Shown: positions 1 through 64,000 of the stretch, piece by piece
Position numbering within the stretch: the first letter of the stretch is position 1
Layout: each line of letters begins with the position of its first letter
Source: Antedon mediterranea
Taxonomy: Eukaryota > Echinodermata > Crinoidea > Comatulida > Antedonidae
Reading direction: 5' to 3'
DNA: 64,000 bases
Assembly: GCF_964355755.1 (NCBI RefSeq)
Contig: NC_092678.1
Location: forward strand, 22,052,365-22,116,364
Program-made: the position numbers and the translations under genes
The notes under the pieces: model-generated
Told to the model about the DNA's origin: nothing
What the model saw: the letters and a program-made list of their open reading frames with translations, nothing else
Databases searched by the model: none

Positions 1-495
1 AAAGTTGTATAATAATATATTTGATTTATTTCCGTAAAATAAACGTAAATAATGTGGGAAAACTAGAATTAAAAACAACATTTTGTGAATATAAATTGTT
101 GCTATTACACGCAAACTAAATGGAGTGTGACCGGAATTTGTATAGGCCTACTTAGAAGATTTTTAACACACATAAATCGACTGCTTTTGTTTCGGTAATA
201 TTATAATAATAAGCTACTATAGTTAATTGAAAATAGGTTTTAGTAATCTTCAGTTCTTTAGTTACGATTGGCCTTCATAAAGGCATGTAACTTATTTGTT
301 TAATTGGTGTATTTGCTAATAATATTTTATAGTGTTGTTGTAAAATGTTAACTACGGTATACGAGGAAGAACAGTGGACACATAAAAGAACCACACACAT
401 TGAGATTTTGTGTGGACGGTTTGTGATGATCTGGCCAGGGAGTTGTAAAATATGAACTCCCTGATCTGGCCTTCCTGGCCTACGAAATTCTCATT

Positions 496-655
496 AAAGG
501 TTGGTTCCCACTAGAGACGCAACACAAGGACGTAACGCAACATAAGTTAGTTGACCAATGACAAGCGATGGATTATTCAAACTGACGCTTGTCATTGGTC
601 AACACGCTTGCGTTGCGTTTACGTCCTTGCGTTACGTCCTAGTGGGAACCAAGCT
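496..655. mobile_element. Foldback MITE, GGTTCCCACTAG family
   Basis: The ends are inverted copies: GGTTGGTTCCCACTAG on the left and CTAGTGGGAACCAAGC on the right. The interior is palindromic too, with TTGACCAATGACAAGCG answered by its reverse complement. The flanks read TTA on the left and TAA on the right, which fits a 3-bp TWA target duplication; a Harbinger-like origin is inferred from that. No coding capacity. Relatives lie at 3228-3388, 4396-4512, 35040-35195 and 35717-36198. Confidence 0.75.
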
Positions 656-1587
656 TAAAACTAATAACTGTGTTTTCCCCCGCCTGCGTGAAATCAAACC
701 TACGATGTTTTTTTAAAATAAATTTAAAATGTTTTTCTTTTATTTTGAAAGAGATATTTAGAGAGTCAAGTTAATTTAGGATAGGCAGAGGCTGGTCCTG
801 AACACTTAAATTATTTCCATATTTCGACGTCCAATTTCCGGGCACCTAGCAACTCTATTTTTCAAAATTATTAGCTCCACCCAACCATAGTGGGCTTGTA
901 ATGTAGATTTTTAATTTCTTTTCATATATCAATGTATACGTGCAATTAGTTTCTTTTAACTAAATCTTATCACCTTTGTTAATGGTAATTGATTATGCTT
1001 ATGCTGTTTTTGTTGGCAATAAAGTAAAGTATAATTCCCGGGGACCTAGCAGCTCTATTTTTCAATTTCTCAACTCAGTCTGTGGCTGAAATACTTATTG
1101 CCTGGATCCTCTTTCTTTTAAAGATTCTGGATCCGCCCATGTTGATTCTTGTGTTTTGGCTCCTACGATTTGAACTTTAAACTTAATTCAATATAATAAA
1201 TGCGCACGGACATGACGATATGTGTTTAATGATAAATATTATTTTATTACGGTGTCCTCCACTGTAAAATACAGGGTTAAAACCCTATAAATATAAACAC
1301 TACACTACTTGGATAACACTATTTGTATCCATCATTAATATTTCCGTTGAGATACGTCGATACTCTCATCAACGAATATTATCAGCATCATGTGTTCGGA
1401 TAAATGAACATTGAGCTCATTAAGAAACACATTAAAATGATTAATGACGACTAAGAATGATTAATTAATAAATGTTTATTTCGCAAAATAAATGTTGTCA
1501 TTTTCAGCGCGTCAATAACACTACAAATAGACACAGATAGTTAGCAAGGCAAGCGTTTAAAATGTTAACTTTGACTGATGGTCAGAT

Positions 1588-1762
1588 GTGATCATGAAAT
1601 AGATAGACACGCATTATCTCAAATGTTAATGTGATCATGAAATAGATAGACACGCATTATCTCAAATGTTAATAATGTGATCATGAAATAGATAGACACG
1701 CATTATCTCAAATGTTAATGTGATCATGAAATAGATAGACACGCATTATCTCAAATGTTAAT
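1588..1762. repeat. Four-copy tandem repeat, 43-46 bp unit
   Basis: Copies start at 1588, 1631, 1677 and 1720. Each begins GTGATCATGAAATAGATAGA and ends near AAATGTTAAT. The copies are almost identical and differ mainly by a 3-bp AAT insertion between the second and third. It lies in the Wnt16 intron. Confidence 0.9.
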
Positions 1763-2245
1763 TAAACATATTCATTAAAATGTAGAATGCCTAAGCCAAC
1801 ATTTTAATTGGAATAAATGTATAAATAAAGAGCATTGTATTAATTGCCTAATAAATAATTAAATTGTGCTAAACCACTACCTTGAAATTCTCCAACCTTC
1901 AGTTTAAAACGATCGTTGTCTTTTGTGTAAGATACGATTTTGGTTTACTTTAACCTTTGACATTACAAAGCTAAGCCGCACAAGTACATAAACAAACCTA
2001 TTTTAACAGGATTTGTGAACGATTTAAGTATGTGTATTAACATGCCAAAAAAAGTCCTTAAATAGTCATATAAATAGATCACATGACCTCAGTACCTACA
2101 TCATTGATGATATTGATGTCTGAGGCTTAGTTATTTTCCCGGGTTATCGCTAACTTTGGTGGTGGGTAGAAACAAACTTACCTGGCTAAGATTATCATAT
2201 TAATTCAATTTGTTAATCAATTCTGTTGTTTTTTTATTTTTGTAG

Positions 2246-2710
2246 GCAGTCGAAAAACAAATGAAAGTTTCATGTCGTTGTCATGGAGTCTCAGGATCAT
2301 GCGCAATGAAAACATGTTGGAATAGTATGCCACATTTTCGAAAAGTTGGAGAATACTTGAAAAAACTGCACAAAAACGCCGTCGAGATTTTACCGCGCGG
2401 TAAGAAGCGACTTCGCCGAAAAGATACGGAAAAACGAAAAGTTCCGATTAAGTTCAACGAAATGGTCCACATTGCCGAGTCGCCGAACTACTGTTCGAGT
2501 GATCCGATACAAGGAATTAAAGGTACAACTGGCCGAGAGTGTAATAAAACATCCAATGGGGCTGATGGCTGCAACCTGCTTTGTTGTGGGAGAGGATACA
2601 ACACACAAGAAGTCCGAATTGTTGAACGATGCGACTGTGTCTTTATTTGGTGTTGTGAAGTGAAATGCAAATCGTGCGAAACAGTTAAAGACGTTCACAC
2701 TTGTAAATAA
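2246..2710 (+). CDS. WNT16: Wnt16, terminal coding exon (partial gene)
   Basis: Secreted, lipid-modified Wnt ligand for Frizzled receptors. This is the last exon only. The acceptor TGTAG ends at 2245, the frame opens with AVEKQ, and the stop is TAA at 2708-2710, giving 154 residues. The Wnt hallmark CRCHGVSGSC is present, including the serine that carries the palmitoleate. The C-terminal half has the usual dense cysteines. The paralogue is assigned from RECNKTSNGADGCNLLCCGR, FIWCCEVKCKSCE and the end DVHTCK, which match vertebrate WNT16 much better than other Wnts as I remember them. A lysine/arginine-rich insert (KKRLRRKDTEKRK) sits in the linker. No clear polyadenylation signal was found close to the stop. 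Orientation is tail-to-tail with METAP2. Confidence 0.95.
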   Translation, partial: AVEKQMKVSCRCHGVSGSCAMKTCWNSMPHFRKVGEYLKKLHKNAVEILPRGKKRLRRKDTEKRKVPIKFNEMVHIAESPNYCSSDPIQGIKGTTGRECNKTSNGADGCNLLCCGRGYNTQEVRIVERCDCVFIWCCEVKCKSCETVKDVHTCK

Positions 2711-3227
2711 ACACATATTGTATATTTGATGACGTCATCAGTAATGTAAACAAAAACGCAGGGAAATTTTTATTGTATAAAATTAATTATAATTTATTTA
2801 TTGGGACTGTTAGACACGTGTTGAAAACCTTACCTTTTTATTGCGCGCCAAAACTCAAAAGCCAGCAGACTTATTGGACAATGCATTGTAGCATAACTAA
2901 AGTAGACCTAATATTTAAATAATTTTGTTTTTGAAATAGCGACTAAATCATGAATTTAAATTAATATCAATTAATATTTTGTCAATAATATGTGGTCCAT
3001 TTATCAGAGTTATAGACCAGTGTAACACACGTGTCCGCAAGCTATAGAAATTTCCTATTTTATCAAATTATATAGTATTATTATCCATTTCACTGTGTCT
3101 ATAGCTAATCTATGCAAATAGGGCCTATAATTTCAGTAAAGTACTCATTTTTTATAGGCGAAATATTTGTGTATATAAACATGTACATATTATAATATAC
3201 TGTATTATCTATTTCAAGTTGCATCTG

Positions 3228-3388
3228 AAGCTTGGTTGCCATTGGATGCAACACGACGACGCGTAGGCGCAAAGCGAGTTGACCAATCACAAGCGACAGT
3301 TCCGATTATCCATCGCGCCGTGATTGGTCAAATTACCTGCGGTGCGCGTTACATCCTTGCGTTGTGTCCCAGTGGAAACCAACCTTTA
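3228..3388. mobile_element. Foldback MITE, GGTTCCCACTAG family (diverged)
   Basis: Left end AAGCTTGGTTGCCATTGGAT and right end CCCAGTGGAAACCAACCTTT are imperfect inverted copies. The core again carries TTGACCAATCACAAGCGA and an inverted TGATTGGTCAA. It is a more diverged member of the family at 496-655. Confidence 0.65.
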
Positions 3389-4196
3389 ACTGATGAAAAC
3401 ATTTGCAGCATTTACATTAGCTATACTCGTCAAAAGTGACGTGAAAATTGCGTCACGTGTTTTCGGACGAAGACCTGATATAGGCCTACTCATATTGTTA
3501 TTTTAGTACTACAGTCTATCAGCATTTAGATTTATTTATGCAAACTTTGTTTTTGTAAAATAACACTTTCGAACTAAACATTTTGTGAATAAATACTTTT
3601 TGTAAAGACATTAAAATAATAGTCTGTTACTGTTATCAGTTTCTGCTGTAATTAATAGAGGGCGCGATGTTAAAAGTTGACGATGTGATACGCACGTACA
3701 GTACATGGAAATTTACATGCAGGTGTCATTATACTATAAACATTTAAATTTCTTACGAGATTAAAAACGATGGCCGTCCACTACTCTTCTTTTCGTTAAT
3801 ATTGATGGATTGATATTGCCGTACAATGCATCTTTAATTATATTTTGAAATTATAATAATTTAAATTTCTGTTGTTCTGTTAAAACACACACAAAGATAT
3901 AAGACTACAATATGTTTCTATTTAACAATATATTTTAAAACAATACCACAATTTGTTGAAAATGAAATGAATTAAAAACTGCTTTGGATAAAATTTGCAT
4001 AAATTAAAATAATTTATCTTACTGTAATTATACAAGCAAATTGTAAGGATTTTTTATAATTATAATATTAATCAACTTAAAATATGATAAATTTCTTTTT
4101 TCATGCTGGGTACATTTGTAACTAGAGATCATTACATCACGATTTTTTCAAACATGCAATATATGCGACACTTCTCTTTGAAAGCAATGTACGCCT

Positions 4197-4347
4197 GTTA
4201 AACTTTCCAAATATGGTACAGTAGTGATATGCCCAAATATGGTAGTGATATGCCCAAATATGATAGTGATATGACATCATCGTGTCCATATATGGGCACA
4301 TTACATTTTTTTGTCACATCAAGTTTGATAGTGTAAATAGAGCTTTA
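4197..4347. mobile_element. CArG-bearing MITE, copy 1
   Basis: Right end GATAGTGTAAATAGAGCTTT matches the family terminal repeat; the left end is eroded. The interior has repeats of CCAAATATGGTA...GTGATATG and one CCATATATGG, both of the CC(A/T)6GG form. Confidence 0.75.
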
Positions 4348-4395
4348 GACCATATTAAAAAAAATCAACAATAGAAAATATGCTAATGCCAGACT

Positions 4396-4512
4396 TAAAG
4401 CTTGGTTCACACTAGAGACCTAACGCAAAGTCATAGACAATGCAAGTCAAGTGACCGAATAAAAGCGACAGATTCTTCGCTTCATTGCGTCCCTAGTGCG
4501 AACCAAACATAA
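4396..4512. mobile_element. Foldback MITE, GGTTCCCACTAG family (short)
   Basis: Ends AAAGCTTGGTTCACACTAGA and CCCTAGTGCGAACCAAACAT are inverted copies. The centre is shortened compared with 496-655. Confidence 0.6.
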
Positions 4513-5000
4513 GATCACAGCAGAACACAAATTATTTCTTGTGACGTCTTAAAAAGGTGAAAAATATCAAAACACAAAACATGCTGAATTTTGACTGTCA
4601 ACAATGTTGTTACCTCTTTAATACACGCGCGTAACCATCCACTGACTAGGAGTATGCATTTCTCATAACCTGAAATATTTGACGCATTTCTGAAATGTCT
4701 AACTAAATCCCCATTCACACTACTGTCATTCTTGTTAAAAGTCATTATAAAGCACACCACTTATAGCAGGCTTAACATGCTAGTATCCACATACAGTACA
4801 TAAACAGTTTGTTAAAATTCAAATTATTCATCCAATTTTGGGATCAAATCTCACAAAAACTTATCAAAATATTTTTTTTTAATCAAAAAGTTTTCGTGAA
4901 AATAATTATTTGAAATTATGTCTACCAGTTCTTCTAAATATATTGTGTGCGTTTTGCTGATATTGTTCTTAATGTTAAACCCATAACTTATATCGTACCG

Positions 5001-9749
<4,749 letters not shown>

Positions 9750-10250
9750 AACTTTAGAATTAGAATATAATATAATTTATTAGGAATTTTAACTTAAACT
9801 CTTTATTCTTCTAGGCCAGACCTACACCTTCCAGGGACCACATTTCGCACGAACTTCAGCAGGGACAGAATGCATGCACACACGCGAGCAGCAGTCGACA
9901 CATTTTGAAGGCTGGAAAAATGTTTCAAAACTGCGTTCAAAACAACTTTTAATGAATAATGAAATGACTATTAAAAAGCATTTAAAAAAATTTTTTTCAA
10001 TAATATTATATTTTTAATATTTTATGATTACAAATTTATATACAATTTAATATTTTCGTTTTATTAAATATTTTTATTTTTGTGTTTCTTCAAACCATTT
10101 TCTGTTAAAAACCCAGCAAGTAAATATTAAAGTATCACGTGCATTTTCTAGAAAAAAATAACAACACAAGTTTTTGATCACTTGCGCGGTAGCGGTGAAC
10201 ACAACTACAGTCGGAATTCCTTCAAACAAACAATAAATGAACATTTAATT
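9750..10250. promoter_or_regulatory. Shared head-to-head promoter region, METAP2 / Slob-like gene
   Basis: About 500 bp separate the METAP2 ATG (- strand) from the candidate first ATG of the Slob-like gene (+ strand), so both genes must be read outward from here. The METAP2 side is the less AT-rich part (about 9820-9910). No TATA box or other site could be assigned with confidence. Confidence 0.55.
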
Positions 10251-13200
10251 ATGTCAGACACATTATGGGTTTGTAAATATTATTTTCATTATTGTTTGCC
10301 ATAAAATATATACCCAGTTTTATTCTTTTAATAGTAAATACCCGCCGTTAGAGTTAGGCCCAGCTAAAGTAGGCCCCCTTATTAGCTGCTAGTCTCGATC
10401 GAGTTCACAGATCCACTTTTGCCTGCATGTGACCGGGCATCCGCTGTATTGTTTGTCGGCCTAGCGTATTTTTTTTAATGCATTTTTAACGCTTTTAATA
10501 AATATTGCTTATATTAAATTTCAATTCGTCAGTTTTCTAAAATATGTTTATATATTCATTTAATTTTTAAGAAGATAATATTAATTTATTCATTACCTGG
10601 CTGGCCCCTACTATACTATAGTACTAGGCCTACTACTAGTTGCCTACATTGTTATTTTATATTTGCTTTTCATTTTTTATATAGATTTCAATTGGCATCG
10701 GTCTAGGCTCAACTGTCGTTCTTTTATTTTTCATAGTACTGTTTGTGTGGTGTTATCGGTATGTCAATATTTCATTTACTGTACACAAAATAACCTCTTA
10801 GTCTTATTATTTTGACTCATAAACTAAATTAAAATACTGTACATAATAATACATTAGAGCATTGTAAAATCCAGGGAATAATTACCAACTTCAACTTTAA
10901 TAAAAAGTCACAAATCTAAAGATTTTAATTTAATATTTTTACATTAATAAATACTAATTGTATAAGTTTAAAAAAAATGTGGTATTGACCAATTTCTACA
11001 TAAAACCATAGAGATATTATAGTTCACTATAATATCTCTATGATAAAACTAAAGCTATGTGTATACAGTCCATACTGTACGGTACTATCAATCTTTGTGT
11101 GACAAAAAAAAATGTGATGTCCTCGTATATGGGCACATCACACTTTTTAGTTTGATAATGTAGACAGAGTTTTAAACAGTAATGCTGTTAAAATAATCTA
11201 TATAAAACTTTACATTTTAGGAGACGGAGTCGCTATGAATATACACCATTAAGAGGGGATGATGTTGCATTACCAACAAAATGGAAAAAGGAGAAAGAGG
11301 CAGAGGAGGACCAGAAAAGAGGTATATTTTTACCAGTATACACAAAAGTATTATTGTAGTTCAAATGCTTATGAGTTAAGCTCTGTCTACACTATCAAAC
11401 TTTATGTGACAAAAAACATATTTGGGCACATCACACTTTTTTTGTCACATAAAGTTTGATAGTGTAGACAGAGCTTTAGCCACTGCAACTAACAAATGTG
11501 TATGATTAATCCCCACAGAAATGATAAAAAGTAAACAAAATGTGGTTGCTGCAGTAACTGCAGTATAATCATTTTGAATATTATTATATTTCAGAATCTG
11601 CACTTTTAAACTGCCAGTTTTTTCTTCGGGCAAATGTGGGAAAGTACTCCTACAGTGAATACTTAAAACAAATTGGTGAGTAAAGACAAATAACTTGTCC
11701 AAACTTACCCAATTTTAATATTATTTATTGATTTAGCAATAGTTACTAGTGTCTATTTTATGCCTAGCTTACCTGGATAAACTGGATAGCCTTTCTCCTC
11801 AAAGAGTGAGATATTACTCAAAAAGTTGAAATTCTTATTCAACACCCCTCTGCACAAATGGTATAGTCCACCGCGGTTGGTTTGTGTAATTCTGTATATT
11901 TACCATATATTACCATTGTATCAATAAACTTTTAAACATGTCTCATTTTTTAGGTAGTAGACTTGATCGACAATGGTTTATTGTTCGCCACGTACAAATG
12001 AGGAAGGACATGTTGCTAACAGTGACACCAAAGTCACCTGATTGTAAACTTCCCTTTGATTCGTCTTCTAATTCGCAAGGGTTGGCTGACTTACTACAAG
12101 CAATAAAGGTTTTTAAATTTCAAAGTTTTTATTTTAGTCAGCCAGATGATTTTTTTTGCAATATTGCTATGATCAAACAATTTTTGTAATATACTGTATT
12201 TTATGCATATATATTTTTTATTGTTATCTTTTAAGTATAAAAAATGTTGTAGAATTGAATTTATTTTCCTTTTTTAACTTGATTGCATTTATAATGTCTT
12301 GTTTATTATAAAAAAATTGAAAAATAACCCCACTTTTTGAAAGTATTAAAATGTCTATAACGCTACGAAAATCTGATAGAACAAAGAGCCTCATTTTGCA
12401 ACGTTTGTTCTGCTTCAACGATAACACAATGAATTGTTCTTTTTAAAAGCCTGAGCTACCCTTTAACGTCTTTGAGGTTAACACAAGATCATGTTAATTT
12501 CTGGGCATTTTTGTAGTGTGTACCATCCCAACTAACAACACATTGATTGTCTTTTTAGCATACATAACACGATGAATTGTTCTTTTTAGCATCCATATAT
12601 TTGGCCAGTCAGCGACCTTGTTTTACAGAAAGAGCAACAGATAGCTATTGTATTACAGCCTTTTAATAGCAAGGGCTCCCTCAAGGACCTTATTAGAAAC
12701 GTAAGTAGTAAACATTATATAATACTCTATTCAACCTTTGACCTTTGAGCATCAAAAACAAGCTTTAAAACAATCAAATATTAAATTCACAGTAACAATT
12801 TTTTTTTTTACTTATTTAAAAAAAATATATTGTGCTGTTTTCAGACGCGTCCACAGTCAGCATGGTCGGCTAAAACTACAACACAAAATAAAGGACTTTC
12901 ATTAAAACAAATTCGATTGTATGGACGTCAAATATTAGAGGTAATTTTCATTTATATAATAATCATCCACAGTTATCACATCATATTTAATAAACTTTTT
13001 AAAGAACTCAATTACATGCATATTTCTTCATAATTTATCTTTCAGGCTCTTATATACTTAAAAGAAAATAATTTTCCACCTCATAAACATTTACATTCTG
13101 GTAATGTAATATACAAGAGTGGTGTTTGTTATTTGTCCGGCCTTGACAACATGTTTCTTGGTTATTCTTCGTCGTTACAACACCTTCTATATCGTAAAAT

Positions 13201-16200
13201 TCGCAATAATATTGAAGCTCTAGATGTTTTGTGTTTTGGTAAGTAATACATTTTTTTGGATTGGCTAATTTTTTTTACAATAATTCTTTAAATTCATAAA
13301 AGATACACAATGAAATACCAGGTCATAGTGCAATCCAGAATACCAGGTCATAGTGCAATCCAGAATACCAGGTCATAGTGCAATCCAGAATACCAGGTCA
13401 TAGTGCAATCCAGAATACCAGGTCATAGTGCAATCCAGAATACCAGGTCATAGTGCAATCCAGAATACCAGGTCATAGTGCAATCCAGAATACCAGGTCA
13501 TAGTGCAATCCAGAATACCAGGTCATAGTGCAATCCAGAATACCAGGTCATAGTGCAATCCAGAATACCAGGTCATAGTGCAATCCAGAATACCAGGTCA
13601 TAGTGCAATCCAGAATACCAGGTCATAGTGCAATCCAGAATACCAGGTCATAGTGCAATCCAGAATACCAGGTCATAGTGCAATCCAGAATACCAGGTCA
13701 TAGTGCAATCCAGAATACCAGGTCATAGTGCAATCCAGAATAGAATTAGAATGTCAACAATCCTTAAGCTCTGTCTACACTATCAAAATAGTTTGAAAAA
13801 AAAAAGTATGATGTGGCAAAATATGGTAGTGGCATGCCCAAATATGGTACTAATATGACATTATCATGTCCATATATGGGCACATCACATTTTTTTTTGT
13901 CACATAAAATTTGATAGTGTAGACAGAGCTTGATATAACATGCATGGCTATAGTATTGTGGAATACTGTATATTACAGGTTCCTGATGTTCGTATATTAG
14001 AGGGATGTACTTGTATTATCATGTCCATATATGGGCACATCACATAAATAAGGGTGTCACCTAAATAGTACAAAGTTAGAACTGCTATTGCTAATAGGTC
14101 ACTAAATCTCTGTCTACACTATCAAACTAGTTTATAAAAAAAAGTTTGATGTGCCCAAATATGGTAGTGATATGCCCAAATATGGTAGTGATGTGCCCAA
14201 ATATGGTACTGATATGACATTATCATGTCCATATATATGGGCACATCACATTTTTTTTGGTCACATAAAATTTGATAGTGTAGAATGAGCTTGATATAAC
14301 ATGCATGGCTATAGTATTGTGGAATACTGTATATTACAGGTTCTTGATGTTTGTATATTAGAGGGATGTACTCCCTACTGGAATACAAAACAATTTTTAC
14401 TTTTGTAGGGCATCTACTTTTTGAGATGACGTGTGGTAGGGAATTAGACTCCGCACATCCAGACAGCGATGATTACGCTCAATGTAAACATCCAGAAGTA
14501 AAAGAGGTAATAATAATGATATTTTAGAAACACTTCCTCTATGTTTTTCCATCAAAAGTAAACAAACAAAATCAACAACATTTTTGGTTGAATTTGAAGG
14601 TAAAATGTGGAGTAATAAACTACTAAAGTTCATCGCAAATAGAGCGCGCGACGCATGATTGGAAGGGTTTGGGAGCAAACGTCATGACCTGTATGTACGT
14701 GATGGATTGTTTGTACGTACACGTCATGACGTTTGCTCTCAAACCTATACCATTATACACTGTGCCATGACGTTTCTCGCGAAATCAAGCTATTTGCGAT
14801 AAACCTTAAATAAGTAGATGGTATTTTAAAGGGTTATCTTATTAAAATAAAAGTTGATAAAATGTTATACTAGTTAGTATTTAAATACCAACGTGTGCTT
14901 TATCTAAATGTTATCTAGACTTCTTTTAGCCTACCAATAAATATGTAGGTACCAGCACATATCCACTACCATATTCTAAAGGATTATTGTCAGTAGAATA
15001 ATACCGTAAAATCTTCTAAAATTGTTTTTGTAATAGCTGTATAAACTAATGGTTTATTAATTCACAAGGATACATATTTCATATTTTACTATTAGTAATA
15101 TTAATAATAATTTATTTGGAAGCTACACTTTTGAAACAGTGGCACACTTATTGAATGAAGTGTCCATTCTGATTTATAAATATCTATAATACAGTAATTG
15201 TATCTGTACCACTGTATAGTTGAATTAAACAAAATTAAACATATAATTATATCAAAAGTTGCGTTTGTTCTGAAATACTGTAATGTTGAACTTTACTAAT
15301 TCATTTTTAAGGTTCTTGAGTTTATCTTCAACAAATCTAAAGAGTATCCTTCAATTGGAGAGGTCGCAGGTCACGACTTCTTCACATCGTGCAATCTGGT
15401 TGAATTGAAAACAAACCCACCACAACCAGTAAGTGTTTGAAACGTTTTGTATTAAACTATATTTTTTATTTATAGTGCAATTCTGGCATGCATGTATTTA
15501 TAGCAAATCATTGGCACAGTACCATATTTCATTTATATTCATGTCCAACAACGATCTATTCTAGGCCCTCATCTTTTAGAAAATAGTTTTTTATTGTATA
15601 ATATTATTGTTATTATATTTCAACATTTATGATATGTTTTTTTTTAATAGATAAAACTGTCTTCTGGAATGAAAAGCATAATGAAAGTAATCCATAAAAG
15701 CAAACTACCAAAGTAAGATATTTTTGTTTTCTGATTAAACAACTACTGTATATCCTCAGGTATAATCCCACTTCAGGTCTAATGCCACCCCCTACTATAG
15801 GTCTGATTTCATAAACGGGCATAATTCCGGGTATAGTCCCAGTATTGCCTTTTTACCTGGTTGTAGGACTCTTTCTAGCCAGTTCTGATGAGTTTTTACA
15901 AGAAATTCTTACCAATAATTTTTTTCCTGAACCAGACTATAAGGGTATTCTCCCACCCACCAAAGTCGGCCCAATTTTGTGTTTTTTTGAGGTGGGATTA
16001 TACGGTATATATTGATTTTTATATTGTGTTTAAATATTTTGTATCTGTGGTTTTTAGAATTAGTACAGAAAATGGGGAGAAGAAGCAAGTGAATGGAGAA
16101 AGCAAACGCCTACAAAGAGAAGCAAGCAAAACGAATGTGAAAGAGTCAAATCAAAACAAGTGAGTCACTCACAACTCTCTCCCCCTCCCCAGATTTATAC

Positions 16201-17131
16201 AGCGCACATATCCACTAAAATGCTCAAGGCGCTTGTGAAAAACCATGAAAACATATTAACCTTAAACCTAAATACAATTGATAAATTTGACAAAAACCAA
16301 AAAAAAATAAACAAGAACAATCGAACCCACATCACTGCTTCCGTTTACCAGCAATTTAAGGTGCATAGACCAGCCAGTACATAACTCACAGGTGTTCTCA
16401 GTGATGTGGGTATCTAGCTAAACAAATTGAATCTTAAAAATTTGAGTGAGTGAGTGGCCGAGCGGTTAAGACAGAGGAACCGTAATCACGTAGCCATAAC
16501 ATCGGCAGGGGTTCGAGGATCACTCACTCCATGGTTCTGGTGGTAGAACGAGTCTTCTCGGATAAGGACTAAACCGTAGGTCCAGTGTACACAACTTGCT
16601 CGTGTGCACTTTAAAGAACCTAGTACATCTTTCGAGACGAGTAGGGGGTTACCCCGGTGTATTAGTACATCACAGCCACTGATCACCAACTGGGCCCTCT
16701 GGGAGATCAGTCTTTGACTGAAGAGGTCTTCCAGTATAAAGATAAAACAAACAAACAAACAAACAAATTGCCAAAAGCAGCCGACTTTCTCCTCCCCTTT
16801 TTCTCTATTTCAAAATCCTTGATCCACCACTGGTTGCCAGCACACTATTATTAGTATAGTATTATACTATTGTAGATCAAAGAAGAAAGGAGACAGCGAA
16901 GGTAGAAAAAGGAAAACAAGTCGCACAACTACAGCCCCACAGATTCATGCTCCGCCACCACCACCTCCTCCTCCACCAGCACCACTAACAGCCCCTCCTC
17001 CTCCTCCAGCACCGCCAGTCAGTATTAAGCAGCCTTCAAGTGGGCCTAGAACTGCTCTACTGACTGACATCAGAAAAGGAATGAAATTAAAGAAGACCGA
17101 CACGTTTGATAAAAGTTCTCCAAAAGTTTGA
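10251..17131 (+). CDS. Slob/PXK-like membrane-anchored pseudokinase with WH2 tail
   Basis: Relative of Drosophila Slowpoke-binding protein and vertebrate PXK, which bind channels and actin. Exons: 10251-10268 (candidate), 10685-10758, 11221-11321, 11595-11675, 11954-12108, 12590-12700, 12845-12940, 13046-13238, 14409-14506, 15312-15428, 15651-15712, 16876-17131. Frames agree throughout: 453 residues with the candidate start (MSDTLW), 447 without. A hydrophobic segment (about residues 7-29) is followed by a basic stop-transfer. The kinase-like domain shows GSLKDLI, LYGRQILE and FGHLLFEMT, as in PXK. The HRD position reads HLH (227-229) and the DFG position reads GLD (244-246), so catalysis is unlikely. 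The tail has nine prolines (395-403), five more (409-413) and a WH2-like LLTDIRKGMKLKK (430-442). No PX domain is visible. AATAAA lies at 18182. Confidence 0.85.
11007..11042. repeat. Perfect 17-bp palindrome in a Slob-like intron
   Basis: CATAGAGATATTATAGT is followed by two bases and its exact reverse complement. This AT-rich hairpin of 36 bases lies next to a degenerate MITE. Confidence 0.85.
11049..11174. mobile_element. CArG-family MITE, copy 5 (shortened)
   Basis: Starts near TAAAGCTATGTGTATACAGT (eroded end) and closes with TTTGATAATGTAGACAGAG. The inner CAAATATGG repeats are deleted; GTATATGGGCACATCACACT remains. Confidence 0.65.
11376..11478. mobile_element. CArG-family MITE, copy 6 (short, well preserved)
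   Basis: Both ends are intact and the element is nearly a full palindrome (CTTTATGTGACAAAAAA against its inverse). Flanked by TTA on both sides, consistent with a TTA target duplication. It lacks the CArG interior, so it is a deletion derivative. Confidence 0.85.
13317..13741. repeat. 25-bp minisatellite, about 17 copies
   Basis: The unit contains ACCAGGTCATAGTGCAATCC and repeats every 25 bp with practically no divergence. It lies in the Slob-like intron between exons ending 13238 and starting 14409. The uniformity suggests recent expansion or frequent homogenisation. Confidence 0.95.
13764..13931. mobile_element. CArG-bearing MITE, copy 7 (Slob-like intron)
   Basis: Intact ends TTAAGCTCTGTCTACACTAT and GATAGTGTAGACAGAGCTT. 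The interior has CAAAATATGG, CCAAATATGG and CCATATATGG. Confidence 0.85.
14104..14291. mobile_element. CArG-bearing MITE, copy 8 (Slob-like intron)
   Basis: Ends CTCTGTCTACACTATCAAAC and TTTGATAGTGTAGAATGAGC. Three tandem CCCAAATATGGTA units, so this copy carries the largest CArG number. The flank after it (TTGATATAACATGCATGGCT) also follows copy 7 at 13931, so the two MITEs lie in a local duplication of about 360 bp. Confidence 0.85.
16443..16767 (+). mobile_element. tRNA-derived SINE with conserved central domain and AAAC tail
   Basis: The head (16448-16530) folds like a class II tRNA: acceptor arms GAGTGAG/CTCACTC, A box TGGCCGAGCGGTTAAG, B box GGGTTCGAGGA. A body follows with GTGCACTTTAAAGAACCTAG and GGGGGTTACCCCGGTGTATT, then an (AAAC)n tail. 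The body without the tRNA head recurs, inverted, at 33163-33497. This is a SINE and not a tRNA gene, because the anticodon arm is degenerate and the tail is attached. It lies in the last Slob-like intron. Confidence 0.88.
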
Positions 17132-17213
17132 TAGCAACAAAAAAAAAAACGTTTATCAAGAATGATCAATTGTATCGTTGTACTGAAAAATTGAACTGTA
17201 TTTAACTTGAACA

Positions 17214-17625
17214 GTGGTCAATTATAATATTGTATTTGACAATGGTCAATGTTGTATTCAACAATGGTCAATTATAATACTGTATTCAGCAATGGTCAAT
17301 GTTGTATTCAACAATGTTTAATTATAATATTTGATTTGACAATTGTCAATTTATTGAACAATGGTCAATTATAATACTGTATTCAACAATGGTCAATATT
17401 GTATTCAGCAATGGTCAATGCTGTATTCAACAATGGTCAATTATAATAGTGTATTGTATTCAACAATGGTCAATTTATTCAACAATGGTCAATTTATTCA
17501 ACAATGGTCAATTTATTCAACAATGGTGCATTATAAATACTGTATTAAAAAATGGTCAATATTGTATCCAACAATGGTTAATTACAATATTTTATTCAAC
17601 AATGGTCAATTATAATATTGGTTGA
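17214..17625. repeat. Degenerate tandem repeat CAACAATGGTCAAT in the Slob-like 3' UTR region
   Basis: The core TTCAACAATGGTCAATTATA recurs about 14 times at spacings of 19-30 bp, starting about 80 bp after the stop codon. ORFs running through it are repeat artefacts. Confidence 0.85.
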
Positions 17626-18181
17626 TTTAGGATTTTTTAAAATGTTAATTATAATGTTATATTCTCCAATGGAAGCACCATCTTTATCTGGGATTTTACC
17701 ATATCCACACGACTAGATGATTGACTGGGGGCACACTAAATGATACAGTGTTTATATTACATTTTAGCCAAGAATTATTGTAGATTTCTAAGTAACTTAA
17801 CTCAATTCAAAAACAAAGTGTTATTTTAAGCAAAATTGTATTATTTAAAGTATGTAAATAAATTCATATTCATTCTGTTGATTTATAAATATTAATAATG
17901 AAAATGAATACCCAGTGTGCTGGACGGTGCCTCGTACATTCAATGCAATCTTAAATTATTCATGGACAATTTGTTTTAAATGTACAGTATTTTAACTGTA
18001 TTATTTCTATGAAAAAAAAATTAAAATTATTTGTAATTGTTTAAAACATGTAACTATGTTGTATAAAACTTTATGTGATTAAATCATAGAATATATAATT
18101 GATGTAATATTTAAAGTGAATTTACTTTCACGATCTCAAATTTTAAAAGAATGGTTATAAAGGCGAGATTACTATTTGAGA

Positions 18182-18187
18182 AATAAA
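18182..18187 (+). terminator. Candidate polyadenylation signal of the Slob-like gene
   Basis: AATAAA about 1 kb downstream of the stop codon, followed by a T-rich stretch. Other AATAAA sequences exist upstream (about 17855), so the choice is tentative. Confidence 0.4.
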
Positions 18188-18379
18188 ATTGTATTCGTAA
18201 AATTGTTATTTTCAATGTTTTATTATTGAACATGGTATTGTAATACAGAGTCAATATGTGCTCAACAATGTGTAATATTATATATGGCTTATTTTAATAT
18301 GATTCGTCGAAATAACACCACCTGACCATAAATACGATGGTTGGTTGACATAGCATACAAAATATATATATTGTAACAT

Positions 18380-18508
18380 GTTTTGATACCTCCCTATGGA
18401 CATTATGCTGTCATATCACTAACATATTCGATTATATCCCTACCATATTTGGGCACATCACATTGATTTTGTTTCAAAGTAGTTTGATAGTGTGTAGACA
18501 GAGCTTTA
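18380..18508. mobile_element. CArG-family MITE, copy 9 (inverted, diverged)
   Basis: The right end TTTGATAGTGTGTAGACAGA is clear and the left end is eroded. Inside, CCATATTTGGGCACATCACA is kept. Confidence 0.7.
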
Positions 18509-18639
18509 GAGCATCCTAAATGTTATATTACACCTCCAAGCAGGCAATATTTGTATAATACTGACGTTTTCATTATATTCGGTTGAATGTTTGCATAAAT
18601 GTATTTAATCTGTCTCAGTTCTGTTAAATTTTTTTTTTT

Positions 18640-18797
18640 TTTTTTAATTTGGTTCTTATGTCTACTTTCTTGTTTTGGATTTATATTTAAGTGTGTATGT
18701 ATTATTTTTCACTGTAAACTTGTTGCACATCTCATTGAGACTGTGCCTCTGATTTAAAAGAGATACAATAAAAGTTCAGTTCAGTTCAGTTCAGATA
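18640..18797 (+). mobile_element. LINE-like 3' end with (GTTCA)n tail
   Basis: The sequence GAGACTGTGCCTCTGATTTA is followed by AATAAAAGTTCA and four tandem copies of the pentamer GTTCA. A short tandem-repeat tail of this type is typical of CR1/L2-clade non-LTR elements. No reverse transcriptase remains, so this is a dead 5'-truncated copy. The clade is inferred. Confidence 0.55.
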
Positions 18798-20104
18798 TTA
18801 CAAGATCATAATTAAATACTATATTGATTTCGATCCAATTCGGCTCTAAGTCTCTGCAAAACCCTATATTAACATGTTTGGTACTACAATTATTGAGAAA
18901 ATCTTTCCATAAAAAAAAAGATTGTTTTAAAAAAAATGTAAAGAAAACGCGATAGATAAAAATATAGTATTTCACTTCCAAAATCTAAGTACGTTTTTTG
19001 TATCATGATAGGGGGCGCTGTCTAGTTTCTTATTATCGATCGCCGTCTTTTTATTGACCTATCTACAGGCTAGGCCTCTATAGATTAGACAATAATGACA
19101 TGACAAATGTAGGAAAATGGTTGCCATTTAGGTCTAATTCTATCCTTTCCAGTGTACATTTGTTTCTTTAAAATTGTCAATATGAGTAAGTATGCAATTT
19201 TCTTTTTTTTAATGTGAAAAAATTGATTGATTGAAGAAGGAGGACACAGCTGTTCCAGAAATACAAATTAAGTGTAGCGCCCCCAACGTTCATATCGTTT
19301 TATGGAGTAGCGATTCCGAAAACATATTGTATACAAACCACACGAGGTACCCGGAAGCGATCAAGCATAAAACGACTGTATTTTAATAGCCAATAAAAAC
19401 AAATAAAAACCGCGAAAGCCAGAAAAATAATGAATATTCATTAGAACAACCCTGGATGAAGGTGAAAAAGATGTTGATGTCGTTTTATCACGTGGATTTT
19501 CAGAGGGAATCTAACTGAAAGTTAACCAACATTGTATACCCAACGCCAGTTTTTTTCTCAAGTGATACATTTAAAAAGTAGGTATAAATGTTTTTTTCCA
19601 TATCAGTTTAAAAATAATTTTTTCTGTTGAATTCTTTGATTTAGTTGGATACTTTAGTTATCCTTGAATGTTTTAACAAGGTTCGTATCCATATTGCCTG
19701 GCTGGATTTTTTCCTATGCTAGCTAGGCCCAGGCCCCTTGCGTGGTTAAAACCAGCTGTGTAAGACTAATGGCTGTGTATTTTTAACAGGTAAACATGTC
19801 TATTCTGGGGCCTGAGTGACAGTTTACAGCTGTTTCTAGTAGGCTAGCCTGGTCCTAATTAATAATGAGGCCTAGCCTAGGACCTAGCTAGGCCTAAGAT
19901 ATTTAAAAAATCATATTGGGAGGGGAGTTACACTACAGTAGGTCAGGCTACATGCCTATACTATATATAAAATATAGGCTACATCATCAGCAGGTTAAAG
20001 GCCTAGCAGCCTACCTAAACCTTCTTAGTCAAAGATAATTGTTCTCGGGGGTGTAATATATTAATAGAAAGAAGCTATAGAGTACTGTGACATTAGATAT
20101 TTAA

Positions 20105-20650
20105 TTATAACAAATGTATATTTCTTTCATATTTGTATTGTATATTTATTATTAATACAGTATTTTGATATGCAATCAAAATCTGAATCAGTAAATTACA
20201 TCAATTTCCGTTATCAATCAATTAATATATTAAAACCACATTAATATAAAATAACATTCAAAAAATTCAATTACAATTCATATACCATTTGTTAATGTAT
20301 TTCCAAAACCATTGTTCTAGCAATAAAAAAAAACCACTACCATTCATACAGTATACTGTACATAATATACAATACTGTAACAATTAATTACAACAAATGT
20401 ATATTTCTTTCATATTTGTATTGTATATTTATTTATTCTTATTTTGATATGCAATCAAAATCTGAATCAGTAAATAACATCAATTTCCGTTATCAAATCA
20501 ATTTCTTAAAACCAAATTAAAATAAAAATAACTTCCAAAAAATTAAATTACAATTCATATACCATTTGTTAATATTTCCAAAATCATTGTTCTGGCAATA
20601 ACAAAAAAACCACTACCATTCATAATATGTACAATACTGTAACAATTAAG
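20105..20650. repeat. Two-copy tandem duplication, about 280 bp unit
   Basis: Both copies begin AACAAATGTATATTTCTTTC and contain CAATCAAAATCTGAATCAGT, then GTTCTAGCAATAA or GTTCTGGCAATAA. They differ by small indels and substitutions. The pair lies just past the stop codon of the RAG1-related gene, probably in its 3' UTR; AATAAA on the - strand is at about 20428. Confidence 0.85.
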
Positions 20651-20668
20651 TGAGTGAGAAATAGCAAA

Positions 20669-23600
20669 CTATTCCTCAACTTTTCTGCACTTGGGCCTAG
20701 TCACCTCATGCTGGATATCGGGTGAAATAAAAGTCAGATGTGACTTCATGATTGACATAAGCTGGTCAAGGTTGCTCTTTAATCCATATACCGCCCTTTT
20801 CCGGCGATTAAATTCTGAGTGGATTAATTCGCCGCCTTGCTCAGCTAAGAGTCCAACTCCTACTCTCCATTCTCTCATGAACGGTATTGTGTGGTGCTCC
20901 AACATGTGCAATTTTGGTTGAATCACATTTGGAGCGATGCGTCTGTATTCTTTGGAGAACAGTTGTATGTGGGTTTCTGTTTTGTGAAAAAAATTTTAAT
21001 ATTTTATTTGAAAGATGTATTGTCTTTTGAAATGACAAAAAATCATGAATTAAATTTTAATGTAACAAGAAAGTTTATAAATGAGAATTTAAATTATACA
21101 GATGTTTGAAGAAATTAATCACACATTAAGAATAAATAAAACCAGACAAAATTCACATAATTTGGTCATCAGTTTTTGCTTACCATATTGATCTATTTCT
21201 GAATCAGTGATGCGCCTCGTATGGTTTATGCATTCATGGACATTAGTAAAGGTTTTGAATACAGGTGTAAATGATTCCTGTATCTTGTGCAATTTTGTTT
21301 CAAGCAGTTGCTTACAGTTTGTAGGACAGTGATGTATCTGTTGCTTTAAAGTCATTGAGACACCATCCATGAGCTTTTCTATGATGTTGAACTAAAAATA
21401 AAATATATAGTTTAAAATAAAACGTTTACAGTATGGCGAGAGTCAATCGCAAATAATTCTTAATTTTATTACTTATTTTGCTGTGTAAAAATTAACGAAC
21501 TTCACATTTTAGAAATTTTAGTTACTCACTTTGCATGCTCTGTATACATGGTTTCCCACAAAACTCTTTCCGTGGTACTGCTGTCGAGGAATTTTATTCT
21601 TCCTCAACACCTCGTCCATTTTTGTACATAGAGGTCCAGTTCCAAATTTTATCTCTTGGTTCATAGTGCTTCGCTATATAAAATATAAAAGAAATATAGC
21701 ATTAATTTTTATAGTATTGTATATTTTAGACATAATTTTAAATTTTAAAGGTGTATACTGTAGTACTGACCAAGTCTTTGACCTCTTGTTCTTTCAGATT
21801 TATTCTGTGGCCAGTCTCTGCAATCTCTGCAATCTTGTTATGCTGTTTTGTCACAAGTGACACTGAGAGCTCGTTTCTTAAATCCTCAAGATTCTCTTCT
21901 AAAGACTGGATTTTAATCATTGTAGCATTTCGATGCGCTGCAGCTTCTGATATGCTTTTCTCAAAGTCTGCTAGATGATCACCTGAGATTAAACAATATT
22001 GGTCAATCAAATAAATTTCAATCTGCATCAAAAATGAGCATCAAAATTAGTATATTTAAAAAATGTTAATGATAATATGGATAATTCATAGAAAAATAAG
22101 TTTCAGCCAAAGGTTTGTTTATTATGCATAAAAACAGGATAAACAATTTCGAAATTTACTGAATTCTATGCTGAAAGGGACCATGTATATTTTAAAAGCA
22201 ACTTCACCAATTGAGTTTATTTAATGTCAATGTAAAGTTAAAACAACATTTGAAGTTACCAGTCAAGATGTCACCATCCTGTCGCATGTTAAAAATTATA
22301 ACATCAAGATTGTGCACGTCTTTTTCCAGCATATCATAGAGTTTCTTAAACAACCCAAGAGAAATGTGTAATGCTGGTATTGACACCTGGAAAAATAGTT
22401 GAGGAAATATTTAATAAAGAGGTATATTTATAAATTACTGTAACAATTGTTTGTTTTGACAGTTATTTTATACTAACATTGTTATTTAATATGGAAGTAC
22501 AAACACACATTTCATTGTTTGGAGTGTGTATTAAACTTTCTAAATTGAGATTTTAATTAATTTTGAATTTAACCTAACATAAACACTGGGGACCTGTGCT
22601 GTTATGATTATTTACCTACCCTGTTTAATTCGATGTGTACCAGGTATGGCCTAACAACGCTGTGCGATATTGTTTTGCTTTTTTTTTTGTCACTCCCATG
22701 GTCTACAAAAGACTTGTAGTCACGATTGTAGGTCTTGAGACATCTACAGGCTTGAGGAACATTGTTGGTTCTAATGTCATCTTGATTACAAAAACAATAG
22801 ATGCAACTGTACTTTCCTTTAAAAAAATCAATTTTTAAATCTACATAATATATATAGTACTTCAGTTTTGTGTAACAAATGCCAAACAATGAGAGCTAAT
22901 AGCCAAAATATAAAAAAAAAATTGTATTGAAACTGGAAATTGTACTTACCATTTGGGCCAACAAGTCCATATACCTTTGACAAAAAATCATAATCCCCAA
23001 AAAAGAATAGGCGGATATTGTGAGTTCTGTAAAATGAGAAGTTATTTTCATTCAATTACCATGAATTCTAATTAATTACATTAATCATAATTAAAGATAT
23101 ACAAATTATGTAACATTTTCAAATTAAGTTGCATATTATAATTATGTAGCTCTGCTATATACTTAAGTCAGTGTTACTCATTCCAATATTATACTACTGT
23201 ATTTAATATTACTTTTTGGTCTTTGGTGAGGTCCACTGGTTTCCATCTAAATCCATGACTTCATCAAGAACCAGTTTCAAGCCTTTTTCGACATTAACTA
23301 TAAAATCTGGTGCTTGGAATGCCAAAATGACAATAATATTGTGCAGTGCATTGGGTTTAGGTAAACTGCAAATTTGAACTTCAAATTTAGTGGTATCACC
23401 ACCCTTGTCTCCTCCAAACTTGAGAAATATGTCTCCATCTTTGAAGAAGTTCAATTCATCAGACCTACAAAATTTAAAATTGCTTGTTACAAAATTAAAT
23501 ATAATTTAAGTCTTCCCTGACTAGATTTGTAATTATTTTATTCTTATATTTATACCACATGCAATCTATTATAGTATATATAATTTGTGCCAATAATACA

Positions 23601-25108
23601 GTACTGATGTATGAAATAGGTTTGTTTAAAAATAACAACAAAAAATGTTACATACATATCATATTTGTTTAGGTAGTCATAGATTAGTTCTTTGATTTTG
23701 GTTAGTCGGACTACTGCAACCTCTTCCAAAACAAGACCTCCTATAGATGTGGCTCCATCTCGTTTGACAAACATGTATTCCATAGAATCTACTATGTGAT
23801 CACCGATAATCTGTTCTTGGCAAATGCGCATTTGCCTTTCAGAAGCCAAAACTCCTGGGCAAAATCTATATTAAAAAAAAAAATGTATATACAGTACTGA
23901 TTAATTATAGTTTTTATAGTTTTCTATAGTATTCTAAATTCAATTAAAAAAAAAGTAAACTGTTGACTGAATAATAGTAAACAGTGGCTGTGTGGCCCGA
24001 CGGAGGTCCACATACCCGACACGAAAAGCAATAATAAAATAAATTACCTCCGCAGTGCTCGTTGCTGGCTCCAATTTATGCGGCAGGCATTCATGATTGC
24101 CAAACATCTTTGGGGGTCCATTTTCTCTTCAGTACTGGTAACACTAACAGTTGTTGTGCACTCTGATTGTTTAACAATGTTGATTGGCTGAATTTGATCA
24201 AATAAAATATTTGTATGATTTATCAAATAATAATGTATAATGAGTGAATCAAGAGTGTAGGCCTACATTATGATAAATTTAAATTAATTGTAATGGGTTA
24301 AAAAACTCACCCGTCCTCGAGTCATAAGTGACACTTTCTTATTATTCATAAGGTCTTTCCGTACTATGTTGTGTGCCATGCTTTTCAATTCTTTTGGCCA
24401 AACCTCATTTGTTTGGGCAGTACATGTAATTTCTTCAACTGCACTTAAAATTTTGGTGAATGCCTGTTCTTTAAACGTTTTGCAAACATGATTGGGGGTT
24501 TCTGACCAAACTAATTGAATTTTACATTGTTTGCATTGCAAAGGGACTCGTTTAAGCGATTGTTCTACAATAAGTGGAACTGGTTTGAGATCTTTGTTAC
24601 TGACAATTTGGCTGCAGTTAAAACAATCAATTGATTCTCGTCCTACTGCCTTAAACAATTTGTTTATGCAAAATGTACAAAAAAAATGTTGACAAGGCGT
24701 CTGCTGGCTGTCAATTGACAACAAATTATTGCATATCTGACATTCATACACTTGATTATCGTAATTTTCAAAAATTTTAAATTGAGGATTTAGTAGCAAG
24801 TGCTCATGAGTGGGAATAAAACTGCCAGTAGTATTGCTTCTGTTTTCGGGAAACTTGCATTTCTTCAGCCTTCGACCAGGTCTTGATTGTTGACTGAATA
24901 AGTAGCAGGCTAAGCATTTGTCTCCATGGTCTTTGAAATTAAATGGTGTTATGTTGTGTCCACCAAGTGCGCTAACGTGACAGCTTCCACATAGCCACTT
25001 AAGATTTGGATCCAAATTATATTCATAAGTGTACTTTACATCTTTTATTTTAAATTTTTTTCCGCAACAGTAGCAAAGGGAACTCAATGCCCTTTCGTGA
25101 AACTCCAT
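20669..25108 (-). CDS. RAG1-related protein: RAG1-type zinc/RING N-terminus plus DDE core
   Basis: Coding exons, in order: 25108-24311, 24187-24048, 23865-23656, 23464-23213, 23026-22950, 22816-22620, 22386-22260, 21982-21771, 21673-21530, 21391-21184, 20976-20669. All GT-AG, phases agree, 2673 nt, 890 residues, no internal stop. Seen: zinc knuckles C12/C15, C40/C43, C65/C68; a C3HC4 RING (C123, C126, C139, H141, C144, C147, C162, C165); a further zinc finger C192/C195/H207/C209. Their order and spacing follow the RAG1 N-terminal region. In the second half, D402 (GGDKGGD) resembles RAG1 SCDGMGD, D478 (FFFGD) is 19 residues before CIYC (C497/C500) as in RAG1, H812/H817 have RAG1 zinc spacing, and E838 lies 21 residues later. 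A probable coiled coil occupies about 601-671. Inference: transposase-derived, probably domesticated since it has ten introns; no RSS-like ends were seen. DNA binding or cutting is unproven. Confidence 0.85.
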
Positions 25109-25740
25109 TACTGTATATGAAATAAAATATAAAAAATTTTAAATAAAAATAGCTCCGCAGCTTATCTGTGAAATATATTTGTAATTGTATGTGTAATTTT
25201 TATAAAGGCCTATAATAGTAGTATAGTTACAGTAATGACTGTCACTCAGTCACACCAGCTAGCCTAAAAATGCACCAGAAAAGCAATAATTATTATTATA
25301 AACACATGCCATTAATTATTTGATAACAGTTATAATGATTAAATTTAGGATTAGGATAATTAAAGGTTTTACTACTACGAATTTTCTATGTTTGGGCCTA
25401 GCTTCATCCTAGGCCCACATTACTGTCAAGTTTATCGCCGGCTTCAACGCACTTTCTAAGCCTATCGCCAAACAGTTTTCTCGCCGATAACAATAACAAC
25501 GTATAAAGGGGTTGCAAAATATGCGAGTTTTACTAAAAACTGAACCAGGCTATATTAACATAACTTGTATTATTTTATTTATATAATAATGATGGCCTAT
25601 ATTCTAGTTCGTTCTTTTTCTAAAAAAATGAATTATATCCAAAAAATAAGTTAGGAATACAATGATATTTTCTACTTACGATTGTTTACTATTTCATTAC
25701 ACAGTTTCTATCGACTTCCTGGTTTATGTGTGGGAGATTA
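25109..25740 (-). promoter_or_regulatory. 5' UTR and non-coding first exon of the RAG1-related gene
   Basis: The coding start exon begins at 25110 after the acceptor ATATACAG, only two bases before the ATG, so at least one upstream non-coding exon is required. A good donor (AATC|GTAAGT) ends a candidate exon at 25680; its 5' end is not defined but is probably within about 60-100 bp. The rest is the intervening 5' UTR intron. Confidence 0.55.
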
Positions 25741-26146
25741 TTTCAGTAAAATGGACAATATCGTCGTTTATTTATTAATTTATATTAAAGAAACAATAAA
25801 ATATTGATTTTTTAATTGAACATAAACTTTTTTAATCGTTTGGTTTTATATAAAATGTGTTTTCTACATAAAAACTAACGGTAGCAAAATTTAATTTGGC
25901 GTTCGCGAAATAATGGTTTGTGTACAAAATTCATAAGTTCGCGCGGATCGGAGAGCGTCGTCTGCTAACACTGAGGGCGCTTTACTTTTTCTGATATCTT
26001 AACACTAGTTGAAACAGCTGTGAGGACGACTCTATCGACCGACGACGGCCGGAGAGCCCTACTGAACTAGTGAAGGTTAAGGTTAGGCCTAGCTCTAGAA
26101 GCATTTTTTTTTTTCATGATAAAAGTTTCTAAATTTCGAAGAAAAC
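25741..26146. promoter_or_regulatory. Head-to-head promoter region, RAG1-related gene / sialyltransferase 1
   Basis: The two genes diverge from this stretch. About 25930-26080 is distinctly richer in GC and CpG (GCGCGGATCGGAGAGCGTCG and GACCGACGACGGCCGG) than the AT-rich surroundings, as expected for a promoter. No TATA box was assigned. Confidence 0.5.
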
Positions 26147-29100
26147 ATGGAGTCAAGTATATTATTAAGAAGACAAACTGTGAAATAATAGTATTTTTAT
26201 TATTCTAGCTAGGCCAAGTTACTGACAGGTATATACTATTTATAGGCCAGCCTGTCAGTGTTATTAAATTAAAAAGTTAAAATTCTCTCTTTCGTTTTTG
26301 TATGTAGGTTGGGGACGCCTATACCAACGGTTCATTTGTGTATGCATCATATCAATTTTACTGTGCTTTTTCATCGTTTACCAGCTACAACCTAATCCGT
26401 CAGCAAACAGGTATTCTACAGTAAATTTATTTTATCCAAGTCATGTCGTGTAAGTAAAGTGCCATTTTTGAAGATATTGAAGTTTTAAATTCTTTCTGAT
26501 TTCTCTTTATTTTAGCAGTAACAAAGGAGAAGTGGATTCGTTACTTATACGTGAAATAGAGTACGACAGACCTCCGAAAGAAGACGTAAAAGAATACGAT
26601 AGACCACCGAAAGAAGATGTCGCAGAATATGATAGACCTCCGAAAGAAGACGTCGTAGAATACGATAAACCACCGAAAGAAGATGTCGTGGAACACGATA
26701 AACCACCGAAAGAGGACGTCAATATCACCAGTAATCGGTCCAATCGAGAAAAACCCATTAAAAATAAACCAGAGCTTCTAAGACCTCAACAGTTTGGGAA
26801 AATGGTTCACTTTGCTACCAACGATTCAATGTTTGATTTCAGGACAAAAATAGATTTTAAACCAACAGTAAGAAAGTTTTTAGTTGATAAACAAAACATA
26901 CAAAAATCATTATGACCAGTAGTAATATGTTTAATATTTTTTCCCCCAGACTTGTCCAAATTCCATCCAGAAAAAACTGCAACAAAGTAAATGGGCATCA
27001 GAGATGTTCCTGCCAAATATCACCATGGCGATGCATGAGGGCGCCATGTCTGAAGAGGAGTATAATCGACTGCATGCGTTCGGTATGCCGTTTGGGCTTA
27101 GCTTCCGAGATGACTTATTATACTCAGGTAAATGATGACAAATAGGAGATATATTGTATATTAATATAAAGGCAAATTACTGACAAAAATGACAATGCTG
27201 TCGGTATCAGTGGCTGGATCTCAATGTAGATACAAAATAAAATAAGCAAAAAGCTAAATCAAAACGATAAAGTAAATGAGCCAGAAAAATTAGCGTTTAT
27301 ATATTTATATATAAATATAAATCCAAAGGCAAATTACTGAAAAAAATGACAATGCTGTGGGTATCAGATATATATATATGTATATAAATATATAAACGTA
27401 TCATATCTAAACGTATCAGGCACAGAAACAATTCTAAACCTCCCAGTGATATACTGAAATTTAACTAATTCATTTGAAACGATAAGATGAAGAAATCTGT
27501 GAGAATGAGAAAAATCGCCCCAACCGAGACTATATTTATATATGATACTTACTGTATGCTCAAAATGAGGGTGATTTTCCTTTGTAGAAAAGCCTATTTG
27601 ACCGTGATTGGTTGGTTTCATCTTCCGATCATCTGTAAATTATTAAATGAAAACATTTAACTGTGCTCCATTCCTTAGTTCTAATATGGGTCCAAGATAT
27701 AAATAGAATCTGGGACAGATGGTGTCAATCCAAGATTTTTTCTACAGTATTTTAAAAAGCTTTTTCTTCTGCAGATTTACAAGCAATCCTATCAAAGCTA
27801 CCTCGTGTGGACAGTATATTAGACTTTTCTGGTAAAGAGAGACCATCATGCCTCAGCTGTGCCGTTGTAGGGAATGGCGGCATTCTGAACGGATCTAAGC
27901 TTGGCAAAGAAATAGACGAACATGATCTTGTCTTCCGGTAATTTTATATTCCTCATATAATATTTGTAAAAATACTATTGTTGTTTTATAATGTATGTTT
28001 ACTATACAAATGAACCAATTTATATGTGTTTTCTGAATAGTGGTTGGCCAAACTTTATGTGACAAAAAAATGGACATAATGATGTCAAATCACTGCCATA
28101 TTTGAGCAAATTACTACCATATTTGGGCACATTTGTCAAAGTAGTTTCATAGTGTAGACAGAGCTTTAAAACATAATATTGTCCTTGTGTTCTTTTTACA
28201 GGAATATTTCCCTTTTATACAGTAGCTGTCCCTGAATAGGAGGTTCCTCTGAATATGGTTGACCCCTAAATAGGGGTGTCACCTAAATATTACAAAGTTA
28301 GAACTGCTATTGCTAATAGGTCACTAAATCTCTGTCTACACTATCAAACTAGTTTGATAAAAAAAGTTTGATGTGACCAAATATGGTAGTGATATGCCCA
28401 AATATGGTAGTGATGTGCCCAAATACGGTAGTGATATGACATCATCATGTCCATATATGGGCACATCACATGTTTTGTCGTATAAAGTTTGATAGTGTAG
28501 AGCTTAAGATTACCATTTTTTATTTTCGTCGTTTTAAGGGTGAACCACGCCATCCGCAGGGGATTTGAGGAAGATGTCGGAACAAAGACAACACATTATG
28601 TAATGATGGACAGATCATTAGCCCACACCAGTAAAGAAGATGTCCCACGAGATAAGGTAGGTATCTATCTTCAATGGCAGCTATCAAAACCATTATGAAT
28701 ATTCTCACAATTTTTGAATGGCTATAAAATTGTTTTAATGACCAGTTATAGGCATCTTGTGAAATACAAAACATGAATAAAATAGTTCAATATAGGATTA
28801 CATAATAATATGTTTTTGTTTTTAAGGGAATCAAATACGTCTTTTTACCGTGCCGAAGGAAAGACTATAACTATATTAACACTGTTATTGGACCACCGGA
28901 CCCAAAACGACAACTGGTTGCAGATGCCAAAGATTTGAGAATTCTCCACCCTGATTTTGTTCGTTACATCCATAGAGTGTAAGTAGGCTACAAGAGGAGG
29001 ACGAAATGCTACATCTCTCTTTTTTTTATAATTTTATTAATTATTATAAAACATATAATTTTATTTTTTGCTTAATTTTTAACTTGAGATTGGCAATGGT

Positions 29101-29516
29101 GTTCACTTTTCGTTAAATATCGTTTATTTCAATATTTTTTCATAATAATTCTAAGAAGTTTCAACTTAAAAAATAAAAATGATACAATTTAATTCAAGAA
29201 TAGCCAAATTGTCAGAGGAGAGGCTTGCTATATTGATATTTTTTTGTCCTCTAGTTGGATGAAAGTGCGTGCCTTTCGACCAACGACCGGTGGCATGATG
29301 TTTATGTCGGCACTGCATGCTGGATGCGATTCGCTGGACGTATACGGTATGGGATACACTAGACAGTACTCGGATCATTACTACGACTTGACCTACATTC
29401 CATTTAAGGCATTCCTTGGTAGCCATGACTACAGACGAGAGATTAAACTTATGAAAATGTTAGATGATGATGGTATAATTAATTGGTATAAGCGAGACGT
29501 CAAGGAGTTTTTGTAA
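26147..29516 (+). CDS. ST6GalNAc-type sialyltransferase 1
   Basis: Golgi type II membrane enzyme expected to transfer sialic acid from CMP-sialate to GalNAc-type acceptors. Exons: 26147-26156 (candidate, MESS), 26308-26410, 26516-26867, 26950-27127, 27775-27937, 28539-28656, 28827-28978, 29255-29516. The frame is continuous: 445 residues. TM about 12-28. The stem holds five 11-residue repeats of [10 protein letters not shown] (53-106), then NITS. L-sialylmotif [12 protein letters not shown] (243-254) through HDLVFRVNHA. S-motif [17 protein letters not shown] (367-383). VS-motif HDYRRE (416-421), with the catalytic-type His and Glu. The end is DVKEFL, TAA. The family is assigned from [13 protein letters not shown] and HDLVFR, as in ST6GALNAC1/2; acceptor specificity cannot be read. 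A tandem paralogue lies 3 kb downstream. AATAAA is at 30411. Confidence 0.92.
28047..28168. mobile_element. CArG-family MITE, copy 10 (sialyltransferase 1 intron)
   Basis: Inverted orientation. The right end CATAGTGTAGACAGAGCTTT is intact and the left end truncated at CCAAACTTTATGTGAC. CCATATTTGGG is present. Confidence 0.75.
28325..28507. mobile_element. CArG-bearing MITE, copy 11 (sialyltransferase 1 intron)
   Basis: Starts CTCTGTCTACACTATCAAAC and ends TTTGATAGTGTAGAGCTTAA. Contains CCAAATATGG twice, CCAAATACGG once and CCATATATGG once. The preceding flank (ACAAAGTTAGAACTGCTATT) is shared with copy 8 at about 14070, so host sequence was duplicated together with the element, or both sit in the same older repeat. 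Confidence 0.85.
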
Positions 29517-29522
29517 GAACAC

Positions 29523-29765
29523 CAATGGCGTACTACTGGTACCGTACTACTGGTGCTGTACCACTGGTACCTTATCACTGGTACTGTACCACTGGTGCCA
29601 AACAACTGTTACTGTACCACTGGTGCCGAACAACTGGTGCCATACCACTGGTGCCATACCACTGGTGCCATACCACTGGTGTCTTACCACTGGTGCCGTA
29701 CAACTGTTACCGTACCACTGGTACCGCACCACTGGTGTCTTACCACTGTTACCGTACCACTGGTG
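29523..29765. repeat. 14-15 bp repeat, ACCACTGGTGCCATACC type, sialyltransferase 1 3' UTR
   Basis: About 16 variants of TACCACTGGTGC follow directly after the stop codon. The reading frames through it on both strands (rich in YHWC or GTSGM) are artefacts of the repeat. Confidence 0.9.
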
Positions 29766-30590
29766 CTAGTAAAGCTATTTTTATCACATCTGCACAACTC
29801 CCCATGACAATTACCCTTTGTCTAGGTGTTATGGTTCGATTCATGGTTAGGGTAGGTTTTAGTGGGTTCTTGTACTAAAGGTTTTTGCAGTAGAAAAGTT
29901 CTCCTTGCATAGTAATTGTCTGGGGTAGTCTTTTTAATAATTTTCTATATTTTATAACCTTTTTTTTTAATTATGCAACACATTTTAGTTTAATGTTTTG
30001 TACTTAATGAATTTAAATGGCAATAACAAACCTGTGCCCATCCTGATAGAGTGATATAATGATGTGTACAGCAACATTTTATGGAAATAACTGCAAAAAT
30101 AGTAGAATTGTAGTAATAACATGTACTTAAGTCACAAAGTTTGTGGGTCTTTAAGGAAATACTGACAATTTGTCGGCAATTTTTTTTTTGCGTCGCAAAA
30201 CATAGCTGGAAATTTGAATATGCATAAATCAAAGCTTTTGATTGGCTGTGAATAATAACCTATAGTATAGTTCTAGTCTTCTATATAAATTCAGAGAAAT
30301 TGTTGACCATACCTTGACATTTACTTGTATGTAAAAATCATTGATGTAAACTATATATTTAGAGTACAAAGTAAAATTCATCAATGAAAATATTTATTTT
30401 ATTATATCGTAATAAAACTCTGAAAATTATTTGGTTGATGTTTGATTTTTTAAATATTTTACTAACCACCCACCTGCTTTATTTAAATGACTTTGGATGT
30501 TTAAAAATGTTTAAAAATCATTTTGTTTTATCAGAGACAAAACAAACAAAAATCTAAAATACAGTTAGATTTGTTAATTGTATAAAGCTC
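29766..30590. other. 3' UTR/intergenic stretch without a gene
   Basis: No coding exon recognised. AATAAA at 30411-30416 is a candidate polyadenylation signal for sialyltransferase 1. Confidence 0.5.
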
Positions 30591-30604
30591 TGTCTACACT
30601 AGGG

Positions 30605-31541
30605 AGGTTTCGCAACCTTACGAATACGATAACGTGTGCGTGACGTATCCGTTTTCGTTATCGTATTCGTAAGATTGCGAAACCTCCCTATTTTTTTATG
30701 GCTTACGAATACGATAACGTGTGCGTGACGTATCCGTTTTCGTTATCGTATTCGTAAGATTGCGAAACCTCCCTATTTTTTTATGGCTTACGAATACGAT
30801 AACGTGTGCGTGACGTATCCGTTTTCGTTATCGTATTCGTAAGATTGCGAAACCTCCCTATTTTTTTATGGCTTACGAATACGATAACGTGTGCGTGACG
30901 TATCCGTTTTCGTTATCGTATTCGTAAGATTGCGAAACCTCCCTATTTTTTTATGGCTTACGAATACGATAACGTGTGCGTGACGTATCCGTTTTCGTTA
31001 TCGTATTCGTAAGATTGCGAAACCTCCCTATTTTTTTATGGCTTACGAATACGATAACGTGTGCGTGACGTATCCGTTTTCGTTATCGTATTCGTAAGAT
31101 TGCGAAACCTCCCTATTTTTTTATGGCTTACGAATACGATAACGTGTGCGTGACGTATCCGTTTTCGTTATCGTATTCGTAAGATTGCGAAACCTCCCTA
31201 TTTTTTTATGGCTTACGAATACGATAACGTGTGCGTGACGTATCCGTTTTCGTTATCGTATTCGTAAGATTGCGAAACCTCCCTATTTTTTTATGGCTTA
31301 CGAATACGATAACGTGTGTGTGACGTATCCGTTTTCGTTATCGTATTCGTAAGATTGCGAAACCTCCCTATTTTTTTATGGCTTACGAATACGATAACGT
31401 GTGTGTGACGTATCCGTTTTCGTTATCGTATTCGTAAGATTGCGAAACCTCCCTATTTTTTTATGGCTTACGAAAACGAATACGTGTGCGTGACGTATCC
31501 GTTTTCGTTATCGTATTCGTAAGATTATGAAACCTCTCTAA
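30605..31541. repeat. Tandem array of an 85-bp hairpin unit, about 11 copies
   Basis: Each unit holds TTACGAATACGATAACG, a short loop region and CGTTATCGTATTCGTAA, then ATTGCGAAACCTCCCTATTT. The two arms are exact reverse complements (17 bp). The first copy opens with GGGAGGTTTCGCAACC, the inverse of the unit end, so the ancestral single unit was a foldback MITE inserted at TA. Units are nearly identical; two carry GTGTGTGACG and the last is diverged. Confidence 0.93.
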
Positions 31542-31606
31542 TATCAAACTAGTTTGACGAAAAGTGTGATGTGCTCAAATATGGTAGTGATATGCCCAAA
31601 TATGGT

Positions 31607-31785
31607 TTTTATATGATCTTCATACATTTATTCAATATTCAACAGTTTACATAGTTTATGGATACACAGAAGCTTGTCTTTGTAGTCATAAGCATAAACA
31701 TAAAACATATACGGATGCATTACATTAACAAAAAAATGACATTTTGAGACAGAAAAAGAAAAAAACAAAGTGAGATTAAGCAATG
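31607..31785 (-). mobile_element. AT-rich insertion inside the split MITE
   Basis: Interrupts the MITE interior between CAAATATGGTT and ATCATCATGTCCATA. Read on the - strand it ends TATTGAATAAATGTATGAAG, like the 3' end of a polyadenylated retroelement or a processed transcript. Origin unknown. Confidence 0.45.
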
Positions 31786-32379
31786 ATGACATCATCATGT
31801 CCATACATGGGCACATCACATTTTTGTCACATACAGTTTGATAGTGTAGATAGAGCTACTGAATCGCTGCTTACATTTATATTTTTATGTAATATTCATA
31901 GTTATTCACATAATACTGTAGAAATAAAAAAAAAACAATTCTTCCATAATAACCAGTTTCAGTTCGTTTGTGCGGCGTAGATCAATTTATTTAATATACG
32001 GTCAGATCTACTGAATCTCTGCTTACATTGTTATGTAATATTCATAGTTATTGACATAATAGAAATAAAAAAGCAAAACAAAATATTTCAGTACATAAAA
32101 AAATAAAAACAATAACTAATCAATTGTTTTTCAGTCTCAGTTTTGTTTATGCGACAGCATAATTTATTTAATAAACAATAGGCCTATATACAATAATGAA
32201 TAATAATAATAAAAATAATGTGCTACATTGTGTGCGCATGAACCGTTAGTACAGTTAACTGAATGCTCACTATTAAATTGATATTGATTGTTATCGATGG
32301 TTGTGGTGTTAGCACAGACAAGTCTGCGGTGAGCTCAAGGTGCTGTCTCCTCGTCTCGAATACGTTTATCATCTCAAAT

Positions 32380-35300
32380 ATGAGTAAGTTGTGTATCCTT
32401 ATTCATTATTTTCATTTCATTAAATATTATTTTCTTAAAAGTACCGTAAATCTTCTAATTGTAACCCTGTGTTATTATTCTTTGATTGTTTTTTAGGTTT
32501 AGAAGAGGGGTTACTATTAGAGTAGTGGGTTATTATTACTAATCTTAAATTAGGCACCTAAAAATAGTAACCCATTACACCCACTAAGCACCCCCACCCC
32601 CAACTTTTCCGGTGAGCAACTCATAGCAATAAATAATAAAACCGTACGAATAAACAAATTTGGTTGAACTCTAACTATATTTTATAAACTCGAAAAGACT
32701 CAATCTTCCCCCACTCCCTAGATCAACATGCATTATCTCCTTATTTTCAAAATACGGCTGCATCATAAACGACCAAACATTTTGTCAATAGTTTTTGTGA
32801 CTCTAATAGTAACCTAAGAATGTTATTGATATAATTACGTTATGAATAAGTTTAATATTGCTACATACCAATTATGTTCAGAGACTGAAATAACAAAAAA
32901 TAATTAAATGCATCGATAGAATCGATAAGCTTACATTAATATTTCCTCAAATATTTGCTTATCAATGCCCTTAGGCTATATAACTATTAAAATTCATTTC
33001 TTTATTATCTAGAGCGTCTCTATCAACGCTTACTCAGGTGTTCTGTTCTGGCAGTATTGATTTTATTGTTTTCATATACGTTCTATCGTTTGCAATACAG
33101 GTAATCAACTTATTTTGGTCTCCTTTATTTCCTTCTTTTCTGTAATTTATTTCTTTATTTATTTATTCTTTATACTGGGTAGAGCATGTTCGGTCTAAGA
33201 CTGTTAGTCTCCCAGAGGGCCCAGTGTATAATATGATGAGTTTGTGATAGTGGCTGTGTATACTAGTACACTGGGGTAACCCCCAACTCGTCTCTATATG
33301 ATAATATGTACTAGGTTCTTTAAAGTGCACATGAGCCAGATATGTACACTGGTCCTTATCCGAGAAGACTCCTTCTACCACCAGAACCATGGAGCGCGAG
33401 TGAGCATCTACTATGTCGACATAAATATGAATAGGTCGACTTGATACGATAAATGACAAGTCACCCGTGGATGGCACTTAGACGCTTCCGTACTTAGCCC
33501 TTTCAAATTTTAGAGTATTTATTAATTCATTTTCTTTATTTCGGATAGTACATCCAAAATTATACAAAACATACATAAAAAACAAAAAGAGAAACAATTT
33601 CAGCAGGAAATTAACAATATAAGCAACTTCCACAAAACCAACCTACAACATCCAAAAATACCAATATATATATAATTAGTATTTATTATGTAAAGATACC
33701 TATAAGTAATATATATAATATATAATAGTGCGATATATATATGTTTTACAGACAAACACGTGAAGACGAGAAAACGGATAAAAAGCCACACCCTGTGGTG
33801 GTACCAACAGTCAAGGTACATAAAAAGCAGTTAGTTCTAAGGTTTGGAAAAATGAGACATTTTGGATCCAGAGGTCGTGAGTTTGACTTTAGGCTTAAAG
33901 TAGATTTTAAGCCGTCGGTAAGTTTTAATGTTAGCACAAAGATCTTTTGTTTAAAGAATTTGCTTTAGTGTTTAAAGTATCAAACTTTTGAGACGTTTGA
34001 CAAAAGAAGTGTGATGTGACCAAATATGGTAGTGATGTGCACAAATGTGGTAGTGATATATGACATTATCATGTCCATCACATTTTTTTTTTTGTCGTCA
34101 CAAAGTTTTGTTTTGTTTCAGAATTGTTCAATTTCCATTCAGAACAAGTTACAGAGAAGTAAATGGGCATCAAAGATGTACCTACCAAATATCACCATGG
34201 TGATGCACGAAGGCGCGATGTCAAACGACGAGTATCGCAGACTACATGCGTTCGGTATGCCTTATGGTCTAAGCTTTCGCGATGACTTGGTATACACAGG
34301 TGAGAAGAAACATCGTGTCGGTTTATTGCGAGCCACTTGATAACTTATTGTTAATGCTGGCCTCTCATTCAGTGCCAATGTAAATACATACAGTTTACAA
34401 TTATTATACTTTGTAGGCCTACTAGTTGTACAATATTCCTTCTTCGTTTTTTCCTTTAAACTAACGAGGTCTACCGAAACAACTGGCCTACATAATTATT
34501 CCCATCATAATGTATAATTGTGAATCATTGTCGACCACAGTGAGTGCAGTGGTGTGGTTCAATGCATACATTAAGATTGTAATGAAATATGTTTAAGCTC
34601 TTTTCACACTAAAAGAAGGTGGGACGACTAATTATCAAGGCCAATGGATAATATCTTAGCTCGTGTTCACACTTATTCGGAAGTGAATGTCACGAGAAGC
34701 AGCCCAGTGAAAGAATTGGTTTAATCGATTGAACTTTCCTCATGGTGTGAACACGCATTGAGACAGTATTACGTTATTACTGTTAGATTTACAAGCAATC
34801 CTATCAAAGCTACCTCGTGTGGACAGTATATTAGACTTTTCTGGTAAAGAGAGACCATCATGCCTCAGCTGTGCCGTTGTAGGGAATGGCGGCATTCTGA
34901 ACGGATCTAAGCTTGGCAAAGAAATAGACGAACATGATCTTGTATTTCGGTAATATAGTTATTATTAAATCAATTTTACTTTATTTATTATTTGGCAAAG
35001 TTATGTTTAATGTAATGTTAGAGGACGTCCAGAAGAAATGTTGGATGTAGTTTTGTTCCCACTATATCCCAATACAGTATTTGACGTAAGCGCAACGTTA
35101 GTCATTTGACCAATCATGGGCGGCGGCGGATAAGCCGTCGATTGTGATTGGTCACTTCCGTGGAACTTACGTCATTACATTGAAGAAACCAAGCTTAAAT
35201 TAGTAGTACGGTAGTAGTAGTATTCTAGGTGTTATTGATGTTTTTCTGTTTTAGTGTGAATCACGCGATTCGAAGGGGATTTGAGGAAGATGTGGGTACG

Positions 35301-36580
35301 AGAACTACTCATTACGTAATGATGGACAGATCACTAGAACACACAAGTAAAGAAGATGTTCCGCGAGATCAGGTAATTTAATAACATTTGGTAGTTATTT
35401 CACAGAAAATCCCTTCCTTTTGGACACCCCCACCCCAATACAATAGCAATATTAACATAATTATACAAAATGTTTTTAGTTTATTATTTTTTCGTGGTTA
35501 AAAAAACCCGTACTAATGATGACCTATTCAAAATAACAATTTTATAGGGGATTATATATGTGTTTTTACCGTGCAGAAGATTAGACTACGACTATATAGA
35601 AGCTGCTATTGGACCGCCTAACCCTAATATGAAATTAGTTACTAGTGCCAACAATATGAGAATACTGCATCCGGATTTTGTTCGTTACGTCAACAAAGTG
35701 TAAGTTAGTTGCAATAAAGCTTGGTTCCCACTAGGATGCAACTATAATTTGAAACAATCAAAAGCGATGGATTGTTCGACCTTGCGGCTTAAGGCCCATT
35801 CACACTAGGATGATAACGATCGACGATAAATAGACAAATATGCATTTTTCATACAGAACTATAGAACAATAATTTATGCTGTCTTTGATGTAAATAATAT
35901 TTCCACACGTCCAATCAAATGACGTCATGATTAGTAAGAGCAATAATATCGGGACAATACAACAATCTTATTGTTTTTATTTTTCATGACGTCATTTGAT
36001 TGGAATTTTAAAAATAATATTTTTATCAAAGACAGCATAAATTATTATCCTATAGTTCTAGAACGAAAAACTTTCTGATTTCTTTTGTTTTAGGTAAAAA
36101 AATGCATGCTTATATATTTATCGTCGATCCTTATCGTCCTAGTGTAAACGGGCCTTTACACCCTTGCGTGCGTTGTCGCTAGTGGGAAACAAGCTTTAAG
36201 AGAATTTTTGTTCTCTTAACGTTTTATTTTAAAGGTGTGCTTGACTTTAAGTGTTCCCCGCTACGAAATAATACTATCAAATAATAAATATATTTTATAA
36301 ATAATGTTTGTTTAGTTGGATCCAAAGAAAACGTGCCTTTCGACCAACAACTGGAGGTATTATGTTCATGTCGGCGCTCCATAGTGGATGTGACTCTGTC
36401 AACGCGTATGGCATGGGATTCAATAAGCAGTACACTTCACATTATTACGATATCGAATACCGACCACATAAGTCAACTGCTAGTCACGACTTTGGACGAG
36501 AGATAGACATTCTGAAAATATTAGACAAAGAAGGCATAATTAATTGGTACAAGCGAGATGTTAAACAATTTTATTCATAA
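32380..36580 (+). CDS. ST6GalNAc-type sialyltransferase 2 (tandem paralogue)
   Basis: Same family and role as the preceding gene. Exons: 32380-32383 (ATG A, perfect donor GTAAGT), 33013-33100, 33752-33917, 34122-34299, 34787-34949, 35255-35372, 35548-35699, 36316-36580. Frames agree: 1134 nt, 377 residues. Start [11 protein letters not shown], then TM about 12-26. The stem is short and lacks the PPKEDV repeats, which explains the 68-residue difference from paralogue 1. The L-motif exon (34787-34949), the S-motif [17 protein letters not shown] and the VS-type HDFGRE are intact. Exons 4-7 have exactly the same lengths as in paralogue 1 (178, 163, 118, 152). End [18 protein letters not shown] at 36663. 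Both copies look functional. The very short first exon is inferred from phase and donor quality. Confidence 0.92.
33163..33497 (-). mobile_element. SINE with the same central domain as 16443 but another head
   Basis: On the - strand the body carries CCATGGTTCTGGTGGTAGAA, GTGCACTTTAAAGAACCTAG and GGGGGTTACCCCAGTGTACT, colinear with the SINE at 16443-16767. The tail is (AAAT)n. The head GGGCTAAGTACGGAAGCGTC is unrelated to the tRNA head of the other copy. It lies in sialyltransferase 2 intron 2. Confidence 0.85.
33978..34109. mobile_element. CArG-bearing MITE, copy 13 (sialyltransferase 2 intron, truncated)
   Basis: TATCAAACTTTTGAGACGTT begins it; CCAAATATGG and CAAATGTGG follow. The right terminal repeat is lost close to the acceptor of exon 4 (34121). 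Confidence 0.7.
35040..35195. mobile_element. Foldback MITE, GGTTCCCACTAG family (sialyltransferase 2 intron 5)
   Basis: Left GTTCCCACTA, right GAAACCAAGCTTA; the core has ATTTGACCAATCATGGGCG and an inverted TGATTGGTCA. Diverged but recognisable. Confidence 0.6.
35717..36198. mobile_element. Foldback MITE (outer) interrupted by another element
   Basis: Ends AAAGCTTGGTTCCCACTAGG and GCTAGTGGGAAACAAGCTTT with TAA-type flanks. A second, unrelated foldback (35790-36155) sits in the middle. In sialyltransferase 2 intron 7. Confidence 0.8.
35790..36155. mobile_element. Inner long-arm foldback element
   Basis: Ends AGGCCCATTCACACTAGGAT and CCTAGTGTAAACGGGCCT, flanked by TTA on both sides. The arms continue inward: AATTTATGCTGTCTTTGAT against TCAAAGACAGCATAAATT, and CAATCAAATGACGTCATGA against TCATGACGTCATTTGATTG. 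The arms are about 140 bp each with few interruptions. Confidence 0.85.
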
Positions 36581-36662
36581 AAATGTCACTTTGAAGCAAC
36601 TGGCTGAGAAGCAGAATTTCAGTATTTTATTTATTTATGTTCTTCCAATTAAAAAATTGTAT

Positions 36663-36668
36663 AATAAA
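36663..36668 (+). terminator. Candidate polyadenylation signal of sialyltransferase 2
   Basis: AATAAA 83 bp after the stop codon. Confidence 0.5.
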
Positions 36669-36698
36669 TATGATTAAACATTCATAATTCTAAAATTG

Positions 36699-36769
36699 AG
36701 TTGGATCCAAAGAAATCGTGCCTTTTGAGCAACAACTGGAGGTTTTATGTTCATGTCGGCGCTTCGTTA
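36699..36769 (+). pseudogene. Truncated duplicate of the sialyltransferase 2 last exon
   Basis: GTTGGATCCAAAGAAATCGT and CAACTGGAGG...TTCATGTCGGCGCTTC repeat the start of the exon at 36316-36385 with about 90% identity. The copy reads TTT TGA where the gene reads TTT CGA, giving a stop, and it ends after about 70 bp. It preserves the last intron base(s) AG before TTGGATCC, so it was copied from genomic DNA. Confidence 0.8.
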
Positions 36770-36943
36770 TTCATTTTATGCTAATTATTACTATATTTTA
36801 TCCTACAAACGAAAGATATATAAATGACTAAAAATAATCAACTACTTATTATAATTGTAGTGACTAATGTTTACAGTCCGCGCTGATACCGAACGTCAGT
36901 ACGACGCGTACGCGAACGATGCCAATGTGATTATCAATGCAAT

Positions 36944-37162
36944 AGAGGGGGTAGTTGTGCTTTTTGTAAACACCAGCAGTCGATCGTGTTTTTTTATTCA
37001 TATACACCCTAATTATTCATACTTCAAAGTTAGTGCTATACCATCTCCTCATATCATAAAAACGTCGCTACTTGCTTTTAAACAAATTCATTTTGTACAA
37101 TAGTCCAATAATCATTTCTAAAATTATTACGATAGCATAAAAAAAGACAACTACCCCCTCTA
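36944..37162. mobile_element. Candidate TIR element, ends AGAGGGGGTAGTTGT
   Basis: AGAGGGGGTAGTTGTGCTTTTT at the left is answered by GACAACTACCCCCTCT at the right. About 219 bp, no coding potential. Adjoins the LINE fragment on its right side. Confidence 0.55.
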
Positions 37163-37164
37163 AT

Positions 37165-37480
37165 CTATTGGTAATCATAGTTTAATAGTTCCCGTCCGAT
37201 TCGTAGACTATAATGTGAAACCACCAGGTCTAACAAGGTTATAATAGCATCCTCGACCCCTCTGTTACATTGATATGCAAATTGATTATTATCCATAAAA
37301 TCACTACATTTAGACATTAGTTGATTTCTAACAATCTTTTCAAGAATCTTCATTAGAATAGATGTTAATGCCACTGGTCTGAAGTCGTTCATGATTTTTA
37401 GGGTTACACATTTTCGGAACATGTATCTCAGAGACCTTCCATAGATCAGGTACCACCCCCTTTTTTTAAGTGAACATTGG
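37165..37480 (-). pseudogene. LINE reverse-transcriptase fragment
   Basis: The - strand frame reads NDFRPVALTSILMKILEKIV and then QFAYQCNRGVEDAIITLLD, the fingers/palm region of a non-LTR reverse transcriptase. The preceding segment PDLWKVSEIHVPK is in another frame, so there is a frameshift near 37395. No YADD box remains. Dead, truncated copy; the exact clade is not assigned. Confidence 0.85.
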
Positions 37481-37512
37481 AAAAGCTGGGTTATTATTGG
37501 TGAAAGGCACAT

Positions 37513-38680
37513 GATCTAATCTTTATAATAAAGATATGAAAACTGTTGTTATATCTTGGGGTTAGATGGTATTCCAGTAGGCCCGGTATTAAACCGTTAT
37601 ATTCAGATGCGTCTGGAATAATTTTTAAATAACATTTTTATGCTAATTTGTTGTTGAAAAATACATCTAACACCAAAAACTAATTCAATTTTTGGAAATC
37701 TGAAAGTTGCTACAGTAACTCAAAGTAACTGGTGATTGGTCAATTCAGAAAATCTTGGATTGGTCCATTATTATTAAACAATTTGTGTTAATAATTGTTA
37801 TTCTACCTATTTCTGAATATATTCTATTTTAATTAAAATGACTGATTTTTTTTATTGATGTTGTAAAACAATAAATGGATATTTATTCTTAATTCATGCT
37901 AACAATTATGAAATTTACTCTACACACCTGCTGAATAATGAATCAGCCCACTTCTCTCGTTTGGCGAGGGGAAATGCTATTCCTCTCTGTTACATTGTTC
38001 CAATTTGAAAGTTTGTTGGGCCTAACTACCTAAGCTAGTATAGTCATAGCAGCAATAACAAATTACATATAGACGTTAACCAAATTTAGATGGCAATATA
38101 TGATTGTGTAACTTTACTAAGGGATATGTATAATAATATTAGTTGGAATACAGTCAGTCCAGTTTTTGATAGTACAGTATTGTTTTTACAATAAAGCTAG
38201 GGAATCTAGAAAGCCCAGTCGATCGCTAAAAATATATAGCCCGCCCTCTATTATGAGAAAACTTGTTCATAATCTTTGCTGTGGATTGAAATAGGTACTG
38301 ATATCAATAATCATTATTTTTACGTCGATATTTTGAAAAATTTCTAATCTTTATTAATTTTTAGTAATTAAAATATGATATTCTTTAACTAAATAATGGT
38401 TTAAACATTCAAAAGGTTTTAATTCTATAATTTAAACTTCAAACACCGTAAAACAAAATTTAAGAACCGAATAACAAACAAAATTCATCTTTTTATCCTA
38501 AATTTAGCACAGAGAGATTAATCAATTTACTCGTTTGATATTTAACGAATATATTAGTATAAAACCCCCAATAATAACCGTTTTAACCATGATGTGATGA
38601 GTCTCTGCTACTAACAATTTTATATCAGTTTTTGCTCAATTTTTCGAGAAACAAAATTAATATAATGTTTGTAAAAATTA
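37513..38680. other. Unassigned AT-rich stretch
   Basis: No gene, clear TIR element or tandem repeat recognised. Confidence 0.5.
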
Positions 38681-38729
38681 AAAATATGGAACGCTTCACG
38701 ATTTTGCGTGTCATCCTTGCGCAGGGGCC

Positions 38730-38761
<32 letters not shown>

Positions 38762-38786
38762 ATATATGTACTGCCTAAGCGAGTAC
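38681..38786 (-). ncRNA. U6: U6 spliceosomal snRNA gene
   Basis: The - strand reads GTACTCGCTTAGGCAGTACA at the 5' end, then ATTGGAACGATACAGAGAAG, AGCATGGCCCCTGCGCAAGG, ATGACACGCAA and GTGAAGCGTTCCATATTTT. The ACAGAGA box, the catalytic AGC triad region and the 3' stem are intact; length about 106 nt. Differences from the vertebrate sequence: 5' stem GUACU/AGUAC in place of GUGCU/AGCAC (both arms changed together), UUA for UUC in the loop, AUAUAUUAAAAU for AUAUACUAAAAU, and GCAAAAUCG for GCAAAUUCG. A T-run at the 3' end fits RNA polymerase III termination, and an AT-rich TATA-like stretch lies about 25-30 bp upstream (38811-38820). It could be a recent pseudogene, but the paired stem changes argue for a real gene. 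Confidence 0.88.
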
Positions 38787-40940
38787 ATTAATATTCGAAA
38801 TAATAAAGTTTATATGTATACTGCCAAATTTCATATAACAATGTATATATGTCGATTTCAATTAACGCGATTCTACTGTGTAAAAAACACATCAAACGAA
38901 TCGTTGTGAAATTCTCTACAGGCTTATCGCCTCATAAATTTAGTTTATAGTACATATGGCCATAATATTTATGATTTAATAATCATATAGGGATTTTTGT
39001 ATCTATTATGTTGTTGGAAGATAATTTAAATAAGAATAGAATTAACAAAAGAAACTAAGCATTCAAAGCTTCTAACAATGCAGTAATTGACATTCCTTTG
39101 TTTGCATATTGGCCATTTTGGGTAAATACGGTAATAAATGTTCAATCATATTTAAGAACCTATACTTCATTAAAATCATTAATATATTAAAATATTAGTT
39201 GTGCTAGATTTTCAATTACTTAAATTTATTACACGCATCATAATATTAAAGTTGTAATCAAATTATTTTCGAAGAGAATCCCACCTCGAAAAGAAGCCCC
39301 ACACAAGAGTCTTTAAAAAAGGAAGAATCAGTTAAGTAATAATAATATAATAATTTATTTGGAAGCTACTCTTTTGAAACAGTGGCACACTTCTTGAATG
39401 AAGGTGTGTCCAGAGTAAGTAAAATAAGTTAGAGAACAAAAAAATGATTTAACAATTATAGGCCTATTTCCAGTACAAGGAAACTTAAACTAAATTATGT
39501 ACAAGATATAAAAAACTAACATTAACAAAAGTATTATTTTTTAAACAGTTTCACACTGCCTACTTCCTTTTATTGATAACTTTATACTTTGTAATCATAA
39601 TATATATCATTCTTGAATCGTTATATATTTTACTTGAATTTATTATGTTTACCTCATTTCTTGAAGGAAGAAATAAATGTTAAGTTAAATTGAATTGAAT
39701 TGGACTTCTTTAATGAAGGTGCGTCCATAATACAGTAAGTGAAATAAAAGTTAAACAAAAAATGATTTAACAATAGGCATATTTACAGTACAAGAAAACT
39801 TGAAATAAATTAAACGTAATACACTACAGGATTTAAAACGCTAACTAATTATTTTCATTGTTGATTTCCCTTCTCTTTTTCCATGCCTTTAAAAAAAAAA
39901 TGTATACTGTTAGCAAGTTTTATAATTAATAAAACATGTTTAAAATCAGAGGAAGCAATTACCGAGGTAGTTGGCCTGGCACGTATTAATTTTTTTAAAT
40001 AGCAAAAAGTAGTACTTTAAATTTAAGAATTTCCAACCGTTGCCAGCTATGTAAAAAAAATAATGTCGTTTTACGTTTAAATAAACAGGGGCCGGGCCCA
40101 GCTTTTAGCGTAAAACAATATCAACAAGTGCATTAGTAGTGGCGGAGAGAGCACATTTAAGTTGTAGACATATTAAGATTGGATACATGTATATTTTTGA
40201 TGAATCTGTATTCTCTCTCCCACCCCCTCCCCCCCATGTAATATTGTTAGTAGTTTTGAAATCTGAAACTATAGAGGGATGAGAGGATGACAACATGTTT
40301 GTATGAAAACAATTGTGTTGACACTTTTGTTATTTTTTAGTTTAAATGTGTCTTTTGAAATATTTTATATCAGTGACAGGTCCACAGTTCACCCCAGGTC
40401 AGTGTTTATATTGTTAACACTTGCAAAACTGTAAAATGTATAATATATTGTTGTTTAATATGTCGTTTAAGAGCCCCCAACCACAGCAGGTAGGCCTAGC
40501 AAGCTAGGCTTTAGCCTCCTCGAGTCCTCTCTATCTACCTAGTCCTAGGCCTATAAACTAGGCCCAACAAGTACGATGGTAGAGTTGCCCTCCTCTCTAT
40601 ACACCGGTCATGCTACAGTATTCTTCACCTGGTATCGCCAGGTACTGTAGGGTCCGGTATCGCCAGGTAGGGTTTATAAAATAATGTCAGGAACATGTAG
40701 TAAATTAAGGCTAGCCTATAATAACGCGTATTTTATATATTTCTTTCCAGAGTTAAAAGTTAAAATCAGTTGTATTCATTGATTTTATTCATCATATTCA
40801 AAATTCATTCGTCACAACGAAGCCTAAAAAACAAGAAAACATTACATACCACAGAGGGCGGTCCTTTAGGCGAACGTGACAACTCTACACACGTCCTGTC
40901 CCTGCACAATTATTATGCACTTGTCAATTGCATGACCCAC
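38787..40940. other. Repeat-bearing stretch without a recognised gene
   Basis: Contains the direct-repeat pair at 39396-39830 and AT-rich sequence. The left copy of the phrase TTATTTGGAAGCTAC...CAGTGGCACACTT (39355-39395) also occurs at 15110-15160 in a Slob-like intron, so it is a dispersed repeat. No coding exon found. Confidence 0.5.
39345..39830. repeat. Dispersed repeat, two direct copies about 310 bp apart
   Basis: Copy A (39396-39515) and copy B (39710-39830) share GTGCGTCCATAATACAGTAA-like starts, AAAAAATGATTTAACAAT and a following GGCCTATTTCCAGTACAAG or GGCATATTTACAGTACAAG. Between them is AATAAATGTTAAGTTAAATT followed by GAATT repeats, like a LINE 3' tail. Confidence 0.65.
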
Positions 40941-41217
40941 TATATTACCCCTGGGAAAGGTGCGTCATTTGTCCGTCATACCTTGATTGAATACCATGAC
41001 ACACCTGTGCGTAAAAATGTGACCTACCTTTAGGTGACCATGACGCACCCATTTTGATGCACTGTGACCATGTATTTTATGATATTTTTAGTGGTTAAGT
41101 GACGGACATTGACACACCATCGTTCATTGATGTGATGTACCTAGGTTTTTTGACGCACGCGCGCCTGTGTCAGTAATTATTTGTAAATGACGCACCTCTC
41201 CCGGGGGTCGTATTATG
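40941..41217. mobile_element. TIR element, ends TATTACCCCTGGGAAAGGTG
   Basis: TATTACCCCTGGGAAAGGTG followed by CGTCATTT at the left is matched by the inverse of AAATGACGCACCTCTCCCGG GGGTCGTATTATG at the right, about 30 bp with few mismatches. The interior has several GACGCAC / GTGCGTCA words. About 277 bp, non-coding. Confidence 0.75.
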
Positions 41218-41640
41218 GTGCAACATATCCCTGCATGGCTAAAATCACAGAGAGCCCAGCATATCTTATCTGTTACAGTAGTAGGTTTAAGAGTATTTTA
41301 ATGGTATTTCACACATTTACATTTGTTAGGAGGAAGGAATGCAAATCTAAGGGAGATATCGTATCTCACGTTTTTCAACTGACATCTCATAATTTTTTGA
41401 CTTGCAACTAATGACATTCTTCGATTGCAACTTTTCATGAAATGTTTAAACACCTAGAACATGCATTTCAGAAGCATCCTGAAATGTAGTAGAAAAAATC
41501 TAAAATCACCAGATATTACAAGTAAGAACTTCCGCAATAAATACCTGTAGGCCTACTGTACTATGATTTGCATGGAATTCTTAAACAATTCTTTGTTCCC
41601 TTTACACACCCCCCAGCCCCAAAGGCTGGTGTGTATCCTT

Positions 41641-41735
41641 TACCGGGTTAAGTCTGGCCTCCAAAGCCCCCTAAATCCAAGTCTGGCCTCCAAAGCCCCC
41701 TAAATCCAAGTCTGGCCTCCAAAGCCCCCTACTGT
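41641..41735. repeat. 29-bp tandem repeat, about 3 copies
   Basis: GTCTGGCCTCCAAAGCCCCC followed by TAAATCCAA, repeated three times. Confidence 0.85.
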
Positions 41736-44215
41736 AATTCCAAACAACCATTAAAAATACTACTGAAATAACGAATGACCATGTAACCTGGCACATCATC
41801 AGAACTTCATATATAAAATTATAAGTTGACAACTTATGATATTATCTTGTCAGCATAAGGACGCCCTTTACATGTTTTACTTGTTTTTAAGGTTAATCTT
41901 ATTGTTTATGTTAAATCATGGTAAATTCATCTGTGCAGGAAGTGATTTTGATTCTCTTCTAATTTAGAATCAATATAGAATACTTAGGAACAGATTATTA
42001 GAATATGACCCTTCTTGAAGGACGAAATTGCAATTAAACGGTCAAAGGGTCATCACGAAATGAATACAAACAGGACTTCTGTATTAATAACTATTACTTT
42101 CAATTATGTTCAGATTTTTTTTTTTTTGTAAAAACCTTATAAAACAATTTGTGGTTAGTTTGTGAATTTTGACTTACATACAGATTCTGGAAAGTGAAGA
42201 ATATTACAAAATTTGTAAATTGAAAATAACTGTCTAGCAAAGATATTAAGATTTTTTTAATCATAGAATAGAATAGTATTATTTCACATGATTTTTACAT
42301 TTTGCAATAAAAAGGTAATTTTTCCATGCATTTTCATGAGCGTAGACTTGATTCTTTTGACTTGAATAGTTGCTTGGCGTATCATAACAAAGTATTTCTG
42401 ATTCAGTGATTGGCCACCTCTACGCTCTGATGTCATCGTTTTGCTGGCATTGTTTTGATACTCGTCGTATGGTCAAAAGTTTTTTCGTAGGTCTGTTGAT
42501 TTTTTTCATGATAAAGTTTTACCAAACGGTTTCTAATAATTTTAGACCGAATCATAGCTTTGCATGGCTTGTATATTTTCGTTGTATTTACAGTATCTCA
42601 ATTGCCGTACAACGACCGTATTTAGAATTTCCAAATTATTGACGGGAGCTCCAATTTTACTGTTGTTAATGAAATGAACCCTGATAACAAGTTGTAATGC
42701 TGGATTTCTAATGAAAAATTGTAATTTGCAAAGAGCCTGTACAGTAGGTACCGTATATGAATGTAGTCAATTGACCTGTCAGGTTTATTTAGGTCATGCA
42801 ATTGATTTCACAATCCCTACCTCGTCCTGTCTGTTTACATTACAGCATATTGCTATAGAAGATCTGCTAATGTTCACAATACATTAAAACACGGCTCAGT
42901 CTTGTTCTGGATTACTCATAAAAAAAACTGACCATATGCCATGGTCATAATGTAATTTTTCCATTTTTATGAGTTTTTGATTATGTGTACATTACTAATC
43001 CTATTATGCATTGTTCTAATTAAAGTTTACCAACATGTTTGTCCCTTGTGTGCTTAGTACATGCCGTATCTAGGAAAATTTCATTTTTTGTAATAGCCAA
43101 GTTCCTTAATACAGTGTCATATGTGACATTAACAATTTAAAAAAATGAAGTAATAATACTAACATTTTTTAATTGATTAATTTAGAATGTTTTTAGTTTA
43201 TTTCCCTTAACATGTTAAATTTTCATATGTGACAATAACCTAAACAAAATTCTTATGATACAGTGAAACATGTGATGAACATGTGACCGGTATCACAGAA
43301 CCTTTCTATGATACTGAGGAGAATTCAGATTTATTCAAATGTATGCATTACTTATAATCATTGATATGGTATTCTGTAATATAAACAAGTTGGAAAAACA
43401 TAAATATATATTTGCAGGTATTAAAAATGTTTTTCATATCCAATTAATCCTCTTATTGTGGGATTTAAGCTTTAAATCTTTTGAGGAAATTAAATAATAA
43501 ATAAATAAATAAATAGACAAAATTAAACTTCTGCCTGTGGCACTTGCTTCAAGTTACTTATTTGATTTTTCATTTTAATCGTATTGTAAGTAGGTAAACT
43601 CGTATTACTACCTGGCTTTAGTGATGTAATTAAATAGGTCTACCTACAGTGTAGAAACCTTATTAAATTGTTTGACATATTGTCTCTGTGTTACTATATA
43701 CAAAGCCTGCTGTAATACCCAGAGGGAATATCCTACAATACTAGTAGATAATTCATTGTTGTTTTATATTGGGTTATTGTATTATCAGATGTTTAAAAAA
43801 CTAGAGAATTTCTGAAAAGAAAATCACAAAAGCAGATATTATATATGTTGTCTAGGGTGTAGGTGTTGAAAAGGTATTTGTGTGTGGCCAAAAAACACAC
43901 ACATACACTGTCAGGTACTGTAGACGTTTCATAGTGTGTTGATGTGTAGACGCTTTAGGCTGGGTGGAAGTATTTATAGTTGGGTGTCCCCACCCACATC
44001 AATGAAAATATTATTAGTAACATTTATGGATGGAATATACATTAGGCAAGTGGGAGTTTAAATTTATAAGCACGTCACCCATTGAGTATTCAACCAGTAC
44101 AATCAATTTAAGGCTTTTTTTGCACTACAGATGCAACGTAAGGAAGTAGACGTGACGAAAGCTAGTTGACCAATGACAAGCAACCGTTTGAATAATCCAT
44201 TGTCCATTGTTTGGG
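41736..44215. other. Stretch with no recognised gene
   Basis: AT-rich. A 62-codon frame starting MVKSFFVGLLIFFMIKFYQ at about 42466 looks like a type II membrane anchor, but no neighbouring exon or splice pattern supports a gene. Otherwise nothing recognised. Confidence 0.4.
44110..44215. mobile_element. Half of a GGTTCCCACTAG-family foldback (truncated)
   Basis: TTTTTGCACTACAGATGCAA begins it and AGTTGACCAATGACAAGCAA follows as in the family core; the second arm is missing and is replaced by the duplication that starts at 44216. Confidence 0.55.
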
Positions 44216-44590
44216 GTATTGCTAAACACCGCAAACCCCGCAAACCCCCGCAAACCTAAAAAAAAACATAGCAAACCCCACCGAACCAACATAAAAGTGA
44301 TTGAATCATGTAGTGTACAACCCACTGGGTATATCAATGTAAAAAAAAAATTAAATTTCTACTGTTAACAACTTATTTTTGGGGTAAAACATCATTTTTT
44401 GGTCAAAAATGATTGCTAAACCCCGCAAACCTCCAAAAAACATAGCAAACCCCCACCTAACCAACATAAAAGTGATTGAATAATGTAGTGTACGACCCAC
44501 TGGCTTTATATAAATTATTAAATTTCTACTGTTAACTACTTTTTTGGGGATAAAACATCATTTTTTGGTTAAAAATTAGCAATCACCGAT
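44216..44590. repeat. Two-copy tandem duplication, about 190 bp unit
   Basis: Both copies contain AACCAACATAAAAGTGATTG, TAAATTTCTACTGTTAAC and GTAAAACATCATTTTTTGGT-type segments. The beginnings are rich in GCAAACCCC. It ends against a MITE end (44590-44638). Confidence 0.85.
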
Positions 44591-44638
44591 TGACTTTTTT
44601 GACTTTTGTCAAACTTTTGATAGTGTAAACAGAGCTTT
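44590..44638. mobile_element. Right end of a CArG-family MITE (fragment)
   Basis: TTTTGTCAAACTTTTGATAGTGTAAACAGAGCTTTA at 44604-44638 in pieces: only the terminal repeat is left. Confidence 0.55.
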
Positions 44639-45179
44639 AGTGCTATTTTAATCTGCTTCAAATAATATTCTGTTAGTATAAACTAGGTTTAATGACCTCC
44701 GATATATTTCATCAAAACATACAAAATGCACTAATTTCTTTTAGAAATTTTGGATGCTGCAATGCAATATTATTGAAAAAAAAGACCTTGGCAATAAACT
44801 TAATATTAAATTAAAGTTGACAGTAACATCAGCTTTTATACTGGTTAATAGTAATACATAATATTTCGTTAAAAATTCCAGGCACCAATTTATGTTATGC
44901 CGTAATTAATACAGAATTGCAGCCAAGAAAATCAGCTGATTTCATACTATTTCATCATACTTTTATTGTTTTGTAAAATACGCTTTTAAAAATAGACTAG
45001 ATTAAATGACTTTGATGTTAACCAAATGCTTGACTTTAATTCAACTTCTTCCACGGTGATGAATGATATGTGTGGTCTTAATGTATTCGTTTTACCTTTT
45101 CATTTGTTCTGCTTTTAAGATTGAACTGTAAATGCATGTGTGCATATCCGGTCATGACTCTAGGTGTTAATAAAGAAAC

Positions 45180-45348
45180 TAAAGCTCTGTCTACACTATC
45201 AAACTAGTTTGACACAAACAGTGTGATGAGCCCAAATATGGTAGTGATATAGCCAAATATGGTAGTGATATGACATCATCATGTCTATACTGTAGGCACA
45301 TCACATATTTTTGTCACATAGTGTTTGATAGTGTAGACAGAGCTTTAA
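45180..45348. mobile_element. CArG-bearing MITE, copy 15
   Basis: Both ends intact (AAAGCTCTGTCTACACTATC, GATAGTGTAGACAGAGCTTT), flanked by TAA on both sides. Two CCAAATATGG boxes. Confidence 0.88.
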
Positions 45349-46028
45349 ATGTGTCAGTTCTATGGTAAGATCGTTGATTTGATTTGGGAGATACTTTGTG
45401 CTAATGGATATCCACTGAATTATCAGGTTTCTTTGTAACTATATACAGTAGTACAGGAACAATCAACAATATTTAAAATTACGCTATGAATCATTTTCTT
45501 TATTATGAAATATTATTATCAATATCACCGATAATGCACTGTCCTTAATAAAATATCATCATGATATGAACACACCATTCATCCTCGTAATTCACCATCA
45601 ATTAGCAATTTTCTAATCAATACAGTAGTTGAGCGTAATTGCTAGTTGATAATTTCAAACTAGCTAAAAATGTTTGCTGGTTGTAATTTTTTTTAAATAG
45701 TTAATTTTTAATCTAGCAATGGCACTTGAGCCTTGATTGGTTAATTTGAATTGTAAATTGAAGTGATGAATGTTTTGTAGAATTGATTAATTTCATACCA
45801 AAATATCTGCTCATGTTGGTAGTTATTTTATTTTAAAAACAATCTAGCAAAGGTTTTCTATAGTTGATAAAAAATAGATTTCTAGTCTTGAATATCCTCA
45901 TTGTCTTGGGGACCATCACTAATATTGCAACATCATTTCATCAACTTGTTACCAATAGCATCAACAGTGTATACCATCTTCCCCATTATCATGATGCACT
46001 GTTATTGTTTTTCACTTTCTTATGCTAC

Positions 46029-46215
46029 TGTAATTATTGTTTTTTCGCTATCCCATAATTATTGTTTTTCCCATTCCCATAATTATTGTTTTTTCCTATC
46101 CCATAATTATTGTTTTTTCCTATCCCATAATTATTGTTTTTTCCCTATCCCATAATTATTGTTTTTTCCTATCCCATAATTATTGTTTTCCCCCTACCCC
46201 CATAATTATTGTCTC
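46029..46215. repeat. 22-24 bp tandem repeat, CCCATAATTATTGTTTTT type
   Basis: Eight units of CCCATAATTATTGTTTTTTC with CTAT or CCTAT spacers. The frames through it are artefacts. Confidence 0.9.
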
Positions 46216-46558
46216 CTCATTTACACAATATGGTTTCTTCTACAGTATCCATCGATACATTTGAACTTTTCAACTTTCTATGTTGAGTTTATTAAACTAT
46301 TAATTAAATCTTAAAGCACTACATTACTCACTGTAGTACGGGTAGTAGTAGGTAGAGTAGATTTCATAATTAATATGGGAAAGTATATTTATCTACTGGT
46401 AGCATTGTACGTAAAGTAAAAAATACAGCCAACAATGGCTATAAAACACCCTGCTACCAACCACCAATAACAAATTTGAAATGATTATGTGTAGTATACT
46501 GTAGTAGACAACTATACAGTACAAATGTTTGCATTTATTCCCATTTTGATTTCATCCT

Positions 46559-46720
46559 TTAAGCTCTGTCCACACTATCAAAGTTTATGTGAAAAATAAA
46601 TGTGATGTACCCATATATGGACAAGATGATGTAATATCATTATCACTAACAATACATATTTGGGTATACTGTATCACACCTTTTTTGTCAAACTTGTTTG
46701 ATACTGTAGACAGAGCTTTG
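46559..46720. mobile_element. CArG-family MITE, copy 16 (inverted)
   Basis: Ends AAGCTCTGTCCACACTATCA and TTTGATACTGTAGACAGAGC. Contains CCATATATGG. Confidence 0.82.
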
Positions 46721-48124
46721 CTATTTGAGTTCACACCTCCCTGTTAACATCCCCATTAAGTACACCTTTTGCACTAATTTGAGTTTACTCTTTGCTCTAT
46801 CCACATTCCAATTTCAGGTTACCCCTACCGACTAAGTTCGCCCGTTCCACATCCCAAATTTTCTAGAGACAAAAAAATTATCCATCTCATTGGCATTGAA
46901 TAATCCTAGTAGTGCAACAACGGGCAGAACCCAATTTCAATACAGCATAATATTTTGAATTTAGTAGAATATTATTAATATTATCAAAGATGATGGAGAA
47001 ATAAACTAATATTTATAATAATATATAAACATCCTTTTTTGAGATTAGTTTAAAGCTCAAAGGTTTAATAAAGCAATTTACTGTTCAGTTTAATATTTAA
47101 TAGCTAGTTTTAGTTAGTAATAAACATTACAAAGAAGTCTGTTTAATTATTTTAAACTTGTTCAATAAACAATATGTTCTAATTTCCAACTTGTAGAGGT
47201 GAATTTGAGTTCATTTTATTACAGTTTAATATCGGTAATTATTTATTTATAAACTTGATAAATAAATAAACAATGCGTTCTCATTTTCAAACGAGGTGAA
47301 ATTGAGTTCATTTTATATTTACAATTTAATAAGTAAAATAAAATGTGTTTGATAAATATTGAAACAGTAGAGGTGAAAACGAGGTATTATGAATATTTAA
47401 GGATACGTTATGCATAGTGTTAATACAATTGAAGATTATTACCCAGTCTTTTATAAAACATGCATCATTTTAACAGATTTAGATTATGCAAATTGACTTT
47501 CTTGTTGGACAAACACCATTAACATATATCTGACTTTAAATAGCGTGACAGTAAAGTTTAAGCGGCTTTGTTTTCTAGGTAGAAGTCTGTTAGAACTACT
47601 TCCCTGTTGGCCTAGATTCAGTCACAGTTCAACGAGCGAATGCTTTGACTTGCCGAGTTCTATCCACTTGTATTGTTGACGTACAAGAAATAAAGTATTG
47701 TTCATATGGTCATGAACCGGTCGTACAATACTCTGACTGTGTTTAGGAATTAAATTAAATACTTTTTTGTATTGCTTTATTTTATTAATTAGATATTAAA
47801 ATGACGTGGATTTATTGAAAGCGCTAAACATTGTTAATTTTTGTCTCATTTTAATTTAAAAAAAATTGTGAATACCATTAAAATACCGTATATCTCTGCT
47901 TATTGTACGAAAATGAAACACCTCCATTTAAACAGTAAAGTTAGTTGTCCTTTTGAATACAAACAGCTTTGTAAATATTATAATTATGCAATTTTTCACA
48001 AATTTGCTTAAAAAAATTATTTTCATCACTGTCATTGTCAATGTTTCTCAATAATCAGGTTTTCTCAATTATGACCTAATTTGATACTAATTTTAAGTTT
48101 CCCATATTTATTCTGTTAGAACCT
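46721..48124. other. Stretch with no recognised gene
   Basis: AT-rich, no long ORF, no splice pattern of a known family. AATAAA at about 47694 could be a 3' end but no gene is attached. Confidence 0.45.
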
Positions 48125-48298
48125 ATTAGCTCTGTCTACACTATATCAATCTAATTTGACAAAAAAAGTGTGATGTGCCCAAATATGGTAGTGATACTGT
48201 ATGTCCAAATATAGTAGTGATATGACATCATCATGGCCATATATGGGTATATCACATTTTGTTTGTCACATTACAGTTTTATAGTGTAGACAGAGCTT
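48125..48298. mobile_element. CArG-bearing MITE, copy 17
   Basis: TTAGCTCTGTCTACACTATA at the left, TATAGTGTAGACAGAGCTTG at the right. CCAAATATGG and CCATATATGG present. Confidence 0.85.
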
Positions 48299-48537
48299 GA
48301 GAACATTTGCCTAGCAAACTCTGGAGTTTAATGTACTGGAACATCAATGCCTGCATGTTGTATGGGTGAAAGAGTTTTCCTTGGCGATAGCAAAGGAGTA
48401 TTATTCACTACTATCAATGTACTACTAGACTGTACAGTGTTTTGGGAATACTTTTTGCATACTATTGTTAAATTGAAACTACAGTAGTATACTATTGCGA
48501 AATAGCAAATTAGAAACCTTTTTTTTAATAGTCCCCA

Positions 48538-49517
48538 CCCACCCATCCTTTGACCATAACCTCCACGCCATCCCATCCTTTGACCGTAACCTCCCCATCA
48601 AGCCATCCTTTGACCATAACCTCCACACCATCCCATCCTTTGACCGTAACCTCCCCATCAACCCATCCTTTGACCATAACCTCCACACCATCCCATCCTT
48701 TGACCATAACCTCCACACCATCCCATCCTTTGACCGTAACCTCCCCATCAAGCCATCCTTTGACCGTAACCTCCCCATCAAGCCATCCTTTGACCGTAAC
48801 CTCCCCATCAAGCCATCCTTTGACCATAACCTCCACACCATCCCATCCTTTGACCGTAACCTCCCCATCAAGCCATCCTTTGACCGTAACCTCCCCATCA
48901 AGCCATCCTTTGACCGTAACCTCCCCATCAAGCCATCCTTTGACCATAACCTCCACACCATCCCATCCTTTGACCGTAACCTCCCCATCAAGCCATTCTT
49001 TGACCGTAACCTCCCCATCAAGCCATCCTTTGACCATAACCTCCACACCATCCCATCCTTTGACCGTAACCTCCCCATCAAGCCATCCTTTGACCATAAC
49101 CTCCACACCATCCTATCCTTTGACCGTAACCTCCCCATCAAGCCATCCTTTGACCGTAACCTCCCCATCAAGCCATCCTTTGACCATAACCTCCACACCA
49201 TCCTATCCTTTGACCGTAACCTCCCCATCAAGCCATCCTTTGACCATAACCTCCACACCATCCCATCCTTTGACCGTAACCTCCCCATCAAGCCATCCTT
49301 TGACCGTAACCTCCACACCATCCTATCCTTTGACCGTAACCTCCCCATCAAGCCATCCTTTGACCATAACCTCCACACCATCCCATCCTTTGACCGTAAC
49401 CTCCCCATCAAGCCATCCTTTGACCGTAACCTCCCCACCCACCAATCCTTTGACCGTAACCTCCCCATCAAGCCATCCTTTGACCGTAACCTCCCCACCC
49501 ACCAATCCTTTGACCAT
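48538..49517. repeat. 30-bp satellite of two alternating variants, about 32 copies
   Basis: The unit is CATCCTTTGACCRTAACCTC plus 10 bases. Variant A has GACCATAACCTCCACACCA; variant B has GACCGTAACCTCCCCATCA. The two differences nearly always travel together. One unit near 49301 is a hybrid (GACCGTAACCTCCACACCA). Because the unit is a multiple of three and lacks stops, several frames stay open on both strands for up to about 370 codons; these are not genes. Confidence 0.95.
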
Positions 49518-51948
49518 AAACAACATCTGTAGACCTTGCATCACCAACATACACATTCTACAATGGTCATTGGCTTTTAATTTACTAAGAACCCATAATT
49601 ATTGGAAAGAAACCCACGTAAGTAATTCCAAGCCAGGCCGTTCCAAGCCAGGCCGTTGACATTATGTTATTATAGTGAGTTGGCTTTGCATACACTGTAG
49701 TATAAACAGTTAGTATGCAGGTCATGTACAGTATATCTATAAATAGCCGATTTTGTGAATTTGGCATTTTTTGATTGGCTTCTCATGAAATATGATGATT
49801 TGGCAAAAAACTTTAATACTATACAAAAGGCATGATGAAATAGGATTTTCGGTGTCGCCGTTAAATAAGCATCAAACAAACTTGTATTTTTAGTAATTCT
49901 CCACAAGATGTATGCACTACTGTATGGTACATAAATAATCTGGGTGCACCAAGGGTATTGCTAAAGGAGTAGGCGAAGAAGGGGCAAGGCTAAAGCCTTC
50001 TTTCTACTTCCCAGTACTGTTCCTTCCATCTCCCTTCTCCCTACCAACTCAGGATATTTTAATACATAATGCTTTATGCGAACATACAGATAACAACCTA
50101 GGTTTCTTCATATTTATTAACCAATTATGCGTTTCATAGTGTATAAACTTCAATGATCAATAAAGAACAGACTTTACTTCATGATTGAGTTTTGCCTGAC
50201 CTGAAATAAATAATAAACAGTGATTTTTTAAAGAATAACTTCTTTTAACAAATGTTCTGAGTGTGGTCAAGTTTTCACACAAACTTAAACTTAACATAAA
50301 TAACATTTTTTTTATTCAACTTTGTTTGAACTTTGTGTGCAACCATTGGGAGTGTCTCTCCTTCCATTAAATGTTATGTATTCTCCATCCATGTATAACA
50401 GTATTACATGACATATTGCGTGTCATTCAAAGTTCATGTTTAGTTTTTTTAATTTTCAGTGGGTTGACTTAATAATAAAGTAATACATAAATTAAAGCTT
50501 ACTTCGTTTTGAAATGTTAAATATCCAAATATTTTATAGTACAGTATGCTTTACATCTAAAATAACATTTTCTATCAAATGCATCTCAAACTACAGTACC
50601 TTTTACATGAACTTAAATTTATGACATAACTAGAGAATATATGGAATATTACCTTTAGATAGAATACATTTTAAAGGAGTGAACCTAAAATTCAAAGCAA
50701 GAACCAATAAGTTAGATTTAGAAGGTAGAAAGAAACTTATTATTAGACGACATATATAACTTGTATCAAGATAAATCAATTTGCTCCATTTTTGACAATA
50801 AAAGTAAATCATTTTTAATTAAAGCTATGTCACATAGGACTGAAATATTGAAAAACATTTCTACCCCTTAATATGATTTTTTTTTCTTTTCTCTTTCTTT
50901 TTTACAAGTCAGTAGAATTTGTGCTGCTTAATATTATGTAATTGTGTACCATTATTAACTTTTTGTATGGGTGGAACCTCTTGTTACGAGAGTGTTCCTC
51001 CGTTTTAAAGGAGAGTAACCAATAAATATTATTATTATTATTTATTAGAGGGCACCCTGAGAGTGCATACTTCCACCTACTGTTAATTTGTCTATTGTAC
51101 ATAAAATCTTTTTTAACAAAACAGTTTTTATATTTTTCTGTCCCAGTACTATGTGTGATTACACTTTATTTAAAATAATTATTGTTTTATTTTAGATAAT
51201 TTGAAAATGTTTTTGTTTCTCTGAAGAAAACACTTTAAAAAAAAATGTTATTTTTTGTATTTATAAGTTATTTGGGTTCAATTCCTGCTGAAGACATTTT
51301 TTTTATTATAACTTTTTCCTCCAAATTTATGTTTGTGACTCCAAACCTCATAGCCTTGTTTGACACACAGGTTGATGTACAATGAAATATAATTTAAAAA
51401 AATTGGATTCTGATGATTGACCATTGACCATTCAAAACTACTGTAGACTGACCCCTTTAAATGTCCCCTTAGTAATAATCTAGTCCAATAGGAAGGATTT
51501 CTTTTTTAAGTCTCAAATGTGTCCATTAACAAACAGTCATTATTTGTCAATTAGTGTTTTAGTTTTATTTACAACTAGTCAGGAATGACAATTTATAAAA
51601 GAAACTCTGACAAAATTATGGAAATTTTGAAAATTAAAACTGACTACAAAAGTACCGGTATATTAACAAGAATTAGAACACGATGTGATATTCATTAAAA
51701 CAACATCATTAATTTGGTAGACATCCAGTATTTACATTCCATCAAGTTCCTTGATTTCATTGGTCAATACAGTGCTATCTGATTGGTTCTGATTGGTTGT
51801 CTAGTTTTCACATCCTTTTAATAAACCGGTTTAAACCATACCAGTAGCCCACTTTAAGTTGCATTAGCAGGTGGATAAACCATCATTCGTGTAATGTAGC
51901 TTAGAATAGATAGAATCTTGTAAAGGTGGTTTATTTGTGTACATCACA
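49518..51948. other. Stretch upstream of NUDT18 with no recognised gene
   Basis: Contains a LINE-like 3' tail (50880-51045). Otherwise AT-rich sequence. The part directly before 51949 should hold the NUDT18 promoter; GGTTTAAACCATACC at about 51829 is the only palindromic site noticed. Confidence 0.45.
50880..51045 (+). mobile_element. LINE-like 3' end with (ATT)n tail
   Basis: CGTTTTAAAGGAGAGTAACC is followed by AATAAATATTATTATTATTA, i.e. a polyadenylation-like motif running into trinucleotide repeats. No coding part remains. Confidence 0.45.
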
Positions 51949-54900
51949 ATGGAGTATTATTACTCACCGCATATCATCAACCCAAAGGTATAGTAGTACT
52001 GTTTTTTTAGGTCATATATTTGTTGATTCATACTACAATATAAACGCAGTAGTTAAAGTTGTATTATTACAGCCTTTTCCTATTAATACTAGTAGTAGAA
52101 TCTGTAGATTCAAGCAGTTTGAATGTACGTACAGTATGCGGTAAGTACTTGATAACATTGACATAATAACAATTATATAAATGACGTCACGGATGAGTGA
52201 TCACGCTGGAAAGCTTATTAGGATTAAGTTATATTATTTGAAAGATATTCTGAAATTTTGGTAATCATTGACATTAAACTTTTTGAGATAATTGTTACAC
52301 AAAATAGTGTACAGAAACAATAAAAAGAAAAAAAATAATAAAGATTTTGTACAATAACAATAGGTGATCATTTTATTCTAAATGATCACCTAATTATGAC
52401 AAATTGAATGTAATGTATAGTTAGTATAATATTTTTTATTGTTATTTGTAAAAGATAAGTTTGCTGTTTTGCCAGACATAATTTGTACTGAATAACTATT
52501 TCTTTTAGCTTTGCAATTTGTTTCTCCTTTTCCCCCACATATTTTCTTGACATTTAAAGCTAAGAGAACATCATCACTTTAAGGCCAACTCAGACAGCGT
52601 CGTCAGACAAGACGTGATGAGTCGTCTCGTCGGGAGAAAATCAAACATATTTAATGTTCTCCCACTGACCTAATAGCTAAATAAATTCTATACCAAGATT
52701 ATCGACCCAGAATAACCATTTCACAGTTGGTTATTGTGTGATGTGCCCAAATATGGTAATGATATGATATGACATCATCATGTCTGTATTATTAGGCACA
52801 TCACATTTTTTTCAAGTATTGAATGTTTTCTTTTTTGAAGATGACAATGACGGACATTGAACAGACTGTTGGAGAGCTTCTATTGGGGCAACCGCCAAAC
52901 TTGCCCGTATCACAGTACGACATTCTACGCAAAAAGGTCGGTGAGAGCCGTCCCGCAGTCCTGAACGAGAACCTGACGATCATAGTGGCTGCCGTGATCT
53001 TTAATGAGAAAGAAGAGGTTGTAATGGTCCAAGAAGCAAAGGCTGGTTGCCGGCGGAAATGGTACTTGCCCGCGGGAAGGGTGAATCCAAACGAAACATT
53101 AGAGGTAACCATTTAAACAATTTCTGTACAATATTGTAAAATTGCTATGTAAAATATACAGTTAACTCTCCCAATACCAGACACCTTTAGGCTGGCTTTA
53201 AAATATGTCTGGTTTTCTGGAAAGTCTGGTATTCGAAATGTGTTTCTAATGGTAAAAATAAATTTAGGACCTCAAAAAAGTCTGGTTTTGGGAGAATTTC
53301 CAGTTTTCAGAGTGTCTGGTATTGGGAGAGTCTTTTTTTCTTTTTTCTTTTTTCATTGGTGATCGTTCATGGTTGGTTGTGTATTGACGTAATTATTATC
53401 CACAAAATGTAGTAAATGTTCCGCCCATCAGTGACCTTCTAAAGTGAGGTCAAATTGAGACTGTGATTGTATGCAGCTAAAAATTGCTCCATGGAAACCA
53501 TTTTAAAACTGTATTCATTTTCAAAATGTCACTCAATATGCTTGTTAATTGCCCTTGTTTTCTTTGTAAAAAATTCTCCAACGATTGACATTAATGTGTT
53601 GTGCTACAGTACATCTTTAGAATAATTTCCAGTAAATGCTAGATCTACTGCTGTACAATTAACATAATAAGCCACAAACCACAGTAGTGTTGATCAATGG
53701 TTTGTTTCTTTGACCTGATCTGCAGTCATGTGGTTTTGGGTTCAATAGCCTACAAAAGCTGTGCATTATACAATCCTAATTGTTCACACACACCAGAGTT
53801 AAACATGAGCAGAGTTAAGCGTGAATAGAGCAGAGTTAAGCGTGAATAGAGCAGAGTTAAGCGTGAATAGAGCAGAGTTAAGCGTGAATAGAGCAGAGTT
53901 AAGCGTGAATAGAGCAGAGTTAAGCGTGCATAGAGCAGAGTTAAGCGTGCATAGAGCAGAGTTAAGCGTGAATAGTGCAGAGTTAAGCGTGCATAGAGCT
54001 GAGTTAAGCGTGAATAGAGCAGAGTTAAGCGTGAATAGAGCAGAGTTAAGCGTGAATAGAGCAGAGTTAAGCGTGAATAGAGCAGAGTTAAGCGTGAATA
54101 GAGCAGAGTTAAGCGTGAATAGAGCAGAGTTAAGCGTGCATAGAGCAGAGTTAAGCGTGCATAGAGCAGAGTTAAGCGTGAATAGAGCAGAGTTAAGCGT
54201 GAATAGAGCAGAGTTATGCGTGAATAGAGCAGAGTTAAGCATGAATAGAGCAGTGTTAAGCGTAAATAGAGCAGAGTTAAGCGTGCATAGAGCAGAGTTA
54301 AGCGTGAATAAAGCAGAGTTAAGCGTCAATAGAGCAGAGTTAAGCGTATACTTTCACAATATTTTTTTACAATTTTTCTGTATTAATACTGAGTGTGATT
54401 ACAATGTTCGGATGAAAACTGTGACCTGTATAAATACATTTTTTTTTTGTGGACTGTGACCTTGACCTTTGACCCTGTCCCTTAAAAACTAAACTACTCC
54501 TTTATGATGGATTATAGATCATTGTGGCAGAGTTTAGTAAGATTTGAATAATAATATTAAAAAATAATGTTTTGTGGCTTGTGACCTTGACATGTTGATT
54601 CTACTGATATATCAATATCAAACTGACGAGATTTTGGGTCATAGATCATTGTGGGCAAGTTTAGTGAGATTTGGAGAAAACTGTGGCTTGTATGCTGTTC
54701 ACAAACACAAACATACAGGGGTTTGATAACACAATTCATAATCCAATGGAAGCAAGAAGATTGATAAATCATTGAGCATATGGGTAGATGGCACATTAAA
54801 AATGCCCACTGTCCTCAAATCGTCTTTCAGAAAATTAAGAATGTTTTTGTTTCTGTTTTGATCTCACCAACAAATATGCAATATATACATCCTGGAGGGA

Positions 54901-57900
54901 AATCATTGAAACAATTCTTTTATTATCAGGATTACATATTCATAGGGCGGGTTTAGAACAGTCTGAGTCAATACAACCTTTTCAACTTTTTCAATTCAGT
55001 CACTGACCCAGAAGTCAGTGAACTTACCCACAATGCATTTGGCATTGTGTTCTAATTAACAGCCATGAAATATTATGGGTTTTTTATAATGTTTGTGTAT
55101 TAATTAATGTATATCATCTTTGTTGATATAATACAGATTTTTTTTTAGATGAATTAAGCAGGACGGTGACCTATTTCTGTCTCATCTGACTTCATTTTCT
55201 CGTTTAAAAAAATTGTTTTATTTATTATAATTAACTTTGTTTGTATTCCAATATGACATTACAGAGCCATGGGTGTTGCTAGGTGATGAGTGTCAAGAAG
55301 ATAAGGGCGTGGTTACAAAATTTAAAATGGGACTTTCAGTTTCTAGGGTGGGTACTCTGCTCCCCCTGCTCATACGCACCCTGCACAATTACATCCTTGC
55401 TTTTAACTGACCTAGTTTTGTCTGACTTCTTTATACATGTTTTATAGGTATTAAATGGCTTATATAATTATAATTCCAACTTTAACTGGTAGGCGTATGT
55501 TTTTTATTTCTGTAGGAAGCGGTGAAAAGAGAAGTTTTGGAAGAATCAGGTTTACTGTTTCATCCATCAACCATAATCTACATAGATACGTCGTTAATAT
55601 GGGGTTACTGGATACGAATAACATATACCGGTTATATCACAGGTACAGTATAAGAGAGTTGCTGTAGACGAGTGGTTAGGATACTTGACTTTAGTACAGA
55701 AATACCCTTGTTCAATTGTCAATAAAAACTTCAAGTCCACTCAGTTTTAAATGAGTACCTGGTTTAAAATTAGGGATAGAATGTGGTGGAAAGGAACTGA
55801 CCACCCTACCACATTATGCTGAGGCTTAGTAAAAGGAGCTCCTAACAGCTCATTCCCCTACGTTCATAACAAAAATAGGGCAAGCCATTACCTAGAGTAT
55901 AAATTAAAATATAATATAAAAACTAATTGATTAAAACACGATGGTATAATGCCAAACTTCATATTTGATGGTGGGATGGGCTTATAATAGAGTGGGCTTA
56001 TAACAAAGTGTGCTTATAGTATAGTGGGCTTATTATTATATAGTGTGCTTATAACAGAGTTGGCTTATAACATAATGGGCTTACTGTATAACATAGTGGG
56101 CTTATAACTGAATGGGCTTATAACTGAAGACCATAATGTAGTATTTATTCCTGTAAATAGTACATGAATTACTTGCTTGGAAAATTAGTCTAAATAATTA
56201 GTCTATTAGTATTAATTTGGCCGGCAGGCTTGTACAGATTAGTGAAGTGGTTTCATAGCCTTGCCTTGTTTCAATTAGATAGCAAGCTAGGCCGCCTAAT
56301 TACACCTTGTAAGAACACTGATTACTACTGGCCACAACGAGAACACTTCTCAGAAATTGGTTGAGCTTACTGTTTGAACTTGCAGACTAGGATGTTTATT
56401 TTAAACTAATGCACTTCCTGTTTGGTCTGAAGACATGTCCTAGTAAGCTCAGTAGATAGATGTCTAATATCAAGCAAATAAGCATCGTTTGATTACACGA
56501 TGCATCACCAAAAAAGATTGTCTGCCCAGCGTACGGACCAATCAACAGTGTTCTTTTAATTAGCTTCTGAGGTACACAAAATGCTTAGAATTATGTTTTC
56601 CATGAAATTTCCCCAAATGATTAAAGCTCTATCTAAACTTTATGGGTATCTGACTAGTTTGGCGACTCCCAGATTGCCGACTCCCAATTTGCCGACTCCC
56701 AATTTGCCGACTGGTTATGTAAATGGTGTATCAAATATTCGGCACACGGAAAACCCACATTGCCGACAATAATAAAACTATGACAGATGTGATGTGCCTA
56801 TATATGGATATGATGATATCATATCACTACCATATTTAAACATATCACTACTATAATTGGACACATTACACTTTTTTTGTCAAACTAGTTTGATAGTGCA
56901 GACAGAGCTTTTGAAATACAGTTGAAGCCATATTTTATATTTAATTTTTTTCTGTTTTAGGTGGTTATTTAAAATCACTGGCAAATGCAGATGAGGAATC
57001 GTTACAAGCCAAGTGGTGTACTCTAGATGAAATTAAATCAAGGCAATCGTTAACCTTAAGGTATATTTCAGATACAGATCAGATGAAATAAAAAATATCA
57101 TTAATCTCTCAGGCTGTAGTCTAGAGTTCATGAAGAAAAGAAGAGTTTGGGATTTGGGTGGGAGGTTTCACCTCATCATGCTATAAACTTCGTAGTGAAA
57201 AACAGGGATAGATGCTGATTGTAGCATTTTCATAAAGGTGGTACTCTCATAAACAGCCCTAGCCTATACATTCAATATGTTGGCACTATATTCATTTTGA
57301 GTTCATTCATTTCTTCCATGTTATGTTATCATTTGTGTTTGTCGCCCTCTATTTTAGGGGAGAAGACATTGTACCAATCATTAACACAGCGTATCAGTTC
57401 TTCAACAAATCACCTAGCTGTAGACATGCAATGATCCTGCCAACACATCACCCTCATAAACATATGTGTATGAGAATCATATTAATCAAACAAAAACAGT
57501 GAGTTTCATCCATCTCATCTAAGCTCTGTCAACACTATCAAACAAAGTGTGAGGTGCCCAATTATAATAATAATAAATGAAGACTTATATAGCGCCGGTA
57601 TCCTCCACCCATGTGGCGCTCATGGCGCTTAATTATGGTAGTGATGACATCATCAAATGGGCACATTAGATTTTTTGATCAAATTTTATAGTGTAGACAG
57701 AGCTTCATTACTATAGTAGAAGAAAGCAATACAGAGTTCTCAACTTGCTATAAAAAATGTTAGTAGTCTAAGCTCTGTCTACATTGTCAAACTACTGTAG
57801 TAAAAAAGTGTGCCCAGATATTGTAGAAATATGATGTCATCATGTCCTTATAAGGGCACATCACGTAAAGTTTGATAGTGTAGACAGAGCTTAAGAATTT

Positions 57901-59321
57901 AGAAATGTCCAATACAATGTTGAGAAGCACTTGATAATTTTTTTTTGCAGGGTAGTTTAGAAATACTTGTATGTATGTACAGATGATGTTGACATATGTT
58001 TTATTGTTTTTTTTGCAGGGGTAGTTTAGAAATACTTGTATGTACAGATGATGTGCCTCATCTTCCAATTGTCAAAGATTCTGTCATGTATCAAGATTCA
58101 ATTTGGAGGCTAGACAAAGTAACGTATTAGGCCTAACAAAAATTGTTATGTTTCCTAAACCCAACGACCCAAAATCCAAGAAAATTTATTTAACTATTTT
58201 TTGGTAATTATTGAGCATTAAAAAAATATTAAAACAATACATACAACATATGTATAGGGTTAAATCTAAATCTTTGTGACTAAAAATAATTTCTTTTTTC
58301 TACCTAGACCTAGGTGTCCTTTCTTGTACGAATGTATTATGATAGCGTATTATCACAAAATCAGTGAAAATACAACAAAAATGTTATCAACTGACCCTTT
58401 TTTTAGTCGCGTGGAAGCGTTTACAAAATTGCCATGAGTGCGCATATTTTTGCGCGCGCACTGCGCGTTAAATGTTATTGCGCACTCTTTTTGCCCGATT
58501 TCTGTTTTCTTGACTTACTTTTCAACTCGAAATTACGTTATACGAGCACGTCGAAAGTGACAGGCTACGCACGTGTAAATTTAAAAAAAATAAATGTTTT
58601 TAAACATTTCAACATTTTTAAACATGTTCAGTAATTTCGGTCAGTATAGTTCACTATGTCGGTCGGTCGGTCTCTCTGTCTGTCGGTTTGTCTGTCGGTC
58701 TGTCTGTCGGTCCGGTATCACTATGCATTGTAGCACGCGACTTAATGTCTGTTGGCCTTGTTTTTTATTGATGCTGTGTTTGGGAAACATAACAATTTTT
58801 TTTAGTCTTTAAGTTGTTGGATTAGGGTTATACTCCCTTTTTTTATCTCCTGTTTTAACAGTTTTCTGAGAAAATGCTGGACTAAATAATTTTGTTTAAA
58901 GCATTAAAAAACTAACATTCTGCACTTCCATCTTGTGATGCCTATAAATTCATTTTCTATACTATAATAACTTACAATTCTTCAAGCACTTTTAAAATAC
59001 ACATTTATTAATTCTATTTTTTGTTTAATACGATTAATATCACTGTTATTTAACAACACCAATATGTTTTTCCCTTCTCAGGATGCGTTTAAATCTAGTA
59101 ACATATACCAGTCATGCGGGGTAATTGCATTAGAGCATTGTGGACGACCTCATGGCGTCGCGGACGGCGTCTGTCTCAACTATCTGGTAACGACCGATAG
59201 TAACCGTGAGCTTGTTAACAAAAAGTACTCGTGGTTTCCGATATGTAATGCAGAATTAGAACTCGTCATAAAGCAGAGACTTTGTAAAGCAATGAACGTG
59301 CCGTATGTGTGTTACTCCTGA
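51949..59321 (+). CDS. NUDT18: Nudix hydrolase 18 (MTH3-type)
   Basis: Nudix hydrolase expected to hydrolyse oxidised nucleoside diphosphates such as 8-oxo-dGDP. Exons: 51949-51987 (candidate, MEYYYSPHIINPK), 52841-53104, 55516-55642, 56961-57060, 57358-57498, 58019-58118, 59082-59321. All phases agree. From the ATG at 52841 there are 323 residues, the same as human as I remember it; the candidate exon adds 13. The Nudix box is complete: G79, E85, R93, E94, E97, E98, G100 within GRVNPNETLE and EAVKREVLEESGL, split by an intron after E88. WYLPAGR precedes it as in NUDT18. The C-terminal part includes HGVADGVCLNYLVT, comparable to the human SDGICLNVLVT. Introns are filled with a 21-bp minisatellite, MITEs and a SINE. 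AATAAA at 59578. Whether the exon 52841 ATG or the upstream exon supplies the start is open. Confidence 0.93.
52735..52815. mobile_element. CArG-family MITE, internal fragment just before NUDT18 exon 2
   Basis: GTGATGTGCCCAAATATGGT and GACATCATCATGTCTGTATT; both terminal repeats are missing. A CCAAATATGG box lies about 95 bp upstream of the exon at 52841. Confidence 0.75.
53165..53331. mobile_element. TIR element, ends ACTCTCCCAATACCAGACAC
   Basis: The left end ACTCTCCCAATACCAGACAC is repeated exactly as its inverse at 53312-53331. Inner copies of GTCTGGT occur. About 167 bp, no coding part. The ends are of the kind seen in Tigger/pogo-related MITEs; that link is inference. In NUDT18 intron. 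Confidence 0.82.
53806..54346. repeat. 21-bp minisatellite, about 26 copies
   Basis: The unit AGCAGAGTTAAGCGTGAAT plus AG; variants have GTGCAT. Frames on both strands stay open (NRAELSV on +, TLNSALF on -) because 21 is a multiple of three. Intronic in NUDT18 and therefore not coding. Confidence 0.95.
55655..55890 (+). mobile_element. tRNA-like SINE in NUDT18 intron
   Basis: A-box-like GACGAGTGGTTAGGATACTT and B-box-like TTGTTCAATTGTC are spaced as in a tRNA head, followed by a body with GAACTGACCACCCTACCACA. A different family from the SINE at 16443. Confidence 0.55.
55971..56130. repeat. 17-21 bp repeat GTGGGCTTATAACA
   Basis: About eight variants of AGTGGGCTTATAACA in NUDT18 intron 3; degenerate. 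Confidence 0.85.
56620..56912. mobile_element. CArG-family MITE, copy 19 (interrupted, inverted)
   Basis: TTAAAGCTCTATCTAAACTT opens it and TTTGATAGTGCAGACAGAGC closes it. Between about 56655 and 56770 a stretch with four copies of GCCGACTCCCAATT-type sequence interrupts it. Confidence 0.75.
57522..57706. mobile_element. CArG-family MITE, copy 20, with an internal insertion
   Basis: TAAGCTCTGTCAACACTATC at the left, TATAGTGTAGACAGAGCTTC at the right. An insertion at about 57563-57633 contains GACTTATATAGCGCCGGTAT and TGTGGCGCTCATGGCGCTTA. In NUDT18 intron 5. Confidence 0.8.
57769..57893. mobile_element. CArG-family MITE, copy 21 (short)
   Basis: TAAGCTCTGTCTACATTGTC and GATAGTGTAGACAGAGCTTA; one reduced interior motif (CCAGATATTG). 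Confidence 0.8.
57941..58018 (+). repeat. Duplicated splice acceptor and exon start before NUDT18 exon 6
   Basis: TTTTTTGCAGGGTAGTTTAG at 57941-57960 repeats the acceptor and first bases of the true exon (58011 onward, with one extra G), and the copy continues AAATACTTGTATGTATGTAC. Use of the upstream acceptor would give a different frame. Confidence 0.8.
58656..58715. repeat. (GTCG/GTCT)n microsatellite
   Basis: Imperfect tetranucleotide run GGTCGGTCGGTCTCTCTGTC and onward, in the last NUDT18 intron. Confidence 0.85.
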
Positions 59322-59577
59322 GGGCGCTTTACTTCGTTAAGTTCATCTAAAGTCGGATAGACCAAGAGTTTGCAATCCTAGGATTTTTGCTAATCCTACT
59401 GTTGGGTGTGTACAACGTGTATTTGTGCAATTTTAATTGACGGTTGTGGTACTCGGCTAAAAGACCAGAGTACCAGGTTCAAATCTTATCTGATGGAAGG
59501 TCTTAAAATTTCAATTTTAAAGATCTTGTACATACGACAGTGATGCATTTGTCTGTTACCTATCGGTAAGAAATTTA

Positions 59578-59583
59578 AATAAA
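59578..59583 (+). terminator. Candidate polyadenylation signal of NUDT18
   Basis: AATAAA 257 bp after the stop codon, followed by GTTGCAATGAAGTTGCTG, a GT-rich downstream element. Confidence 0.6.
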
Positions 59584-60098
59584 ATCTGTTGCAATGAAGT
59601 TGCTGAAGTTTTTCCAACCTTTTTCAATAGCATGTTCCATTATTTGGTGGTAATTGTTTTATATACTTCTTTTACAAACATTTAAATTGTAACAAAGTTA
59701 CCAATAATGGCCCCCTTTAAAAAAAAATGGAATATTCTGAAAACGGTAAATAAAAAATAATTTTATAGGCACTATGGTATTATTATTGGGTATAAATGGT
59801 TTTAACTTAGTAGATGAAATATACAGGCTAAATAACAAAATAACATGATTTTTTTTTTTTAGTATGGCCTAGATATTTTAAACTTTTTTTTTTAGAGGAC
59901 GATGTGCAATAATATATTGTTTGCATAATTGAAGGCAATTTTCAAGTCAAGTTTATTATGTAACCACATGAACATATATTTTTATTGATCTATTTAGTAA
60001 TTACGTCGATTTCACTTAACTTTTGATGTCTCAATTTGGTGGGACTTTCAAATTTACTAGCTTTTTAATTAAAGCAATTAAGTCGTAAAACATGAGAC

Positions 60099-60250
60099 TT
60101 AAGCTCTGTCTACACTATCAAACTAGTTTGACAAAAAAGTGTGATATGCCCAAATATTGTAGTGACATGATTTAAATATGGTAGTGATATGACATCATCA
60201 TGTCCATATATATTTTGTTACATAAAGTTTGATAGTGTAAACAGAGCTTA
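60099..60250. mobile_element. CArG-family MITE, copy 22
   Basis: TTAAGCTCTGTCTACACTAT and GATAGTGTAAACAGAGCTTA, both ends present, TTA/TAA flanks. Interior CAAATATTG and TAAATATGG are degraded CArG forms. Confidence 0.85.
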
Positions 60251-60534
60251 ATTTGTGTATTATGATGTCATTGAAATCGTCATCATTATCATATTTATAT
60301 CATGTATCATAATCATTGTTATCACGTTTATATCATTGTTATCACCTGATGCAAAATGTCACTATAATGTTTCACTTTGTTTTCTTTGTCTTTTCTTGCC
60401 ATAATTGTTATTTTATTAATATTACTATAGTTTATTTTATTAATAATTTTAGTAAAGTTTCCTCTAATCATTCAGCACAGAATTTGTTTTAGAATTTGAT
60501 CATTATCATTCCTGGTTTTTGGCTGTTCTCCAAC

Positions 60535-61000
60535 CTGTTTTTTGGTGGTTTTTTTTTGTTGTCTATTCTCCCTCCTGGTTTTTGTGTCTATTCTCCCTCC
60601 TAATTTGTTTGTTCTATTCTCCCTCCTGGTTTTTGTGTCTATTCTCCCTCCTGGTTTTTTTTGTCTATTCTCCCTCCTAATTTGTTTGTTCTATTCTCCC
60701 TCCTGGTTTTTGTGTCTATTCTCCCTCCTGGTTTTTGTGTCTATTCTCCCTCCTAATTTGTTTGTTCTATTCTCCCTCCTGGTTTTTGTGTCTATTCTCC
60801 CTCCTGGTTTTTGTGTCTATTCTCCCTCCTAATTTGTTTGTTCTATTCTCCCTCCTGGTTTTTGTGTCTATTCTCCCTCCTGGTTTTTTTGTCTATTCTC
60901 CCTCCTGGTTTTTTTGTCTATTCTCCCTCCTGATTTTTTCCCTATTCTCCCTCCTAATTTTTATGTCTATTCTCCCTCCTAATTTGTTTGTTCTTTTCTC
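60535..61000. repeat. Pyrimidine-rich minisatellite, CTATTCTCCCTCCTGGTTTT type
   Basis: About 18 units of CTATTCTCCCTCCT followed by either GGTTTTTGTGT (26 bp in all) or AATTTGTTTGTT. The + strand is almost purine-free in the unit core. Frames reading FSLLVFVSILPP are artefacts. Confidence 0.92.
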
Positions 61001-61904
61001 TCTGTTATTTTTGGAGGTCTATTTTACCAGTTTTTTTTTTTTTACATATTAAACTCAAATTTTGGGTAATGGTTGTAGAAATTGTATTAAAGAAATTCTG
61101 AAATTTAATTAAATGTTCTATCATGTTTACCCACCCCTGTCTATATGCAAATATATTGGACCATGAACATAAACATTTACCACATCATTTCAATATAAAA
61201 AATAATTGAATTGAAACAGAATTTCAATATCAAAATACCTCTTCTTCCAGATAAAATACAAACTTACGTCAACTCGGCCAAAACTATTCGTGTTGACTTG
61301 AGGCCGACTTGACTTTGGCCGAGACGGTTTATGGCCGACTTGACCGGCTACCGATTCGTGTCATCCCAAAAACTACTTTTTTATTTTAAAGCATAGTGCA
61401 AGAACTTCAAGAAGGGTTAGAATTGTAAAACGCCATTTTTAACATTTAATGATCGTTGGGCATAATATACTATTGCATTGTATTCTTCTAATGTGTATTT
61501 AATGGTTTTTTTTTATGATAAACACTTTTAAAAGTGTTAATCTTTAAGTTGACATACAATATATATCATATATCATTTAGTTTGCTACAGGGTATTTTAA
61601 ACCGGTGTTACTTCACATTTTGCGCATATTTAAAATTTCTTTTTTAATGTATGGTACTAATGTATAAATTACCATGTTAAATAAGCTTGTTTCATAAAGA
61701 CGTTTTTTTTATGTATTTTACTTATAAAAATTTGAATACTGTATTTGAAATGATACCGTAATAAACATTTCGTTCATAAATAGTAGTAGGTAGTATATAC
61801 ACTTTTTGTATGCATATAATTATAATAATTATATTCTATAATTGATAGTAATCAATAATTGGTTCCATCAGAAACTATCGATAGGACGATTGTCTATAGT
61901 TTTG

Positions 61905-62400
61905 TTTTCTTATTTTACTTAAACTAAAAATAATTATCTTTTTTTGTTGTTGCTAAAATCTGATGCAGAATACTCTATAATGTTGTCCAATCAGGACGTA
62001 ACATTTTGACCTGTATAAAAATAGGCCTACGAACTTCTTATTTTACTTAAACTAAAAATAATTATCTTTTTTTGTTGTTGCTAAAATCTGATGCAGAATA
62101 CTCTATAATGTTGTCCAATCAGGACGTAACATTTTGACCTGTATAAAAATAGGCCTACGAACTTCTTATTTTACTTAAACTAAAAATAATTATCACTTTT
62201 TTTGTTGCTAAAGTCTGATGCAGAATACTCTATAATGTTGTCCAATAAGGACGTAACATTTTGACCTGTATAATAATAAGAACTTATTATTTTCCTTAAA
62301 CTAAAAATAATTATCACTTTTTTTGGCTAAAATCTGATGCAGAATACTCTATAAAATGTTGTCCAATCAGCACGTAACATTTTAACCTGTATAACAATAA
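61905..62400. repeat. Four-copy tandem repeat, about 117-129 bp unit
   Basis: Each unit contains ACTTAAACTAAAAATAATTA, TCTGATGCAGAATACTCTAT and TGTCCAATCAGGACGTAACA (copy 3 has AATAAGGAC, copy 4 AATCAGCAC). Copies 1 and 2 are almost identical; 3 and 4 diverge and shorten. A related single piece may continue at about 62400-62530 and 62770-62890 as a separate pair of diverged repeats. Confidence 0.9.
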
Positions 62401-64000
62401 TAACTGGTATAACATATGCAACAGATGATACTTGGAGAAGAAAAAGCGGAAAATGTAGCTTAAACTGATTTGAACAATTTCTAAAAAAACGTTTCCTTAT
62501 TCCGTATTGTAAGCATTTTGTTTATGGGTTTTACTATGTAGAGCTAGAGTGTCCGAGCAGAGTATGTCAACGATGAGGTTCCTGAATGTCTTACGATCCC
62601 TGTGCCTATAATAAACTGCTTCAAGAGCTGTATGACAAGTCTTTGTTGGTATACTCTGTTCTGCCATCTTGCCTTTTGCCTTCCTTGCTATCGTTCACCT
62701 TTCATACTGCTCCATAAAAAAACTGCATTGGGGCCAATCAGTAGGCCTACATTAGCCTGATATTGACATTACGTAACGGATATGATAATTGCAGAAGAAT
62801 AAAGCGGACAATGTAACTTAAAACTTTATGTTAACAATATACAGTACAATAAAAACGTCTCCTAATTTCGCTTTACAAGCAAATGTTTATAAAATAAACG
62901 TCAAAAAAATATGTAATTACTCGCGATAAGCACATTGAACAACGCATCATCGGGCAAGGATTGTACAGATGTACACTATATAATGAAAAAGGTGCGTGAT
63001 ATTTAAAATAATTAGCATATTGATGCAGTCATTCATTGTGATAACATACACGAGGGATGTGACATGGAGTGTTGTATGGAGATAGACAGTTCCAGATCCT
63101 GATCTTTCGGAAATGTTTCCAAGAGAAATAATTAAGTAGGCTATAGTATGTCGAACCGAGCTCACATTGACTAAACAATATAAAGAGATTATTTATCATT
63201 TATTTAGTAGTCCTATTTAACATAATACTGTACATGTATTAAAAAACATAGGCCTGTTCATTTTTTAGAAAAAAAAACATGGATCAAACGGGCGCCACAG
63301 CAGAGAAAAGCAGCAACAACTGACGAAGCCAGACTTTGTAAGTAAGTTACATTGGTTTTAATATCTCCTTCGGTATCTTAAAACTGAATTAATTAATACA
63401 CACTGTGTTATTATTTTATTTACTGCATTCAAGATTAATAAGTATTTTTATAATGTTTTTATTTTGTTGATAAATGTCATCTGCCTGTCGACGAATTACT
63501 TCTTTCTGTACTGTTTGTCACGTCAGCTGTGTTACGAAACGTAGTGCATATTGTTAAAGAAGAAAGAAGAGTATCACTCCGCAGACAGCAGCATTATCGC
63601 AATAAATAAGCAATTTTGTCAAACCACATCAAGACAAAAGTTTGTAAAAAAAAAAACCAATCGGGAAATGTAACATGAATATGTAATACCATAATTTAAG
63701 GATATTATAAAAGTGCTTATGTACGAGTTATTGAAATTGAATATTAAACAACCATTCTAAACAAACACAGCCGGGAAATTTACCAAGATTACAATCGCCG
63801 AATAAATTAGCAAAGATTGAATATCTTTCTCATTTGAAAATAATTGTGAATAATTGGTATCTTAAACATTTTTTTAGACAGTACTTGTAGAAAAAACGAA
63901 GTTATCAAACTCAGGTATTATCGGTTACACTGTATTTAGATATTCCATCACCTAGAAGAATAGGGCTTCATTTGGTGAATATTTGAAGTTATGTAGGCCC

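Follow-up and report, generated by a model that had tools for sequence, protein, structure and literature searches.

A RING-bearing gene of the crinoid Antedon mediterranea probably encodes the transposase of an intact Chapaev-group transposon

Does the crinoid Antedon mediterranea carry a host gene related to RAG1? This question was raised by a locus in the 64,000-nucleotide stretch of DNA analysed here (contig NC_092678.1, positions 22,052,365 to 22,116,364; hereafter the window), where a sequence-only reading had described a complete gene that joins a RAG1-type N-terminus to a D-D-E core, and had proposed it as an intermediate or a parallel branch relevant to the origin of the V(D)J recombinase. 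Our analysis gives a probability of about 0.95 to another reading, in which the gene would encode the transposase of an autonomous Chapaev-group transposon (CMC/Transib superfamily) that is intact and was active recently.

The gene structure proposed in the sequence-only reading was confirmed. Eleven exons, joined on the minus strand from 25108 to 20669, produced an uninterrupted frame of 890 amino acids with GT/AG at all junctions (Table 1). Two diverged relatives in the same genome (L038 and L040), whose own splice sites were searched near the matching places, encoded intact proteins of 896 and 897 amino acids, which shared the intron phases and the 11-exon layout with the window gene and were 62% and 66% identical to its product, with values of 67–72% in the core and 49–50% in the first exon. 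Between the window, L038 and L040 families, about 77–84% of the synonymous sites differed, i.e., they were saturated, together with 22–25% of the nonsynonymous ones. Since nonsynonymous change was far below synonymous change, constraint acts on the coding frame, and the splice model did not arise by accident. The earlier view that the gene is complete and not decayed was right. In the core, the D-D-E residues and the C(2)C and H(4)H pairs that had been recognized before were invariant in the three proteins, as was the LH motif.

The N-terminal RING was also found as described, with a match to Pfam PF00097 (1.3e-5). Residues 12–68, which precede it, are cysteine-rich, and the conservation of these cysteines in the L038 and L040 relatives fits a candidate CHAPA domain. 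AlphaFold modelling of exon 1 alone, performed without an alignment, gave a mean pLDDT of 30 and was unusable.

Table 1. Features of the gene and of the element that contains it (window coordinates).
Feature	Position	Strand	Evidence or content
Whole transposon, 6,778 bp	19245..26022	- (transposase gene strand)	L031/L032 alignments
Target site duplication AGGA, one copy	19241..19244	.	identical to 26023-26026
Terminal inverted repeat CACAGCTGTT, gene 3' side	19245..19254	+	10/10 equal to reverse complement of other end
Exon 11 with stop	20669..20976	-	H(4)H H812/H817; catalytic Glu E838 (E834 less likely)
Exon 10	21184..21391	-	splice model and L038/L040
Exon 9	21530..21673	-	splice model and L038/L040
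Exon 8	21771..21982	-	splice model and L038/L040
Exon 7	22260..22386	-	LH motif L564-H565
Exon 6	22620..22816	-	C(2)C motif C497/C500
Exon 5	22950..23026	-	second catalytic Asp D478 at 22993-22995
Exon 4, DUF1280 core	23213..23464	-	first catalytic Asp D402 at 23407-23409
Exon 3	23656..23865	-	splice model and L038/L040
Exon 2	24048..24187	-	same phase in L038 and L040
Exon 1, residues 1-266	24311..25108	-	cysteine-rich N-terminus (candidate CHAPA domain), RING, trailing zinc site
RING finger, residues 122-165	exon 1	-	Pfam match
Trailing C..C..H..C zinc site	exon 1, after RING	-	Cys/His invariant in relatives
Terminal inverted repeat CACAGCTGTT, gene 5' side	26013..26022	-	inverted copy of other end
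Target site duplication AGGA, other copy	26023..26026	.	identical to 19241..19244

A protein search of the genome detected many further copies, the window gene being thus multi-copy. Two sister copies, L031 (on C2) and L032 (on C3), were 99.35% and 99.57% identical in DNA to the window element over 6.8 kb; their similarity to it ended exactly at 19245 and 26022, and the flanks beyond were unrelated. The element so delimited reads CACAGCTGTT...AACAGCTGTG at its ends, the similarity between which fades after about 13 bp. It is bordered by a 4-bp target site duplication (TSD), as are L031 (CCAG) and L032 (CATC). Given that a 4-bp flank match arises by chance in about 1 of 256 cases, the presence of the duplication in all three elements whose ends had been fixed beforehand is a signature of insertion. 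Two related elements had TSDs of the same length (TCTC in L040, GTCG in L042), which are weaker evidence than those of the window, L031 and L032 since the duplication itself had guided the choice of the ends. Within its 3' non-coding region, the transposon contains a direct repeat of about 250 bp (20101–20348 and 20384–20624), which was present in several of the copies compared.

The frame is open in three full-length copies, namely the window, L031 and L032, in the case of L031 despite an in-frame deletion of 9 bases; in several further copies, gaps or insertions change the frame. The 99.4–99.6% identity of the sister copies together with the three open frames points to recent movement. Judged by its sequence, the window element is an intact, autonomous and recently mobile DNA transposon. 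A repeat of 110–170 bp, found in the window at 13763–13931, 14168–14284, 18395–18510 and 28390–28501, represents another interspersed repeat family; the C6 copy (L036) has an insertion of it in its exon 8.

These observations bear on the reading of the locus as a single, domesticated host gene that would descend from a RAG1-like transposon and have been retained for some role in the cell. An intact spliced frame and coding constraint between diverged relatives would suit such a gene, but a functioning transposase should show the same constraint between families just as well, and both the inverted repeats with matching TSDs at this very copy and the near-identical intact copies in unrelated flanks argue against domestication, which we consider very unlikely. 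The earlier description of a host gene was consequently not sustained: the gene lies within a bounded, multi-copy mobile element, whose transposase it would encode.

Chapaev DNA transposons reportedly go back to Kapitonov and Jurka in 2007. Residues 351–455 of the window protein matched Pfam PF06918 (DUF1280) with an E-value of 2.9e-14 and 53.6 bits (cut-off 25). In a survey of the RNase H-like superfamily, DUF1280 was identified as the Chapaev transposase and placed in one clade with RAG1 (PMC3985635). The hallmarks published for Chapaev are a TSD of 3–4 bp, 5'-CAC...GTG-3' ends, and the DDE, C(2)C, LH and H(4)H motifs (PMC4079192). All of them were found here, with 4-bp TSDs at five elements (AGGA, CCAG, CATC, TCTC and GTCG), ends of the CAC..GTG type, and D402, D478, C497-x2-C500, L564-H565, H812-x4-H817 and E838 in the protein. 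An RNase H fold of the core is predicted from DUF1280 membership and from these motifs. Kapitonov and Koonin (2015, PMC4411706) described Chapaevs with an N-terminal CHAPA zinc domain, followed in two subgroups by a RING, as in RAG1, and with a core of the Transib/RAG1 superfamily; they regarded this layout as the probable ancestral state of RAG1. The layout that had seemed striking is therefore not new but the one already on record for Chapaevs. The DUF1280 core corresponds to the published Chapaev transposase family, and the ends, the TSD and the motifs are published marks of Chapaev.

The window element resembles the CHAPA- and RING-bearing Chapaevs in its cysteine-rich N-terminus, RING and DUF1280 DDE core as well as in its C(2)C/LH/H(4)H motifs, CAC..GTG ends and 4-bp TSD, and differs from them as an apparently new family in this genome with 11 exons. 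With Chapaev3 it shares the DDE core motifs and the CAC..GTG ends; however, Chapaev3 produces 3-bp TWA duplications (PMC4079192), whereas the five sites read here all have 4-bp duplications and include no TWA.

DUF1280 was detected at 53 places in the genome, which also contains further families with this core. One of them is a second Chapaev family with RING and DUF1280, represented by three closely similar copies (L044, L045 and L046, on C7, C3 and C6), so the combination is not unique to the window element in this genome. Searches with the element ends retrieved at least 26 shorter relatives with paired ends, 89–94% identical to those of the window element. Most of them, with a length of about 3.75 kb, could not accommodate the 4.4-kb gene, and no transposase match was found in the stretches compared; by their sequence they are probably non-autonomous partners or derivatives. 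Duplications in the 3' non-coding part were also seen in shorter relatives. The flanks of two of them (L055 and L056, bases 1–1500) consist of long, mutually similar tandem-repeat arrays (75–96%), which suggests insertions into satellite DNA. No relatives were found in the viral contigs searched.

How close the protein stands to RAG1 was evaluated separately for its two halves. In a single-sequence search of the PDB, RAG1 was the best match of the RING region (residues 121–194, 7.7e-5). With a three-sequence profile, BRCA1 tied with or beat RAG1, so that the RING is no more than a candidate for the RAG1 type. The core gave no match to the RAG1 model PF12940 at E≤10. Core profiles built from three and from six sequences were also aligned to mouse RAG1, the letters of which were checked against PDB entries, and placed D478, C497, C500, LH and E838 opposite D708, C727, C730, LH and E962; these alignments did not rise above shuffled controls, 3 of 30 and 4 of 60 of which reached the same score. 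Searches of the whole genome with PF12940 and with the mouse RAG1 core returned no match, and neither did their controls, which makes both uninformative. The kinship of the core with RAG1, that of a remote relative, thus rests on the published classification and not on the core matches obtained here. Of the relation to RAG1 claimed in the sequence-only reading, what stands is this remote relationship and the presence of a RING; a significant match of the core was not obtained.

A RAG1/RAG2-like transposon (RAGL, ProtoRAG or TransibSU), or a genuine link from Transib to RAG1, would account for the top rank of RAG1 in the single-sequence RING search and for the pairing of the motif residues in the best core alignments. 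The heptamer of the recombination signal sequence (RSS) is CACAGTG, and the element ends likewise begin with CACAG. These points are countered by the behaviour of the shuffled controls, by the similar performance of the BRCA1 and RAG1 RINGs with the three-sequence profile, and by a core that belongs to DUF1280/Chapaev and gave no PF12940 match at E≤10. Moreover, no RAG2-like reading frame was seen inside 19245–26022, where the longest ORF outside the gene comprised 112 amino acids, and each of the five elements examined had a TSD of 4 bp instead of the 5 bp of the Transib/RAG type. The lack of a visible RAG2-like frame and the 4-bp TSD therefore argue that this is not a RAGL/TransibSU element, and we regard this alternative, including the intermediate, as extremely improbable. 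The proposal of an intermediate towards the V(D)J recombinase is thus unsupported. A parallel branch fits, as the Chapaev clade, and was already published.

RAG1, RAG1-like proteins, ProtoRAG and TransibSU share with the window protein a DDE core whose zinc sites are C(2)C and H(4)H, and RAG1 also has a RING before the core and the same D-to-C spacing of 19 residues. The window element is distinguished from RAG1, RAG1-like, ProtoRAG and TransibSU elements by the lack of significant core similarity in our searches, by its 4-bp rather than 5-bp TSD and by the absence of a visible RAG2-like partner gene. N-RAG-TP of Aplysia is, like the window element, a mobile element with a region resembling the RAG1 N-terminus, but by its description it is set apart in having solely N-terminal-like sequence (PMC8355894).

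Next to the insertion, an ORF on the plus strand (26268–26450) begins about 250 bp from the transposon, which lies upstream of it. A Glyco_transf_29 match (1.2e-16) was obtained at 27756–27938 (+), and the ORF may represent the N-terminal end of a gene for a family 29 sialyltransferase (26268–27941, +), the promoter of which may be touched by the insertion. Another plus-strand ORF before the sialyltransferase motif (26481–26912) contains repeated units at 26540–26720 and a weak Pfam Mucin-like match.

For the Chapaev-group transposon, the behaviour of the superfamily suggests a course of transposition. The spliced 890-amino acid protein would bind CACAGCTGTT at the ends, its DDE core, with the predicted RNase H fold, would excise the element, and the 3' ends would be joined to the target at staggered 4-bp cuts, giving rise to the duplications. 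DNA binding, dimerisation or, as in RAG1, ubiquitin ligation may be the task of the zinc/RING region at the N-terminus. Mobilization by this protein might extend to the shorter non-autonomous relatives.

More tentatively, and with the odds rather against it, the RING-bearing Chapaev group may keep the ancestral CHAPA-RING-DDE layout from which the RAG1 N-terminus came, and could then serve as a working outgroup. If this is true, the intact, recently mobile copies would let the role of the RING in transposition be tested directly. The idea of a common ancestor for the RAG1 N-terminus was proposed in 2015 and is unchanged by the window copy, which offers material for testing it. As a well-preserved example that introduces no new principle, the element adds to the group an intact, recently mobile and RING-bearing Chapaev whose ends and exon structure are defined and which comes with relatives and probable non-autonomous derivatives. 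It also indicates that invertebrate sequences called 'RAG1-like genes' need to be checked for copies and target duplications.
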